DNA of 64,000 nucleotides from Deltaproteobacteria bacterium (GTDB lineage Bacteria > Myxococcota_A > UBA796 > GCA-2862545), in NCBI GenBank assembly GCA_006226595.1, contig SBGP01000054.1:1-64000 (forward strand), read 5' to 3'. The position numbers were made by a program, and so were the translations under genes. This document shows positions 1-64,000 of the stretch, piece after piece (the stretch's first letter is position 1; every line of letters begins with the position of its first letter). The notes under the pieces were generated by a model that made no database searches, was not told the origin of the DNA, and worked only from the letters and a program-made list of their open reading frames with translations.

Positions 1-888
1 GCGTACATGTACGCGATCCTCCTCGAGCAGGAGGCTGCGAGCCCGTTCGAGCGGCTGCGCTGGATTCGCGTCGCCATCGAGAATCGCGTGCAGTGGGCCA
101 AGCAGGCGCGCGTCTACCGCGAGCGCATGAAGCGGCTGTACCACATGCGCAACGAAGCGGGCCTCGAGACGATGGTCATCGCCGAGAAGCGCTACGCCGA
201 GAACCCGACGACGCTCAACTCCGAGCGCGTCGCCTCCTACCGCGAGCGCGTGCAGTACTGGACGCAGGTCTCGGCACCGTGTCTCGTCTACGACGACTGC
301 GGTCCGTACTGGGATGTCGAGGTCATTGAAGACGACGTCTGTGAGGACCTCGAGACCTTCGACGCGCCGGCGGCCGCCGGCAAGCTCACCGAGCAGGAGG
401 TCAGCTGCCTCAAGGGTCGGTGGATCCGACTGCCGCTCAACCGGGCGCGCGTCATGGGTCTGCTCACCGCGCACGCCAACGGCAGTGAGGACCCCTCTGT
501 GTGGGACCACCTGCTGACCTGGTACCACAACGAGACCGGCCAGCACGACGCCGGCCTGGCGCTCGAGCACTCGCGCTACCTCGCCAAGCGCGGTGAGGTG
601 TACGCGAGCGAGGTCATTCGCTGGTCGCAGATCGTCGTCGACCAGGGCCCGGAGCTCACCGGTCGTCGCCACAAGGGCATGCTCGGCGAGGCCTTCGTGC
701 TCCGCCAGCGCGCCCAGAAGCAGCTCGTCGCGATCGCCAAGCGCACGCACGATGGCGCGGGCTCGGTCGAGACCGACCTGCAGCTCTCCAAGGCCCAGTC
801 CCGTCTGTCCGAGTTCGCCGAGGAGATGAAGGGGTATTGTTCCGAGGCTACCGACTGTCCGTCGGGTTGGGCCTCGGAGGTTCGCTGA
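1..888 (+). CDS. Hypothetical protein, 5' end probably outside window
   Basis: The frame is open from base 1 and the first ATG is at 7, so the true start may lie upstream. From that ATG it encodes 293 residues. The first 70 residues are rich in Arg, Glu and aromatic residues and look helical (many REER-type stretches). Five Cys lie within residues 90-140 and two near the C-terminus. I see no signal peptide or membrane segment in the visible part, and I do not recognise a family. Its TGA (886-888) overlaps the ATG of the next gene by one base, so the two are probably co-transcribed and translationally coupled. Confidence 0.75.
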   Translation, partial: AYMYAILLEQEAASPFERLRWIRVAIENRVQWAKQARVYRERMKRLYHMRNEAGLETMVIAEKRYAENPTTLNSERVASYRERVQYWTQVSAPCLVYDDCGPYWDVEVIEDDVCEDLETFDAPAAAGKLTEQEVSCLKGRWIRLPLNRARVMGLLTAHANGSEDPSVWDHLLTWYHNETGQHDAGLALEHSRYLAKRGEVYASEVIRWSQIVVDQGPELTGRRHKGMLGEAFVLRQRAQKQLVAIAKRTHDGAGSVETDLQLSKAQSRLSEFAEEMKGYCSEATDCPSGWASEVR

Positions 889-1640
889 TGCGCGCACGCC
901 AGCTCTGGCCGGCACTTCCCTTCATCGTCTTCTCGCTCGCCTGCGGCGGAGACCTGTTCTTCGACCAGTCGCAGTGGGAGGGCACGCGCACGCACGACGT
1001 GAACGGCGTGCCACTGCCCCAGGTGTTCATCGACATCAACCTGCCCCCACCGGGCGTGAATGTCGGCATCGTCAGCGACACCAGCCTGACGACGTACCAC
1101 CACCAGGACACCGTGAACGACATGTTCGAGACCTACGGTGATCACCTGAGGTCCGAGGGCTGGAGCGAAGAGGCGAACAACGCGTACGCGTACGGCCGGC
1201 GCTTCGTGAAGGGCGATCACGAGCTGCAGCTCGACGCCTCGGCCTCGTACGGCGGCGGTGGCTACGGCTACGGCGGGTATGGCGGCTACGGCGGATATGG
1301 CGGCTACGGCTCGATCACCCCGTCTCAGCTCACCGCGACCTACTACAGCCGCAAGCTCGTCTCGCCTTGGGACGTGCTCGACCTCGATCTCGAGGGCGCG
1401 CGCATCCGGTGCAGCAAGACCATGCTCGAGATCAGCTACGACGGCTTCGGCGGGCCGTCCTCGGGCGAGAGCCTCAACGACATCCTGCGGGCGTTCGTGC
1501 TTGCCGGGTGGGATGTCGAGAGCGCCTCTCCGGCGGCCAGCTACGGCAGCGCGGCGGTCACTCGCGGCAGCGCGCGGGTCGACATCAGCCTGGGCTCTCC
1601 TGGCCCTGGTGGCGTCACGCTCTGGTACTACGGCTACTGA
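888..1640 (+). CDS. Lipoprotein with Gly/Tyr repeat
   Basis: 250 residues. I chose the ATG at 888, whose A is the last base of the upstream TGA, rather than a longer frame from 837. From 888 the protein begins with a basic N-terminus, a hydrophobic stretch and a lipobox ending in FSLAC (Cys19), so it should be a membrane-anchored lipoprotein. Residues 121-141 are almost pure Gly and Tyr (repeated GGY). The rest includes two segments ending in short aromatic strands, and the protein ends WYYGY. Family unknown. The repeat may be a flexible surface linker or self-association segment; this is inference. Confidence 0.8.
   Translation: MRARQLWPALPFIVFSLACGGDLFFDQSQWEGTRTHDVNGVPLPQVFIDINLPPPGVNVGIVSDTSLTTYHHQDTVNDMFETYGDHLRSEGWSEEANNAYAYGRRFVKGDHELQLDASASYGGGGYGYGGYGGYGGYGGYGSITPSQLTATYYSRKLVSPWDVLDLDLEGARIRCSKTMLEISYDGFGGPSSGESLNDILRAFVLAGWDVESASPAASYGSAAVTRGSARVDISLGSPGPGGVTLWYYGY
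1248..1310 (+). repeat. In-frame GGY codon repeat
   Basis: This is a tract of tandem GGC/TAC-TAT codons coding for Gly and Tyr inside the lipoprotein gene at 888-1640. The units differ at third positions (tac/tat, ggc/gga/ggg), so the repeat is kept at the protein level rather than being a fresh DNA slippage product. Confidence 0.8.
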
Positions 1641-3964
1641 TCGCGGGCGCGCCACGCGCCGATCAGCAGTCCGAGGATCGCGAGCCCACCCAGCAGCGTG
1701 AGCAGGCGTGCGCGGCCGGCGAAGGTCGGCGCGTAGGCGAGCTCGACGGTGTGCGTGCCCGGTCCGACCGGGACGGCGCGCTGCATCACGTTCGCGCGGA
1801 AGACGCGCGCCGGCTCGCCGTCGACCGTGGCGGTCCACCCTGGGTACCAGGTCTCGCTGAGCACCACGAGCCCGGCGTCCGCACCGCGCTTCTCGACCGT
1901 GATCCGATTGCGGCTGCGCGCCACCAGCGCGACCTCGCCCACGGCGCTCGGCTTCGACGGGCTCACGGGCTCACCATCGAGGAGCGAGGCGGAGGTGCGC
2001 GGGTCGAGGCTTCCATCCGCCAGCGCCGCGGCCGCGGCACTCGGTGAGCCGAAGCGCTCCCAGCCGCCCACGAACCAGGCGCGGGGCAGGGTGTCGAGGT
2101 TCTCGTGGACCACGAGCTCTGCCCGCGCCGCGATCGGCAGGTCGCCCACGGGCTCGGCGGCGACGATGTAGCGCACGTTGAGCAGGTCGAGGATCGGCGA
2201 GTCCAGTGCCGCGGCGTCCATGAACGGGGCGACGTGCCAGGGGTTCAGCGATCGCTCGCGCTCCGCGGCGCCGAGCAACAGGTCGAGGCCGTGCATGTGC
2301 AGCGGACCGAAGCCGTGGATCTCCTCGATGCCGTACGCGGCGGGCGTGTTCGAGGGGAACATCGGCCAGATCGCCGTCCCGCGCACCTCCTCGGGGATGT
2401 ACTTCGCGATCCGATGTGGAGGCGCATCCGCGGTGAGGAAGTCGGTGGTCTCGGTGGGTGGGAACAGGCCCGCTGCGTCACGCGCCGGGGCCCACGCGCG
2501 CCACCACGGACCGAGGTCGACGAGCATCAGGGCAAGGAGCGCCCACGCGAGCAGCGTGCGCGAGAAGCGGGCGCGCTGCGCGAGCAGCCCGAGGGCAGCC
2601 ACGCACAGGCCGAGGCCGAGGGCGACGGCACGCCCGGCCACCGCGGTGGACCACGTCGCGGGCATGCGCGCGATCAGGGACGTCGCCGAGCTCGCCGCGG
2701 GCACTGCGATCGCCGCCGCGCCGATCACCACGACGCCGAGTGCGATCAGCGGGCGCTGTCGCTCGCGATCGCCCTCGATCGCATCGAAGCCGAGGGCGGT
2801 GAGCCAGGCCATGCCCAGGAAGAACGCGATCGCCAGGCGGTCGACGCGTCCGAAGTCGAAGCCGGGCAGGGGGTACACGAGCTGGAAGGCCACGGGCACG
2901 AAGAGCACGGCCACGACGGCGGCGGTCACGCCGAACACCCACCGCGCGCGCTTCCAGGCGAAGACGGGCGCGAGCAGCGCGAGAAACAGCGGCGCGACGC
3001 CCGTGTACAGGGTGCCGGCCCAGTAGTGCGTGAACCTCGGCGACCAGTAGTCGCCGTGCACGGGGCTTCCGGTGAGATCCGGAAACAGCAGCCGAAGCAG
3101 GTGGATCCAGTGGTGCAGGCGCCGCGTGAGTCCGCTGAGCGTCCGCTGCGAGCGCGCGGAGAAGTCCGCGAGCTCGAGCACCGCGAGGAGCTGGGTGGAC
3201 GCGAGGGCCACACCGGCCGCGTAGCCGGCGGCGAACAAGCCGATGCCCTGCACAGCCAGTGCTCGGTCCGTGCCCCATGCCCGCCACAGCAGGTACAGCC
3301 CGACGAAGTAGCTGCCGAACACGTAGATCGACGGGTGCCCCGCGAGCACCATCATCGCCGAGCAGCCCGCGATCCCCACCGCGGCGAGCCACCGGCGGTG
3401 TCCTTGCGAGAACAGGTGCTCCACGCCGAAGAGCATCCACGGCAGCCACGCGCCGACCGCGACGTACTGCGGGTGACCGTGCCGGGTGGCGAACATGCCG
3501 TTGAGCATGAACGCGACGGCACCGAGGGTCGACGCCTCGTCGCTGCGGCCGGCCGCGCGAAGCCACGCGAAGGCCCCGAGCCCGGCGAGGGAGACGTGCA
3601 GCCACAGCAGCCAGCTGTGGGCCGCCGTGGGCGACAGCGGCAGGGTGAGCCAGGTGAGCGGATACAGCGCCTGGGTGTGGCTCATCGCCACGAACGGGCC
3701 GCCTCCGTACATCGTCGGCTCCCACCACGGCATCTCGCCGCGGCCCAGCGACTCGGCGAGCAGCTTGCGGTACACGAGGTTCTCGCGCACCGTGTCAGCG
3801 TTCGCCTGTGGCAGGCCGCTCGGCACCGTGGGATCGCCCATGGGCAGGATCTCTTCGGTGCCGTGATCCGCAATGACCATGCCCGGCAGCAGCCCCGGCC
3901 CGAGCAGGATCAGCGGGACGAGGAGCAGCAGGGCGATGGCGAGGCGGGGAGAGAAGCGCGGCAC
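1634..3964 (-). CDS. YfhO-family polytopic membrane protein
   Basis: 776 residues from a GTG at 3964. The frame stays open much further upstream but only as the shadow of pdxH. The N-terminus (VPRFSPRLAIALLLLVPLIL) is a membrane segment. It is followed by a luminal-type loop with WWEPTMYGGGPF and about a dozen further hydrophobic segments, then a C-terminal soluble part containing LSETWYPGWTATVDG, typical of YfhO proteins. YfhO members are GT-C-like membrane proteins implicated in glycosylation of cell-wall polymers or lipoproteins in Firmicutes; the substrate here is unknown. It starts 31 bp after the pdxH stop and probably shares the purB-pdxH transcript. It converges with the lipoprotein gene upstream, overlapping it by 7 bp. 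Confidence 0.85.
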   Translation of the reverse strand: MPRFSPRLAIALLLLVPLILLGPGLLPGMVIADHGTEEILPMGDPTVPSGLPQANADTVRENLVYRKLLAESLGRGEMPWWEPTMYGGGPFVAMSHTQALYPLTWLTLPLSPTAAHSWLLWLHVSLAGLGAFAWLRAAGRSDEASTLGAVAFMLNGMFATRHGHPQYVAVGAWLPWMLFGVEHLFSQGHRRWLAAVGIAGCSAMMVLAGHPSIYVFGSYFVGLYLLWRAWGTDRALAVQGIGLFAAGYAAGVALASTQLLAVLELADFSARSQRTLSGLTRRLHHWIHLLRLLFPDLTGSPVHGDYWSPRFTHYWAGTLYTGVAPLFLALLAPVFAWKRARWVFGVTAAVVAVLFVPVAFQLVYPLPGFDFGRVDRLAIAFFLGMAWLTALGFDAIEGDRERQRPLIALGVVVIGAAAIAVPAASSATSLIARMPATWSTAVAGRAVALGLGLCVAALGLLAQRARFSRTLLAWALLALMLVDLGPWWRAWAPARDAAGLFPPTETTDFLTADAPPHRIAKYIPEEVRGTAIWPMFPSNTPAAYGIEEIHGFGPLHMHGLDLLLGAAERERSLNPWHVAPFMDAAALDSPILDLLNVRYIVAAEPVGDLPIAARAELVVHENLDTLPRAWFVGGWERFGSPSAAAAALADGSLDPRTSASLLDGEPVSPSKPSAVGEVALVARSRNRITVEKRGADAGLVVLSETWYPGWTATVDGEPARVFRANVMQRAVPVGPGTHTVELAYAPTFAGRARLLTLLGGLAILGLLIGAWRARDQ

Positions 3965-3995
3965 CGGCGGGACATAGCCGCCGAGACGCCGGGTG

Positions 3996-4583
3996 TCAGG
4001 GCTGCAGCCAGCGACCCGTCCAGCCACCCTCGCCATCGGGGGTGAGCTCCCAGCGCTCGTGCAGGCGGTCGGGGTGGCCCTGCCAGAACTCCCAGCGGTC
4101 CGGGACCAGGCGATAGCCGCCCCAGTGGGGCGGACGCGGCACGTCGCGACCCTCGAAGCGCTCGGTCTGGCGCTCGACCTCGGCGAGCAGCGCGTCGCGA
4201 CCCGCGGTGGGCGCACTCTGGCTGGAGGCCCAGGCGCCGATCTGGCTGCCTCGGGGACGGCTGGCGTGGTACGCGTCGGACATGGCCTCGGGAACGCGCT
4301 CGACGCGGCCCTCCGCAATGATCTGCCGCTCGAGGCCCTTGAAGTGGAACAGGGCGGTGGCGTAGCCACTGCCGTCGAGCTCGCGGGCCTTGCGGCTTCC
4401 GTAGTTCGTGTAGAACACGAGTCCCTGCGCGTCGAGCTCCTTGAGGAGCACCGTCCGCAGGCCTGGGCGCCCGTCAGTCGACACGGTCGCAAGCTGCATG
4501 GCCTCGGGCACGCGCGGTTCGGTGGCCACGCCCTCGGCGAACCAGGTCTGGAACAGTTGGGTCGGGTCGGTTGACCAGCTCAT
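3996..4583 (-). CDS. pdxH: Pyridoxamine 5'-phosphate oxidase
   Basis: 195 residues. It oxidises pyridoxamine or pyridoxine 5'-phosphate to pyridoxal 5'-phosphate using FMN and O2 in the cytosol. Family landmarks are clear: [20 protein letters not shown] near residue 30, [48 protein letters not shown], and RLHERWEL near the C-terminus. Length is close to the usual 200-220 residues. Its ATG (4583) overlaps the purB TGA as ATGA, which indicates translational coupling. PLP is also the cofactor of threonine synthase encoded nearby, but the two genes are not in one operon. Confidence 0.96.
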
Positions 4584-6028
4584 ACGCGCAGCTCTCCACC
4601 GTGGACGAGCTTCTCCTGCCACGGAGCGAGGGCTTCGGCCACTTCGCCGTCGAGGAAGGCCAGGGTCTGCTCCGGCGCGCGACCGATGAACGTGCTCGGG
4701 TCGAGCAGCTCGTCGAGATCGTCGTGGATCGGCGCGAAGAAGGCGTCGGCGCGCACGCGATCGAGCAGGTCGTTGTCCTTGCCCTCGGCCTTCACCGCGT
4801 AGCTCGCGTCCATGGCGTGCGTGCGGATGGCCTCGTGCACTTCCTGGCGGTCGGCACCGCGGCGCACCATCGCCATGATCAGGTTCTCGGTGGCCATGAA
4901 CGGAAGCTCCGAGGCGATGCGCCGGCCGATGACCGCCGGGTAGACGACCAGGCCGCCGACCACGTTCATCAGCGTCTCGAGGATGCCGTCCACGGCGAGG
5001 AAGCCCTCGGCCAGCGACAGGCGGCGGTTCGCGGAGTCGTCGAGCGTGCGCTCCATCCACTGCACGGCGGCCGTCTGGGCGGTATCCATCTGCAGGGTGA
5101 TCACGTGCCGGGACAGGGCGCACACGCGCTCGCTGCGCATCGGGTTGCGCTTGTAGGCCATGGCCGAGCTGCCGATCTGCTTCTTGCCGAAGGGCTCCTC
5201 GACTTCCTTGAGGTGGGCCAGCAGGCGGATGTCGGTGGCGATCTTGTGGGCGGTGGCGCCGAAGGAGCCGAGCGCGCACAGGATGTCGTGGTCGACCTTG
5301 CGGCTGTAGGTCTGGCCGGTCACCGCGTAGCTCTTCGCGAAGCCCATCTTCTCGGCGACGAGCTGATCGAGGCGCTCGACCTTGTCGTGGTCGCCGTCGA
5401 ACAGCGCAAGGTAGCTGCCCTGGGTGCCGGTGGTGCCCTTCACGCCGCGGAAGCGCAGGTCGTCGCGCACGCGGGTGAGGTTGCGCAGGTCCATCACCAG
5501 CTCCTGCAGCCACAGGCTGGCACGCTTGCCGACGGTGGTCAGCTGGGCGGGCTGGAAGTGCGTGAACCCGAGGGTCGGAAGCGACGCGTGCGCCCGGGCG
5601 AAGTTGCCGAGGCGGTGGATCGTGGTCGCGAGCTTGGGCAGAACGATGTCCAGGGCCTCGCGGAGCACGATCAGGTCGGTGTTGTCACCGACGTAGCAGC
5701 TGGTCGCGCCGAGGTGCACGATGGGGCGTGCGTTCGGAGCCACGTCGCCGAGCGCGTGCACGTGCGCCATGACGTCGTGACGCAGCTGCTTCTCGTAGGC
5801 GGCGGCCGCCTCGTAGTCGATGTCGTCGAGGTGGGCGCGGAGCTCGTCGAGCTGGGCGTCGCTGATCTCGAGGCCCAGCGACTGCTCGGACTCGGCAAGC
5901 GCGAGCCACAGGCGCCGCCAGGTGCGGAACTTGTGGTCGTCGGAGAAGGTGAAGGCCATCTCCGGGCTGCAGTAGCGAGTGACGAGCGGGGTCTCGTAAC
6001 GCGAGTGGCGGTCGGCGAGGTCGGACAC
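4580..6028 (-). CDS. purB: Adenylosuccinate lyase
   Basis: 482 residues from a GTG at 6028, preceded by GGAGGG four bases upstream; a longer frame upstream is only the shadow of the divergent kinase gene. The enzyme cleaves SAICAR and adenylosuccinate in purine synthesis. The fumarase/aspartase-superfamily signature appears as [11 protein letters not shown] around the middle. [15 protein letters not shown] and [19 protein letters not shown] supply the substrate-site His and the catalytic base region. The N-terminal [15 protein letters not shown] pattern resembles the longer ADSL type found in eukaryotes and some bacteria. It is first in a minus-strand run with pdxH and the YfhO-like gene. Confidence 0.95.
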
Positions 6029-6118
6029 GGGCCCTCCGGGAAGAGGGCGCAGGTAGCGCGGCCCCCGACCCGGTGCGACCGGGGTCACCGAAGCGCTACA
6101 TGGGGTATACCGGCCGCC
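6029..6118. promoter_or_regulatory. Divergent intergenic region, purB / Ser-Thr kinase
   Basis: This 90-bp gap separates the GTG of purB from the ATG of the divergent kinase gene and must hold both promoters. I see the purB ribosome site (GGAGGG on the minus strand) but no convincing -35/-10 pair. Confidence 0.4.
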
Positions 6119-7933
6119 ATGGACGGCTACGCCAAGACCTTCACTGCCCTGTGGCCCACCGTCGCCGCGGAGACGCAGGGAATCGCGCCCACCGACACGA
6201 TCCGACCGTCGCTCACCGAGCAGGACGAGTCCGAGACGATGGAGGTCCTGCTGCCCGCGGCGTCCGCGTCGTCGGCGGTACGCGCGTTCGGTCAGACCCT
6301 CGGTGAGGGTGGCATGGGCATCGTGCGCGTCGCCGAGCAGTCCTCCATGCAGCGGCAGGTCGCGGTGAAGTCGCTGCGTACCGGGGTCGCAAGTCCGGCC
6401 ATCGCCCACCGCCTGCTCCAGGAGGCGTGGGTCACGGGCTACCTCGAGCACCCGAACATCGTGCCGGTGTACGACATCGCCGAGAGCGAGGACGGCGGCC
6501 CCGTCATCCTCATGAAGCGCATAGAGGGGCGCACCTGGCAGCAGTTGATCGGCGAGGACGCGCTGATCCGCGAGCACTTCGACGTCCGGGACGTGCACGA
6601 GTGGCACCTGCGCATCCTTCTCACCGTGTGCAACGCGGTGCACTTCGCGCACCAGCACGGCGTGCTCCATCGCGACATCAAGCCCGACAACGTGATGATT
6701 GGCCGCTTCGGCGAGGTGTACCTGCTCGACTGGGGCATCGCGGTGGCCCTCGACGAGCGCCATGGGCTTCGCCTCCGCCTGGCCTCACGCGAGAAGCGCC
6801 TCGCGGGCACGCCCCGCTACATGGCACCCGAGATGGCGATCGCCGACGGACCCGCTTTCTGTGCGGCGACGGACGTGTACCTCCTCGCCTCGACGCTGTA
6901 CGCCGTGCTCACCGGTTCTCCACCGCACCAGGGTGACGACCTCGAGCAGCTTCTGTACGGCATCATCGCCTTCGAGCCGGACCATCCGGCGATTCCGCGT
7001 GCGCTCGTGCCGATCCTTCGCACGGCGATGGAGGCCGAGCCCGAGGAGCGCTACGAGAGCGCCGAGGCGTTTGCCCACGCCATCCGCGAGTACCTGGACC
7101 GGCGCGGCTCCGTGGCGCTCGCCGAGCGTGCGCAGGCCGATCTGGTGGACCTCGAGGCCGCGGTGGTCGCGGACGCGGACGAGGCCCGCGGGCTGTTCGC
7201 GCAGATCCGCTTCGCGTGCCTCCAGGCCCTTGACGAGTGGCCCCAGAACGAGGCGGCGGCAACGACGCTGCGACGGGCCCACGAGCTCGCTGTCGACCAC
7301 GCGCTGGCTCGCCGAAGCGCGGAGGCCGCGCGCACGGCCCTGGCCGAGCTCGACGATCCGGCGAGAGAAGCGCGTGTTCGCGCGCTGGAGGCGGATCTTG
7401 CGCGAGAAGCGGAAGAGCTGTCCGCGTTTCGGGTCGCCAACGACCCGACCGTCGCCGCTCGCGGGCGCACGCTATTCCTCGTGCTGATGGTGGCCTCGTG
7501 GTTCATCATGCCCGTGCTCGGGCAGCTACGCGGAGGGGCCACCTGGGGCTCGCAGCTGACGAGCTCGGTGTCCGTTCTCCTGTTCCTGGGCCTGATCGGC
7601 GGCTTCCTGCGACGCTCGCTCACGGCCACGGAGTTCAACCGTCGGTCGGCCCTGGCGCTGCTCTCGATTCCGCTCGGTCAGTTCGCGCTCGATGCGGCGC
7701 TGTATCTGCACGGCGTCACGCCGGCGGCGGCGCTGTCCGCGCGGCACGCGCTGTGGGCGGTCATCGGGCTGATGTACGCGCTGCTCGTCGCGCCCGGCCT
7801 GCTGCCAGCGGTCGCGGTCATTGCTGCGATGGCGGTGGTCGGCGCCTACGACCCGGCGCACGCCTACCTGTGGAGCCTGGTGTCCAACGTCGCCCTGCTC
7901 ACCAACGCCGTGGTGCTGTGGCGCAAGCGCTAG
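6119..7933 (+). CDS. Membrane-anchored Ser/Thr protein kinase (PknB-like)
   Basis: 604 residues. The start is the ATG at 6119; a much longer upstream frame is antisense to purB and is rejected. Kinase landmarks: glycine loop GEGGMG (62-67), ATP lysine K84, alpha-C Glu102, catalytic loop HRDIKPDN (184-191), metal site DWG (204-206, instead of the textbook DFG) and APE (236-238). Residues about 340-430 are Ala/Glu/Arg-rich helices, possibly coiled coil. The C-terminal 150 residues hold about six hydrophobic segments, so the kinase domain is N-terminal and cytosolic with a C-terminal membrane anchor, the reverse of the usual single-TM PknB plan. No extracellular sensor domain is evident. Confidence 0.92.
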
Positions 7934-7943
7934 CGGATGCGCG

Positions 7944-8336
7944 CTAGATCGCGACCGCGGCGGCGAAGATGCCGAGGCTGACGAGCAGGATCACGCCCTG
8001 AAGCGCGCCGCGCAGGGCGGGAGAGCTGTTTCGCGCCGTGAGCTGGTGTCCGAGCGCGATGGCGATGGCGGTGAGCACGAGGCCGACTTTGACCTGCAGG
8101 CGGGTGTAGCTCCACGGCAGCCCCATCCACGCCACCTGGGTGAGCCCGGTGAGGACCGCGATGCCCATGGCGACCCAGCTCACGCGTGCGAACTGCCGCG
8201 CCGCCGCCTGGAGCAGTGCGCGCTCTGCTCCCGCCTTTCGCAGGGCCGGGATCAGCGCCGCGAGGGTGAGCAGGCCGCCGAGCCAGGTGGCGGCGGCGAC
8301 GAGGTGGATCCAGCGGACGACGAGCAGGGCGGACAC
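7944..8336 (-). CDS. CopD-like four-helix membrane protein
   Basis: 130 residues with four hydrophobic segments. The first helix carries RWIHLVAAATWLGGLLTLAA, matching the H...W.GG pattern of the CopD/DUF2269-type membrane domain. A His (GHQLTAR) also follows the third helix. CopD proteins are linked to copper uptake or heme-protein assembly, but small stand-alone members are mostly uncharacterised, so metal handling is inference. It converges with the kinase gene, leaving a 10-bp gap. Confidence 0.65.
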   Translation of the reverse strand: MSALLVVRWIHLVAAATWLGGLLTLAALIPALRKAGAERALLQAAARQFARVSWVAMGIAVLTGLTQVAWMGLPWSYTRLQVKVGLVLTAIAIALGHQLTARNSSPALRGALQGVILLVSLGIFAAAVAI

Positions 8337-8390
8337 GAGGCCTCCTCGGCCACGCTAGCGCAGTGGGCGACGCACGGGGGGACACCTCGA

Positions 8391-9014
8391 TCAGCGACGT
8401 GCAACGAGCTCGGGGTCGAGCCGAGCGATGAGGTCGTCCAGGTGCGGATCTTCGACACCGATCTCGCGGAGGGCGCGCCAGGTCTGCAGCAGGTAGTCCA
8501 CGCCGCGTGCGTAGTCGCCGACTTCACGGGGCGTCGCGTGGAGCAGGATGCGCACGACCTCGTCCCCGGTCAGCGCGTGCTCGTGCCAGTCGCCGGTGGG
8601 GTTCGACAACCAGGCCACCGCCTCGACCGCGCCATCGGGCGTGTCGAGGGCGACCTCGCTGGGGCGATAGGACCAGGTGTGCTCGGGTTGGTCACGCCAC
8701 ACGCCCTCCCGCTGGTCGAGTCTCGCGAACAGCTCGTCGGCATCGTTCTCGTCGTAGCCGAGCACCACGCCGCGCATCGCGTCGCCGGGAAGTGTGCCGA
8801 GCGCCAGGCTCGCGGGTCCCTGGAAGCGCTGGGGCAGGGTGTCCGCGAGATGGGGAAACAGCTGCTCGTCGCGGGCGCAGGCTCGCGGGCCGCTGCGCTT
8901 GTTGAAGGCGCGGCGGTGGCCTCGAAGCACGGCCGGCCGCCGCTCCCGCACGCGCTCGGGCAGCTCTGGCGAGAAGATCAGCGAGCCGTACGCGAACACC
9001 CGCACCAGGCTCAT
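8391..9014 (-). CDS. ChaC-like gamma-glutamylcyclotransferase
   Basis: 207 residues. The N-terminus reads VRVFAYGSLIFSPELPERV, the YGSL motif that begins the gamma-glutamylcyclotransferase fold. GHRRAFNKRSG and the later segment with YDENDADELFARLDQREG, where the Glu of REG fits the catalytic acid, support the ChaC subgroup. Such enzymes release 5-oxoproline from glutathione or gamma-glutamyl peptides in the cytosol. Its ATG (9014) overlaps the TGA of the upstream secreted-protein gene as ATGA, so the two are coupled. Confidence 0.85.
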   Translation of the reverse strand: MSLVRVFAYGSLIFSPELPERVRERRPAVLRGHRRAFNKRSGPRACARDEQLFPHLADTLPQRFQGPASLALGTLPGDAMRGVVLGYDENDADELFARLDQREGVWRDQPEHTWSYRPSEVALDTPDGAVEAVAWLSNPTGDWHEHALTGDEVVRILLHATPREVGDYARGVDYLLQTWRALREIGVEDPHLDDLIARLDPELVARR

Positions 9015-9904
9015 GGCGCGCTCGTGGCCAGCTTCGGCTCGTGCCAGGTGACGTCGGTGATCTGGCCCTTGGCGTCGAGCGTGTACACGGCGGCGGTCTC
9101 GACTGCCCAGCCCCAGGTGCTGGTGATCCGCTCCATTCGGGGCGGCACGCACGGCGCGCCTGGTGGACAGCGCGGCGACCACATCTCCTCGCGCGTGAAC
9201 TGCCGACTTCCCTGACGCACCCACACGAAGGTCGCCTGCATCGTGTTCTCGGCGGCGTTCCACGACGGGAACACGCGCACGTCCGGCTCTCCCTCGCGAT
9301 GCTCGGTGGGCTGTGCCTCGCTGGCCTTCTTCGCGACGCGCTCGCCCTCGAGCCACAGCAGATCGAGCTTCTTACGCCGCTCGCGCAGCCCCTCGTCGAA
9401 GGCCCTTCGTGCGGCGATCAGCGCCTCCTCGGGGTCCATGGGCACGGCGTCGGTACCGTTGAGGCGCTCGACCGCGGTGATCACGAAGTGCAGGTTCGGC
9501 TTCACCGGCTCGCCGTGGTTCACCTCGACCCTCACGACATGCACCTTGGCGTCGAGCCCGTGCCTGCCGGTGGTGCTGCAGAACATGCTCGAGTCGATGG
9601 GCTGGGTCCACGAGCTGCCGGCCCGCCACTGGCGCAGGTGGTTGTGGCCGACGCCGTCGCGGTCCTCGAAGTACACGGCCCACGGCGCCTGGCCGTCGGT
9701 GAAGAAGCGGTATGCGCAGTAGTTCGGCCGGTCCGGGCTCCCGGTCCACCCGACGGGGCTTCCCCACTCGTGGCTGCCGGCCTCGACGAGCAGGCCGGTG
9801 ACCTCTCCCTCGAGCGCCGGCCATCCCTGGTGTGGGAGCAGCTCGGCCGGGTAGGTGAGCGCGAGCGGTGCGGCGAGTGCGGTCGCGAGCAGCAGGGTGA
9901 GCAT
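9011..9904 (-). CDS. Secreted protein of unknown function
   Basis: 297 residues. The N-terminus (MLTLLLATALAAPLA) is a short signal peptide with an A-A-P cleavage region. The mature part contains paired Cys (YCAYRFF, MFCSTTGRH, RCPPGAPCVPP), many Trp/Tyr and alternating strands, suggesting a disulfide-stabilised periplasmic or surface protein. I do not recognise a family. It overlaps the start of the ChaC-like gene by four bases. Longer upstream frames run antisense into the neighbouring gene and are not used. Confidence 0.75.
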   Translation of the reverse strand: MLTLLLATALAAPLALTYPAELLPHQGWPALEGEVTGLLVEAGSHEWGSPVGWTGSPDRPNYCAYRFFTDGQAPWAVYFEDRDGVGHNHLRQWRAGSSWTQPIDSSMFCSTTGRHGLDAKVHVVRVEVNHGEPVKPNLHFVITAVERLNGTDAVPMDPEEALIAARRAFDEGLRERRKKLDLLWLEGERVAKKASEAQPTEHREGEPDVRVFPSWNAAENTMQATFVWVRQGSRQFTREEMWSPRCPPGAPCVPPRMERITSTWGWAVETAAVYTLDAKGQITDVTWHEPKLATSAP

Positions 9905-9945
9905 GTCGGCCTCCGTGGCCGCAGAACGCGACGAGCGGGCTGCGC

Positions 9946-10230
9946 TTACATCCCGGAGTCGGCGATGCCGTCGACGCCGTCGCAGTTCTGGTCGATGCCG
10001 TCGCCCTCGGGGTCGTCGGCCCCCGGGTAGATGCTGGCGTCGCTGTCGTCGCAGTCCTCGAAGTTCGAGTACCCGTCGTTGTCGTCGTCGACCTCGGGCA
10101 TGCCGTACAGCGCGTTGCCGCCGCCGGCACAGCCGGGGAGCCCGGCGGTCAGACCGAGGAGCAGTGCGGCGGCAGCCGTCGATCGGCACAGGGGGCAGGC
10201 GAAGTCGTCGCGGTGCAGGCAGCCGGGCAT
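9946..10230 (-). CDS. Short lipoprotein, Cys/His-rich N-terminus and MopE-type motif
   Basis: 94 residues. The N-terminus is odd for a lipoprotein: MPGCLHRDDFACPLCRS carries a Cys/His cluster (C4, H6, C12, C15) before the hydrophobic stretch AAAALLLGLTAG and the lipobox LPGC. The mature part is a MopE-type acidic motif (DDDNDGYSNFEDCDDSDA, then DGIDQNCDG), the Asp-rich putative metal-binding repeat of Myxococcota surface proteins, probably calcium-binding. A paralogue lies at 11297-11572 with the same layout. The ATG at 10230 is chosen because both copies begin identically there. Confidence 0.8.
   Translation of the reverse strand: MPGCLHRDDFACPLCRSTAAAALLLGLTAGLPGCAGGGNALYGMPEVDDDNDGYSNFEDCDDSDASIYPGADDPEGDGIDQNCDGVDGIADSGM
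9960..10230. repeat. Long direct repeat, copy 1
   Basis: This covers most of the lipoprotein gene at 9946-10230. It aligns closely at DNA level with 11310-11572, including the block from GTCGATGCCGTCGCCC through the Asp codons and the start region GCAGGCAGCCGGGCAT. The two copies are in the same orientation about 1.35 kb apart, so they are direct repeats. Confidence 0.75.
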
Positions 10231-10322
10231 GGGTCCCTCGGGAGGCGTCGAGGATACCAGGAGGGCAGGGCGAGACACGCTTTCGCGTGTTGGTGGCTCT
10301 TCTCGACAGGCCGGGAGGTTTC

Positions 10323-11300
10323 ATGCGCATCACGCACCTGTCTCCACTCTTCGTCGCCATGGCGGCGCCCACCGCGTTCGCCCAGTCTCCGGAGCTGGTG
10401 TCGGGCCAGTCCTCCATGTCCGCGTGCCTCGCGGACGAGACGTGCGCGGAGCGGGTCACCGGGCTGCTCGGCGAGACGATGACCGAGTACGGCTTCCTGC
10501 TCGACTCCGAGCCCATGGCGACCTCTGCGCTGGCGTCGCGCGGCAACAGCCCGATCTTCGAGCTCCGCCTGGACGGCGCGACCCTCGGCCCGCGCAACGA
10601 GCTCGAGCAGCAGGTGCCCATCATCCCGGGGCTTCCGCGGCTGAGCATGGGCTGGCTCGTCGGCTCCACCACCTACAACGAGCCCACCCCGCAGCTCGCG
10701 TTCGGCGTGACGCTGCTGCCCTCGGTGCGTGCGGGCGACAGCCTGTTCGCCAGTGGTCAGTTCGACGCGTCCATCGCAGTGCCCGTCGCGGGACCGGCGC
10801 TGTGGGTGGGCGGAGGCCTGTCCTACGGTACTGCGCGGGTCGAGCTGCCGCTGTTCGGCGCCGAGTCGCAGCTCGAAGCCATCGAGGAGGACACGGGCCA
10901 CCCGATCGCGCGCACCGCGTGCGAGGAGCCGTGCATCGACTGGTTCCGCCAGCATGTGGGAACCGCGCGCCTCGGCTTCTCGCTCGACCCGGCGCCCGGA
11001 TTCTTCGCATGGGGGCGGGGCAGTGCCGCACTCGTGCACCACCGCTTCGACGTCGGCTACGACGACACCTCGTGGCGCCTGCGCCGACTGCAGCTCGGCG
11101 CCAACGCTGGGCTGGGCGTGCGCGCGGGGACCTACCAGCTCGCGGCCAGCGGCACCGTGGCCCTCCGCCCCGAGGCGCTGTCGACGACGGGCGCGCGTAC
11201 GCTCACGAAGGTCTCGGTGACGATGAGCTGGCGGCTCGGACGTCCGCGCATCCGTCACGAGGTCGAGCACGACACGCGGGCGCCGCTTCCGGAACCCTAG
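10323..11300 (+). CDS. Outer-membrane beta-barrel-like protein
   Basis: 325 residues. The N-terminus (MRITHLSPLFVAMAAPTAFA-Q) is a standard signal peptide. The body alternates polar and hydrophobic residues in strand-like blocks (LSMGWLVGST, LAFGVTLLPSV, ALWVGGGLSYGTARVEL, LQLGANAGLGVRAGTYQLA) and its last such strand is VSVTMSWRL, as in barrels. Four Cys near SACLADETCAE and ACEEPCIDW may form disulfides. No specific family is recognised. It lies between two copies of a small lipoprotein gene on the opposite strand, and its TAG overlaps the stop of the downstream copy (CTAG). Confidence 0.7.
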   Translation: MRITHLSPLFVAMAAPTAFAQSPELVSGQSSMSACLADETCAERVTGLLGETMTEYGFLLDSEPMATSALASRGNSPIFELRLDGATLGPRNELEQQVPIIPGLPRLSMGWLVGSTTYNEPTPQLAFGVTLLPSVRAGDSLFASGQFDASIAVPVAGPALWVGGGLSYGTARVELPLFGAESQLEAIEEDTGHPIARTACEEPCIDWFRQHVGTARLGFSLDPAPGFFAWGRGSAALVHHRFDVGYDDTSWRLRRLQLGANAGLGVRAGTYQLAASGTVALRPEALSTTGARTLTKVSVTMSWRLGRPRIRHEVEHDTRAPLPEP

Positions 11301-11572
11301 CCGTCGCTTCCGTCACAGTCCTGGTCGATGCCGTCGCCCATCGGGTCGTCGGCCCCCGGGTAGATGCTCGCGTCGCCGTCGTCGCAGTCCTCACCGGCGT
11401 CGTACCCGTCGTTGTCGTCGTCGACCATGACCGCGCCGTACAGCGCCGAGGGGCCGCTATCTTCGCTTCCGGTGGGGCCTGCGCAGGCGGTCAGCCCGAG
11501 GAGCAGCACGGCGGCGGCCGAGTTCCGGCAGAAGGGGCAGGGGACGTCGTCGCGATGCAGGCAGCCGGGCAT
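11297..11572 (-). CDS. Short lipoprotein, paralogue of the 9946 gene
   Basis: 91 residues with the same plan as its neighbour: MPGCLHRDDVPCPFCRN (C4, H6, C12, C15), a hydrophobic stretch AAAVLLLGLTAC that ends in a lipobox (LTAC), a Gly/Ser linker, then the acidic motif DDDNDGYDAGEDCDDGDA and DGIDQDCDGSDG. The two proteins are most alike at the Cys/His N-terminus and in the Asp motif and differ in the linker, so both ends are probably under selection. Function unknown; calcium binding by the Asp motif is likely from the family. Confidence 0.8.
   Translation of the reverse strand: MPGCLHRDDVPCPFCRNSAAAVLLLGLTACAGPTGSEDSGPSALYGAVMVDDDNDGYDAGEDCDDGDASIYPGADDPMGDGIDQDCDGSDG
11310..11572. repeat. 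Long direct repeat, copy 2
   Basis: This is the partner of 9960-10230. The similarity stops just beyond the ATG, where the upstream sequences diverge, and drops in the linker codons. The pair brackets the beta-barrel-like gene. Confidence 0.75.
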
Positions 11573-11626
11573 GCGCCCTCCGAGAAGATGGGTCCATCCT
11601 CGCCGATGGCGACGGCGCTGTAAACG

Positions 11627-12901
<1,275 letters not shown>

Positions 12902-13015
12902 GTCGGTCTCTCGCGGAAAGAGGGGGCAGCCCACGCTTAGCTGGCTGCTCCGCCGTCGGCGAACCGGCACGCGCCAACACCCTCGGCTAGGGTGGGCCGG
13001 CTACCGCGAGTGCTC

Positions 13016-14128
13016 ATGCGCGACATGCTCCTCCTCCACCGCCTGCCCCGCGCCAGGTGGGCCCAGGCCCGCTCCTGGTTTGGGGGCCTGCCTCGTCTCG
13101 ACCAGCCCTGGCCTCGGGGGGCAGCCGGTCCGCTCAGCTTCGCCGCTCAGCTCGACCTCGCCGAGGCCGCCGAGGCCTTCCCGGGGACGTGGCCGCTTCC
13201 GCGAGAGGGCCACCTCGCGGTGTTTCTGGGTCCCACCGACGACCGTCTGTGCGCGGTGCTCCACGTGCGCACGCCGGGCGAAGAGACGCCGATCCCGGAG
13301 GACGCGCTGCCCGTGGGCGGCCTGTCCGGCGAGTACACGCCTGGCGAGCGGGTCGCCGACGTACCGGTGTCCTGGCCTCGCTGGCCGGTTGGTTTTCGCG
13401 GCCTGCCCGCGCTCCCCGAGGACGACCCCGAGGACGCCGCTGCCCGCGAGCGCCAGCAGCAGCGGGCGGTGGATGCGTGCATGGCACGACGCGGCTCGCT
13501 CGATCCGGGCTGGATCGGTGAGCGCCTGGGGCTCGCGCTGCCCGTGTGGTGGCGGACGGCGCGGATCCTGGCGGATCAGCTGGAGAGGGTGGCCGACGCG
13601 CGCCCCACGCCTGGCTTCTTCGGGCGACTGCTGTCCGGGCCGGATGTCTTCGGCGCGTTCGTCGCGGAGGTTCGCGAGTGGGTCGACGGATACGACCCGA
13701 ACGACGCCATGAGCGAAGCCGACGTCGTGAGGCTCGATGCCTACCTCGAGAGGGTTCGCGGCGAGCACAAGGCCGCGTGTGGCTACCGCGTCACGCGGCG
13801 GCGTGCGCCGCTGCACCAGCTCGCCCTTCGCGCCATGGTCCGCGGCGACGAGGCGGCGTGGCAGGCACTCCCGGAGCCCGTGCGGACCGAGGTCGACACG
13901 CACCATCTGCTCTCGGAGCACTGGCACCAGGTGCTCGGGGATCCGGTGGCCATCCAGGGCAACGCCGTGGTCGAGCACGCGGGTGACCTGCTCCTGCTCC
14001 AGCTCGTGTACGACGAGCTCATGGACTGGGAGTGGGGCGACATGGGCGCCTACCAGCTGTGGATCTCGCCGGAGGACGCCGCGGACGGCGACTTCTCGAG
14101 GGTCGAGATCACCTTCGAGTGCGGCTAG
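13016..14128 (+). CDS. DUF1963 (YwqG-like) protein
   Basis: 370 residues from ATG 13016; a GTG at 12992 is possible. The N-terminal half has the DUF1963 pattern: WFGGLPRLDQPWPRG, then GPLSFAAQLDLAEAAEAFPG, then an EYTPGERVADVPV segment. The C-terminal part continues the family with GNAVVEHAGDLLLLQLVYDE and a final WGDMGAYQLWISPEDAADGDFSRV. The biochemical role of DUF1963 proteins is not established. It lies inside the threonine gene region but on the opposite strand, so there is no sign of a metabolic link. Confidence 0.85.
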   Translation: MRDMLLLHRLPRARWAQARSWFGGLPRLDQPWPRGAAGPLSFAAQLDLAEAAEAFPGTWPLPREGHLAVFLGPTDDRLCAVLHVRTPGEETPIPEDALPVGGLSGEYTPGERVADVPVSWPRWPVGFRGLPALPEDDPEDAAARERQQQRAVDACMARRGSLDPGWIGERLGLALPVWWRTARILADQLERVADARPTPGFFGRLLSGPDVFGAFVAEVREWVDGYDPNDAMSEADVVRLDAYLERVRGEHKAACGYRVTRRRAPLHQLALRAMVRGDEAAWQALPEPVRTEVDTHHLLSEHWHQVLGDPVAIQGNAVVEHAGDLLLLQLVYDELMDWEWGDMGAYQLWISPEDAADGDFSRVEITFECG

Positions 14129-14135
14129 CAGCCTG

Positions 14136-15065
14136 CTAGAGCGAGACCCGCCGCGCGCCCGGCGCCGTCGCCTTGGACACGTGGAGCACCGAGTTCAGCC
14201 CCGCCGCGGCGAAGGCGGTCTGCATCGCGGCGCCGACCTCACGAGCGGAGCGACGGCTGCGGCACAAGGCGAACACGGCGGGACCCGCGCCGCTGATGCT
14301 CGCGCCGAGGGCTCCGTGGGACAGCGCGGTGTCGATGACCTCGGTGCAGCCCGGGATGAGCTTGGCGCGAGCCGGGGTGACGACCTCGTCGGTCACCGAG
14401 CGACCGAGCAGCGACAGGTCGCCCGAGAAGCAGGCGGCGACCATGCTCGCGAGGTTCGCGCTGTTGCGGATCATCGCCGACAGCGGGACCTCGTCGGGAA
14501 GCACCGCGCGGGCCTTCTTCGTCTCGAGCACGAAGTCGGGCGACACGACGGCGACGACCAGTTCCTCGGGGATGGGCAGCCGGACGACATCGACGGGGTC
14601 CACGCCGCGCACGAGCACCAGCCCGCCGAGCAGGGCCGGAGCGAGGTTGTCGGCGTGGCGGCCACTCACGTGAGCCTCGGCATCGAGGCAGGGCTCGATG
14701 AGCTCGCTCTTGCGCAGCGGCGAGCCGACGAGCAGGTTCACCGCCATGGCGGCGGCCGCGGCGCTCGAGGCGCTCGATCCCAGACCCGAGCCGATCGGCA
14801 GGCCCTTGTGGAGACTCAGCTCGATGCCGACGTCGACGCCGGCGCGCTTGAGCGTGGAGATGGCGGCGATGCCGGCGGTGTTGTCCTCTGCGTCGCGAGG
14901 CAGTACGCCGTTGTCCCCGGTGATGGCGGCGATGCGGACGCCCGGGTGGTCCGAGAGGCGCGCGGTGACCGTGTCTCCGGGGCCCTCGAGGGCGAGTCCG
15001 AGGATGTCGAAGCCCGCGGCGAGGTTGGCGACGGTGGCGGGCGCGTAGGCGGAGACCGCGCTCAT
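14136..15065 (-). CDS. thrB: Homoserine kinase
   Basis: 309 residues. This GHMP-family kinase phosphorylates homoserine with ATP. The N-terminal PATVANLAAGFDILGLAL is the ThrB substrate-site motif, GLPIGSGLGSSASSAAAAAM is the GHMP ATP loop, and GASISGAGPAVFALC is the third conserved motif. Length is standard. Its ATG overlaps the thrA TGA as ATGA, so thrA and thrB are coupled and expressed together. Confidence 0.96.
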   Translation of the reverse strand: MSAVSAYAPATVANLAAGFDILGLALEGPGDTVTARLSDHPGVRIAAITGDNGVLPRDAEDNTAGIAAISTLKRAGVDVGIELSLHKGLPIGSGLGSSASSAAAAAMAVNLLVGSPLRKSELIEPCLDAEAHVSGRHADNLAPALLGGLVLVRGVDPVDVVRLPIPEELVVAVVSPDFVLETKKARAVLPDEVPLSAMIRNSANLASMVAACFSGDLSLLGRSVTDEVVTPARAKLIPGCTEVIDTALSHGALGASISGAGPAVFALCRSRRSAREVGAAMQTAFAAAGLNSVLHVSKATAPGARRVSL

Positions 15066-17584
15066 CGGGTCCTCCTCTCGGCGGCGATGCGGAACAGGTC
15101 GCCGAGCACGCCCATTGCGGTGACGTCGATGCCGGCGCCCGGCCCGGTGATCACCAGGGGGCGGCTCGCGTAGCGCTCGGAGTGCAGGACGAGGATGTTG
15201 TCGGTGCCCTGGAGTCGCCCGATCGGCGAGTCCGCGGGAACGGCGGTCGGTGCGACGCGGATGGTGTCCGCGGTGACGGTGGCCACGTAGCGCAGGGCCT
15301 CGCCACGCTCGGCGAGCTCGGCGACCCGCGCGCTCATCGCGTCGTCGAGGGTGCGAAGCCTCGCGAACAGCTCTTCCAGCGGGAGACCGGCCCACTCGGC
15401 GGGCACGAGGCCCTCGAGCTGCACCGGGAGGTCCGGGGCCAGGCCCGTCCAGCGAGCGAGAATGGTGGCCTTGCGCGCGACGTCGGCGCCGCACAGGTCG
15501 GCGACCGGATCGGGCTCGGTGTAGCCGTTGGCGTGCGCCTCGCGGACGACCTCCGACAGCTTCTGACCCGCTTCGAGGCCGGTCATCACGTAGCCGAGCG
15601 TGCCCGACAGGCAGCCGAGGGCCGAGGTGAGGGCATCGCCGGTGGCGAGCAGCATCTCGAGGGTGTCGACGATGGGCAGTCCGGCGCCGACCGTGGCCTC
15701 GGCACGCAGCAGCTGGCCGCGCTCGCCGAGTCGCGCCTCCAGCGAGCGGTACGCGTCGAGCGAGCCCGCGAGCGGCACCTTGTTTGCGGTGACCACGTCC
15801 ATGCCCGCGTCGATGGCGGCGTGAAACGCGGGAACCGTGGCGTCCGAGGCGGTGCAGTCGACGAGCACCGGCTTCACCAGGCGCCAGCGGGCTGCTTCGG
15901 CGACGAAGGCCGCCGGGTCCGAGGTCGCGGCAGCTCCGTGCATGGCGGCGACCCGCGTGCCGCCGGCCTTCGCGGCGAGCACGGCGCCGAGGTCCTCGAT
16001 GCCCGCGGGTGCGAGCAGGAAGCCGGAGCTGTCGGCAAGTCCGACCACGCGGATATCCACGCCGAAGCGTGCCTTTGCGTGGGCCTTTCGCGACTCGACC
16101 AGCTCGAGGAAGCGTCGGCCGACCGAGCCACAGCCGAGGAGGAGCACGTCGAGGCCCTCTCGCGCGTCGAGGCCCGTATCCAGGCGGTCGAGGCCGAACT
16201 TGCGGTGTACCGAGCGGATGGCGGCGGGAATCGCCGACTCCTCGACGGCCACCGAGATGTTGAGCTCGGAGGAACCCTGGGCGATAGCGAGGACGTTCAC
16301 ACCGCCTTCGGCCATGGCCGTGAAGATGCGCGCGGCGATGCCCTTGTGCTGGGCCATGCCCAGGCCGACGGCGGCGACGAGGCCGACGCCCGGCCGGACC
16401 TCCACCTCCTCGACGAGACCGGCGGACAGGTCCTGGCGGAACTCGCGGCGCAGCACCGCCTCGGCCTCCGCCGACTGGTCGGCGGGCACGGCGATGCAGA
16501 TGCTCGACTCGGACGAGGACTGCGAGATCATCGTCACGCTGATGTCGCGCGAGGCGAGCGCGCCGAACATGCGGGCTGCGACGCCGGGAACGCCGGCCAT
16601 GCCCTTGCCCTCGAGAGAGACGAGTGCCTGTCCCTTCACCGCGGAGATGCCCTTGACCGGGTGCGAGCCCGGCGAGAAGCGCCCGTCGACGACCGTGCCC
16701 GTGAGCTCGGGCTCCATCGAGCACTTCGTCCACACGGGGATGCCCTTCGCGACGACGGGAATCATCGTGCGCTGATGGAGCACCTTGGCGCCGTAGAACG
16801 AGAGCTCGGCGGCCTCGCGGTAGTTGAGGTGGGTGAGGGGGCGAGCCTCGGGCACGATGCGCGGATCGGCGGAGTACACCCCGTCCACGTCGGTCCAGAT
16901 CGTGACTTCGTCAGCGTCGAGGGCCGCCGCGAGCACGGTGGCGGTCAGGTCGCTGCCGCCGCGGCCGAGGGTCGTGGTCGCCCCGTCCGGCGCCCGGCCC
17001 GTGAACCCGGTGACCACGCAGATGGTGCCCGCGTCGAGGTGAGGCTGCAGCGCGGCCCGCGTGGTGCGGTCGGCGACGCCGGCGAGCGGGTTCGCGGCAC
17101 CGAAGTTGCCGTCGGTCTCGAGGAAGGTGTCCGCGTCGATGGCGATGGCGTGTCCGCCCTGGGCGCGGATGGAAGCGGCGACCATGCGGATCGCCAGCTT
17201 CTCGCCGGTGCACAGCACCCGATCGGTCGCGCGGGGCGGGACCTCGCCGAGCTGGACCACCGCGGCGAGCAGGGCCTCGATGTCGTCGAGCAGCGCATCG
17301 AGCTCGGCGACGAGACCCTCGCACTCGTCCGCGGCCGCCAGCGAGCGGGCCGTGTCGCGATGGCGCTGCCGCATCGCGGCGAAGTCGGCGGTGGCCGCCG
17401 CCAGATCGCCGCTGGCCGCCTGTTGGGCCGCGCCGACCAGGGCGTCGGTAACGCCGCTCATCGCTGAACTCACCACCACCAGCTGGCACCGCTCGGCCGC
17501 GGCGATGGACAGTCGCGCGGCGTGGGCGATGCGCTCGGCGTTGCCGACGCTGGTGCCTCCGAACTTGTGGACTTCGAGTCGCAT
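15062..17584 (-). CDS. thrA: Bifunctional aspartokinase / homoserine dehydrogenase
   Basis: 840 residues, the usual length of the fused enzyme. The start is the ATG giving [14 protein letters not shown]; an upstream ATG adds 24 residues with no family support. Order: aspartokinase domain with KFGGTSV (7-13), [15 protein letters not shown] and [14 protein letters not shown]; two ACT-type regulatory segments ([18 protein letters not shown] and [18 protein letters not shown]); then homoserine dehydrogenase with the NAD(P) loop [35 protein letters not shown] and [13 protein letters not shown]. It makes aspartyl phosphate and homoserine, flanking the semialdehyde step. ACT segments suggest feedback by threonine or a related amino acid. 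No asd gene is seen in the window. Confidence 0.96.
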
Positions 17585-17668
17585 GACCAGGCGCTTAGCC
17601 TGCTCGGCACGCGGGTGTGAGCCGGGAAGGCACGAAAACCGCGGCGTCGGGCGCATGCCCGGTCGCGC

Positions 17669-18892
17669 TCACGCGGCGGCGGGGTCCGCGGGCTCCTCGA
17701 GGCCGGGCTCGGGCACCGCGACCGCGAGGATGATCGCGGCGAGCAGGGTCGCGACCGCCGCGATGCGAGCGTCGCCCGCGAAGCTGTACTTCGCGTAGAT
17801 CGGGCCGGCCGCGGCGGAGCCGAGCGCGAAGCCCACCTGGCTGGTCGACATCGACAGCGACAGCATCGTCCCGCGGTAGCGGTCCTCCACGATGGCGGTG
17901 AGCAGGGCGTTGAGCGGGCTGATGCGCATGGCCGCGGCGCTCATCACCAGGAAGAACAGCGGGTAGGCCCACCCGATGGAAGGCAGCATCGGCGTCAGGG
18001 CCATGAGGACGGCCACTCCGGCGCTTCCGGCGACGATCACGCCCTTGCGGCCGAGACGATCGGAGAGGCGGCCCGCGACGGGCGCCATGGTCGCGTTGGC
18101 GAGGCCGCCCGCGAGGAACATGAGTGCGACCTGGTCCGGGGTGGCGTGGAGCGAGGCCTCGAGCCACTTCGGCTGGTACACGATGAACATCGATACGCCG
18201 AGCATCATCATCGCGCCGGAGGTCACGAGGGCGAGGACCTCGCCGCGACCGAGCAGTGTGCGGTAGCTGTCCACGGCGCTGGCGAGCGTGAGCTGCCGCC
18301 CCTCGCGACCGCCCGGGTCGTGGAGCACCCGGCTCGCCAGGAAGAACGCGACGACCATCACCGCGCCGAGGATCAGGAACGGCGCCCGAAAATCCAGGCG
18401 ACTGGCCAGGGCCGAGCCCATGGGCACGCCGACGATCTGGCCGAAGGCCATGCCGCTCATCACCCAGCCCATGGCCCAGCCACGGCGGCTGTATGGGAAC
18501 ACGTCGCCGACGTAGGCGGCGGCCGCTCCGCTCATCAGGCCGCTGCACGCGCCGGCGAGCGCGCGCACCGCGAGCAGCTTGAGGTAGCTGTCGGCGAGAC
18601 CGTGAAGGAGGAGGGCACCTGCAAAGCCCGCGGTACCGAGGCGGAGGATCGTGCGGCGCCCGACCTTGTCGCTCACCGGCCCAGCGACGATCGCGAACAC
18701 ACCGACCGTCGCGGCGTAGGCGGTCACGAGCGAGCCGAGCAGCTCCTCGTCGACGTGGAGTACCGCCTCGATCCGCGGCAGCAGCGGCGCGATGATGAGG
18801 AACTGGCTGGAGACGGCGAACATCACGAGCCACAGCGTGAGCAGGATGAGCCAGTCGGGCGCTCGACCTGGGCTGGTGTCGGGTTGGTCCAC
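17669..18892 (-). CDS. MFS transporter
   Basis: 407 residues with about twelve membrane segments, starting at GTG 18892 (GGAGAG just upstream); an upstream GTG at 18958 is less likely. Motif A of the major facilitator superfamily appears as GPVSDKVGRRTIL after helix 2 and again as GRLSDRLGRKGVI in the second half. The pattern of short loops and Gly-rich helix 5 (GVPMGSALASRLDFRAPF) fits a drug or metabolite exporter of the DHA1 type. It is divergent from a LysR regulator, which is the usual arrangement for a ligand-induced exporter. The substrate is unknown. Confidence 0.88.
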   Translation of the reverse strand: MDQPDTSPGRAPDWLILLTLWLVMFAVSSQFLIIAPLLPRIEAVLHVDEELLGSLVTAYAATVGVFAIVAGPVSDKVGRRTILRLGTAGFAGALLLHGLADSYLKLLAVRALAGACSGLMSGAAAAYVGDVFPYSRRGWAMGWVMSGMAFGQIVGVPMGSALASRLDFRAPFLILGAVMVVAFFLASRVLHDPGGREGRQLTLASAVDSYRTLLGRGEVLALVTSGAMMMLGVSMFIVYQPKWLEASLHATPDQVALMFLAGGLANATMAPVAGRLSDRLGRKGVIVAGSAGVAVLMALTPMLPSIGWAYPLFFLVMSAAAMRISPLNALLTAIVEDRYRGTMLSLSMSTSQVGFALGSAAAGPIYAKYSFAGDARIAAVATLLAAIILAVAVPEPGLEEPADPAAA

Positions 18893-19070
18893 GCACTCTC
18901 CGGGCGACTCGGGCCAGTCAGGGCACGTAACCCGGGCGGCTGTTGCATTCCTCGTCACGGTCTGCGCCGCGGGGCGGGGAGTATTGCGTCAGGAAGCGTC
19001 ACGGCGCCTCGCAGTGGCGGAACAGGCGGATAGGAAAGCAACCCGCTGTTGCGACTCAGGAGACAACGCG
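18893..19070. promoter_or_regulatory. Divergent MFS / LysR control region
   Basis: A 178-bp gap separates the divergent MFS and LysR genes. The octamer CGTCACGG occurs twice (18953-18960 and 18997-19004, 44 bp apart, near four helical turns), with a near copy (CGTCAGGA) at 18987. These are candidate LysR-binding half-sites. The LysR gene has a good ribosome site (AGGAGA, 19058-19063). I cannot assign -10/-35 boxes. Confidence 0.4.
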
Positions 19071-19940
19071 ATGGACACCCTGGACAGCATGCGCTCGTTC
19101 GTGCGAGTGGTCGATACCGGAGGATTTTCCTCCGCTGCGCGGGAGCTCGGTCTTCCGAAGTCGACCGTCAGCCGGCAGGTGAGCCGCCTCGAGGACCGTC
19201 TCGGCGTCCGCCTGCTCAACCGCACCACACGCAGCTTGTCGCTGACGGATGTGGGGCGTGCCTACTACGAGCGCAGCCGTCGCATCGTCGAGGACGTCGA
19301 CGAGGCCGAGCTCGCGGTGACGCGCCTCTCGGATCACCCGACGGGCCTGCTCCGCGTCACGGCTCCGCTCACCTTCGGCCAGGACTTCCTCGGCGATCCC
19401 ATCGCGTCGTTCCTCGCGGCCAATCCGGACGTAGATGTCGAGGTCGACCTCTCGGACCGCGTCGTGGACCTCGTCGACGACGGCTATGACTGCGCCGTTC
19501 GCGTCGGCAAGCTCGCCGACTCCTCGATGGTCGCGCGCAAGCTCGGTCCGGCGAACATCGGCCTGTACGCGTCGCCCGCCTTCCTCGAGAGGCACGGAAC
19601 GCCGTCCGACGAGAAGGATCTGCGCCAGCTCGAGGTCTTCCAGTACAGCTTCTCCCGCTCCGCCAACGCGACCGGCGTGAGCACCTCGCGCCTGCGCTCG
19701 AACAACGGCGAGGTCCTTCGCGAGGCGGCGGTCGCCGGACTCGGCGTCGCGCAGCTTCCGGGGTTCATGGCCGCGCCCAGCGTGCAGAAGGGCGAGCTCG
19801 TGCCGATCCTGCCGTCGCTGACCAGCACGGGCGGCGTGTACGTGCTGTACCCGCACAACCGCCACCTCTCCGCGAAGGTCCGTGCGTTCGTCGACCACCT
19901 GGTCGACTGCTTCACGCCCGAGCCGCCGTGGGAGAAGTAG
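19071..19940 (+). CDS. LysR-family transcriptional regulator
   Basis: 289 residues. The N-terminal winged helix-turn-helix reads MRSFVRVVDTGGFSSAAREL, then STVSRQVSRLEDRLGVRLLNRTTR, typical of LysR. The effector-binding half shows DFLGDPIASFLAANPDVDVEVDL and GVYVLYPHNRHLSAKVRAFVDHL, the latter characteristic of the AaeR/PecT-type subgroup. It is divergent from the MFS gene and probably controls it and itself. The ligand cannot be read from sequence. Confidence 0.93.
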   Translation: MDTLDSMRSFVRVVDTGGFSSAARELGLPKSTVSRQVSRLEDRLGVRLLNRTTRSLSLTDVGRAYYERSRRIVEDVDEAELAVTRLSDHPTGLLRVTAPLTFGQDFLGDPIASFLAANPDVDVEVDLSDRVVDLVDDGYDCAVRVGKLADSSMVARKLGPANIGLYASPAFLERHGTPSDEKDLRQLEVFQYSFSRSANATGVSTSRLRSNNGEVLREAAVAGLGVAQLPGFMAAPSVQKGELVPILPSLTSTGGVYVLYPHNRHLSAKVRAFVDHLVDCFTPEPPWEK

Positions 19941-20000
19941 CAGGGTAGACTGCGCGCGGAGCTCGAAAGCTGCCCCGCGGGCTCCCCTCTCGGAGCTCGC

Positions 20001-21932
20001 GTGCGCGCATTGTCCGTCGTCCTGCTGCCCTGGCTCGTCTCCTCGTGTGGAGGCCCCGGTGAACCGCCGGGTGCAGAGCCGACCTACACCGAGACGCGCG
20101 AAGCGTGCGCGGACCGCAACCCGTACCGGAACGCCTACTACGGCGACTTCCACGTGCACGGCGCGTTCTCGTTCGACGCGCGCAACTACGAGAGCGTGGT
20201 CACGCCGGACCAGGTGTACGCCTTCGCCCGTGGCGAGGCCGTGAAGCTCGGTCCGATCGGCACCGACGGCAAGGGCACCCGCGAGGTGCGGCTCGACCGC
20301 CCCCTCGACTTCCTCTCCGCGACCGAGCACGGCGACTTCCTCGGCGAGATCAACATCTGCACGACCCCGGGTGCTCCCGGCAACGACGCCTCGATCTGCG
20401 ACGCCTACCGCGCCGGAGGCGGGGACTCGGGCGCAGCCTTCGACTTCGGCGTGATGCTCGCGGCCGACGACCCGACGCGCTCGGTCGACCTGTGCGGCGA
20501 GGACGGCACGGCCTGTCGCCCGTACGCCGAGGAGCGCTGGCAGCTCATGCAGCAGGCCGCCGAGGAGGCCTACGACCGCACGCCGACCTGCGAGCTCACG
20601 ACCTTCGTCGGCTACGAGTACACGAACACCTACCGGGTCTCGAACCTGCACAGGAACGTGATCTTCCGCAACGCCGAGGTCCCGGCGGCGCCGGTGACGA
20701 CCTTCGAGGCGAAGAACCCGCTCGCGCTCTGGCAGCAGCTCGACCGGCAGTGCATCCAGGCGGAAGGTGCGTGTGACGTCGTCGTGCTCCCGCACAACTC
20801 GAACCTCTCGAACGGCCGCCTGTTCGACCCGGCGTGGACCGACGAGTTCACCACGAACGAGTCCGATGCCGCCGAGCTGATCGCGCTGCGAGCCCGCATG
20901 GAGCCGGTGGTCGAGGTGTTCCAGCACAAGGGCGACAGCGAGTGCCGCAACGGCTTCGACGACATCGACGACGACCCGCAGTGCGCCTTCGAGAAGCTGC
21001 GCCCGGTCGGTGACGAGCTGTGCGACGACGACGAGCTCGGTACCGGCGGCATGCGCCTGTGGGGCTGCTCGCACCCACTCGACTTCGTCCGCAATGTGCT
21101 CAAGGAGGGCCTCGCCGAGGAGCAGCGCGCGGGCTTCAACCCGTACCGCCTCGGGTTCATCGGCAGCACCGACACCCACAACGGCACGCCCGGTCTCGTG
21201 CGCTCCGTGGACTTCCCGGGACACGTGGGCATCGTCGACGACACGCCGGAGGAGCGGCTTGGCGAGGGCAACATCACGCACGACGCGTTCATCAACAATC
21301 CCGGTGGACTCGCGGGTGTGTGGGCGGTCGAGAACTCCCGGGACGCGATCTTCGAGGCCTTCCAGCGCCGCGAGACCTTTGCGACCAGCGGCCCCCGCAT
21401 CCCCGTGCGCATGTTCATGGGCTACGACCTGCCGAACAACCTGTGTGACCGCGACGACCGTGTCGAGCGCGCCTACGCCGGCGGCGTGCCCATGGGCGGC
21501 ACCCTCGAGGCGAGGAACCGCGCGCCGCGCATCGCCGTGTGGGCCGACGCGGACGCCGGCTCCGAGGCCTACCCGGGTGTGGGACTGCACAAGCTCCAGG
21601 TCGTGAAGGGCTGGATCGACGCGGACGGCGTGCACGAGCAAGTGGTCGACGTGATCGAGGGCGACGCGGGCAACCTCGACGAGGGCACCTGCGAGCCGAG
21701 CGGAGGCTCCGACAGCCTGTGCACCGTGTGGCAGGACCCGGACTGGGACGCGGAGACGCCGAGCTTCTACTACGTGCGCGCGCTCGAGGTCCGCACCTGC
21801 CGCTGGTCCACCCGCGAGTGCGACGCCTACCCGGACGGGGAGCGGCCGCCGCGCTGCGACAGCGGTACCGTCGAGCCCTACGTGCAGCAGCGTGCGTGGG
21901 GAAGCCCGATCTGGACGACCCAGCCGGAGTGA
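20001..21932 (+). CDS. DUF3604 lipoprotein
   Basis: 643 residues from a GTG. A short signal with lipobox LVSSC makes it a lipoprotein. The body matches DUF3604, a PHP-like metal-dependent fold: YYGDFHVHGAFSFDARNYES (HxH), DFLSATEHGDFLGEIN, FVGYEYTNT, HNSNLSNG, LGFIGSTDTHNGTPG and a late RRETFATSGPRIPVRMF. The conserved His and Asp residues suggest a metal centre, but no substrate is established for the family. An unusual Asp-rich segment (NGFDDIDDDPQC) recalls MopE-type calcium motifs. The downstream methyltransferase overlaps its stop. Confidence 0.9.
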   Translation: MRALSVVLLPWLVSSCGGPGEPPGAEPTYTETREACADRNPYRNAYYGDFHVHGAFSFDARNYESVVTPDQVYAFARGEAVKLGPIGTDGKGTREVRLDRPLDFLSATEHGDFLGEINICTTPGAPGNDASICDAYRAGGGDSGAAFDFGVMLAADDPTRSVDLCGEDGTACRPYAEERWQLMQQAAEEAYDRTPTCELTTFVGYEYTNTYRVSNLHRNVIFRNAEVPAAPVTTFEAKNPLALWQQLDRQCIQAEGACDVVVLPHNSNLSNGRLFDPAWTDEFTTNESDAAELIALRARMEPVVEVFQHKGDSECRNGFDDIDDDPQCAFEKLRPVGDELCDDDELGTGGMRLWGCSHPLDFVRNVLKEGLAEEQRAGFNPYRLGFIGSTDTHNGTPGLVRSVDFPGHVGIVDDTPEERLGEGNITHDAFINNPGGLAGVWAVENSRDAIFEAFQRRETFATSGPRIPVRMFMGYDLPNNLCDRDDRVERAYAGGVPMGGTLEARNRAPRIAVWADADAGSEAYPGVGLHKLQVVKGWIDADGVHEQVVDVIEGDAGNLDEGTCEPSGGSDSLCTVWQDPDWDAETPSFYYVRALEVRTCRWSTRECDAYPDGERPPRCDSGTVEPYVQQRAWGSPIWTTQPE

Positions 21933-22744
21933 GCGTGAGCACGAGCCCGTACCTGCTCGGCCACCACGAGGCCGAGTGGCGACGCCTGGAAGACCAGCAC
22001 GCGCTGTGGCGCGACACGATCCTCGCGGACCTCCGAAGTCTCGGCCTTGGTGAGGGCATGCGCGTGCTCGATGCCGGCTGCGGCGTGGGCAGCCTGCTCG
22101 CGGATCTCGCCGTGCTCGTCGGCCCGACGGGGGAGGCGGTCGGCGTCGAGCGCGATGTCGAGGCGGCGTCCGTCGCCCGTGCGCGCTTTGCCGAGGCCGG
22201 CCACGTGCGGGTGATCGGTGGCGACCTCACCGAAGGCCCGCTTCCCGGCGGCTTCGACGTCGTGGTCAGCCGCTGGGTGTTGTCCTTCCTCCCCGATGTG
22301 GAAGGCGTGGTGCATCGCCTCGCTGGCTGCCTGGCTCCCGGAGGCGCGCTGCTCGTCCAGGACTACGATCACGACGGGGTGAACGTGTTCCCCGCGGTGG
22401 AGGGCTTCTCCGAGGTGATCGAGGCCTTCCGCGCGGCCTATCGCGACTCGGGCGGCGATCTGTACGTCGCCACGCGGCTGCCGCGGGTGTACGCCGCGTG
22501 CGGCCTCGGCGATGTCGCGCTCCAGCCGCACGCCAAGGCGAGCACGCCTGGAGGGGGCGCGTGGACCTGGGTCGCCCGATTCCTGCGCGAGCACCTGCAC
22601 GAGGTGGTGGCCTCGGGTCACCTCGATGAGGCGGTCGCCGAGCGCTTCCTTCCCGCACTCGCGGCGGCCGAGGCCGATCCGGGGGCGGTGCTCGTCACGC
22701 CGATGGTGGTGAGCGTGAGCGGTCGACTCACGCGTAGCGGTTGA
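21929..22744 (+). CDS. SAM-dependent methyltransferase (class I)
   Basis: 271 residues from a GTG at 21929 that overlaps the upstream TGA (GTGA); a second GTG at 21935 is an alternative. Motif I is RVLDAGCGVGSLLADLA, followed by the acidic residue in VGVERD and motif IV-like DVVVSRWVLSFLPD and GGALLVQDYDHDG. The substrate is unknown. Its coupling to the DUF3604 gene suggests joint expression. It converges with fdhD, overlapping by 17 bp. Confidence 0.87.
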   Translation: MSVSTSPYLLGHHEAEWRRLEDQHALWRDTILADLRSLGLGEGMRVLDAGCGVGSLLADLAVLVGPTGEAVGVERDVEAASVARARFAEAGHVRVIGGDLTEGPLPGGFDVVVSRWVLSFLPDVEGVVHRLAGCLAPGGALLVQDYDHDGVNVFPAVEGFSEVIEAFRAAYRDSGGDLYVATRLPRVYAACGLGDVALQPHAKASTPGGGAWTWVARFLREHLHEVVASGHLDEAVAERFLPALAAAEADPGAVLVTPMVVSVSGRLTRSG

Positions 22745-23534
22745 AGCGCCCGTCGCGTACGAAGCCGTACAGCGCCATGTTCGAGCGCTCGGCCAGATCG
22801 ACGGCCAGCGTGCTCGCGGCTCCGACCGAGGCGACGGCGGGCACGCCGGCGACGAGTGCCTTCTGCACGATCTCGAAGCCCGCGCGGCTGCTCACGAACA
22901 GCAGGCGATCGTCGACGGGGACCGCGTCGGCGCGCAGGCGGTAGCCGAGCACCTTGTCCACGGCGTTGTGACGGCCGATGTCCTCGCGCACGACCTCGAA
23001 GCTGCCGTCTGGCCGCACCAGTGCCGCCGCATGCAGGCCGCCAGTCTTCGCGAAGGCGGCCTGGGCCTCGGCGAGGCGGGCGGGCAGCGAGAGGAGCAGG
23101 GCCGGGTCATCCGGAAAGCTCCCGGTCACGGGCCCGGCGAGGATCTCGAGGCGGTCGATACTCGCCTTGCCGCAGATGCCGCAGCTGCTCGTCGCGTACA
23201 GCTCGCGGGTCGCGCGCGACACCTGCTCGCGGTGCGCCGCCACCCCTCCGGCGAGGCGACAGTCGACGACGTTGCCGCTGTCCCCGACGTGAGTGAGCGC
23301 GACGAGGTCGTCGGCACCGTCGATGATGCCCTCGGTGAACAGGAAGCCAGCGACGAGCTCGAGGTCGTGACCCGGCGTGCGCATGGTCACCGCGAGGGCC
23401 TCGCCCTCGACGCGGATCTCCAGCGGCTCCTCGACGACGAGCAGATCCTCGGTCTCGGGGGAGGCCGGGTGTCGGGTGACGGGGCGTGGCTCGGTCTGGT
23501 CCATCTCGTAGAGGAGGTTACCCCTGCGGGACAT
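22728..23534 (-). CDS. fdhD: Formate dehydrogenase accessory sulfurtransferase FdhD
   Basis: 268 residues from ATG 23534; a second ATG at 23504 would remove ten. FdhD passes sulfur from a cysteine desulfurase to the Mo/W-bis-PGD cofactor. The family Cys pair is present in SSCGICGKAS. Other landmarks are EEPLEIRVEGEALAVTMRTPGHD, AGFLFTEGII, KTGGLHAAAL, REDIGRHNAVDKVLG and SSRAGFEIVQKAL. No formate dehydrogenase or molybdenum cofactor gene is seen in the window, so its client must be elsewhere. Confidence 0.95.
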   Translation of the reverse strand: MSRRGNLLYEMDQTEPRPVTRHPASPETEDLLVVEEPLEIRVEGEALAVTMRTPGHDLELVAGFLFTEGIIDGADDLVALTHVGDSGNVVDCRLAGGVAAHREQVSRATRELYATSSCGICGKASIDRLEILAGPVTGSFPDDPALLLSLPARLAEAQAAFAKTGGLHAAALVRPDGSFEVVREDIGRHNAVDKVLGYRLRADAVPVDDRLLFVSSRAGFEIVQKALVAGVPAVASVGAASTLAVDLAERSNMALYGFVRDGRFNRYA

Positions 23535-23588
23535 CTCGGGCCCCCCGACGATGCTGCCGACGCGGTGGCCGGGGCCCATGGAGGCACG

Positions 23589-25592
23589 ATGACGACGTGG
23601 GAAGAGCGGATTGCAGCGGCGAATGACGATGCGGAGCGTCGCCGACTGCTCGCCGAGCTCGGTGGCTGGCGCGCACGCAACCTCGGAGACGTGATGGCGC
23701 TGCGCGAAGCGGCCCGGGCGATGAGCAGCTTGTACGCGCTGCTCGGCGACAACGCAGCGGCCGTGCGCGAGGCGGAGTCCCTCGTCAGCTTGTGCCAGAC
23801 CCACCCGGTCGCGTCGCCGGCCGAGCTTCGCAAGGCCCGTGCCCTGGCGCAGAGTCTCGGCGGCGGTGGCGTCGTGGGCCCCCGAGCCCGCGGAGAACGC
23901 CGCGAGCGCGGCGAGCGTGGCGAGCGCAAGGAGCGCAAGAAGCCTCAGACCCGGTCCGAGGGACCCACCTCGGACGGGCTCGGTCCGGCGCGCGAGGCGC
24001 TGGCGAGCGGCGATCTCGACGGCGCGCGCAAGGCACTGCGCCGCAAGAAGGGGGCCGACGCCGCCCTGCTCCGCGCGGCGGTGTGGGTCGAGGAGATCCG
24101 CGGCGGTGCACCCGAGGAGCGCGACGCGTCGCTCGAGCGGCTCGCCACGTGGATCCGTCGGCAGGTGGGTGCGAGCGCGCCGGCCGAGCGGACGGAGGCC
24201 CCCAAGGCCGAGAAGAAGCCGGCGAAGCCCAAGGCCGAGGTGATGGTGGACGACTCTGCCCTCGCCGCGTTCCTCGGCGAGGCGGTGCCCTCGCGTCGCC
24301 GGGCGCGTATCCACGCCCTCGAGCGTGCGGCGGCGGCCAGGCCCGACCAGGTCGGGGAGCTTGCGTCGCTGGCGCTCCAGCACCACGTCGACACGGAGGG
24401 TGCCGAGTCGCCCGCCCCGTGGCTCGTGGGCATCGTCGCCCAGGCCGTCGTCAGCGGTCAGGGCGATGCGCCCCTCGCGACCATCGCCTCGCTGCGCGAG
24501 CAGGGGGCCGTCGCGGTCGCCGCGTACGGCGAGTGGGCCTGGACGGCCGCGATCGATGCCGTGTCCGCGATCGAGGGTGCCGAGTTCGAGGGACTGCGCC
24601 GCGGCGTGCTCGCTCGTGGCGGCGAGCCCGAGGAGCGCAAGGTGTGGACCCTGCGCCTGCAGGGGCCCCAGGGCAAGGCGCTGATCGCGTTCGCGAACCC
24701 CGACGACGCGACCTACCCCGAGGACTTCGCGGGTCCCGTCGCCGAGCGGGTCAAGAGCCTCGCCGACGGCGCACTCCTCGTCGCCCCTGGGACGGGCAAC
24801 GCCTCGCTTCGCGACGCCGCGGCGAACGTCGGCCTCGCGGTGAGCGATGCCACGGAGGCCAGCGCCTGGGCCGCGGCGGTCGTCTGGGCCGGCAAGTCCG
24901 AGCGCAAGCCGGCGGAGCCCAAGCCCGAGCGCAAGTCGGTGGACGAGGCGAACGCGCGTCTGCTCGCGGTGCTCGGCGCCGACTCGGTCGACGCAGACGC
25001 CCTGAGCGAGGCGCTGTCGGCCTACGACCGCCTGCACAAGGCCTTCGTGGCGGTGCGCGGCGCGGAGCTCTCTGACGCGGCGCAGCTCGCGTTCCTGCAG
25101 GGTGTGCACGCCGCGGCTCCGGCCAAGGCGCGCCTTCCCGAGGGCACGTCCTCCGCGGTGCGCCTGGCGTCGGCCGGGGTCGACGGCGCGGTGGCGCTGC
25201 TCACCGAGGGCGAGACGGCCGAGCGCTTTGGCGGTGCAGGCATCGACACCGTGCTCGAGGCGGCGCGGGCGCTTCATGCCGCCGGCGTGCGGCTCGATCG
25301 CGCGGTCCGCGGAGCCATGGCTCGCGAGCGTCGCCAGGATCCGGTGCTCTCGGCGCTCGACGCCGGAGCGGACGGCGTGTGGCGCCTGATGGGCACGGCA
25401 GGGGAGACGCAGGTCCAGCTTGCGGTGCTCGCGGTGGATACGCCCGAGGCGCGCGCGGCGCTTCCGCGGCTGTGGTCCCGGAGCCAGGCCCTGCTCCTGC
25501 CCGAGGACGCGATGGCCTGGTACGCGGAGCTCGACGGACCGAAGGCGTTCACCGACCTCGGCGAGGCCGTGAGCGCTACGACCGGGGCATGA
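23589..25592 (+). CDS. Unknown Ala/Glu-rich protein with basic linker
   Basis: 667 residues starting at ATG 23589; the longer frame upstream is antisense to fdhD. Three parts are visible: an N-terminal helical domain (1-85) resembling a short TPR-like segment, a strongly basic linker (about 95-120, Arg/Glu/Lys only), and a larger Ala-rich body broken by a Lys/Pro/Glu linker near 200-215 and another near 437-450. No signal peptide and no membrane segment. I do not recognise a family. The charged linkers suggest a cytosolic scaffold; this is inference. Confidence 0.75.
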   Translation: MTTWEERIAAANDDAERRRLLAELGGWRARNLGDVMALREAARAMSSLYALLGDNAAAVREAESLVSLCQTHPVASPAELRKARALAQSLGGGGVVGPRARGERRERGERGERKERKKPQTRSEGPTSDGLGPAREALASGDLDGARKALRRKKGADAALLRAAVWVEEIRGGAPEERDASLERLATWIRRQVGASAPAERTEAPKAEKKPAKPKAEVMVDDSALAAFLGEAVPSRRRARIHALERAAAARPDQVGELASLALQHHVDTEGAESPAPWLVGIVAQAVVSGQGDAPLATIASLREQGAVAVAAYGEWAWTAAIDAVSAIEGAEFEGLRRGVLARGGEPEERKVWTLRLQGPQGKALIAFANPDDATYPEDFAGPVAERVKSLADGALLVAPGTGNASLRDAAANVGLAVSDATEASAWAAAVVWAGKSERKPAEPKPERKSVDEANARLLAVLGADSVDADALSEALSAYDRLHKAFVAVRGAELSDAAQLAFLQGVHAAAPAKARLPEGTSSAVRLASAGVDGAVALLTEGETAERFGGAGIDTVLEAARALHAAGVRLDRAVRGAMARERRQDPVLSALDAGADGVWRLMGTAGETQVQLAVLAVDTPEARAALPRLWSRSQALLLPEDAMAWYAELDGPKAFTDLGEAVSATTGA

Positions 25593-26049
25593 ACTCCGCG
25601 CCCTGCGGCACGCCGATGCACAGGAATGCGCTGAAGCACATGAAGGCGCAGACCCACAGGATGAGCGGGACGACGAGCCACGCGAACAACCCGGTCTGGA
25701 ACACGCGAAGGGCCAGGCTGGGCGAGGGGCGCGCGGCTTCGACCATGGCCTCGGCGGTCGCGAGGTCCACCACGCCCTGCGGCCCGGTGAACTGGCCGTC
25801 GGCGATGGTCAGCGAGCCGCTAGGCAGCTGAATCGTCCACGAGCCGCCGGGCGCACCGACCATCGGCATGCCACACGCAGCGCACGGCCCGGCGAATCCC
25901 TGCTCGTCGGCGAGGGCGGCCTTCACCGCCTCCCACTCGGCGACGAACCGGGGCTCGGGCGGTTGGCGTTGCCCGCCTTCTGTGAGCACGGTCACGCCTT
26001 CGGCGTCGCGTCGCTCACGGCGGAGGCAGCTGGGACAGCGGACTTCCAT
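25576..26049 (-). CDS. Zinc-ribbon-like small membrane protein
   Basis: 157 residues. It opens with EVRCPSCLRRE and has a second pair in GPCAACGMP near residue 60, giving a likely four-Cys zinc site. A hydrophobic segment near residues 118-145 (LFAWLVVPLILWVCAFMCF) anchors it. No family recognised. Its 3' end overlaps the unknown gene on the other strand by 17 bp. Confidence 0.7.
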   Translation of the reverse strand: MEVRCPSCLRRERRDAEGVTVLTEGGQRQPPEPRFVAEWEAVKAALADEQGFAGPCAACGMPMVGAPGGSWTIQLPSGSLTIADGQFTGPQGVVDLATAEAMVEAARPSPSLALRVFQTGLFAWLVVPLILWVCAFMCFSAFLCIGVPQGAEFMPRS

Positions 26050-26088
26050 GGGGGCGCGGGGTATCCCCGCGGCACGCGCCGGGCCACT

Positions 26089-27246
26089 CTACTTGGGCTT
26101 GCCCGCGTCCCACTGCTCGGTCTTCGTCAGGTTGCCCTTGTCGTCGTAGTGCTTCCACTCGCCGTCTTGCAGGCCCACGCTGTACGCGCCCTTCGACTTG
26201 ATCTTGCCGTTCGGATGGTAGGTGATCCACACGCCGACGTTCTTGCCGCCGATCTTCTCGCCTTCCATCTGGATGGTGCCGTCGTCGTACCAGTACGTCC
26301 ACTTGCCGGAGTCGAGGCCTTCGAGGACGTCGCCTTCCATCTTCTTCTGGCCGTTCGGGTGGTAGCCCACCCAGTGTCCGGCGCGGCGTCCCTTGTCGAA
26401 CTCGGAGATCAGCGTGGTCGTGCCCGACTCGAACCACAGCGTCCACTTTCCGTGACGCTCACCGTCGAGGTAGGAGCCCTCGGCGCGCATGTTGCCGTTG
26501 TCGTACCACTCGGTCTCCTGACCGCTCTTCTTGCCCTCCTTGTACGTGGAGGTGCGGATCAGCTGGCCCTCTTCGTTCCAGTAGCTCCACGGGCCGTTCT
26601 CGCGGCTCGAGCTGTACGCGCCCTCGGACTCCTTGGTGCCATTGGGGTACCAGGTCGTCCACTTGCCGCTGCGCAGACCGGTCACGAAGTCGCCGCGCTT
26701 GGCGAGCTGTCCGTTGTCGTGGAAGAACTCCCAGGTGTTGTAGCGGGCGCCGTTGATGAAGCGGCCCTTCTTCTCCACCGTCACGCCATCGGCGTGGTAG
26801 TAGACCCACTCACCGTTCGGGGTTCCGCCCAGATAGGCACCCTCGGACCAGGTCTTTCCGCCGTCGTTCCACGTGATCCACTGGCCGTCGTTCTTGTCGT
26901 GGAGGTAGCTGCCCTCGCGCTGCTTGTGCCCGCTCGGGAACCAGTAGGTCCACTTGCCCTCTTTGAGGCCCATGTCGTACACGCCCTCGGACTTCTTCAG
27001 TCCGTCGGGGTGGTACTCGGTCCACGGACCGTGCTGAAGGCCTTCCTTGTACGCGCCCTTCGCCTTCTTCTTGCCGTTCTTGTCGAGGATCTCGAACTCG
27101 CCCTCGAGCGGGACGCCGTCGGCATCCTCGCAGTGGGACTCGAGGCCGTCCGGGGCAAGAGCGACCTTGCCGTCGGGGCAGAGCATTTTCGCGCCCGCCA
27201 GCGTGGGCAGCAGCAACGCGATGATTGTGACGGTGAGACGTACCAT
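26089..27246 (-). CDS. Secreted MORN-like (YwqK-type) repeat protein
   Basis: 385 residues with a signal peptide (MVRLTVTIIALLLPTLAGA). Almost all of the mature protein is tandem repeats of about 24 residues with the pattern G.W..Y...G....EG.Y..G...G, for example HGPWTEYHPDGLKKSEGVY and SGKWTTWYPNGTKESEGAY; I count roughly thirteen. This matches the MORN_2/YwqK repeat family. YwqK itself is annotated as an antitoxin in Bacillus, but secreted multi-repeat forms in Gram-negatives are common and uncharacterised, and there is no toxin gene beside it. It is divergent from the next gene. Confidence 0.88.
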   Translation of the reverse strand: MVRLTVTIIALLLPTLAGAKMLCPDGKVALAPDGLESHCEDADGVPLEGEFEILDKNGKKKAKGAYKEGLQHGPWTEYHPDGLKKSEGVYDMGLKEGKWTYWFPSGHKQREGSYLHDKNDGQWITWNDGGKTWSEGAYLGGTPNGEWVYYHADGVTVEKKGRFINGARYNTWEFFHDNGQLAKRGDFVTGLRSGKWTTWYPNGTKESEGAYSSSRENGPWSYWNEEGQLIRTSTYKEGKKSGQETEWYDNGNMRAEGSYLDGERHGKWTLWFESGTTTLISEFDKGRRAGHWVGYHPNGQKKMEGDVLEGLDSGKWTYWYDDGTIQMEGEKIGGKNVGVWITYHPNGKIKSKGAYSVGLQDGEWKHYDDKGNLTKTEQWDAGKPK

Positions 27247-27362
27247 GCGGTGGGGGGACCCTCGGCTCGTTCAGGGATGAAAACCATCGAGCCGACGGAA
27301 ATCATCCCACGCGCACAGCCGAAGAGTACAGCCGGAGAGCCGGACGCGGTAGGGGACGCGTT
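27247..27362. promoter_or_regulatory. Divergent intergenic region
   Basis: A 116-bp gap separates the MORN-like gene and the GT-C-like gene and must carry both promoters. It is slightly richer in A (for example GATGAAAACCATC near 27276) than its surroundings. No clear boxes seen. Confidence 0.35.
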
Positions 27363-29048
27363 ATGCAGCCGGCCATGTGGCTACGCCGCCTCCTCTCCAT
27401 CCTCGCGCTCTTTGTGGGTCTCGCGCTGGTCTATCGGCTGGCCGGCGCCGTGTGGATCCGCCTGTTCCATCCCTTCGACCTCGAGTGGATGGAGGGCGGG
27501 ATGCTTGCGCACGTCTGGCGTCTGGTGGAGGGCAAGCCGCTGTACACCGAGCCGAGCGCGGAGTGGATTCCCTACATCTACCCGCCGGGCTACGCGCAGT
27601 TGCTCGCGTGGCTGTCCCCCGTGTTCGGCCTCGGCTATCCGCAGGCGCGCGGGCTGTCCGTGCTCGGCACGGTCGCGGCGGCGGCGGCGCTTCCGTGGCT
27701 CACGTGGCGTCAGCTGGGCAAGGCGCTCCCCGGGCTGCTCGCCGCATTCGCCTTCCTCGGGACCTGGGATGACGTGGGTTGCTTCTACGACCTGGCGCGC
27801 ACCGATGGGCTCTCCATCGGGCTGATCGCCTGGGCGGTCGTCCTGGGGCTCGAGGAGGATGCGCGTCTTCGAGATGTCGCGGCGCTGCTGCTCTTCGGTG
27901 CGTTCGCGGTGAAGCAGAATTTCGCACTGTGGGGCGTGCCCATGGCGCTCGGCATGTGGGCGCGACTCGGATGGCAGCAGGCCCTTCGCTTCGGCCTGAT
28001 GTCGGCGGTGCCCGCGCTGCTGTGGACTGGCTTCTGGCAGTGGCGCTCGGACGGCTGGTACCTGACCTACATCGTCGACGTGCCCGCTGGGCATGGCATG
28101 GTCGGCGATCGCGGCTTTCCCGGCATGCCGCGCGAGGTCATGGTCGCGGCGCCCGGCGTCGCGCTGCTCGCGTCGTGGTTCACCCTCGAGCGTCTGCGCG
28201 ACAAGCCTCGGTGGAGCTGGGCGCTCGCCGCCGTCGCGGGTCTGGCCATGGTCGGCGTGAACCTGCAGCTCGGCGGCAAGCTGGCGAGTGGCGGGCTCGG
28301 GCTGCTCACCTCGGTGGGCATGGGCAGCGTGGCGGCCGCGATCGTCACGTCCTGCGTGTACACGCTGCGCAAGGACATGCCCTGGCAGTGGGTGTACGGC
28401 GCGGGAATCGGCGGGGTCGCGCTGATCAGCGCGGGTCTCATGCGCGCGCACGTCGGTGGGTTCGTCAACGTGCTCATCCCTCTGTACTGGGTGCTCTGCG
28501 TCGGAGCGGCGTGGGCGATGGCTCGCTGGGAGGAGCGCGGGAGCGGCCTCGCGGCGGTGGCGGTGCTCCTGATCGCCGTCCAGCTCGTCTACGACCACAC
28601 CGCGCTCGACGTCAGCCGGCGCGTGCCGGCAGCGGATGCAGTCGAGTCCGGAGAGGCGGTGCTCGAAGCCCTGCGCGAGGTCGAGGGCCCGGTGTTCGCT
28701 CCCTTCTCGCCGTGGATGGTGTACCAGGCCGGAGGTGAGCCTGGCGTGCACCTGATCTCGATCTGGGACGCGGCCTATCGCGACTCGCCTCTCGGCGACA
28801 TCCCGGCGATGATGCGGCAGGCCTTCGCCGATCAGCACTTCACCGCGGTGCTCAGCGGAAACAAGCCGCTCGGCTGGGAGATGGACCGCCACTACGGCGG
28901 ATCACCGGTGCTCGGTCGTCCGGGCGCGCTGTCCCCGGTCAACGGGTATACGGCGTACCCGAACCGGTTGCGTCGTCCTCGAGCCAGCGCCAGCCCTGGT
29001 ATGCCGTTGCCCCCGCGCGCCCCCGAGCGCGGTTCAGCAAGCCCTTGA
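27363..29048 (+). CDS. GT-C-like polytopic membrane glycosyltransferase candidate
   Basis: 561 residues with about ten membrane segments. After the first helix comes RLFHPFDLEWMEGGMLAHVW, then GKPLYTEPSAEWIPYIYPPGY. An acidic residue in the first large loop followed by a Y.YPPGY-type loop is typical of GT-C transferases (ArnT/PMT-like) that use polyprenyl-linked sugars. The short periplasmic C-terminus (GGEPGVHLISIWDAAYRDSP) also fits. The last 36 codons run over the 3' end of the opposite-strand pyrophosphatase-like gene and look like shadow sequence (Arg/Pro/Ala-rich). Confidence 0.75.
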   Translation: MQPAMWLRRLLSILALFVGLALVYRLAGAVWIRLFHPFDLEWMEGGMLAHVWRLVEGKPLYTEPSAEWIPYIYPPGYAQLLAWLSPVFGLGYPQARGLSVLGTVAAAAALPWLTWRQLGKALPGLLAAFAFLGTWDDVGCFYDLARTDGLSIGLIAWAVVLGLEEDARLRDVAALLLFGAFAVKQNFALWGVPMALGMWARLGWQQALRFGLMSAVPALLWTGFWQWRSDGWYLTYIVDVPAGHGMVGDRGFPGMPREVMVAAPGVALLASWFTLERLRDKPRWSWALAAVAGLAMVGVNLQLGGKLASGGLGLLTSVGMGSVAAAIVTSCVYTLRKDMPWQWVYGAGIGGVALISAGLMRAHVGGFVNVLIPLYWVLCVGAAWAMARWEERGSGLAAVAVLLIAVQLVYDHTALDVSRRVPAADAVESGEAVLEALREVEGPVFAPFSPWMVYQAGGEPGVHLISIWDAAYRDSPLGDIPAMMRQAFADQHFTAVLSGNKPLGWEMDRHYGGSPVLGRPGALSPVNGYTAYPNRLRRPRASASPGMPLPPRAPERGSASP

Positions 29049-29385
29049 GTCGCGCGTAGACCGTGAAGAACGCGACGACCCGACGCTGCTCGGCCGGGGT
29101 CGGTGGGGCGGCGCCGCACACGAGCTTCGGGTCCTCCTCGCCGGCATCCAGGAAGTCCACCACCGCCCACGCGCGGCTCTCGGCGTGGCTGCCAGCGGAA
29201 AGACGCGGCCCCAGGAGCACGGCGTCGAGGGCATCGCCGTCCGTCGACGGTATCTGTGGAATGCAGCCGTAGTTGAACGGGCAGGGCAGGGGACTCACGT
29301 AGTCGACGCTGCCGTCGTCACGTCGCTTCACCACCCCCCCGAGGGGCGTGTCGACGCGGATCGTCACGGTGGCTGCGCGCTTCAT
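28939..29385 (-). CDS. Inorganic pyrophosphatase-like protein
   Basis: 148 residues. The soluble family I pyrophosphatase signature D.D.LD appears in STDGDALDAVLLGP, preceded by PCPFNYGCIPQIP, matching the YGxIPxT-type segment. It is shorter than the usual 170-180 residues and lacks part of the N-terminal strand region. Catalytic Asp residues at the signature are present, so it may be active, or it may be a divergent family member. The 3' end overlaps the opposite GT-C-like gene by 110 bp. Confidence 0.75.
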   Translation of the reverse strand: MKRAATVTIRVDTPLGGVVKRRDDGSVDYVSPLPCPFNYGCIPQIPSTDGDALDAVLLGPRLSAGSHAESRAWAVVDFLDAGEEDPKLVCGAAPPTPAEQRRVVAFFTVYARLKGLLNRARGRAGATAYQGWRWLEDDATGSGTPYTR

Positions 29386-29441
29386 GGGAGGTCCTGACGC
29401 GATGATCGTCGGATGACGGCGAATAGACAGGCGGGAGACGG

Positions 29442-30503
29442 GTGGACTCGTATACTGCGCCGGGGGGCCCCATCCACTCTGCCGTTGCCTTCTTGCCCGA
29501 CGCCTTCGTCACGCTCGTCCCCGAGTTGAGCGAGCTGGCACTGCCCGTCGAGAGTCGCGCGACCTGCCATGACTGCCACATGGTCGACAAGCCCGGGGAC
29601 CCGGCAGGCACGGTGACCTTCAGCCCCCAGGTGGGCTGCTGCACGTACCATCCGCGGCTTCCGAACTTCCTCGTCGGTCGCATCCTCCGGGAAGGCGGCG
29701 AGGGCGCCGAGCGGCTCAAGGTCCAGCTCCGCGAGGGGCAGCCCGACGCGTGGGAGCTCGGACCCCCCGTGGGCTGGCTCGACGAGTACCAGGCGGGTCG
29801 CCAGGACCGGTTCGGAAAGTCCGGGTTCGTGCGCTGTCCCTACCTGGCGAACCCCGCCGAGGGCGGGCTGCACTGCACGATCTGGAAGGACCGCGGGGCG
29901 GTGTGTCGCACCTGGTACTGCGCGCATGACCAGGGACCGAGCGGGGCCGCGATGTGGCGCTCGCTCAAGCGGGTGCTGCTCACAGCCGAGCGCCTGCTCG
30001 CGCGTTGGGCGGTCAGTGCCGGGGATCCGCCGCGACCGGGTGCGGAGCCCGAAGCCTGGGAGGCCTGGTATCTGCGCGCCGCCGACATGGTGGATGCCTG
30101 GGACGGCGAGTACCTCGGCAACCTCGCGGACCTCGAGCGCTCCCGCGATGGCTTTCTCGGCACGTGGTCCGAGCTCGCGGAGGACGAAGTCCCCGAGGTG
30201 CTCGGCGCGTGCCTGACGAAGTGGCTGGTGGGGGACGACCGCATCGTGGTCTACGGCTACAGCGCGTTCGACGTCGCGCGGGTTCCCCGCTCCCTGTGGC
30301 AGTTCCTGTCGCAGCTCGACGGGGAGCGCCCGTGGGGGGCTGCCGCAGCCGAGGCCGCCTTCGCGGAGGAGCACGTGCTCGATCTGTTCCGCGTCGGGGC
30401 GCTCGAGCCGCCCACCTCGGCGCATCTGGACCCGGTTCAGGGCTCGCGGCTTCGCCTGAAGACCCCCGACGGCAAGTGGCTCACCCTCGAACCCGACGTG
30501 TGA
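29442..30503 (+). CDS. Cysteine-cluster protein, YkgJ-like
   Basis: 353 residues from a GTG at 29442, preceded by GGGAGA. Cys are clustered in the N-terminal half: TCHDCHMVDKP, QVGCCTYHPRLPN, VRCPYLAN, LHCTIWKDRGAVCRTWYCAHDQG. The pattern CxxC ... CC ... CPYL ... C.I....R..VCR resembles the YkgJ-type zinc/iron-chelating family but is longer. The C-terminal half is acidic, helical and without Cys. Metal binding is likely; Fe-S versus Zn cannot be decided. It is divergent from the pyrophosphatase-like gene (56-bp gap). Confidence 0.7.
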   Translation: MDSYTAPGGPIHSAVAFLPDAFVTLVPELSELALPVESRATCHDCHMVDKPGDPAGTVTFSPQVGCCTYHPRLPNFLVGRILREGGEGAERLKVQLREGQPDAWELGPPVGWLDEYQAGRQDRFGKSGFVRCPYLANPAEGGLHCTIWKDRGAVCRTWYCAHDQGPSGAAMWRSLKRVLLTAERLLARWAVSAGDPPRPGAEPEAWEAWYLRAADMVDAWDGEYLGNLADLERSRDGFLGTWSELAEDEVPEVLGACLTKWLVGDDRIVVYGYSAFDVARVPRSLWQFLSQLDGERPWGAAAAEAAFAEEHVLDLFRVGALEPPTSAHLDPVQGSRLRLKTPDGKWLTLEPDV

Positions 30504-30551
30504 GTGCGCATCCGCGCTTGCGCGCCGGGCCTGCGCGGATGATGAGGCCGC

Positions 30552-31760
30552 ATGTCGCCTGACGAGCCCAGCGACCTGCCGGCCGACGTGCTGCCGCCTC
30601 CACCCGAGCCCCTCGCCGAGCTCGTCGACCCGGAGAACCGTCCGGCCCCGGTGGTCATCAAGCAGCCGCGTACCGGTGGACGCTTGGGAGGAGCGGCTTC
30701 GGCGCTGTCGGCGCTCGCGGTGGTCGCGCTGGTCGCGACCGCGGTGGCCGGACGCGAGCTCCGTGGGCCTCCGGCCACGCTCACCGTCGTGGTCACCTTC
30801 CTGCCCTACCTCACGCTGGCGCTCGCCGTGTGGCTGTTCGCCCTGTGGTCGCTGGTTCCGGACCGCAAGCTCCCGCCGGTCTTGCTCACCGTGGTCGGGG
30901 TCATGGCGACGGTGCTCTGGGGGCCGGCGTGGGCCGCGCGCGGCGAGGTGGTCGAGGGCGAGGCCCTGCGCGTGATGTCCTGGAACGTTCGGCGCCTGTG
31001 GGGCGGACCCGACGACCTCGGCGACCCGGCCGCGTGCGTGGCCCGCGCCATCGCTGAGGAGTCGCCGGACGTGGTGTCACTGCTCGAGGTGTCCGCGGTC
31101 GACGTGGAGGCGCTGGCACCCCAGCTGGGTCTCGAGTGCATCCACAGCGACTACACCGGCTCCGGAGCTCGCTCGACGGGCGGCATTGCCGCGTGCGTCC
31201 GCAAGGACTCGCCGTGGAAGCTGCGCCGGGGCTGGGCTCAGCGCTTCGTCGATGCGGAAGCCTGGTACTACGCCTTCGCCGAGGTCGAGCGTCGCGACGG
31301 TGCCGAGGGCCACGTGGTCAACCTGCTCTCGGTGCACCTGCATCCGTACAGCTTTCAGCCCAGCTGGCTGCGCGAGACCATGGACGACCTCGCCAGCGGC
31401 CAGGCGCGCGGCATCTTCGACCTGTTCCAGGCGGGCGAAGAGGTGACCAGGGGGCAAGGAGCCCAGGCCAAGGCCCTGCTCGAGCGGGTCGAGGGCCTCA
31501 AGGACCCGACGATCATCGCGGGCGACTTCAACAGCACCCGCGACGCGCACATCCACGCGCGGCTGCGCGGGCACATGTCCGACGCGTGGGAGCGGGGAGG
31601 TCAGGGCGCTGGTCCGACGGTGCGCTTCGGCGGCACCGTGCCCCTGCGCATCGACTACGTGTACGCCTCCGACGACTTTGCCGTGCGCGAGGCGCGGACC
31701 GCCGAGGTCGGCTGCAGCGACCACGCCGCGGTGTCTGCGGACCTCATCCTGCGCAAGTAG
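30552..31760 (+). CDS. Endonuclease/exonuclease/phosphatase-family membrane protein
   Basis: 402 residues. A Pro-rich cytosolic N-terminus precedes three hydrophobic segments (about 48-65, 75-97, 107-123). The catalytic EEP domain follows: RVMSWNVRR (Asn), VVSLLEVS (Glu metal ligand), LLSVHLHPYS (His), IIAGDFNSTRD (Asp/Asn), LRIDYVYAS and the final CSDHAAVSADL (Asp-His pair). All catalytic residues are present. The substrate may be a nucleic acid or a phospholipid/phosphoinositide. The membrane anchor favours an extracytoplasmic role; this is inference. Confidence 0.9.
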   Translation: MSPDEPSDLPADVLPPPPEPLAELVDPENRPAPVVIKQPRTGGRLGGAASALSALAVVALVATAVAGRELRGPPATLTVVVTFLPYLTLALAVWLFALWSLVPDRKLPPVLLTVVGVMATVLWGPAWAARGEVVEGEALRVMSWNVRRLWGGPDDLGDPAACVARAIAEESPDVVSLLEVSAVDVEALAPQLGLECIHSDYTGSGARSTGGIAACVRKDSPWKLRRGWAQRFVDAEAWYYAFAEVERRDGAEGHVVNLLSVHLHPYSFQPSWLRETMDDLASGQARGIFDLFQAGEEVTRGQGAQAKALLERVEGLKDPTIIAGDFNSTRDAHIHARLRGHMSDAWERGGQGAGPTVRFGGTVPLRIDYVYASDDFAVREARTAEVGCSDHAAVSADLILRK

Positions 31761-31763
31761 GGA

Positions 31764-33077
31764 TCAGGGCACGCTCGGGCGACCGATGCTCACGTAGGTG
31801 AGTTCGGTCTCCGCCATCCACTCGAGGTCGTAGAGGTTGCGACCGTCGAAGATGATGTCGCCCTTCATGCGCTCCTTGATCTGGGCGAAGTCGGGCGTGC
31901 GGTAGGCCTGCCACTCGGTGCAGATCACCAGCGCGTCGGCCTCGTCGAGAGCGGCATACTCGTCGTCGACCAGCGTCAGGGTGCGCTCGCCGAGCCGCTT
32001 GCGGGCGTTGTCCATCGCCTTGGGGTCGTGGGCGACGACGTGGGCGCCGGCGCCGGCGAGTCGCTCGACGAGCGTGATGGCCGCGCTCTCGCGGATGTCG
32101 TCCGTGCGGGCCTTGAACGCGAGGCCCCACACGGCGATGCGCTTGTCGGCGAGCTTTCCGTCGAAGTGGTGGCGCACCCGCTCGAAGAAGCGCTCGCGCT
32201 GACCGGCGTTCGCCATCTCGGTGGCTTCGACCATGCGCATCGGGATGTTCGCGGCGCGGCCCATGGACACGAGCGCGCTCACGTCCTTGGGGAAGCAGCT
32301 GCCGCCGTAGCCCAGGGAGGCGTACAGGAAGTGCGGGCCGATGCGCGGGTCGGTGCCCATGCCGACGCGGACCTGGGTGACGTCGGCGCCGTAGTGGTCG
32401 CACAGCTGCGACATCTCGTTCATGAAGCTCACGCGGGCAGCGAGCATCGCGTTGCACGCGTACTTGGTGAGCTCGGCGGAGGTCGGGTCCATGACGATGA
32501 GCCGGTCGCTGCGACGCATGAACGCGCTGTACAGGTGACGCATGGTCTCGATGGCGCGCTCGTCGGTGGCGCCGAGGATGACCCGGTCGGGACCCATGAA
32601 GTCGCTGACCGCGGTGCCTTCCTTGAGGAACTCGGGGTTGCTGACCACGGCGAACGGGTGCTCGGTGTGGGCGGAGACGAGCTCGGCCAGCTGCTTGTGG
32701 AAGCCCACGGGCACCGTGCTCTTGGTGACGAGCACGGTGTAGCCGGTCATCGCGCCCGCCACGTCCCTGGCGGCCTGGAGGATGTAGTCGAGGTTCACCG
32801 TACCGTCGGGCGCCGAGGGCGTGCCCACGGCGAGGATGACGACCTGCGCCCCCGGCACGGCCTCGCTCACCGAGGTCGTGAACCGCAGGCGACCGCGCTC
32901 GGTGTTGCGCTTGATGATCTCGGCGAGCCCCGGCTCGTAGATCGGCACCTCGCCGCGGTTCAGCGAGGCGACCCGCTCGGGGTTCGTGTCGACCACGGTC
33001 ACGTGGTTTCCGGTGTCGGAGAAACAGGTTCCGGCGACCAGGCCGACGTAGCCGGCTCCGAGGACGGCGAGCTTCAA
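31764..33077 (-). CDS. UDP-glucose/GDP-mannose 6-dehydrogenase
   Basis: 437 residues from a TTG at 33077, supported by a strong AGGAGG five bases upstream; no ATG fits the N-terminus. The Rossmann loop is LAVLGAGYVGLVAGTCFSD (GxGxxG), then FAVVSNPEFLKEGTA, and the catalytic Cys lies in GYGGSCFPKDV. It oxidises a nucleotide hexose to the uronic acid with two NAD+, supplying exopolysaccharide or lipopolysaccharide precursors. Conservation favours UDP-glucose as substrate but this is not certain. It is divergent from the hydrolase lipoprotein gene. Confidence 0.95.
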   Translation of the reverse strand: MKLAVLGAGYVGLVAGTCFSDTGNHVTVVDTNPERVASLNRGEVPIYEPGLAEIIKRNTERGRLRFTTSVSEAVPGAQVVILAVGTPSAPDGTVNLDYILQAARDVAGAMTGYTVLVTKSTVPVGFHKQLAELVSAHTEHPFAVVSNPEFLKEGTAVSDFMGPDRVILGATDERAIETMRHLYSAFMRRSDRLIVMDPTSAELTKYACNAMLAARVSFMNEMSQLCDHYGADVTQVRVGMGTDPRIGPHFLYASLGYGGSCFPKDVSALVSMGRAANIPMRMVEATEMANAGQRERFFERVRHHFDGKLADKRIAVWGLAFKARTDDIRESAAITLVERLAGAGAHVVAHDPKAMDNARKRLGERTLTLVDDEYAALDEADALVICTEWQAYRTPDFAQIKERMKGDIIFDGRNLYDLEWMAETELTYVSIGRPSVP

Positions 33078-33158
33078 GGATCCTCCTGGGGTCCGGCTGT
33101 GTAGCCTGGGTTGACGCGCTCTGCGAGCCCTCCGGGATACGCTGCCGGCGGAGGACGC

Positions 33159-33983
33159 ATGACCCTCGCTCGCTGCATGCCCTGGATGGCCCTCGCGCTG
33201 TGCGTGGGCTGCGGCTCCCCGGCGACCCAGACCGTGCATCCGACGCTGGCGGCGCGGCGCACACCCGTGGACATCTACCTGCCCGAGGACGAGGCACCGG
33301 CGCCGCTCGTGGTGGTCGCGCACGGCTTCGCGCGCAGCCGTCACCGCATGGAGGGCTGGGGCACCGCTCTCGCCGGCGAGGGCTTCGTGGTGGCGGTGCC
33401 GAACATGCCGTACTTCGCAAAGCACCACGACAATGCGCAGGCGGTGGTCGAGCTCGTCGACGAGATGCGCGCTTCCCACGGCGAGCGCTTGTCCGGAGAG
33501 CTCGGCCTGGTGGGCTTCTCGGCGGGTGGCCTCGCGACGGCGGTCGCGGCCGAGCGCCGCGGGGACGTGGGTGTGTGGGTCGGGCTCGACCCGGTGGACG
33601 CCGGCGGCTCTGCGACCTCGGCGGCCGCATCGTTGTCGATTCCCGGCATCGCCCTGTTTGCGGAGCCCTCTGGCTGCAACGCGGACAACAACGGACACGC
33701 GGTGCGCGACGCGTGGTCCGGGCCCCTGCTCTCGGCACGGGTAATCGGCGCCACTCACTGCGACCCCGAGCGACCGAGCAACGCCAGCTGCGCATGGTTC
33801 TGTGGACGCTCGGACCCGGAGCGGGCCGATGCCTTCCTGCTCGCGGCATCCTCCGCGCTCAAGGCGGCCCTGCGTTGCGACGAAGCGGCGCTCGATGCGC
33901 TTGCGTCGCTCGACGACCGGTTCGCGGAGGTCGAGGGCTCGTTCGTCGCGACGGTGCGCGAGGCCTGCGCCGTCCGCCCGTGA
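33159..33983 (+). CDS. Alpha/beta-hydrolase lipoprotein
   Basis: 274 residues; ATG 33159 with GGAGGA upstream. Lipobox LCVGC puts it on a membrane facing out of the cytosol. The fold is clear: PLVVVAHGFARSR (oxyanion loop), LGLVGFSAGGLATAV (nucleophile Ser in GFSAG), an Asp in WVGLDPVDAGGS and a His in IGATHCDPERPS. The chlorophyllase/dienelactone-hydrolase-like layout with extra Cys pairs (SGCNADN; CDPERPSNASCAWFC) suggests disulfides. It is probably an esterase; the substrate is unknown. Confidence 0.85.
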   Translation: MTLARCMPWMALALCVGCGSPATQTVHPTLAARRTPVDIYLPEDEAPAPLVVVAHGFARSRHRMEGWGTALAGEGFVVAVPNMPYFAKHHDNAQAVVELVDEMRASHGERLSGELGLVGFSAGGLATAVAAERRGDVGVWVGLDPVDAGGSATSAAASLSIPGIALFAEPSGCNADNNGHAVRDAWSGPLLSARVIGATHCDPERPSNASCAWFCGRSDPERADAFLLAASSALKAALRCDEAALDALASLDDRFAEVEGSFVATVREACAVRP

Positions 33984-33986
33984 GTC

Positions 33987-36341
33987 CTACTTGCCGTAGT
34001 GCTCGCGGATGGTGGTGTACACCTCGCCGTAGTCGGGCACGTTGGCGACCACGAGGTCCGGCGAGCTGCTGCCGGCGGTGAGCAGGGTGACCTGGCCGTT
34101 GCCGAAGGCCTTGCCGAGCGGACCCTGATCCTGCTGGAGCGAGTCGATGCGGTTGTAGAGCACCGAGGTCGCGAACTTGAACAGGATGCCGCCGCGGAGC
34201 ACGACCCGCTCCTGCTCGACGTCGTACTGGCGGACGGCGGTCTGCCACGCGACCAGCGGCACGAAGGGCCACAGCGGCGGGAAGAGCAGCATCGGCGCGA
34301 TGCTGTTCGGAATTGCCGGCTTGGTCGTGTACTCGGCCTCGACGAAGTCGTGCTCCTCGTCGATCTGCGCGGGCTGGATGCGCCCGAGCAGCAACGAGTC
34401 CATCGCGTCGACCTTGTCGTCGATGCGCTCGATGTAGCGGCCCTCGAGAGAGTAAGGGACCTTGAGTCCGGCGGCGTTCGCCTGCTCGGCCTGGCCCTGC
34501 TGCTGCTGCTGCACGACGCGCTCGCCGGCGATGTACAGCTTGAACGTGCCCTGATCCGTGAGGGGGATGCGCACGCTCTCGACCTTCTTGATGTTGTCGT
34601 AGCGCGCGTACACCTCCTGGCGGATGAGCACGCCGGTGCGCGCCTCCACGTGCGAGGCGTGGAAGGTCAGGGACTGCTTCTGGACCCGGAGGTAGGTGAG
34701 CACCGCCATGGGGATCGGGAGCACCGCGAGCATCGGCACGAAGAGCAGGAACCACGCGCTCTGCAGCAGGCCCAGCACCACGAACACCGCGGCGGCGGCG
34801 GCGAGGAACGCGAGCAGGAACACGTTCTGGATGAACCACACCTGCGGCCCGAAGGACTGGGCAAGCTCACCCTCGGCTTCGGCGTCGGCGTCGATCCCAC
34901 ACTGCCGCAGCAGGGCCGGGAGGTTCAGCTCCTCGGCCGAGATGTGGCTCATCGTCAGCGGCATGGGCGAGCCGATGGACCAGATCTGCACGGTGAGCGT
35001 CTTGAAGAAGCCGTCGAGCGGGCTGCGAGTCAGCTGGACGCCGGTGACCTTGTCGTAGGCGAACTGCTGCTGGTTGGCGCCGATGAAGCTGTACTCGGAC
35101 TGAAGCGAGCTCTTGCCCACGGTGAACGTGGTCTTGGTCGCGCGGATGTACATGCTCACCGTCGCGATGAGCCACGCCGGCCCCGTCGGAAGGAGGAGCA
35201 GCAGCGGCACCAGGGTGCGTCCGACGTTCATCTTCAGGGTCGCGGTCCACGCGTCCTCGGCGCTGACCAGCGTGCGCGGCGCGCCGGGTCCCTTCGCCTC
35301 GGGGACGGCCTCCTCCGCATCCTCGGCGGCGTCCTCTCGCACGGCGCCCTTCTTCGGGGCGAGCTTCATGCCCTTGTCCACGACGGTGCTGATCGCCTGC
35401 TTGAGCTCGGCACCGCGCGACAGACGGCGGAACTGGATCTCGCTGCCGCTGCCCTGGCAGCTGACCTTCACGTCGTACAGGCCGAGCACCTGGTCGATGA
35501 AGGTGCGGTTGGTGCTCGCGTCCGCGATGTTCTCGGCGGGGATGAACGCGTTGTCTCGCGTGAGGAAGCCCTCGGTGTAGGTCACCGCGTCGTCGTGCAC
35601 CGTGTAGGTACGGCGGGTGAGATCGAGGTAGCGCACGGCGAGGCCGCCGAGGGTGAGCAGGCTGCTGCCGATGACGAAGGTCGCGCCGAGCACGGTGATG
35701 GCGGCACCCGCCATCGCCCCCGCCGACTCGAGGGCTCCCGCACCGACGCCGAGGAGCGCAAAACCCATCCACACCAGCGAGAAGATCACCCCGATACCGG
35801 TCTGCACGATGTCGGTCAGCGCGCCGACGAAGGTCGGCGACTCCTCGTGGAGCACCTCGGTGCGCTGCAGCGAGAACCCGTTCGCGCGCATCAGCTCCTG
35901 GATCTCCTCGTACACCTCCTCGGGACCGACGATGGACTGGAACGTGATCTCCGAGGCGGCGCTGCCCGCCGACTCGACGCGCACGTCGCCGATCTTGAAC
36001 AAGCGATACCGCAGCCACGGCAGGCGCAGGCGCACGTGGGTGATGTTGCGCATGTCGAGCTCGTTGCGGCCGTCCGAGACCAGCCCACCGCGGCGGGCCA
36101 CGAGGTGGTCACCGTGGATCTCGTAGGTCTCCTTGGTCCACGCCACGTGTGCCGCGTACGCGGCAAAGGGCACGAGGGTGACCCAGATCACGGGGATGGC
36201 CAGGAACAACAGGGAGGACACGGCGAGCGCAGCGACGGTGACCATGACGCTGAGCACGGCGCACAGCACCAGGACGCCGACGATGCGCGGCCACATGAAC
36301 CCGATGCGCACGGGTGAGAACTCTCGCGTTTCCTCGGCCAC
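33987..36341 (-). CDS. Multi-module bacterial PH-domain membrane protein (YdbS/bPH2-like)
   Basis: 784 residues from GTG 36341 with AGGAGG upstream. A pair of membrane helices alternates with PH-like modules. Each module shows the bPH2 pattern of a two-strand start (YEIHGDHLVARRGGL; YTVHDDAVTYTEGFL; FTVGKSSLQSEYSFI; LTFHASHVEARTGVL; YDVEQERVVLRGGIL) followed by a segment such as IPAENIADA, YDKVTGVQL or YNRIDSLQQ. I count five modules, where typical family members have one to three. A short Gln run (VVQQQQQGQAEQ) lies in the fourth. The role of bPH2 proteins is poorly known; membrane-lipid or envelope stress functions are suggested for some. Confidence 0.85.
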   Translation of the reverse strand: MAEETREFSPVRIGFMWPRIVGVLVLCAVLSVMVTVAALAVSSLLFLAIPVIWVTLVPFAAYAAHVAWTKETYEIHGDHLVARRGGLVSDGRNELDMRNITHVRLRLPWLRYRLFKIGDVRVESAGSAASEITFQSIVGPEEVYEEIQELMRANGFSLQRTEVLHEESPTFVGALTDIVQTGIGVIFSLVWMGFALLGVGAGALESAGAMAGAAITVLGATFVIGSSLLTLGGLAVRYLDLTRRTYTVHDDAVTYTEGFLTRDNAFIPAENIADASTNRTFIDQVLGLYDVKVSCQGSGSEIQFRRLSRGAELKQAISTVVDKGMKLAPKKGAVREDAAEDAEEAVPEAKGPGAPRTLVSAEDAWTATLKMNVGRTLVPLLLLLPTGPAWLIATVSMYIRATKTTFTVGKSSLQSEYSFIGANQQQFAYDKVTGVQLTRSPLDGFFKTLTVQIWSIGSPMPLTMSHISAEELNLPALLRQCGIDADAEAEGELAQSFGPQVWFIQNVFLLAFLAAAAAVFVVLGLLQSAWFLLFVPMLAVLPIPMAVLTYLRVQKQSLTFHASHVEARTGVLIRQEVYARYDNIKKVESVRIPLTDQGTFKLYIAGERVVQQQQQGQAEQANAAGLKVPYSLEGRYIERIDDKVDAMDSLLLGRIQPAQIDEEHDFVEAEYTTKPAIPNSIAPMLLFPPLWPFVPLVAWQTAVRQYDVEQERVVLRGGILFKFATSVLYNRIDSLQQDQGPLGKAFGNGQVTLLTAGSSSPDLVVANVPDYGEVYTTIREHYGK

Positions 36342-36835
36342 GCAACCTCCTGCGATCACCCTCGGCATACCGCGCTGACAGCCGGACTGTGCGGGACTTG
36401 TGCACGCGGTGCCCATCGTGGGTCGCTCCGACCGAGCTGTCCGCGATCTCGTCGCCATGGACCGGGCGACCGCGTGGGGTGGCGCTCGGCGCCCCGACAG
36501 TGGTCGTGCGTGCCGCAGTGCATCACCCGAGCGTACGGGTGGCGGTGGATTTTGACCGCCGAGGTCGGGGGGCCCGGGCCGACATCCGGAGCGCTGCAGT
36601 GATTCGAGAAGTGGGGGGCGCTGGCCCGAAGTCCTGGTTCGACTGCGGCATCAGAGCGGAGCCGCATCACGGTTCACTGGCCCGAACGGACCCGCACTCC
36701 CGACATTCAAGACGTGCATTGGGGACCGTGCGTGTGCCATGCTCGACGTGGCGAGCGTTGTTCCCCGAGAGCTCGCCGTTCCAGGTCGTCCCTGCTGTTG
36801 GCATGACGCCTGAGGCAACCAGGCCGGAGGGCAGC
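36342..36835. other. Gene-free region upstream of the H-NOX operon
   Basis: This 494-bp region lies between the divergent PH-module gene and the H-NOX gene. An open frame from 36314 runs into H-NOX in frame, but its translation is Arg/Pro/Ser-rich and has no domain, whereas the H-NOX family begins exactly at MYGMVNRAL (36836). The region should hold promoters for both directions. I found no convincing sigma-54 or NO-regulator site and no stable hairpin by eye. Confidence 0.5.
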
Positions 36836-37381
36836 ATGTACGGGATGGTCAATCGCGCCCTTCAGAACATGATCATCGACGAAGCTGGCGACGCTGGCTG
36901 GGGATCGGTGTGTCGCCGAGCCGGCATGGAGCCACCCGTCTTCGTGTCGATGGACACCTACGATGACGCGATCACCTACGCGCTCGTCGGGGCTGCGAGC
37001 ACGGAACTGGAGCGTGATGCAGGGGAGCTGCTCCACGCGCTCGGGCTCTACTGGATCCGGGTCACTGCAGCTGAGTCCTACGAGTCGATCTTCCACATGC
37101 ATGGCTCGTCGCTGCGGGGGTTCCTCGAGAACCTCGACCAGATGCATGCACGGCTGTCCCTGCACTTTCCAGAGATGCGTGCGCCGTCCTTCGAGGTCGA
37201 GGATGCCGAGCATGGCATGCACGTGCGCTACTGGAGCGATCGACCCGGTCTGGCCCCCTTCGTGAAGGGGCTGCTCGCCGGCTTGTGCGAGCGTTTTGGC
37301 GAACCGTACGCGGTTCGACACGTCGGTGGTCGCGACGACGGACGAGACCATGAGCTGTTCCATCTCGAGCCGACGGCCTGA
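36836..37381 (+). CDS. H-NOX heme-NO-binding sensor protein
   Basis: 181 residues, the usual length of a stand-alone H-NOX. The start at ATG 36836 follows GGAGGG and gives the family N-terminus MYGMVNRALQNMI. The proximal heme His is H104 in LENLDQMHARL, followed by FPEMRAPSFEV. The YxSxR heme-propionate motif is Y132-W-S134-D-R136. A distal Tyr like Tyr140 of the O2-binding Caldanaerobacter protein is absent (residues 139-142 are L-A-P-F), which predicts selectivity for NO over O2. It lies two bases upstream of an HNOBA histidine kinase, its probable partner, and should report NO by controlling that kinase. Confidence 0.95.
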   Translation: MYGMVNRALQNMIIDEAGDAGWGSVCRRAGMEPPVFVSMDTYDDAITYALVGAASTELERDAGELLHALGLYWIRVTAAESYESIFHMHGSSLRGFLENLDQMHARLSLHFPEMRAPSFEVEDAEHGMHVRYWSDRPGLAPFVKGLLAGLCERFGEPYAVRHVGGRDDGRDHELFHLEPTA

Positions 37382-37383
37382 CC

Positions 37384-39522
37384 ATGCTCGGAACCACCAA
37401 CTTCATTCGCGCGTTTCCGTTCTACATCGAGGTAGACCGGGAGCTCAGCGTGGTGGGGGTGGGGCCGTCCGCCGAGAAGCTGGGTCTGCGCGCACATCAG
37501 CCGCTCAAGGACCAGCTCGCGCTGGTTCGGCCCCGGCGGCCCATGACCTTCGAGTCGTTGGCAACACTCGGTTCACACCTGCTCGTGTTTTCCACGGACA
37601 ATGGGCTGCGCCTACGCGGGCAGGTCATCCAGGAGAAGCCAGAACGGCTGTTGCTGCTTCTCTCGGCCTGGATGGGCTCCTCGGCCGATCTCGACCGGGC
37701 CAACCTCACGCTCGCCGACTTCGCCCTCCACGACAGCGTCGGGGACTACGCGCTCCTGCTCTCGGGTCGTGAGCGCGATCTTCGCGAGCAGCGCTCGCTC
37801 GCGACCTCGCTCATGGATGAGCGGATGGAGCTGCAGCGAGCCTATCGGCACCTCGCCGTACAGAATGCGCTGGGGCGCTTTCTCGAGGGGGCTCCCGGGC
37901 CTAGCCACGGGGTATACGCCCGCATCATCGGCATCCTCGAGCAGGGACTCGAGGCGGTGGGTGCCGTACACCTCTTCGACGGCGAGGTCCTCCACGCCGA
38001 GGGCGTCATCCCCGACGGGCTCGAGCGTCGGCTGTCGCGCTTGCCCTCTGGCGTGCATCGCCTCGGTGAGCTGCCGTGCCTGGTGCTTCGCATCGGCAAG
38101 CGGGCCGCGGCGGTGGTGCTTCCCGCGGGCTATCGCCCCGAGGGTCTCGAGGAGGTCGCACGGGCCATCGAGCTTCGCATTGCGACGTGGCGGCGAGCGC
38201 GTGACCTCGAGCAGCGCTTGCGCGACAGTGAGGCTCAGTTTCGTCGCCTGTTCGACAAGACCTCGGACTTCCTGTTCCTCGCGAACGCCTCGGGCGAGAT
38301 CACGCTCGCCAACGAGTCCTGGGGCCCCGGCATGGAGGGCACGCAGCTGAACGAGCACGTCGTCGACGCCCCGCCCGGCGAGGTCGACCGGATGATCGCC
38401 CAGGCGTGTGCGGGCGAGCGGGTGCGGACGACCGTGGTCGTGAAGCGCGGCCCGGAGTCGATGTACTTCGAGCTACAGCTCGGGCCCGGCAACCCCGGTG
38501 TCGCCGGCTCGTTCCACGACGTCACCAGTCGCGTGAGCACCGAGAGCGCGCTCCGACATGCCGAGGCAGCGGCCGTTGCCGCGGTTCAGGCGCGAAGCGC
38601 GTTGGTGCGCTCCGCCGGCCACGAGATGCGCACGCCGCTCAGCGCGTTGATGGGCATGACCGACCTCGCGCGCACGTCCAGTGATGAGGAGCGAGCCTCC
38701 TATCTCGAGCACATCGCCGCAGGTGCCGAGCGGCTTTCTCGCCTCGTCGAGGGCACCCTCGACGTGTCCCGCATCCAGGCGGGAGAGATGCGGCTACGAA
38801 CCGCGCCCACCGATCTTGCCCAGGTGGTGCAGGCCTGCGCGTCGGGATTTCCCGACGTGGTCGTCAAGCTCCAACACGGGATGCCCGAGCTCGAGATCGA
38901 CCCGACGCGTGCTCGTCAGGTGCTCGAAGAGCTTCTGTCGAACGCGGTGAAGTTCGGGAAGGGCCGCATCGACCTTTCGGTCGCCGCTCGCCGGCTGGAC
39001 GATCAAGCCGACGTCACCATCGCGGTGGAGGATCGCGGTCCGGGCATGTCGCGCGAACAGTTGGCGCGCGTGTTCGAGCCCTACGTTCGATTCCATCACG
39101 AGGACTCCGAAGGCGTGGGGCTGGGACTGACCATCGCCCGAGCCGTGAGTCGCGCGATGAGCGGGGACCTCACCATCGAGTCGACGGGCGAGGGGACACG
39201 GGCCGTCGCCCACTGGCGAGTACCCGTCGTCGCCTCGAAGCTGCCCGCGGTGCTCGTCGTCGGCACCATGCCGGAAGCGTTGTCGCGCGAGCTCGACCGT
39301 CTCGCCGAAGTCGACACGCCGGTGGTGTTCGCTGCCGACGCGACGACCGCCCTGCGCTTCGGGCGGCAGCGTGCGTACTCCACGGTGCTCATCGACCAGG
39401 AACTTTCGGGTATGCCCGCCGAGACTCTCGCCGAGACCTTGCGGGATCTGCTCGGCCCAGACTGTTCCATCGCTCGGGTATCTCGAACCGACTCGGACTT
39501 CGCGGCGCTGCAGTTCGCCTAG
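37384..39522 (+). CDS. HNOBA-GAF-PAS hybrid histidine kinase
   Basis: 712 residues, no membrane segment. Order: HNOBA domain (about 5-135; FPFYIEVDRELSVVGVG, ALVRPRRPMTFESL, LTLADFALHDSVGDYALLL); a helical linker (130-165); a GAF-like domain (about 160-270); a PAS domain (about 283-385); HisKA with phospho-acceptor H413 in SAGHEMRTPLS; HATPase with LLSNAVKFG (N520), EDRGPGM and GVGLGLTIARAVSR; and a C-terminal receiver-like domain (620-712). That last domain keeps an Asp (D671, LIDQELSGM) but lacks the acidic pair at its start (VLVVGTM) and the conserved Lys, so it is probably a pseudo-receiver. It is coupled to H-NOX and is the likely output of NO sensing. Confidence 0.93.
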   Translation: MLGTTNFIRAFPFYIEVDRELSVVGVGPSAEKLGLRAHQPLKDQLALVRPRRPMTFESLATLGSHLLVFSTDNGLRLRGQVIQEKPERLLLLLSAWMGSSADLDRANLTLADFALHDSVGDYALLLSGRERDLREQRSLATSLMDERMELQRAYRHLAVQNALGRFLEGAPGPSHGVYARIIGILEQGLEAVGAVHLFDGEVLHAEGVIPDGLERRLSRLPSGVHRLGELPCLVLRIGKRAAAVVLPAGYRPEGLEEVARAIELRIATWRRARDLEQRLRDSEAQFRRLFDKTSDFLFLANASGEITLANESWGPGMEGTQLNEHVVDAPPGEVDRMIAQACAGERVRTTVVVKRGPESMYFELQLGPGNPGVAGSFHDVTSRVSTESALRHAEAAAVAAVQARSALVRSAGHEMRTPLSALMGMTDLARTSSDEERASYLEHIAAGAERLSRLVEGTLDVSRIQAGEMRLRTAPTDLAQVVQACASGFPDVVVKLQHGMPELEIDPTRARQVLEELLSNAVKFGKGRIDLSVAARRLDDQADVTIAVEDRGPGMSREQLARVFEPYVRFHHEDSEGVGLGLTIARAVSRAMSGDLTIESTGEGTRAVAHWRVPVVASKLPAVLVVGTMPEALSRELDRLAEVDTPVVFAADATTALRFGRQRAYSTVLIDQELSGMPAETLAETLRDLLGPDCSIARVSRTDSDFAALQFA

Positions 39523-39689
39523 TGCCCCCGTGTAGTCATGTCCGGGTTTGCAGCACGCCGTGCACGGTAGCCGGCGAGGTCGCCGAGTTCGACAGCAGCC
39601 CCGCGACCACGGCGGCTGACGCGTTTCGCCACCGAGCGAGCCCGCGAAGCGTGTTCTCCCTGCTGTCCAGCACGGAGCGCGAGCAAGCG

Positions 39690-39704
39690 ACTTGCAGTGT
39701 AAGC
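39690..39704. repeat. Degenerate third copy of the dyad element
   Basis: ACTTGCAGTGTAAGC shares CTT and GTGTAAGC with the two perfect copies downstream and lies 134 bp before the first of them. Confidence 0.4.
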
Positions 39705-39822
39705 AGTTCTGGGGGATTACGCCGTAAGTCGGTCGCGAGCGGTTTCCAGTTCAAAAGGAATGAGCTTGCCTTTCGGTCGGAGGTGCCATCCGCCACGACG
39801 TTCGCGGTGCACGACCGAGATG

Positions 39823-39838
39823 GGCTTATGGTGTAAGC
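39823..39838. repeat. 16-bp dyad repeat, copy 1
   Basis: GGCTTATGGTGTAAGC. It contains the inverted repeat GCTTA-N5-TAAGC and is identical over 16 bases to the copy at 39961-39976. Confidence 0.7.
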
Positions 39839-39960
39839 GTCAGTGGTCGGTCCAGCCGAGCACATACAGGATGCTGTGGATGAGGTCTCGCATCATCGCC
39901 TCCACTCGACTGGTGTCTCGAGGCTCGTCCTGGTTCGCGCGCTGTAGCCATTTTGTCGAC

Positions 39961-39976
39961 GGCTTATGGTGTAAGC
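39961..39976. repeat. 16-bp dyad repeat, copy 2
   Basis: This is an exact copy of 39823-39838, 138 bp downstream and in the same orientation. Flanking bases differ, so the match is limited to the dyad element. Confidence 0.7.
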
Positions 39977-40075
39977 ACGTCCGGAACCACGTGTCGGGCG
40001 CCTCCCGTCGCACGCTGGGAGCGCCCACTCCTCGGTCCCCGCACGGTCGTCGCCCCGGTCGCCTGGGTGCCCCCC

Positions 40076-40245
40076 TTTGGTGTGTTCTCCGAGTTTGATG
40101 CTCTTTTTGGGTCTTTGGTGTTCTTGTTTTGTTTAGTGTTGCAGTATTGGTGGTCATATGGGGTCCTGAGTGGGCCTGGATTGACCAATTGTTGCTTGTG
40201 GTGTGCAGTGGTGTTCGGATATTCGCCACGGTGCCAGGAGAACCG
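40076..40245 (+). promoter_or_regulatory. T-rich low-GC leader of the cytochrome peroxidase gene
   Basis: Bases 40081-40140 are about 38% G+C, against about 70% around them, and hold about 34 T but only about 3 A on the plus strand. The block 40141-40245 is also below average. It ends with a good ribosome site (CAGGAGA) before the ATG at 40246. This is most likely the promoter and leader of the peroxidase gene. The T/A asymmetry could mean a U-rich leader RNA. Confidence 0.45.
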
Positions 40246-41370
40246 ATGACCCGTACCGCCCTGCTCTCGCTCGCCCTCGTGGCGTGCAAGCCCGCCGCTG
40301 AGGAGACCCCCGAGCTCGGAAGCCACGACTACGAAGTGACGCTGCCCCAGCACTACACCGAGGGCATCAGCGGTATGCCACCGGGCTTCCAGGCCGCGAC
40401 CGACGAGGACAACACGCCGGCGGACAACCCGGTGACCAATGCGGGTGCGCAGCTCGGTCGCGTGCTGTTCTACGACGTGGATCTCTCGCAGAACCGCACG
40501 ATCGCCTGTGCGAGCTGCCACCAGCAGGCCCACGGCTTCTCGGACCCCGACGTGCTTTCCGTGGGTTTCGAGGGCGGCACCACCGGTCGCCACTCGATGG
40601 GCCTGACCAATGCCCGCTTCTACGCGAACGGACGGTTCTTCTGGGATCAGCGCGCTGAGACCCTCGAGGCCCAGGTGCTCATGCCGATGCAGGACCCGGT
40701 CGAGATGGGCATGACCCTCGACGAGGTCGTCGCGCGCGTGGAAGAAGACGAGCGCTACGCGCCGCTGTTCGAGCAGGCCTTCGGCGACGCCACGGTGAGC
40801 TCGGACCGCATCTCCCGGTCCATCGCCCAGTTCGTGCGCAGCATGGTGAGCACCACCAGCCGCTATGACGAGGGCCGCGCGCAGGTCACCGACATCCTCG
40901 ACGACTTCCCGAACTTCACCGCCGACGAGAACGCCGGAAAGCGCCTGTTCTACGCGCCGCCGCCGATGGGGGGGCTCGGCTGCGCCCATTGCCACGGTAG
41001 CGATGCGCAGGTCGGCATCGGCGCGATCAGCAACGGTCTCGACGCGACGGTGACCGACGAGGGCTACGGCGCCGTGAGTGGCGTCGCCGCCGACATGGGC
41101 ACCTTCAAGGCCCCGTCCCTGCGCAACGTCGCGGTGCGTGCGCCGTACATGCACGACGGACGCTTCGCGAGCATCGACGAGGTCATCGAGCACTACTCCA
41201 GCGGCGTGCAGTACCACGCGACGCTGTTCCCGTTCATGACCGACGGGGCGGGCAATGCGGTGCCGCTGAACCTGACGGCGCCCGAGAAGGCGCAGCTCAA
41301 GGCCTTCCTCGTCACCCTCACCGACGAGGCGATGCTCGAGGACCCGAAGTTCAGCGACCCCGGCTGGTAG
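40246..41370 (+). CDS. Di-heme cytochrome c peroxidase / MauG-family lipoprotein
   Basis: 374 residues; ATG 40246 follows CAGGAGAACCG. Lipobox LALVAC. Two c-type heme sites are present: CASCH (about residue 90) and CAHCH (about 248). GRVLFYDVDLSQNRTIACASCHQQAHGFSD and TFKAPSLRNVAVRAPYMHDGRF are diagnostic of the bacterial CCP/MauG family. It should reduce H2O2 or modify a protein substrate in the periplasm, tethered to a membrane. The long T-rich leader and the upstream NO-sensing pair make stress control plausible. Its 3' end overlaps the opposite RNase J-like gene by 20 bp. Confidence 0.93.
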   Translation: MTRTALLSLALVACKPAAEETPELGSHDYEVTLPQHYTEGISGMPPGFQAATDEDNTPADNPVTNAGAQLGRVLFYDVDLSQNRTIACASCHQQAHGFSDPDVLSVGFEGGTTGRHSMGLTNARFYANGRFFWDQRAETLEAQVLMPMQDPVEMGMTLDEVVARVEEDERYAPLFEQAFGDATVSSDRISRSIAQFVRSMVSTTSRYDEGRAQVTDILDDFPNFTADENAGKRLFYAPPPMGGLGCAHCHGSDAQVGIGAISNGLDATVTDEGYGAVSGVAADMGTFKAPSLRNVAVRAPYMHDGRFASIDEVIEHYSSGVQYHATLFPFMTDGAGNAVPLNLTAPEKAQLKAFLVTLTDEAMLEDPKFSDPGW

Positions 41371-42688
41371 GCCGGCCTTCGACGCGCCGCACGCGCCCGG
41401 TCATCGCCTTGCCGACGAGGGTGGGGACGCCGGGCGCGAGTCGCACCAGGTCGCCGTTGCGGCAGCGCAGCGCCCCCAGGCCCATCGACTCGGCGAGCTC
41501 CGCGTGGGCCTCGAGCTTCTTGGGCGTGCCGTGGGTCGGGACCACGGTCTGCGGCTGGACCCAGCGGTAGAGCGTGCGCAGCTCGTCTCGCCGGGGGTGT
41601 CCGCTGACGTGGATGTCGGCGTCGTCGGGGCCGAGCACGGTGACTTCCTTCTCGCGAAACAGCGTGCGCAGGCGCTCTACGAACAGCTCGTTGCCCGGGA
41701 TGATGCGGGCCGACAGCACCACGGTGTCGCCGGGGTCGAGGTACACGTCGTTGCGGCCGTCCTCGGCGAGGCGAGACAAGGCGGCGCGCGGCTCGCCCTG
41801 GGAACCGGTGCACATCAGCAGCACCTTCTCGGGGGGCAGGAAGCCGAAGTCCCGCGTGGACACCAGCGTGGGCACGTCGTCGAGGTAGCCGGCGGCGCGA
41901 GCGGCGCGCACGGTGCGGTCCATCGACCGGCCCATGAGCACCGGGTGCCGTCCGAGGGACTCCGCGAGCAGGGCCAGGGTCCGCAGCCGCGCCACATTGC
42001 TTGCGAAGAAGCTCACGGCGATACGCCCGGGACGGTCGGCGAGCAGCTGCCGCAGCGGCTCGACCACCTGGGACTCCGAGCCGGTCCAGCCCTCTTCGTC
42101 CGCGTTGGTGGAGTCGCTGACCACCGCGTGGATCGTCTCTCCCGCGAGGGCCTCGAGGCCAGCCCGATCGAGGTCCAGGCCGATCAGCGGGTTGGCGTCG
42201 AGCTTGAAGTCGCCGGTATGCAGCACCGTCCCCGCGGGAGTGCGCAGCACCAGCGCGCCCATCTCCACGGTGCTGTGGGTGAGGGGGATGCGCTGGATGT
42301 CGAACGGGCCGATGCGCAGCCGGCATCGCTCATCGAGTAGCCGCACGGGCACGCGGTTGGCGAGGCCCTTTTCCTTGAGCTGCTCCCGCAGCATCGCCGC
42401 CGCAAACCGAGTGGCGTACACGGGGCAGCGCAGCTTCGGCCACAGGTCGGCGACGGCACCGAGGTGGTCCTGGTGCGCGTGGGTGAGGACGAGCCCGTCG
42501 AGCTTGTCGCGCCGCGCCGCGATGTAGCTCACGTCGGGCATCCACCCGTGGGTCTCGAGCCCGTCGCGCCGGAACATGACGCCGCAGTCCACCATCAGCC
42601 AGCGTCCTGCGTGGGCGTAGAGGTTCAGGTTCATGCCGATCTCGCCGGTACCACCGAGCGGCAGGAAATGAAGGGCGTCGTGGTCCAT
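41351..42688 (-). CDS. Ribonuclease J-family metallo-beta-lactamase nuclease
   Basis: 445 residues. The beta-lactamase core is intact: HFLPLGGTGEIGMNLNLY, metal motif THAHQDHLGA (HxHxDH), PLTHSTVEMGALVL, HTGDFKLD (Asp), then the beta-CASP part with SDSTNADEEG, MCTGSQGEPRAALSRL, SARIIPGNE, DIHVSGHPRRDEL and PTHGTPKKL. RNase J usually has 550-560 residues. This protein lacks most of the C-terminal domain that supports dimer or tetramer formation, so it may be a shorter subtype. Its start codon overlaps that of the divergent cyclase (CATG). Confidence 0.9.
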   Translation of the reverse strand: MDHDALHFLPLGGTGEIGMNLNLYAHAGRWLMVDCGVMFRRDGLETHGWMPDVSYIAARRDKLDGLVLTHAHQDHLGAVADLWPKLRCPVYATRFAAAMLREQLKEKGLANRVPVRLLDERCRLRIGPFDIQRIPLTHSTVEMGALVLRTPAGTVLHTGDFKLDANPLIGLDLDRAGLEALAGETIHAVVSDSTNADEEGWTGSESQVVEPLRQLLADRPGRIAVSFFASNVARLRTLALLAESLGRHPVLMGRSMDRTVRAARAAGYLDDVPTLVSTRDFGFLPPEKVLLMCTGSQGEPRAALSRLAEDGRNDVYLDPGDTVVLSARIIPGNELFVERLRTLFREKEVTVLGPDDADIHVSGHPRRDELRTLYRWVQPQTVVPTHGTPKKLEAHAELAESMGLGALRCRNGDLVRLAPGVPTLVGKAMTGRVRRVEGRPTSRGR

Positions 42689-44786
42689 GCGCGCTCGTAA
42701 CCCTGCGACGACTCGGGGTAGCCTGCCGTGGGGAGGTTCTCTGGACGAGACGAGGTCAGCGCCCCTGTCGTTGCGCTTTGCGATGGTCGCCGTGCTCGGA
42801 GTGGGCATCGCTGCCGCGTCTCTCGGTACGAGTGCGCTGTGGCAGCGGCACAGCGAGACGGCCCTCACCGAGCTTGGCAACCAGCTGCGCACACAGCTGC
42901 TGCACCGCGTCCAGGACAACCTCGCGGCGCATCTCGCGGCACCGATCCAGGCGAACCACGTGATGGAGACGGCGCTCGAGCACGGCCTCGACCCGAGCGA
43001 CCCGGTGCGAACCGCCGACCAGATGCTCGACGTGCTCGACACGCTGCACGTCGACTACGTGCAGGTGGGCTTCGCCGAGGGCGGTTTCGTCGGCGCCGAA
43101 CGCCTTCCCTCGGGCGAGCCGCGGCTCGCGTTTACCGAGGGACGCCAGGCAGGCACGCTCACGAGCTACGCGCTTACACCAGAAGGCGGCCTCGGGGCCG
43201 TCGACAACGCCGTGCCCTACGACGCGCGCGTTCGGCCGTGGTTCCGCGCTGCTGCCGATTCCAGGGCCGTGGCCTGGTCGCCGATCTACCTCATCGCCAA
43301 CCCGCCGCCGCGGCTCGGCATCACCCTCGCTGAGCCCGTCTACGGCGACAGCGGTGAGCTGGCTTACGTGGTCGCCACCGACCTCATCGTTTCGAGCTTC
43401 TCCAAGTTCCTCGGCGAGCTCGACCTCGGCGTGGACGGCCGCATCGCTGTGATCGACTCGGACGGCTTCCTCGTCGCGAACTCGACCGGTGAGCCGCTGC
43501 TCGCGCTGGACGGCGACCAGGCCCGTCGCGTGAAGGGCGCGGACAGTCGCGATCCCATCCTCGCCGCGGTCTCCGAACACCTGGTCCGCTCCGGTCGCCT
43601 CGGCTCGCTGACCGAGGACTGGCTGTTCGATCTCGACGTCGACGGCGAGCGTCAGCTGGTCGAGGTGTCCCCGGTCGCGAACCGCAAGCTGCCGTGGGTC
43701 GCGGTGGTCACCGTTCCCGAAGCCGCGGTGCTCGGCGCGGTGCACCGCTCGGCGCGCGATACCCTCGGTCTGTCGGCGCTCGGCGTGTTCCTCGCCTTCG
43801 TGCTCGGTGCGCTGGTCAACCGGCGCATCACCCGCCCCCTGGACCGCGTGACCGAGGACCTCCAGAAGGTGGCGCGCTTCGAGCTCGAACCGGCGCCGCC
43901 GTCGGGCACGCCCTTCGCCGAGGTCGCGGCGATCGAGGACGCCACCGAGCGGATGAAGCGCGGCCTGCGCTCGTTCGAGCGCTACGTGAGCTCTGACCTC
44001 GTGCGCTCGCTGATCCGGCACAACCGCGAGGCTTCGCTCGGCGTCGAGCCCGTCGCGGTCACCGTGTTCTTCTCGGACATCGAGGGCTTCACCACCCTCG
44101 CCGAACAGCTCGATCCCGACGTGCTCGTCGACATCGTCGGCGCATATCTCGGCGAGTGGTCGAACCTGATCCTGTTCTCGGGCGGCACCGTGGACAAGTT
44201 CATCGGCGACGCGATCATGGCTTTCTGGAACGCGCCAGAAGAGGTGGAAGACCACCCCAGCGTCGCCTGCGAAGTGGCGCTCGCTTGCCAGGAGCGACTC
44301 GCCGCCCTGAACCGGGAGTGGGAGGCCCGCGGCCTGCCGCGCATCCACTCGCGGATCGGGCTGCACACCGACACCGCGCTCGTCGGTAACCTCGGCTCCA
44401 TGCAGCGCATGGACTACACGGTCGTCGGCGATGGCGTGAACCTCGCGAGCCGCATCGAGGGTCTCAACAAGAACTACGGGACGAGCATCCTGATCAGCGA
44501 GGAGCTGCGTGCCGCCGTGGGGGAGCGCTTCGTAGTGCGGCCGGTGGACCGGGTGCGAGTGAAGGGCCGGCAGGAAGAGACGACGGTGTACGAGCTGGTG
44601 GCCCGTGCTGAGACCGCGTCCGAGGCCCAACGAGCGCTGGCCCGAGCGGCCGAGGCGGCGTTCGCCGCGTTCCTCGACGGGCGCTATGCCGAGGCGCGAG
44701 CCGGGTTCGAGAAGCTCTCGGCCGATGGCGACCAGGCCTCGGGAGTGCTCGCCACCCGCTGTGCGGTCGCGCTCAGCCGCGGATGA
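42687..44786 (+). CDS. Cache-HAMP class III adenylate cyclase
   Basis: 699 residues from ATG 42687. This start overlaps the divergent RNase J-like start. A start further in, near CTG 42741 after GGGGAGG, would give a cleaner N-terminus (DETRSAPLSLRFAMVAVLG). Order: membrane helix, large extracellular dCache-type sensor (VPYDARVRPWFRAAADS), second helix, HAMP (RRITRPLDRVTEDL), cyclase. Catalytic residues: metal Asp in FFSDIEGFTTL and FIGDAIMAF, Lys in TVDKFIGD, Asn/Arg in GVNLASRIE. The Lys plus Thr (in MDYTVVGDG) at the base-recognition sites fits class IIIb adenylate cyclases. A short Ala-rich helical tail follows. Confidence 0.93.
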   Translation: MRARNPATTRGSLPWGGSLDETRSAPLSLRFAMVAVLGVGIAAASLGTSALWQRHSETALTELGNQLRTQLLHRVQDNLAAHLAAPIQANHVMETALEHGLDPSDPVRTADQMLDVLDTLHVDYVQVGFAEGGFVGAERLPSGEPRLAFTEGRQAGTLTSYALTPEGGLGAVDNAVPYDARVRPWFRAAADSRAVAWSPIYLIANPPPRLGITLAEPVYGDSGELAYVVATDLIVSSFSKFLGELDLGVDGRIAVIDSDGFLVANSTGEPLLALDGDQARRVKGADSRDPILAAVSEHLVRSGRLGSLTEDWLFDLDVDGERQLVEVSPVANRKLPWVAVVTVPEAAVLGAVHRSARDTLGLSALGVFLAFVLGALVNRRITRPLDRVTEDLQKVARFELEPAPPSGTPFAEVAAIEDATERMKRGLRSFERYVSSDLVRSLIRHNREASLGVEPVAVTVFFSDIEGFTTLAEQLDPDVLVDIVGAYLGEWSNLILFSGGTVDKFIGDAIMAFWNAPEEVEDHPSVACEVALACQERLAALNREWEARGLPRIHSRIGLHTDTALVGNLGSMQRMDYTVVGDGVNLASRIEGLNKNYGTSILISEELRAAVGERFVVRPVDRVRVKGRQEETTVYELVARAETASEAQRALARAAEAAFAAFLDGRYAEARAGFEKLSADGDQASGVLATRCAVALSRG

Positions 44787-45474
44787 CGAACAGCGCGAAG
44801 GCGTAGCTCAGGCGATCGACGGGCCCTCTGCGCGCCAGGAAGCGGTCCACGGTGTCCCCAGGGAACTCGATCCGCAGGATCTGCTCGAGCTCGTCTGCGC
44901 TGGTGGCCCGCCATCCCCCGTCCACGTCGATGCGCTGTGCGCCCTGATCCCGCCACCATGCGTCGGTGGCCGCCGGGTCCATGCTCGCGTTGCCGCCCAC
45001 GGCGTCGCGCAAGAGCTCGGCGAAGTCACCCCGTCGCCAGCTGTTGTCGATGGCGACGAAGGTGCCGCCGGGTCGGAGCACGCGTCGCACCTCGGCGAGG
45101 CCGCGCTCGGCTCCGGGACCGAAGAAGTACGCGAAGCGCGCGTGGGCGATGTCCACGTGGTCGCTCGGGACCGGAAGGTGCTCGGCGGACCCGCGCAGCC
45201 AGCTGAGGCCAAGGTCGGCGGCGCGGGCCTGGGCGAGCGCGAGCAGCGCCGGGTCCGGCTCCACGGCGAGCACGGTGGCGCCGTCTCTCGCATAGCGCTC
45301 GGACCAGAAGCCCGTGCCGCACCCCACGTCGAGCAGGGTACGGCCGGGCCAGTCGGCGACCTCGCGCAGGGCGAGGTCCAGGCGTCCGTCGCGGGCCAGG
45401 GCCAGGTTCTCGCGCTCGTAGATCGCGGGGTTTCCCGAGATGTTCGGTGCGCGAACCCAGTCGTCCAGCCGCAT
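44773..45474 (-). CDS. SAM-dependent methyltransferase, PKS-linked
   Basis: 233 residues. Motif I RTLLDVGCGTGFWSERYA, acidic residue in VLAVEPDP, HARFAYFFGPGAERGL and RVLRPGGTFVAIDNS define a class I methyltransferase of the Methyltransf_11 type. It starts 18 bp after the PKS stop on the same strand, so it is almost certainly transcribed with it and may methylate the polyketide product or its carboxyl group; that role is inference. It converges with the cyclase gene, overlapping by 14 bp. Confidence 0.88.
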   Translation of the reverse strand: MRLDDWVRAPNISGNPAIYERENLALARDGRLDLALREVADWPGRTLLDVGCGTGFWSERYARDGATVLAVEPDPALLALAQARAADLGLSWLRGSAEHLPVPSDHVDIAHARFAYFFGPGAERGLAEVRRVLRPGGTFVAIDNSWRRGDFAELLRDAVGGNASMDPAATDAWWRDQGAQRIDVDGGWRATSADELEQILRIEFPGDTVDRFLARRGPVDRLSYAFALFVIRG

Positions 45475-45492
45475 GCGCCCTCCGTGGGCAGT

Positions 45493-48400
45493 CTACGCCG
45501 CCTGCGTCGAGGCGACCTCGACGGAGAGGACCATGTCGAACCATGCGCAGCGCTGACCGTCGACCTCGATGACCACGCGAAGCCCGCCGTCGAGGCGCTC
45601 GGTGCGCAGCACGGGGGACTCCCCCGCGAACACGAAGCGCTCGGTGTGGGCGGAGCCACCGGTGACGCGCACACACGCGGCGGACTGGTCACGGCGCGCC
45701 ACCGCGACGGCGAGCTGGACCGCGTCGCGGGCCATGATGCTCACCGGCCACGCGGGCAGTCCGTCGAAGTGGCCAGCGCAGGCGGCGACGGACACGGGGC
45801 CCGGGCGAGCCACGGCGCTGTCCCCCTCGAAGCGGATGTCCAGCGGAGCGACGCTTGCGTAGGGGTCCTCGTCCACGGCCTCGGTGTCCTGGGCGTGCGC
45901 GGCGAACAGGTCGCGGAACGTCGCCTCGATCATCGCGTGGTACTCGAGCAGGAACCGCGCCACGAGTGCACCGTCCTCGGTTCGCATCTCGGCCTCGGCG
46001 TGGGCCACGCCGGCGACGAGGTCGACCTCGGTGGCTCGAGCGCGCAGCGTCACGCGGCCGGCGGCCTGGTCCCGGGTGCCGAGCGCGAGCAGGCGTGCGC
46101 CCCGCACCGGGAAGAACACGCGGCCGAGGTTCGGGTCCAGCTGGCGACGCGCCGCCGCCGACCCGAGGATGGCGAGGTGGCGCGCGGCCTCGGCCACGCC
46201 CACGGCTCCGAGCTCGCCCTCGGGGGACGCCACCGGTTCGGCCTCCGCGTGCAGCCAGCCATCGGCCTCGTGCACGGCGTCGAGGTCGAAGTACGGCTCC
46301 TGCACGCAGATGCGCTCCAGGACCCACGCGCGCAGGTCCTCGGTTGGCGTCTCCGGGGCGGGACGCGCGGCGGGCGCGGGGGCAGCCACTTCGCCGAGGG
46401 CGTCGAGCACGCGGGCGGACAGGCCGGAGAGGCTGCGGCCGGCAAGCAGGTCCAGGGTCGGGAACACCACCCCGGAGGCGGACTCCAGCGACTCGGCGAG
46501 CTCGATGGCCATGATCGAGTCCAGGCCGAAGTCGCGCAGCGGCCGCTGGGGGTCCAGCTGGTCGACGTCGAGGCCGAACACGCGGGCTGCGGCTTCGCGT
46601 AGCACCTCGACGATGACGGCTTCCGGGTCCTCGGCGCCGGCCGTACGCGCGGCGAGCTGGGCCAGGGGGCCGCCATCTCCGGCGTCCTCGGCGTCGTTCA
46701 CCTCGGTAAGGCGCTTCCACGGGGTCTCCGGGTTCGCCTCGGCCCAGCGCTTCCAGTCGATGTCGATGATGCCGAGCGAGGCGTGGTCTTCGGCCAGGGC
46801 GGTGCCGAGTCCGGCGAGCGCCAGCGGGGCGGGCACCGGATGCAGGCCCAGGCTGCGCAGGTGCGCGGCGAGGCCACGGTCGTCGGCGACCACGCCCACG
46901 TCGCCGAGCGCACCCCAGCTGACGTGGGTTCCGGCGAGGCCTGCGGCGCGGCGCTTTGCGATCAGCGCGTCCAGCGCGAGGTTCGCGGCGGAGTACGCGC
47001 CCTGGGCCGGGTTGCCGACCAGCGCCGAGATCGACCCGAAGGTCACGAAGGCGTCCAGGTCGCGCTCGGCGGTCGCGGCGTGGAGCACCTCGGCGCCGGT
47101 GAGCTTCGGGCGCAGCACGCGGTCGAGGGACGCGGGGGTGAGGTCGACCAGTGGCCGGTCGTCGAGGACCATGGCCGCGTGCACGATGCCGACGAGGTCG
47201 TCGACGCCGTCGAGGCGTGCGCGAACGGCCTGCTCGTCGGTGACGTCGAGGGCGATCGAGGTCACCTCGGCGCCGTGCGCGCGCATCGCGTCGATCTGCA
47301 CCTGGTCTACGGCGGCCACCTGTCCCCGCCGGGAGGCGAGGAGCAGCCGCCGGACCCCCTGCTCGGCGAGCCAGCCGGCGGTGGCCAGGCCGAAGCCGGT
47401 GTTGCCGCCGGTGATCAGCCACGTGCCCTCGGTGGCGAGGGGTTTCGGCGACAGGCCGGGAGCCATGCGCACCGCGCCCTTGCGGAAGTCGAGCACGACC
47501 TTGCCGATGAGCTCGCCGCTGGCGAGGGAGCGGAAGGCGGTCGACAGCTGCGACAGGTCGTAGACCTCGCGCGGGAGCGGCTTCAGCATGCCGGTCTCGA
47601 AGGCACGGCACACCTCGGCGAACACGCGCCCGAACAGAGCCGGGTCGGCGGCGGCCTGACGGTCGAGGTCGACGGCGGAAAAGGTCAGCGCCCGGTTGAA
47701 TGCCGCGAGCCCGAGGGCGCCGTGGGCGTCCAGGCCCTGCTTGCCGAGCTCGATGAAGCGTCCGCCGGTGCGCAGCAGGTCGACGGAGGCCTGGCGGGCC
47801 TCGCCGGTGAGAGCGCTGAGCACCGCATCGACGGGCCGGGCGCGGTCGGCGAAGTCCAGGGAGCGCGAGTCGTACACCTCGGAGATGCCGAGCCCGCGCA
47901 GGAACCGACGCTTGGCCTCGGTGCCCGCGGTGGCGACGACCTCGCACCCCATCGCCTGGGCGATCTGCACGGCGGCGAGGCCGACACCGCCAGCGGCGCT
48001 GTGCACGAGCACCCGGTCGCCGGCGCGGATGCGGCCGACGTCGACCAGGCCGTACCAGGCGGTGGCGAACACGAACCACGTCGCCGCGTCGAGCGGGTCG
48101 GCGCTCTCGGTGCGCGACACGAAGCGGGCGTCCACGTTGAGGTGCGAGGCGAGGCTGCCGCCGTAGTAGGCGTGCACGCGGTCGCCGGGGGCGAAGCCGG
48201 TCACGCCCTCGCCGCAGCGAACCACGCGTCCGCAGGCCTCGAGACCCAGGCCGCGGCCGAGGTAGGTCGCCTCGAGTGCGCGGTCGGAGAGCATGCCGAG
48301 CGCCTTCATCACGTCCTTGAAGTTCAGGCTCGCGGCCTCGACCTCGACCTCGACCTCGCCGGCGGCGGGAGCACGACGGGCGAGGGGGCGGCCGACCAGC

Positions 48401-51400
48401 GCGTCGAGCGAGCCGATCCGGGCGCTGACGACCTCGAAGGGCTCGGCGTCCACGGGCTGCACCCGGCGGGCTTCGCGGCGGGCCTCGTTCGACAGCGACA
48501 CGCGGACGATGCGGCGGGCGCGCAGCTCGCCGTCGCGCACGGCGACCTCTTCCTCGAGCTCCTGTCCGATGGCGGCGAGGATCAGGCCCGCGGCGGCGCC
48601 GGGCTCGTAGTCCACGAGGCGCAGTCGCCACTGCGGCTGCTCGGTCATTGCGACGCGGGCGAGGCCGGTGAGGGCCGCCTGCACCGGGTCGACGTACCCT
48701 CCGGCGGAGGGCTGTCCACCACTGGTAAGCGCCACGATCGGGGCGTCGGGCCAGGTGCGCGCGGCGTGCTGGACGTGCGCCAGCCAGGTCGCGGTCGTCG
48801 CGGTGGCGACGTCGTCCGAGCGCAGGTGCACGATGACGCGCTCCGGGGACTCGGCGTGGTCGGTCACTTCGCCGCCGAGCCTCGCCATGGCGGTGCGCAG
48901 GGCGGGCTCGCAGCTGGGGGCGTCGCCGAGCAGCACCCAGGTGCCTACGGTCGCCCGGCCTTCCATCGGCTGCCACGACTCGGAGTACGCGAGGTCCGCC
49001 AGGTCGTCGGCCACGTCGACGCGACGAACAGGCTTACACCGTACGCCGCGGGCCTCGGCGACGACCTCGCCGTGTTCGTCGACGAGCGTGAGGTCGGCGT
49101 CGAGACCGGAATCGGTCCAGGTCACCGACGCGCGCACCCAGGCGACGCACAGCCCGGGGCGACGCACGCGCAGGCGGGCGATGTGCACCGGAACCCACGG
49201 GCCGCCGTCATTCGGAGCCAGGGCGAGCAGGGCCTGCAGGGCGCCGTCGAACAGCGCCGGGTGCAGCCAGTAGCGGTGGCTCGGCACCTCGACCCGCGCG
49301 ACGACTTCGTCCTCGCCGACGCGAAGCTCGGTGAGCGTGGCGAAGCCGGGGCCGTACGCGAGACCCCGCGCGCTGAGCGCCGCGTAGTGGGCATCCACGT
49401 CCATTGGCGTGCCGATCCGCGCCCAGGCATCGAGGTCCTCGCGATCCGGGGCCGCGTAGCGGGCGTCGGGCACGGGGCGGGCGGTGGCGTGGCAGGTCCA
49501 CGGTCCTTCGCCACGGCGGGAGGAGAGGCGCACCTCGCGCTCGCAGAGCACCGCCTGGACCTCGGTGGGCTCGGTGAGGTCGACGACCAGAGCGGTGTCG
49601 AGGCTCAGGTCGCGGAGCACGTGCTCGCGCTCCTCGCCGTGAACCTCGGCGCATGCGGCGAGCGCGAGCTCGGCCCAGCCGGCTCCGGGGAACACGACCT
49701 GGCCGTCGACGACGTGGTCGCGACACCAGGCCTGCCCCTCGCTGGTCGGGTCCAGGCTCCACGACGGACGCTCGGAGGCGAGGCGCAGCGACAGCATCGG
49801 GTGGGCGTCGGGGCGGCCCAGGCGTTCCTGTCGGGAGGCCTCGGACTCGAGCCACGCGGGCACTCGCTGGAAGGGGTAGGCGGGCAGCGCCATGCGAGCG
49901 CGACCGCAGGGCACCTGCACCCGTCCGCCAGACACGTAGACCTCGGAGAGCAGGCGCTGGAGACGCTCGTCCTCGGGGCCTTCGCGCTTGAGCGTCGACA
50001 CGGCGCTCACGTCGGCGTCGGCGGCGCGTCCCACGGCCCGCACGAGACCGGTGAGCACCGGGTGGGGGCCGACCTCGACGACGATGCACGGACCCTCGGC
50101 GAACACGGCCTCGAGGGCGCGCTGCAGGCGCACGGGCTCGCGCGCGTTGTCGAACCAGTAGGCGGCGCCGTGGATGGCGCCATCGACAGCCTCGCCGCTG
50201 ACCGTGGAGGTGAGGGGGATCTGTGGCGCTGCGGGAACCAGATCCCCGAGGCGCTCGTGGAAGCCCGGCTCGAGTGGGTCCATCTGCGACGAGTGGTACG
50301 CGACCTCGACCCGCATGCGCTTGTGGAAGATCTCGGCCTCGGCGAGGCGTGCGGCGAGGCGCTCGAGGGCCTCGTCGGTGCCGGCAATGGCGACGCTGTC
50401 GGGGCTGTTGAACGCTGCGATCTCCATGTCGCCGTCGAGCCACGGGGCGGCGGCCTCGGCTCCGAGTCCGATGGCGAGCAGGCCACCCTGTCCGGCGGTG
50501 AGCTGCTGGAGCTGGCTGCGGTGGTAGGCGACGCGCGCCGCCTGACGGGTGGTGAGGCAGCCCGCGGCCCAGGCCGAGGCGACCTCGCCCACGGAGTGGC
50601 CGACTGCGGCGTCCGGGGTGAGGCCGCGCGCCTTCAGCGCCGCGGTGAGGCCGACCTGGAGCACGAGGTTCGCGGGCTGGGCGATGTCGTTGCGGGCCAT
50701 GCGGCTCTCGCTCGGGTCGCGCAGCATCTCGGCGAGGATGGACCAGCCGGCCTCTTCCTGGAAGTAGGCGTCCACCTCCTCGACGGCGGCTCGGAAGGCC
50801 GGGTCGGTGGCGTACAGCTCGCGGCCCATGTCCGGGTGCTGCGGGCCCATGCCCGAGTACAGGAACACGACGCGCGCATCGCGTGCCCGGCCGTCGATGA
50901 CCGCGTCGTCCTCGAGCTCGTCGCTGATCGAGCGCAGTCCGTCGCGCACCCCGTCGAGGTCGTCGGCGTGGATGACCGCGCGCAGCGGGTGGTGCCCGGT
51001 GCGCTGCCAGAGCGCGCTCGCGAGCGCCTGCGCATCGCCGCCCATGGCCAGGGACTCTGCCAGGCTGCGCGCACGAGCTCGCAGGCTGTCGGCGCAGGCC
51101 GCCTCGATCGGGAAGCTGCGAAGGGTCGGCGTCTCGGTGTCGGCGCGGGCGGGGAGTGAAGGAAGGAGCGAGGTGGCGGTGTCGACGTCGCACACGAGCG
51201 CATGCGCGTTGGTCCCGCCGTAGCCGAAGGCGTTGATGGCCGCGATGCGCGGGCCTTCCTGCCAGGTCCGCGGGGCCTGGAGGATCTCCAGTCCGTCGAG
51301 GGCGAGGTCCGGGTTCACGCGGACCGGGCCGCGCTGGGGGAGCATGCGGCCGGTGGACAGGCCGACGGTGAGCTTGAGCAGGCCCGCGATACCGGCTGCC

Positions 51401-52455
51401 GCCTCGAGGTGGCCGATGTTCGACTTGATCGAGCCGACCGGGGTGGGGCGCTCGGCCTGGCCGTAGACCTCGGAGAGGGCCGAGACCTCGATCGGATCGC
51501 CGGCCCGGGTGCCGGTGCCGTGGGCCTCGACGAGACCGACGAGCTTCGGGTCGACGCCTGCGCGCTCGCAGGTCTGCTCGGCGAGACGGCGCTGGGCCTC
51601 ACCGGAGGGCACGGGCATGCCCGGGGTACGGCCGTCCTGGTTGAGGCCGGTGCCGAGGATGACGGCGTGCACGTGGTGTCCGTCGCGCAGCGCGTCGGCG
51701 AGCGGCATGAGCACGACGATGCCGGCGCCCTCACCGCGGCCGTAGCCGTTCGCGGAAGCGTCGAAGGTCTTGCACCGACCATCAGGCGACAGGAACTGAC
51801 CCTGGCTCATGATCAGGCTGTAGGACGTGTTCACCATCGCGTTCGCGCCGCCGGCGATGGCCCGCGAGCAGGTGCCGTCGGCGATGGCCTGACACGCGAG
51901 GTGCACGGCGACCAGCGAGGCCGAGCACGCCGTGTCCACGGTCATCGTCGGGCCGCGAAGGTCCCAGGTGTACGCCAGGCGGCTGGAGAGTACGGTCATC
52001 GTCGCGCCGACCGCCGTGTGCTGGCTGACCAGCTGGCGGTTGCCCGGGTGGCGGGTCTGCGCGAGCTGGTCGAGCGTGAAGCCGCCGACGAACACACCGG
52101 TGTCGCTGCCCCGCAGGCTCTCGCCCGACAGCCCGGCATCCTCGAAGGCCTCGAGGGTGCACTCGAGCAGCAGGCGCTGCTGGGGATCGAGGTGCTCGGC
52201 CTCACGCGGCGAGATGCCGAACGGTGCGGGGTCGAAGCTGAACAGGTCCTGGTGGAGGAAGCCGCCGAAGCGCGTCTTCACCTTGCCGCGGGCGTCGCCG
52301 ACCGAGCTGTGGTGCAGGTCGATGGACCAGCGGTCGGACGGGACCTCGCGGATGCCGTCTCCGCCATCCTCGAGGAAGCGAACCAGCTCCTCGGCAGAGG
52401 TGACACCACCAGGCAGACGAAGGCCCAGGCCCACAATGGCCACAGGAAGGGACAT
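45493..52455 (-). CDS. Type I fully reducing polyketide synthase
   Basis: 2320 residues; ATG 52455 with AGGAG upstream. Domains by motif: KS (1-425) Cys177 in DTACSAS, His312, His349; AT (525-820) Ser621 in GHSVGE, with VAYHSSQ at the specificity loop; DH (885-1145) HVVDGQVVFP at 914-923 and Asp1070 in FDGALQ; a structural region; ER (1345-1660) with HSAAGGVG; KR (1677-1850) GGNTGFG, Ser1808, Tyr1821, Asn1825 and an LDD motif (B-type); ACP Ser1980 in FGLDSIM. Residues 2080-2320 form an extra domain with a hot-dog look (AGHFDGLPAWP). No thioesterase is visible. One complete reducing set suggests an iterative enzyme making a saturated chain. Confidence 0.95.
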   Translation of the reverse strand: MSLPVAIVGLGLRLPGGVTSAEELVRFLEDGGDGIREVPSDRWSIDLHHSSVGDARGKVKTRFGGFLHQDLFSFDPAPFGISPREAEHLDPQQRLLLECTLEAFEDAGLSGESLRGSDTGVFVGGFTLDQLAQTRHPGNRQLVSQHTAVGATMTVLSSRLAYTWDLRGPTMTVDTACSASLVAVHLACQAIADGTCSRAIAGGANAMVNTSYSLIMSQGQFLSPDGRCKTFDASANGYGRGEGAGIVVLMPLADALRDGHHVHAVILGTGLNQDGRTPGMPVPSGEAQRRLAEQTCERAGVDPKLVGLVEAHGTGTRAGDPIEVSALSEVYGQAERPTPVGSIKSNIGHLEAAAGIAGLLKLTVGLSTGRMLPQRGPVRVNPDLALDGLEILQAPRTWQEGPRIAAINAFGYGGTNAHALVCDVDTATSLLPSLPARADTETPTLRSFPIEAACADSLRARARSLAESLAMGGDAQALASALWQRTGHHPLRAVIHADDLDGVRDGLRSISDELEDDAVIDGRARDARVVFLYSGMGPQHPDMGRELYATDPAFRAAVEEVDAYFQEEAGWSILAEMLRDPSESRMARNDIAQPANLVLQVGLTAALKARGLTPDAAVGHSVGEVASAWAAGCLTTRQAARVAYHRSQLQQLTAGQGGLLAIGLGAEAAAPWLDGDMEIAAFNSPDSVAIAGTDEALERLAARLAEAEIFHKRMRVEVAYHSSQMDPLEPGFHERLGDLVPAAPQIPLTSTVSGEAVDGAIHGAAYWFDNAREPVRLQRALEAVFAEGPCIVVEVGPHPVLTGLVRAVGRAADADVSAVSTLKREGPEDERLQRLLSEVYVSGGRVQVPCGRARMALPAYPFQRVPAWLESEASRQERLGRPDAHPMLSLRLASERPSWSLDPTSEGQAWCRDHVVDGQVVFPGAGWAELALAACAEVHGEEREHVLRDLSLDTALVVDLTEPTEVQAVLCEREVRLSSRRGEGPWTCHATARPVPDARYAAPDREDLDAWARIGTPMDVDAHYAALSARGLAYGPGFATLTELRVGEDEVVARVEVPSHRYWLHPALFDGALQALLALAPNDGGPWVPVHIARLRVRRPGLCVAWVRASVTWTDSGLDADLTLVDEHGEVVAEARGVRCKPVRRVDVADDLADLAYSESWQPMEGRATVGTWVLLGDAPSCEPALRTAMARLGGEVTDHAESPERVIVHLRSDDVATATTATWLAHVQHAARTWPDAPIVALTSGGQPSAGGYVDPVQAALTGLARVAMTEQPQWRLRLVDYEPGAAAGLILAAIGQELEEEVAVRDGELRARRIVRVSLSNEARREARRVQPVDAEPFEVVSARIGSLDALVGRPLARRAPAAGEVEVEVEAASLNFKDVMKALGMLSDRALEATYLGRGLGLEACGRVVRCGEGVTGFAPGDRVHAYYGGSLASHLNVDARFVSRTESADPLDAATWFVFATAWYGLVDVGRIRAGDRVLVHSAAGGVGLAAVQIAQAMGCEVVATAGTEAKRRFLRGLGISEVYDSRSLDFADRARPVDAVLSALTGEARQASVDLLRTGGRFIELGKQGLDAHGALGLAAFNRALTFSAVDLDRQAAADPALFGRVFAEVCRAFETGMLKPLPREVYDLSQLSTAFRSLASGELIGKVVLDFRKGAVRMAPGLSPKPLATEGTWLITGGNTGFGLATAGWLAEQGVRRLLLASRRGQVAAVDQVQIDAMRAHGAEVTSIALDVTDEQAVRARLDGVDDLVGIVHAAMVLDDRPLVDLTPASLDRVLRPKLTGAEVLHAATAERDLDAFVTFGSISALVGNPAQGAYSAANLALDALIAKRRAAGLAGTHVSWGALGDVGVVADDRGLAAHLRSLGLHPVPAPLALAGLGTALAEDHASLGIIDIDWKRWAEANPETPWKRLTEVNDAEDAGDGGPLAQLAARTAGAEDPEAVIVEVLREAAARVFGLDVDQLDPQRPLRDFGLDSIMAIELAESLESASGVVFPTLDLLAGRSLSGLSARVLDALGEVAAPAPAARPAPETPTEDLRAWVLERICVQEPYFDLDAVHEADGWLHAEAEPVASPEGELGAVGVAEAARHLAILGSAAARRQLDPNLGRVFFPVRGARLLALGTRDQAAGRVTLRARATEVDLVAGVAHAEAEMRTEDGALVARFLLEYHAMIEATFRDLFAAHAQDTEAVDEDPYASVAPLDIRFEGDSAVARPGPVSVAACAGHFDGLPAWPVSIMARDAVQLAVAVARRDQSAACVRVTGGSAHTERFVFAGESPVLRTERLDGGLRVVIEVDGQRCAWFDMVLSVEVASTQAA

Positions 52456-52610
52456 AGCGCACTCCTCTACATCGACGCGGAAGCAGCTCTCCGCGGATTG
52501 CACTGCCCATGTGAGGGAGCGACCGGATCGGTTCGCGAGGTCGGCGCACTTTTTCGGGAGGCGATGGGCGGAGGTGGGCGAGAACGCCGGGGTCTCGGGC
52601 GTTTACTCGC
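52456..52610 (-). promoter_or_regulatory. Gap before the PKS gene
   Basis: This 155-bp gap lies between the LytTR regulator stop and the PKS start, long enough for a PKS promoter that the regulator could control. I see no direct repeats matching a typical LytTR site with confidence. Confidence 0.35.
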
Positions 52611-53315
52611 TCAGTCGCCGAGCAGCTCGCGGCGCAGGCGACGGGCGGCGGCGCGAGAGACCTCCACCTCGCTCCCGTCATCGAAGCGCGCCCGATAGCC
52701 GCCGATCGGCGTGTCGAGCAGTTCGACGACCCGGTCGAGGTTGACGAGCGCACGCCGATGGACGCGCCGGAAGCACGCGGGCAGCCGTCGCTCGAGCTCG
52801 GTGAGGCGAAGGCTGGAGAACACCTCGCCCTCGCCGGTGTGCACGACCACACTCTCCCCATCGATGCCGCACCAGCGCACGTCCTCAGGGTCGAGCAGGC
52901 GCAAGCCTCGGGCGGTGGGCAACGCGAGGCGGGTGTCACCGCTCGGTATGGGTGTCAGGCGGGTTCGTAGTCGCTCGACGGCTTGTTGAAGGCGGTCGCG
53001 GGAGAAGGGCTTGAGCAGATAGTCGACGGCGCCCTGGGCGAAGGCGTCCACCGCGTGCTGGCTGTGGGCGGTGGCGAAGACGAGCAGCGGGCCCTCGCTT
53101 CCGAGCAGCTCCGCGACCTCGTCGCCGCGAAGGCCTGGCATCTCGAGGTCGAGGAACACGGCGTCCACGCGCTCGGTCTCCAGCGCGTCGAGCAGGGCCT
53201 GGCCGTCGGGGCACGCGGCGACCACGCGCACGTCTAGCGCACCGAGCAGGCGCACCATGCGGTCGCGGGCGAGTCGCTCGTCGTCGGCGATCAGCACGCG
53301 CAGCTCACCGGACAT
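52611..53315 (-). CDS. LytR/AlgR-family response regulator
   Basis: 234 residues. Receiver: acidic pair in LIADDERLARDRMVRLL, phospho-Asp in AVFLDLEMPGLRGDEV, Thr/Ala in LLVFATAHSQHAVDAF, Lys in GAVDYLLKPFSRDRL. DNA-binding LytTR domain from about residue 130: ESVVVHTGEGEVFSSLRLTEL, then RRVHRRALVNLDRV. It starts 32 bp downstream of its sensor kinase gene and 155 bp upstream of the PKS, so it is a likely direct regulator of the polyketide locus. Confidence 0.95.
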   Translation of the reverse strand: MSGELRVLIADDERLARDRMVRLLGALDVRVVAACPDGQALLDALETERVDAVFLDLEMPGLRGDEVAELLGSEGPLLVFATAHSQHAVDAFAQGAVDYLLKPFSRDRLQQAVERLRTRLTPIPSGDTRLALPTARGLRLLDPEDVRWCGIDGESVVVHTGEGEVFSSLRLTELERRLPACFRRVHRRALVNLDRVVELLDTPIGGYRARFDDGSEVEVSRAAARRLRRELLGD

Positions 53316-53347
53316 CGGCCCTCCTCCCCGGCATGGTGCCACCTCGC

Positions 53348-54328
53348 TCACGCACGCGGCCACCTCAGCAGCGCGACGGTCTCGCCGTCCTCCTCGGTGA
53401 TGGAGAGGCTCGCGGCGTCGCCCCAGGTGAGTGCCAGGCGGTCGCGCACGGACTGCAGACCGGTGCCGCCCTCGCGTGGCCCCGCGTAGCCGCCAGGATT
53501 GCGGATCTCGACCTCGACGAGGTCGGCGTCGTGCACGTGCAGGCGCACCGGGCCCCGCGCGCCCGTGGCCGGCCCATGGGTGATGGCGTTCTCGACGAGC
53601 GGCAGCAGGAGCAGCGGCGGGACCGTCGCGGTGGTCGCGGGGATCACCAGGTCGAGGTCGAAGCGCTCGGGGTCGCGCGCACGGTGGAGCTCGAGCACAC
53701 GCCGGGCGAGGGCCACTTCCTCGGTCAGCGGCCAGCGCGGCTGCGAGACGCCCTGCTGGATGGTGCGCAGCACGCCGGCGAGGTCGAGGATGGCCTGCTC
53801 GGCCCGCTCCGGGTCCACCGTGCACCACTCGGCGATGGCGTTGAGGGTGTTGAACAGGAAGTGCGGATCGAGGTGCGCGTCGAGCGCGAGCAGCCGTGCC
53901 GAGCTGGCGGCGCGCTCCATGGCCTCGGCGCGGGCGGTGGCCTCGCGGAGGCCGAGGTCGAGGTCGATGTCGCGGCCCAGGCCCCAGCTGCCGACCAGGA
54001 ACAGGCTCGCGGCGAGTCCACCGCTCATCGTCGACAGCAGGAAGCTCGGCATGGCCTCTGTGAGCTCCGACATCGCGAAGGCGAGCGCGAAGGGCAGCAG
54101 GGCGATGAGCGGCCACAGCCAGCGCAGGGGAGGGGACTGGCGCGAGGCCCATCGCCACGACCAGGGGCCGACCAGCACGAAGCCCCCGAGCAGCACGGCG
54201 CTGATCGCGTTGCTCACGCCCTTGTTGACCGAGAACCCGTGTTGCGCCGCCGCCAGCGGAACGGCGAGGGCGACGATCGGGATCAGTCGCTGGGGACGCA
54301 GGAGTTCGCGGAGGGTGGAGGCCCACAT
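53348..54328 (-). CDS. LytS-type membrane sensor histidine kinase
   Basis: 326 residues. About four membrane segments in the first 135 residues, then a helical linker, then the His_kinase (PF06580-type) phospho-acceptor in LDAHLDPHFLFNTLNAIAEW. The ATPase part shows LLPLVENAITHGP (N box) and EGGTGLQSVRDRLALTWG (G box). No large extracellular domain, so it senses within or near the membrane. Partner of the LytTR regulator immediately downstream. Confidence 0.93.
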   Translation of the reverse strand: MWASTLRELLRPQRLIPIVALAVPLAAAQHGFSVNKGVSNAISAVLLGGFVLVGPWSWRWASRQSPPLRWLWPLIALLPFALAFAMSELTEAMPSFLLSTMSGGLAASLFLVGSWGLGRDIDLDLGLREATARAEAMERAASSARLLALDAHLDPHFLFNTLNAIAEWCTVDPERAEQAILDLAGVLRTIQQGVSQPRWPLTEEVALARRVLELHRARDPERFDLDLVIPATTATVPPLLLLPLVENAITHGPATGARGPVRLHVHDADLVEVEIRNPGGYAGPREGGTGLQSVRDRLALTWGDAASLSITEEDGETVALLRWPRA

Positions 54329-54351
54329 GGGCGCAGCATAGCGGCTGGGCT

Positions 54352-54570
54352 TCAGCGCGGGGCACCGAGGACGAGGGCCCCGACCAGAGCCGGCACCGAG
54401 GTGAACACCGCCCACACCCAGCTCGCGACGAAGGTCATCGCGCGCACGATGTCGCCGGGCTCGCCGCCCGTCAGTGCGCTGAGCGCCGAGCGTCCACCGG
54501 TGAGCTCCGCGAGCGCGAAGGGGCCGAGGTTGATGGACAGGGCGAGCAGCAGGAAGATGGCGCGCTTCAT
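54352..54570 (-). CDS. 72-aa membrane protein
   Basis: 72 residues with a hydrophobic N-terminal segment (MKRAIFLLLALSINLGPFALA) and a second one at about 45-68 (MTFVASWVWAVFTSVPALVGALV). No family recognised. Its ATG overlaps the TGA of the Tat-exported protein gene as ATGA, and the LytS gene begins 23 bp later, so the three are probably one transcript. Codon usage matches the neighbours, which supports a real gene. Confidence 0.75.
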   Translation of the reverse strand: MKRAIFLLLALSINLGPFALAELTGGRSALSALTGGEPGDIVRAMTFVASWVWAVFTSVPALVGALVLGAPR

Positions 54571-55721
54571 GCGAGTCCTCCGAGGTCGTGGGCGGCGCGG
54601 AGCAGACCGAAGAGCATGACGGCGTCGCCGACGGCGTTCGAAGCGGCGAAGTGCAGGGCGCCGTCGTCCCACGTGGGAAACGCGGTGGCCCACAGCGACG
54701 AGAGCAGGGCCGAGAGGTTGTCGCGATCGTCGAAGGCGGCGGTCGCGAGGATGGCGAGTCCGGACGCGGCGGTGCTCGCCTCGAACACCGGCACGATGGG
54801 CCCGGAGTCGACATCCATGATGCCCTTGACGCCGGGAGCCCACTCGCGGGCGTAGCCGAAGCCCAGGAAGCGCCGGAGCAGGGCGTCGCGGCCGAGCTCG
54901 TACTGGTGACGGCCACGACCGGGGTCGACCTGGTCGAGCAGGGTGGCGACGAGGAACAGGCTCGAGCCCTCGGGACCGTCCTGGGGCCGGCCGTCGTAGG
55001 TGTACTCGCTGTGCACCATGCCCGAGCCTTCGTCGATGGGCAGGTTCGCCAGGTAGCGAGCGACCGTCGGCTCGTGCCAGCGCGCGCTCGTTCGCTGGTC
55101 GACGCGCAGCCCCATCGCCGCGAACGCGTTGCAGAAGGCCCAGCACTCGTTGCCGTAGCTCTCGCCGTGGCCGAGCGGTCCCGCGTCCATGTTCTGGCGC
55201 ACCCGCTCCGCGAGCCACGCCTGGTCTTCGGCGAAGCGCCCGTCGCCGCACAGCTCTTCGCGAGTCGCGACCAGCGCGAGCAGCTCGCCGTCGACGAACA
55301 GGCTCTGCTTGTCGGGGTTGCGGAAGCCCCAACCGTAGGGGAGCAGGAAGTGACGCTTTCCACGAGCGCGCAGCTCGGAGAGGGTGTGCGCCAACAACCG
55401 GTCGACCGGGGGGAGCAGGGCGTCGGCGAGGGCCGGCTTGCGGCGCACCGCCGCGAGCATCGCGAGGCCCCCGAAGGTCCGGCCCATGAAGTCCCACTCC
55501 GGGTTGAGTCGGCGCATGCGCTCGAGGGCGGCGCGATCGGCGCCCGGCTGCCACAGGCGCCGCTGGCGCTCGAGCAACCCGGCGATCACCGGGTCGTCGG
55601 GGTCGCCGTCGAGGGTCGAGGCTCGCGGGGCGAACGCGGTGGACAGGGACGGCGTCCACAGGGCTGCGGCGGCTGCCGAGGCTCCGAGGGCCGAGAGGAA
55701 CTGGCGTCGTGTGGTGCTCAT
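54567..55721 (-). CDS. Tat-exported protein, possible linalool dehydratase/isomerase-like fold
   Basis: 384 residues. The N-terminus is a twin-arginine signal (STTRRQFLSALGASAAAAALW), so it is exported folded, often with a cofactor. The body is helical with NPEWDFMGRTFGGLAML, FVDGELLALVA, SYGNECWAFCNAFAAMGLRVD and EGSGMVHSEYTYDGR, which weakly recalls the linalool dehydratase/isomerase (alpha/alpha-barrel) domain, including the two close Cys. I am not sure of this assignment. It heads a seven-gene minus-strand run ending in the PKS and methyltransferase. Confidence 0.65.
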   Translation of the reverse strand: MSTTRRQFLSALGASAAAAALWTPSLSTAFAPRASTLDGDPDDPVIAGLLERQRRLWQPGADRAALERMRRLNPEWDFMGRTFGGLAMLAAVRRKPALADALLPPVDRLLAHTLSELRARGKRHFLLPYGWGFRNPDKQSLFVDGELLALVATREELCGDGRFAEDQAWLAERVRQNMDAGPLGHGESYGNECWAFCNAFAAMGLRVDQRTSARWHEPTVARYLANLPIDEGSGMVHSEYTYDGRPQDGPEGSSLFLVATLLDQVDPGRGRHQYELGRDALLRRFLGFGYAREWAPGVKGIMDVDSGPIVPVFEASTAASGLAILATAAFDDRDNLSALLSSLWATAFPTWDDGALHFAASNAVGDAVMLFGLLRAAHDLGGLA

Positions 55722-55867
55722 GCCCGAGATGTACGGCGCGGAAGCGGCGCTTTCCCGAGGCTTTCGTGCGAGCGGTCGGCTTGGCGTCGCGAACGGTCGC
55801 GCTACACCGTGGGTGGTCGCGGCGCGCGCGAACTCCCGCTATGCTGCGCGCTCACCCTGGATGGCTC

Positions 55868-56827
55868 ATGCGTCTCGTTCCGCTCCTCGCCCTGTTTGTC
55901 GCCTGTGGCGAGCCCGCTCCCGAAGCGCCCGCAGAGGCCCCGGCCGAAGCTGCGGTCGAGGAGGCGCCGAAGGAGATCTCGCTGGAGGGCTTCGAGTCCG
56001 CACCGGCGGCACTCGGCGCCACCGAGTGGATCAAGGGCAACCCGGTGGACCTCGAGGGTGAAGAGAAGCTCGTGCTCGTCGAGCACTGGGCGACGTGGTG
56101 CGGTCCGTGCAAGGAGCAGATGCCGCACCTCACCGACGTGCAGGCCAAGTACGCGGATGACCTGGTCATCGTCGGCCTCAGCGACGAGGAGAAGAAGCTC
56201 GTCGCCCCGTTCGTGACCAAGAACTCGGCGAACATGGGCTACACCGTGGCCATCGCCGAGAAGGACGCGATGAAGGCCTGGGCCAGGTACGCCGGCGCCG
56301 ACGGCATTCCGTACAGCTACCTGCTCCGTGCCGGAAAGGTCCTGTGGCACGGGCATCCCGGCGGTCTGGACAAGGTGCTGGGCATGGTCGTCGAGGGTGA
56401 GTGGACCGCCGAGGTCGCCGCGATTCACGCGGCGCTGCCCAAGGCGCGTACGGCGTACCTCGAGGCCATCGGCTCCGGGACCGCCGATGACGCGCGCAGC
56501 CACGCTCAGCCGCTGCTCGATGCGCCGACCATGGGCGCGTCGGTGAAGAACGCGCTGTCGTGGCAGATCCTCACCGAGGTCGACGAGGACAAGCGCGACC
56601 TCGCCCTCGCGCTGACCCTCGCCGAGCAGGCCACCGCCGAGGCCAACCACTGGGACCTCGCCTACGAGGACACCCTCGGGCTTGCGCTGTTCCTGAACGG
56701 CAAGGTCGAGGAGGCGGTGAAGACGCAGTCCGGCGCGGTGCGGCTGTGCGAGAAGCAGAAGGCGCCCGAGGCCCTGTGCGACGAGCTGCGCGAGCGCCTG
56801 GTCGAGTTCGAGCAGGCCGAGGGCTGA
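55868..56827 (+). CDS. Thioredoxin-fold lipoprotein
   Basis: 319 residues from ATG 55868, which starts directly with the signal; an ATG at 55841 is an alternative. Lipobox FVAC, then an Ala/Pro/Glu linker, then a TlpA-like thioredoxin domain with VEHWATWCGPCKEQMPHL (active-site CGPC) and cis-Pro region DGIPYSYLL. A C-terminal helical part with TPR-like spacing (LALALTLAEQATAEANHWDLAYEDTLGLALFLNG) follows. Probably an extracytoplasmic disulfide reductase or a cytochrome-maturation helper. It converges with recN with a one-base gap. Confidence 0.9.
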   Translation: MRLVPLLALFVACGEPAPEAPAEAPAEAAVEEAPKEISLEGFESAPAALGATEWIKGNPVDLEGEEKLVLVEHWATWCGPCKEQMPHLTDVQAKYADDLVIVGLSDEEKKLVAPFVTKNSANMGYTVAIAEKDAMKAWARYAGADGIPYSYLLRAGKVLWHGHPGGLDKVLGMVVEGEWTAEVAAIHAALPKARTAYLEAIGSGTADDARSHAQPLLDAPTMGASVKNALSWQILTEVDEDKRDLALALTLAEQATAEANHWDLAYEDTLGLALFLNGKVEEAVKTQSGAVRLCEKQKAPEALCDELRERLVEFEQAEG

Positions 56828-56828
56828 C

Positions 56829-58493
56829 TCAGGCGCCGGCGGCGAGTGGCTGACGAGCCTGCGCGAGCAGGTCGGCGGCGGCCTGGCGCACCCCGTCGGT
56901 GATCTCCGCACCGCCGAGCATGCGGGCCAGCTCGTGCTCGCGCTCGCTGGCGGCGAGCTCGGTGACCCGCGTGCGCGTGCGCCCATCAGCGACCTGCTTC
57001 TGGACCTTGAAGTGTTGGTCGGCCCACGCCGCAATCACGGCCTGGTGGGTGATGCACAGCACCTGGTGGTGGCGGGCGACGCCGTACAGCTTGCGGCCGA
57101 TGGCCTCGGCGACGGCGCCGCCGACGCCGGTGTCGACTTCGTCGAACACGTAGCTGCCGACCGGCCCGAGCCCGGCGAGCACCTGCTTCAGCGCGAGCAG
57201 CGAGCGCGACAGCTCGCCGCCGCTGGCGACCTTGGTCAGGGGACGGGGCAGCTCACCGGGGTTCGGCGCGATGAGGAACTCGGCGCGGTCGACGCCGTTG
57301 GGGCCGAGGCGCTTGCCGTCGACCTGGAGCTCTTCGGGGCGCGCGGCCACCGTGTCGAGGCTGACCTCGATGCGCGCGTGACCCATGCCGAGATCGTGGA
57401 GCTCTTCGCTGACGGCGGCGGCGAGGCGATCGGCGTGGGCCTTGCGCTCGCGGGACAGCTCGGCGGCGAGCTTCGCCGCGGCGGCGGCCAGGCGTCGCGC
57501 CGTCGAGGCCAGGCGGTCGCGCTCCCCCTCGGCGTCCTCGAGGCGCTCGAGCTCGTCGCGGGTGGCCGTGCCGTGCGCCAGGGCGGACTCGAGCGAGCCG
57601 TGGCGGCGCACGAGCCTCGAGAGCAGTTGCTCGCGCTCGCGAAGCTGCTGGAGGCGGCGTGGATCGGCGTGCAGGCGCGAGGCGTAGCGCGACAGCTCGT
57701 CGGCGATATCCTCGAGCTCGATGCGTGCGCTCTCGATCCTCGCGTCGAGCGGCTCGAGTGTCGGTGCGATGCGGGCCGCGCGCCGGATGGACTCCTGGGC
57801 GTGCTCGAGCTCGCGCACCGCGGATCGCTCGCCGAGCAGCAGGCGGTGGGCGGCGGCGTCGGCGTCTTGCCGGAGCTCGGTCGCGTGGCTCAACGTCTCG
57901 AGCTCGGTGAGCACGGCCTCGAGCTCGCCGGCCTTGGGCTTGATGCGCTCGATCTCGGCGAGCTGAAAGCGAAGCAGGTCCATGCGCTCGTCGCGGTCTC
58001 GCATCGATTCCTCGAACGCGCGCTGGGCGTGCAGGGCTTCGCGTGCCGCGCTGACGGCCTCGGCGAGGGACGCGGTCAGGCCGTCGACGCGGGCGAAGCG
58101 GTCGAGCCAGCCGAGGTGACTGTGAGGGTCGACGAGCGCGTGGTGCTCGTGCTGGCCGCTGATGTCGAGCCACGCCGGTGCCCGCTCGCGCAGGGCCTGG
58201 ACCGTGCACATCTCGCCGTCGATGTACGCGCGGGAGCGGCCCTTGGACGAGATGGTGCGGCGAACCACCAGCTGCTCGCCATCGATCTCGATCAGCGCCT
58301 CGACCGAGGCCGTGTCCTCGCCGGTTCGCACGAGGTGAGGGGCGGCGCGCCCGCCGCGCAGCAGCTCGAGGGCGGTGACGATGATCGACTTTCCAGCGCC
58401 GGTCTCGCCCGTGATCACGTTGAGGCCCGGGCCGAACTCGACCTCGAGCTCTTCGATGACCGCCATGTTCTGGATGCGGAGGACCGCGATCAT
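56829..58493 (-). CDS. recN: DNA repair protein RecN
   Basis: 554 residues, standard length. SMC-like ATPase: Walker A GETGAGKS (29-36), a central coiled coil (about 160-370) with many Glu/Arg/Leu heptads, ABC signature VASGGELSRSLLALK, Walker B YVFDEVDTGVGG and the His-loop VLCITHQAVIAA. RecN helps recombination repair of double-strand breaks. The ATG at 58493 is chosen because MIAVLRIQNMAVIEEL is the family N-terminus; an ATG at 58514 would add seven residues. Confidence 0.96.
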   Translation of the reverse strand: MIAVLRIQNMAVIEELEVEFGPGLNVITGETGAGKSIIVTALELLRGGRAAPHLVRTGEDTASVEALIEIDGEQLVVRRTISSKGRSRAYIDGEMCTVQALRERAPAWLDISGQHEHHALVDPHSHLGWLDRFARVDGLTASLAEAVSAAREALHAQRAFEESMRDRDERMDLLRFQLAEIERIKPKAGELEAVLTELETLSHATELRQDADAAAHRLLLGERSAVRELEHAQESIRRAARIAPTLEPLDARIESARIELEDIADELSRYASRLHADPRRLQQLREREQLLSRLVRRHGSLESALAHGTATRDELERLEDAEGERDRLASTARRLAAAAAKLAAELSRERKAHADRLAAAVSEELHDLGMGHARIEVSLDTVAARPEELQVDGKRLGPNGVDRAEFLIAPNPGELPRPLTKVASGGELSRSLLALKQVLAGLGPVGSYVFDEVDTGVGGAVAEAIGRKLYGVARHHQVLCITHQAVIAAWADQHFKVQKQVADGRTRTRVTELAASEREHELARMLGGAEITDGVRQAAADLLAQARQPLAAGA

Positions 58494-58726
58494 GACCCAC
58501 TCCACTGCGGGCACTCCTCGTGCCCTCCTCGCGGGGTTGGCGCCAGCCTAGCGGAGCAAGGCGGACAGAAAGTGTCCGCGTGGGCGCCGAGTGTCCGACT
58601 TCGACGACAGCGGGACGTTGCAGGGGCCTCCACGATGGAGGGTCCGCGGTTATGCGTGGCCGTTCCCAAGCCCCTGATCGCCATGTATGTCCCGCTCCTC
58701 CACCCCGTCCTCCGCGAGCTGCACCG

Positions 58727-60619
58727 ATGAGTGCGCTGCGCGAGCGTCTCGCGAAGTTCGCCGATCGCGCCGAGGCGCTGTGGCAGGGCAGGGCGGTGCC
58801 CGCGGCGCTGCTCGCCGTCGTCGCCGCGGTGTACAGCTGGGCCTACTGGACCCACAAGGAGCTGCCGACCGCCGGGGCCTTCCCCGATCGCAGCGGGTGG
58901 TGGGGACGCGTCGACCCGTACAAGTACCAGCTCCAGGCCGAGGCCATCTCGCGTTGGGCGCTCGACGGGGACACGCATCACTACCCCATCGGCTACGCGC
59001 TCTCCGCGGCGCCGTTTGCGTGGATCGACCCCCAGCACGCGTTCTTCGTACCCAACCTGGCGTTCGTCACCGTCGCCTCCGGGTTCCTCTATGCCCTGGC
59101 TCGCAAGTTGGTACGTCCGGTGGAGGCCGCGCTGGTCGTCGGCCTCGCGGCATGGGCCACCCTCGACCTGCTCGAGCTGGCGCTGATCATCCCGCGCTCG
59201 ACCATCGCCACGCTGCCGCTGGCCTACGCCATGCTGGCGCTGTTCGTGTGGCGCAAGCCCTCGCTCGCGCTGGTGTTCCAGCTGGTGGCCATCGAGGGCC
59301 TCGTGTACCTCACCCGGCCCGGGGACGCGGTGTACCTCGCGGGGCTGCTCGTCCTCGCGGTGCTGCAGCTTCCGACCTGGAAGGAGCGGGTGCTCGGCGG
59401 CACCCTCGGGCCCGCGCTCCTCTCGCTGTTCCTGCTCGCGAACCGCACGCTGAACCAGTCGATGGTCAAGGCCGCGACCTCTGCCTACGAGCAGAAGCAC
59501 GCGCGCGGCTTCACCACAGGGCGGCTGTTCGAGACCTTCTACACGACCTTCCTCGACGGCGCGCCGATCTACCGGGCGGAGCACGTCGCCCTGCTGTGGC
59601 GCATGCCGTGGCTGTTGCTCGTCGCCGCGGGGCTCGTGTGGGCCGTGCGTCGCGAAGGGTGGCGCCAGGCCGTGGTCGTCGGGACCGCGGCGGTGGGCCT
59701 GCTGTTCTACCTCCTCTACTGGAACACCTGCCCGGTTTCGCTGTGGGACTTCCACCTCGTGCGCTACACGGCGTGGGCCTACCCGCTGCTCTTCGTGTAC
59801 GCGTGGGTCGCGGCCCGCTTTGCCGTGTGGCAGGTCGACAAGCGGCTCGTCGCTGGGCTCACGCTGGTGCCGGCGCTGTACTGCTGGACCCTGCGCCTCG
59901 AAGAGGCCGACCGCTTGCCGGTCACGGTGCAAGAGGACGGCACGCTCGTCGCGGGCGGCGCCGAGGACCCCGGCGGCTACGACCTGATCGTGCTCCACGA
60001 GCCGCTGTCGGACGGTTCCGCGGTGGTCTACGTGGATGGCGAGCGACTGCAGAACCAGCGCGACATGCACAAGCGCCGCACCGCGCATCACGAGACGACG
60101 CTGCGCGGAACCGTGCTCTTCCTCCACGACAAGGTGGGCGTGGACCAGCTGACGCTGCGCCCCGAGCTCGCGGGCACCGATGTGGAGCTGCGTCGCCTCG
60201 AGCGCCGCTTCGTGCTTCTCCCGCCCGTAGTGCACAAGTGGTGGAGCGGTGATCGGCTGTGGGGCGTCGACACCTTCGAGCGCACCGCGGTGGCCGGGAC
60301 CTACCGCGACAGCACGTTCCAGGTGCACGAGAGCGAGGAGGGCGTGGTCGTCGAGGCCTCCTTCTTCGACGTCGGTCAGGGGCGATATCGGGTGCGCGTC
60401 ACCGGGCAGCTGGTGCACACGGTCCGCGGGCACGCCACCGTGTACTTCGATGGCTTCGTGGCCAAGGACCGCGACGTCACCTTCGAACAGCGCATGGGCA
60501 ACGTGTTCAGCACGCGGTTCAAGGTGCCCGAGACGGTGGGTGAGCTGCGCATCCGCGCCGAGATCCCCGAGGGTGCGACCATACTTGGGCTGATCCTCGA
60601 GCCCGTCCCGTTGTACTGA
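58727..60619 (+). CDS. GT-C-like polytopic membrane protein
   Basis: 630 residues; ATG 58727. About ten to eleven membrane segments in the first 390 residues, with WWGRVDPYKYQLQAEAISRW and THHYPIGYALSAAP in the first outside loop (an Asp/Tyr-rich loop as in GT-C enzymes). The C-terminal 240 residues are soluble and strand-rich. It is a candidate glycosyltransferase of the cell surface, with no recognisable donor specificity. A longer upstream frame is rejected. Confidence 0.75.
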   Translation: MSALRERLAKFADRAEALWQGRAVPAALLAVVAAVYSWAYWTHKELPTAGAFPDRSGWWGRVDPYKYQLQAEAISRWALDGDTHHYPIGYALSAAPFAWIDPQHAFFVPNLAFVTVASGFLYALARKLVRPVEAALVVGLAAWATLDLLELALIIPRSTIATLPLAYAMLALFVWRKPSLALVFQLVAIEGLVYLTRPGDAVYLAGLLVLAVLQLPTWKERVLGGTLGPALLSLFLLANRTLNQSMVKAATSAYEQKHARGFTTGRLFETFYTTFLDGAPIYRAEHVALLWRMPWLLLVAAGLVWAVRREGWRQAVVVGTAAVGLLFYLLYWNTCPVSLWDFHLVRYTAWAYPLLFVYAWVAARFAVWQVDKRLVAGLTLVPALYCWTLRLEEADRLPVTVQEDGTLVAGGAEDPGGYDLIVLHEPLSDGSAVVYVDGERLQNQRDMHKRRTAHHETTLRGTVLFLHDKVGVDQLTLRPELAGTDVELRRLERRFVLLPPVVHKWWSGDRLWGVDTFERTAVAGTYRDSTFQVHESEEGVVVEASFFDVGQGRYRVRVTGQLVHTVRGHATVYFDGFVAKDRDVTFEQRMGNVFSTRFKVPETVGELRIRAEIPEGATILGLILEPVPLY

Positions 60620-60686
60620 GGCACGACCGACGGCGCTGAGGTAGCGTGGAGACCGGCTTCGGCCGTCGCCGACACGCGGAGTCTCC

Positions 60687-61742
60687 ATGCGCCTCGTCTT
60701 GCTCGCCTCGCTTCTCGTCGCCTGCGGAAAGGGCGGACCCGAGGGGGTGCGTGACGTGGCGACCAACGGGACGACGGTCGCGGTGGTGGACAGCGAGGGC
60801 TTCGTGTGGGCGTGGGGTCTGGTGTCCGGGATGGTCGGCGGGCAGGCGGTGGTCGACTCGCCGACCCCCGTGAAGCTGGATGGCTTTCGAGACGGCGAGC
60901 AACTGTGCCTGGGCAACGACTTCGGGCTTCTCCGCGCCTATGACGGCTCGATGGTGGTGTGGGACCTCCTCGAGCCCGGCGAGCCCTACCTCGTGCAGAG
61001 CCTGGTCAACACGCGAGGCGTGGCCTGCGGAGGCTTCGGCCTGTACGCCATCGACGAGCTGGGTGTGCCCTGGGTTCTCTCGGCGGCGGGGACCTCGAAT
61101 GCCGTGGACGCGCGGATCACCGTCGAGGGCTTCCCGCCGCTGGTCGAGGGCGACTGTGGCGACACGAGCTGCGCGTTCGTCGACGAGAACGGGGCGTTGT
61201 GGACCTATGGGGACAACGACCGCGGCCAGCTCGGGTCGGGCACCACCACGGACCTGAGCGACCCGGTGCTCACCCCGCTGACCTCCGGCGTCGAGGCGGT
61301 CTCGGTCGGCGGCGGACACGTGCTCGCGCTCGCGAACGACGAGCTGTGGGGCTGGGGAGCCAACGACATGGGCCAGCTCGGGCTGAGCGACCTCGACGAT
61401 CGCCCGTCACCCGAGCGCATCACCTCGCTCGCCGGCGTGACCCACATCGGGGCGGGTCGAGCCCACAGCCTGGCGCGGTTCTCGGACCGCACCGTGGCGG
61501 CGATGGGAGCGAACAACCGCGGCCAGCTGGGTGACGGCACGCTTGGGGATGCGGCGGTGCTCTATCCGCAGCTCGTGATCGGGCTCACCGATGCGACGTC
61601 CGTGTGGGCCGAGGGAGACCTCGGACTCGCAACGAGCAGCTTCGACGGCTTCGTCGCGTGGGGGGACAACGCCCACGGACAGCTCGGGACGAGCTCGTAC
61701 ACCGAGTCGGGCGTCGTCCACGTCATCGGCCCCGTGCCCTGA
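60687..61742 (+). CDS. RCC1-repeat lipoprotein
   Basis: 351 residues with a lipobox (LLVAC). It has RCC1-type blades: WTYGDNDRGQLGSGTTTD, WGWGANDMGQLGLSDLDD, AAMGANNRGQLGDGTLGD and VAWGDNAHGQLGTSSYTE, each G.N..GQLG. The first half has looser copies. RCC1 propellers bind proteins or nucleotide-exchange targets in eukaryotes; extracytoplasmic bacterial versions have unknown ligands. Its stop is directly next to the stop of the opposite methyltransferase gene (61742/61743). Confidence 0.9.
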   Translation: MRLVLLASLLVACGKGGPEGVRDVATNGTTVAVVDSEGFVWAWGLVSGMVGGQAVVDSPTPVKLDGFRDGEQLCLGNDFGLLRAYDGSMVVWDLLEPGEPYLVQSLVNTRGVACGGFGLYAIDELGVPWVLSAAGTSNAVDARITVEGFPPLVEGDCGDTSCAFVDENGALWTYGDNDRGQLGSGTTTDLSDPVLTPLTSGVEAVSVGGGHVLALANDELWGWGANDMGQLGLSDLDDRPSPERITSLAGVTHIGAGRAHSLARFSDRTVAAMGANNRGQLGDGTLGDAAVLYPQLVIGLTDATSVWAEGDLGLATSSFDGFVAWGDNAHGQLGTSSYTESGVVHVIGPVP

Positions 61743-62759
61743 TCAGAGGCGGCGCAGCTCCCACACCTCGACGCGCTCCTTGGTGCGTCGTCCACCGCTC
61801 GGCTTGATGCGTCGCTGCAGCTTGTCGACGAGCTCGAAGCGGTCACCCGCGAGCTCGGCATCGATGGGGTGTGGCGCATCGTCGCGCAGCAGTCGCATCA
61901 CGTTCGAGAACACGAGCACCACTCGCCCGCCGGGAGCGAGATGCTCGGCGGCCTGCGCGAAGAAGCGCTCGAACAGGCCGTCCTCGTAGACGAGCGCCAT
62001 GTCGAGTGGCGTGCGGACCTCGCCCGGCGTCCACGGAGGGTTGAACACGATGAGCTCGGCCCGTCCGTCGACCGGCGCGAGCAGGTCGCCCTCGAACACG
62101 CGGATGGGCGCGGGGCGGCGCTTGAGGTCACGGCGCACGCTCTCGACCGCGTTCGGGTTCAGGTCGGTGGCGAGGACCTCGGCAAAGCCCGCGCGGGTGA
62201 GCAGCCGGGCAAGCACGCCGGTGCCGGTACCCACGTCGATGGCGCGCTGCTTGTCGCCGTCGTAGCGCGACAGCCACGTGGCGAAGAGCTCGATGTGCTC
62301 GGTGCGCGCGGGGGCGTAGGTGCCGTAGAACGGGTGCACCGCGTGTCCGAGAGCGGCCAGGTGTACGCCCTCCTCGTAGAAGCGCCAGGCCCGCACGAGG
62401 TCGATCACTGCGAGCCACGGCAGCGCGAAGTCGGCGCGCTCGGGGTAGAGCTCGGCGAGAAAGCCGCACTCCGGTGCGCGACCCATGGCGATGAGGTGGT
62501 CGCGAATCGGCGTGTGGAGACGATCGAGCACCTCGGTGACCTGATCGCGGTGGGCGCGACGCTCGTCGAACGAGGCCGTCTCTTCGGGAGCCGGCAGCAG
62601 GCGTCGCACGGCGCGCTCGATGGCGATGCCGCGGCCGTAGTTGCCGTGCAGGAGCACGGTGTGGCCAGCGACGAGCTGCTCGGCGAGGTGGGCATCGCTC
62701 GCGGCACGGTCGATGACCGGTGCCGTGAGGGGCAGGGGCGTGGGGCGGTGAAGGCTCAT
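61743..62759 (-). CDS. Methyltransferase with NPPW motif
   Basis: 338 residues. A helical N-terminal part precedes the methyltransferase domain: AIDVGTGTGVLARLL (motif I), ATDLNPNAVESVRRD (acidic residue), and ELIVFNPPWTPGE, the NPPY/NPPW motif of enzymes that methylate amide or exocyclic amino nitrogens (PrmC, RlmG, N6-adenine types). A final FELVDKLQRRIKPSGGRRTKERVE is basic. The substrate is undecided between protein Gln and RNA. Confidence 0.85.
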   Translation of the reverse strand: MSLHRPTPLPLTAPVIDRAASDAHLAEQLVAGHTVLLHGNYGRGIAIERAVRRLLPAPEETASFDERRAHRDQVTEVLDRLHTPIRDHLIAMGRAPECGFLAELYPERADFALPWLAVIDLVRAWRFYEEGVHLAALGHAVHPFYGTYAPARTEHIELFATWLSRYDGDKQRAIDVGTGTGVLARLLTRAGFAEVLATDLNPNAVESVRRDLKRRPAPIRVFEGDLLAPVDGRAELIVFNPPWTPGEVRTPLDMALVYEDGLFERFFAQAAEHLAPGGRVVLVFSNVMRLLRDDAPHPIDAELAGDRFELVDKLQRRIKPSGGRRTKERVEVWELRRL

Positions 62760-62902
62760 CGGACCCTGCTAGCCCGGCGTGAGGTCGCGGTCCTCCCCGC
62801 CGACGCGTCCCTCGGTTGCAGAGGGTCCTGGCCGCATCGCGAACCTCGCGTCACCGGCGCGCGCCGGCTTCGCGACCGGGGTAGGCTGCGGGTGGAGGCC
62901 CC

Positions 62903-63175
62903 ATGCCCGAAGCCAAGCTCCGCGAAGCTCTCGACGAGCTGCAGTCTGTCCTCGATCGCCACGCGCCGCTCGACGCCCAGGACCACGACCTGTTGCTCGA
63001 GGTCCAGGACAAGGTGGAGCGCTTGCTCGAGCAGACCCAGGAGACCCAGGTGGCGGGGGCACCCGAGGTGCACGCCGAAGTGGGCGGGCTTCTCGGTCGC
63101 TTCGAGGCCGATCATCCCGAACTGGCGCAGATCCTGGGAGCGATTGCCCACACGCTCTCCAGCCTGGGCATCTGA
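62903..63175 (+). CDS. DUF4404 family small protein
   Basis: 90 residues, highly helical and acidic. KLREALDELQSVLDRHAPLDAQDHDLL, then VERLLEQTQ and FEADHPELAQILGAIAHTLSSLGI match DUF4404, a small bacterial family of unknown function. It is divergent from the methyltransferase with a 143-bp gap. Confidence 0.8.
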   Translation: MPEAKLREALDELQSVLDRHAPLDAQDHDLLLEVQDKVERLLEQTQETQVAGAPEVHAEVGGLLGRFEADHPELAQILGAIAHTLSSLGI

Positions 63176-63268
63176 GCCGAGAGCCGACGCCCGTCGCTTC
63201 CTCGAAGCACAGGAGCACGCGGGCCTCGCCAGCGCTGCTGGCAGCCGTTATCATCCGCGCCAACGCCC

Positions 63269-64000
63269 ATGATACCTGCCTCCGAAAAGCGCCAGTTCCA
63301 CATTCGCTCGTGCCTCGGTCGCGGTGGCTTCGGAGAGGTGTACCGGGCGACCATGGTCAGCGCGGGCGGCGTGCGCTCCGACGTGGCCGTGAAGGTGCTT
63401 CACCAGGAGCTCGATCCCCGCTCGCAGGCGGTGGAGCGACTTCGTGACGAGGCCCGACTGCTCGGCATCCTCAACCACCCGAACATCCTCAAGGTCAGCG
63501 ACCTGGTGTTGCTCGAGGACCGGGTGGCGCTCGTCACCGAGTACGTGGAGGGCGCCGACCTCGACCAGTGTATCGAGGACGAGGCGGATGCGATTCCGCT
63601 GCGTCCGCTCGTCGAGGTGATCGGGCGCGTCGCCGATGCCCTGCACGCGGCGCATCACTCTCCCGGCGCGGACGGTGAGCCGCTCAAGCTCGTGCACCGC
63701 GACATCAAGCCGAGCAACATCCGCATCTCGCGCCATGGCAGCGTGAAGCTGCTCGACTTCGGCATCGCCAAGGCGACGGACGCCAAGCGCGAGGCAAAGA
63801 CGCAGACCAACGCGCTCATTGGCTCGTTCCTGTACATGGCGCCCGAGCGCTTCGAAGAGGGCGAGACGACGCCCGCTGCGGACGTCTACGCCCTCGGGCT
63901 GACGCTGTACGAGGGCATCGTCGGCAAGGCCGCCTTCGCGGACCTCAGCGTCAAGCAGCAGTACTACCTGGCCTTCGACCAGTCCAAGCACGACGAGGCC
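63269..64000 (+). CDS. Ser/Thr protein kinase, 3' end outside window
   Basis: 244 residues are visible and the frame is open to the last base. Glycine loop GRGGFGEVYRA, ATP lysine in VAVKVLHQEL, alpha-C Glu in RDEARLLGILNHPNI, catalytic loop HRDIKPSN, DFG intact in LLDFGIAKA, APE in LYMAPERFEEG. This is a PknB-like eukaryotic-type kinase. Unlike the kinase at 6119 it keeps DFG. The remaining C-lobe and any sensor or anchor lie beyond the window. Confidence 0.93.
   Translation, partial: MIPASEKRQFHIRSCLGRGGFGEVYRATMVSAGGVRSDVAVKVLHQELDPRSQAVERLRDEARLLGILNHPNILKVSDLVLLEDRVALVTEYVEGADLDQCIEDEADAIPLRPLVEVIGRVADALHAAHHSPGADGEPLKLVHRDIKPSNIRISRHGSVKLLDFGIAKATDAKREAKTQTNALIGSFLYMAPERFEEGETTPAADVYALGLTLYEGIVGKAAFADLSVKQQYYLAFDQSKHDEA

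Follow-up and report, generated by a model that had tools for sequence, protein, structure and literature searches.

A gene pair of the kind described here bears on the structural question of how an NO signal passes from a stand-alone bacterial H-NOX to a separate partner, and structures of bacterial H-NOX proteins with their cognate partners are wanted (PMC8196705). In the beta subunit of animal soluble guanylate cyclase (sGC), the PAS (HNOBA) domain is touched at Arg258, Arg305 and Lys307 by Asp102 and Asp106, which lie on the heme-ligand helix (PMC8196705); NO causes this helix to shift and the coiled coil to straighten (PMC8196705, PMC6839917). A crystal structure of the HNOBA domain of a Nostoc punctiforme kinase exists (PMC2828450, PMC8196705), and HNOBA with its following helix forms the N-terminus of a soluble kinase in Nostoc, as it does in the kinase studied here (PMC2828450). 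Shewanella (HnoX/HnoK) and Vibrio (H-NOX/HqsK) likewise possess a stand-alone H-NOX beside a kinase: the activity of these kinases falls with NO-bound H-NOX, which inhibits its partner HqsK, and HqsK passes phosphate from a working receiver to LuxU (PMC6759604). Partners that carry HNOBA would allow tests of the sGC model, with H-NOX seated on PAS and a straightening coiled coil, on two separate soluble proteins.

The pair lies in the window, i.e. the whole 64,000-nucleotide stretch of DNA that was analysed, on contig 84 of a 7.2 Mb host genome in 117 contigs (Table 1). It shares gene order and H-NOX clade with the Nostoc pair of H-NOX (Alr2278) and HNOBA kinase, but the Nostoc kinases in our data are either short HNOBA-HisKA-HATPase proteins of about 490 aa or much longer, whereas the window kinase has a stretch of 257 residues from HNOBA to HisKA and a pseudo-receiver tail. 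With animal sGC beta-1 it shares the H-NOX, HNOBA/PAS and coiled-coil families and counterparts of the Arg258, Lys307 and Asp102 contacts; sGC beta-1, however, is a single polypeptide with a cyclase, in contrast to two genes and a kinase here. HnoK and HqsK resemble the window kinase by their H-NOX partnership, the Shewanella H-NOX is a distant relative of the window H-NOX, and in place of the working receiver of HqsK the window kinase bears a pseudo-receiver.

Table 1. Position of the H-NOX gene, the kinase gene and the domains of the kinase in the window
Feature	Position	Strand	Basis
Shine-Dalgarno-like GGAGGG, 4 bases 5' of the H-NOX start codon	36826..36831	+	sequence reading
Stand-alone H-NOX, 181 aa	36836..37381	+	Pfam HNOB, Alr2278 H-NOX PDB match, alignment A1
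HNOBA histidine kinase, 712 aa	37384..39522	+	ORF reading, Pfam
HNOBA and start of signalling helix, residues 9-144	37408..37815	+	Pfam, cross-phylum profile, phmmer, model
Long helix (coiled coil/signalling helix), residues 118-168	37735..37887	+	AlphaFold2 model, sGC beta-1 alignment
Small alpha/beta domain, residues 173-254	37900..38145	+	AlphaFold2 model, pLDDT about 40-76
PAS-like domain, residues 290-384	38251..38535	+	PAS_4 sub-threshold match, model strands
HisKA, residues 403-467	38590..38784	+	Pfam 1.1e-14
HATPase_c, residues 506-612, N/G1/G2 boxes	38899..39219	+	Pfam 2e-22
Truncated pseudo-receiver, residues 622-712	39247..39519	+	alignment with 11 sister-kinase receivers

The H-NOX gene ends in TGA and is separated only by the two bases 'cc' from the ATG of the kinase gene at 37384. 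No Shine-Dalgarno sequence belonging to the kinase gene itself was seen on reading the sequence, and its translation is probably coupled to that of the H-NOX gene. Because the whole genome yields a single HNOB match and a single HNOBA match, the adjacency of the two genes is not a chance one. The nearest long upstream gene (33987-36458) is oriented opposite to H-NOX. On the strand of the pair, a di-heme cytochrome c peroxidase/MauG-like gene (40129-41370, +) follows about 0.6 kb downstream of the kinase, and 3 kb downstream there is a class III nucleotide cyclase (42687-44786, +) whose sensor part is dCache-like. It has the usual ATP-type Lys and Thr, and no evidence here ties it to H-NOX. No response regulator adjoining the pair was seen in the annotated part of the window. 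The host genome gave no NO synthase and only a marginal, partial match to Cytochrom_D1.

The H-NOX protein matches the Pfam profile HNOB (PF07700) from position 1 to 162 of 163 with 139.6 bits (1.1e-40; cut-off 25.5). Its closest PDB match is the Nostoc Alr2278 H-NOX, aligned over the full length (2.2e-43), followed by sGC beta-1 (2e-26), with the Shewanella H-NOX far behind (2.6e-4). The hallmarks of heme binding, namely the heme ligand H104, P117 and the motif Y132-x-S134-x-R136, are present and are invariant or nearly so across the 32 sequences of alignment A1, from which we infer that the protein binds heme. The kinase starts with HNOBA (PF07701; 43.5 bits, cut-off 23.4), and an out-group HNOBA profile, built only from the cross-phylum loci of our GTDB scan, scores 98 bits over residues 9-144. 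A phmmer search with residues 1-160 found moth sGC beta-1 (2.3e-8) as well as 2p08 (1.9e-4) and 2p04 (3.1e-4), both labelled 'signal transduction histidine kinase' and presumably the N. punctiforme HNOBA-kinase structure. In the AlphaFold2 model of the kinase (mean pLDDT 80) most of HNOBA exceeds 90, and residues 1-171 superimpose on residues 207-401 of NO-activated human sGC beta-1 with a Z score of 18.1 over 171 residues (rmsd 7.7). The presence of a full HNOBA domain at the N-terminus of the kinase is thus beyond reasonable doubt. These results bear out a preliminary description of the locus, made before any database search, in several respects: a complete H-NOX with H104 and YxSxR at 132-136, agreed upon by the full HNOB profile and the full-length Alr2278 alignment; its position two bases ahead of the kinase; and a soluble kinase beginning with HNOBA, which had been proposed for residues 5-135 and is recovered by Pfam, PDB sequence search, out-group profile and fold comparison alike.

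The kinase core is, as judged by its conserved residues, intact: the phospho-acceptor H413 (codon 38620-38622) is invariant in alignments A2 and A3, as are N520, D550, G552, G554, G579 and G581 in the aligned HATPase_c domains. The tail is a different matter. Aligned with the 11 sister receivers, it keeps D671 and a Ser at the Thr/Ser site, while Gly-Thr takes the place of the acidic pair and the half with Lys-Pro is absent; Pfam gives no Response_reg match on the kinase. A frameshift was considered as the cause of this truncation and rejected, because other frames hold no continuation of the receiver. Phosphorylation of the tail in the normal way is probably precluded, and a role in tuning or positioning the kinase is more likely for it than one in phosphate relay. 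Since the tail is a truncated pseudo-receiver, the protein can be called a 'hybrid kinase' only by descent.

Between HNOBA and HisKA lie 257 residues, whereas sister kinases of the simplest build (L184) have about 17 there; many sisters carry PAS or GAF domains recognized by Pfam at this place. For residues 290-384 the PAS_4 match (17.1 bits, 0.0068) stays below its cut-off of 23.1, and the AlphaFold2 model shows PAS-like strands with pLDDT 77-87. No GAF match at E<=1 was obtained from Pfam anywhere in the kinase, and a profile-profile comparison with the GAF domains of sister proteins came back empty; a six-row alignment (A5) was of poor quality. Modelled alone, residues 173-254 reach a pLDDT of 61, and their best Foldseek matches are MglB/Roadblock proteins at an insignificant E of 0.02. 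We therefore claim neither a MglB/Roadblock nor a GAF identity for this part: the fold matches are insignificant and no profile recognizes it. Of the order HNOBA-GAF-PAS-HisKA-HATPase-receiver given in the preliminary description, HNOBA, HisKA and HATPase_c stand, whereas GAF is unproven, PAS is weak and the receiver is truncated; the term 'hybrid' is borne out by receiver ancestry in the alignment, but not by the missing acidic pair and Lys half or by a Response_reg match. A search of 58 relatives found no orthologues of the whole kinase, only paralogues of the kinase core; as individual features the window kinase has its longer middle part and its pseudo-receiver.

How the two proteins may communicate is indicated by residues at the interface known from sGC. 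By alignment, Arg258, Arg305 and Lys307 of sGC beta correspond to R49, R76 and R78 of the kinase, and Asp102, Asp106 and His107 to D101, A105 and R106 of the H-NOX. Counted as sequences and not as independent events, Arg or Lys occupies the R49 position in 108 and the R78 position in 109 of 121 HNOBA proteins, Asp the D101 position in 83 of 112 paired H-NOXs, and position 106 is Arg in 97/112 paired versus Glu in 23/35 unpaired H-NOXs. The contact network is only partly that of sGC, because Asp106 is not kept (Ala105 in the window H-NOX) and Arg305 is poorly conserved across bacterial HNOBAs. Docking of H-NOX in trans on HNOBA through part of the sGC network, with a helix relay into HisKA, is supported by these comparisons. 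That HNOBA is the likely docking or relay site had been suggested beforehand, and the clade-wide adjacency of the two genes and the retained interface residues speak in its favour.

We consider it likely that the pair forms a two-gene NO switch, in which NO-bound H-NOX acts through HNOBA and the coiled coil on kinase activity. The heme of H-NOX, ferrous and ligated by H104, would bind NO; the iron-histidine bond would break and the helix carrying H104 would move. H-NOX would sit in trans on the PAS-like HNOBA domain of a dimeric kinase, as beta H-NOX does on beta PAS in sGC, and this helix movement could pass via HNOBA and the following coiled coil to the HisKA helices and alter autophosphorylation at H413. 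By analogy to HqsK, a lowering of autophosphorylation by NO-bound H-NOX is the likelier sign, yet the sign may not carry over, because HqsK and HnoK, on which such effects were tested, may lack HNOBA. A response regulator encoded at another locus of the genome presumably receives the output.

Other explanations of the locus have to be weighed against this switch. The H-NOX could be a sensor of O2 or of heme and redox state acting on the same HNOBA relay, given that O2-binding H-NOXs are known, as well as one responding to heme loss and oxidation (PMC9814294, PMC7108781). However, the closest solved relatives of the window protein are Nostoc Alr2278 and sGC beta-1, and O2-sensitive H-NOXs are described as effector-fused and from obligate anaerobes, whereas stand-alone H-NOXs, from aerobes and facultative anaerobes, are described as NO sensors (PMC8196705); we regard a sensor of this kind as improbable. 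Somewhat unlikely, too, is that the kinase integrates NO with a second ligand by means of its alpha/beta and PAS-like domains and that H-NOX alone has little effect. The length of the HNOBA-HisKA stretch relative to L184-type sisters and the PAS or GAF domains in many other sisters would fit such a double input, but neither middle domain has a confident family match and most PAS domains are without a known ligand (PMC8196705).

Alternatively, the kinase might be decaying, a former hybrid kinase broken by the loss of half its receiver and belonging to a system that no longer signals. Apart from the truncation itself, a genome of the same genus that lacks HNOBA, and whose H-NOX falls in another clade, could be taken in this sense. 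Nevertheless, all kinase boxes are intact, the frame is open over 712 codons with a third-position G+C of 0.83 in the tail versus 0.84 overall, and other frames hold no remnant of a receiver, and decay is improbable. The NO switch remains our preferred reading.

The window pair has many counterparts. Iyer et al. 2003 (BMC Genomics 4:5) reportedly noted bacterial HNOBA genes beside HNOB genes. Among 379 genomes of the phylum, 75 possess HNOB and 54 any part of HNOBA; Pfam HNOBA matches confined to about profile positions 162-216 span the coiled coil alone, and we did not take them as HNOBA. An HNOBA protein follows directly on the same strand at 39 of the 78 H-NOX ORFs of this sample: 31 of these partners are kinases, 3 are GGDEF-EAL proteins, 4 are class III cyclases and 1 is cut by a contig end. 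In the nearest 80 GTDB loci, HNOBA follows 79 of 81 H-NOX frames, a proportion biased by a query alignment that was itself made of paired H-NOXs. The bias is partly removed by the H-NOX tree, because it separates paired from unpaired H-NOXs: a set of 117 rows holds 112 paired and 5 unpaired sequences, and the other holds 35 unpaired H-NOXs of the phylum (support of the split 99/95), mostly situated before proteins that start with a coiled coil and are without HNOBA. The paired GTDB loci belong to Cyanobacteriota, Myxococcota, Chloroflexota, Planctomycetota, Verrucomicrobiota, Acidobacteriota, Pseudomonadota, Actinomycetota, Gemmatimonadota, Bacteroidota (Sphingobacteriales) and Eremiobacterota; direct succession of H-NOX and HNOBA thus extends over at least 10 phyla, with only 3 HNOBA proteins lacking a preceding H-NOX. 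The pairing is not rare, and the window pair is ordinary within its clade. It is patchy even within its own family.

Some members of the unpaired set depart from the usual pattern: in 6 of the 35 the position of the heme-ligand His is Ser, Ile or Val in the alignment. The same-genus genome (G001) has its H-NOX (L083:2108-2788, +) in this other clade, followed by a protein that starts with a coiled coil and lacks HNOBA. One HNOBA protein (L142:3821-6340, +) has no H-NOX neighbour, and no HNOB was found in its genome (G374). A locus of the Planctomycetaceae (L230) has tandem H-NOX genes (4967-5950, + and 5581-6564, +) before one HNOBA kinase.

Both the pair of genes and the kinase with HNOBA belong, accordingly, to known kinds. 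The preliminary description had said as much of H-NOX/kinase pairs and HNOBA kinases, in agreement with the Nostoc HNOBA structure and with H-NOX/kinase operons (PMC6759604), and the family search it proposed has returned the clade-wide adjacency to H-NOX. Its term 'little-studied' is fair for function, but does not apply to the pair or the kinase as kinds. No paper dealing with myxobacterial HNOBA kinases or with HNOBA cyclases from bacteria emerged from a search of the open-access literature.

The diversity of partners allows a broader, more tentative reading, which we hold as possible: HNOBA may be a general plug-in adaptor on which one H-NOX clade docks in trans, retaining some of the Arg/Lys-Asp contacts of sGC while outputs are exchanged in evolution among kinase, GGDEF-EAL, SpoIIE phosphatase and class III nucleotide cyclase, with the pseudo-receiver as an internal regulator in the present case. 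The partners with HNOBA-GGDEF-EAL (L112, L120, L121, L169, L173 and L227) have the same cassette as the window, with c-di-GMP enzymes instead of the kinase. A locus of Candidatus Eremiobacterota has an HNOBA-PAS-SpoIIE phosphatase with HATPase_c_2 beside H-NOX (L186:2506-4647, +). If the adaptor reading is true, the cyclase-bearing members would correspond, as pairs of bacterial genes, to the soluble guanylate cyclase of animals. This form of the cassette is more interesting than the window pair.

Class III cyclases have a pair of metal-binding Asp residues and an active-site Asn and Arg, and a Lys with a Thr partner is typical of the ATP-using enzymes. A gene for HNOBA with a class III cyclase stands directly after H-NOX at L095:4408-5934 (+), L104:781-2187 (-), L105:2107-3444 (+), L106:1692-3029 (-) and L107:1-669 (-, cut off). 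Residues 112-393 of the L104 protein align with sGC beta-1 306-602 (5.9e-11) through the HNOBA helix, the coiled coil and the catalytic domain, and its catalytic domain alone is nearer to bacterial adenylate cyclases than to sGC. To judge from their domains, these loci are a two-gene sGC-like unit in bacteria, whose cyclase may use ATP or GTP. Both metal Asp and the active-site Asn and Arg are present in the alignment of the HNOBA cyclases; the ATP-type Lys position holds Gln or His, and that of its Thr partner Ser.
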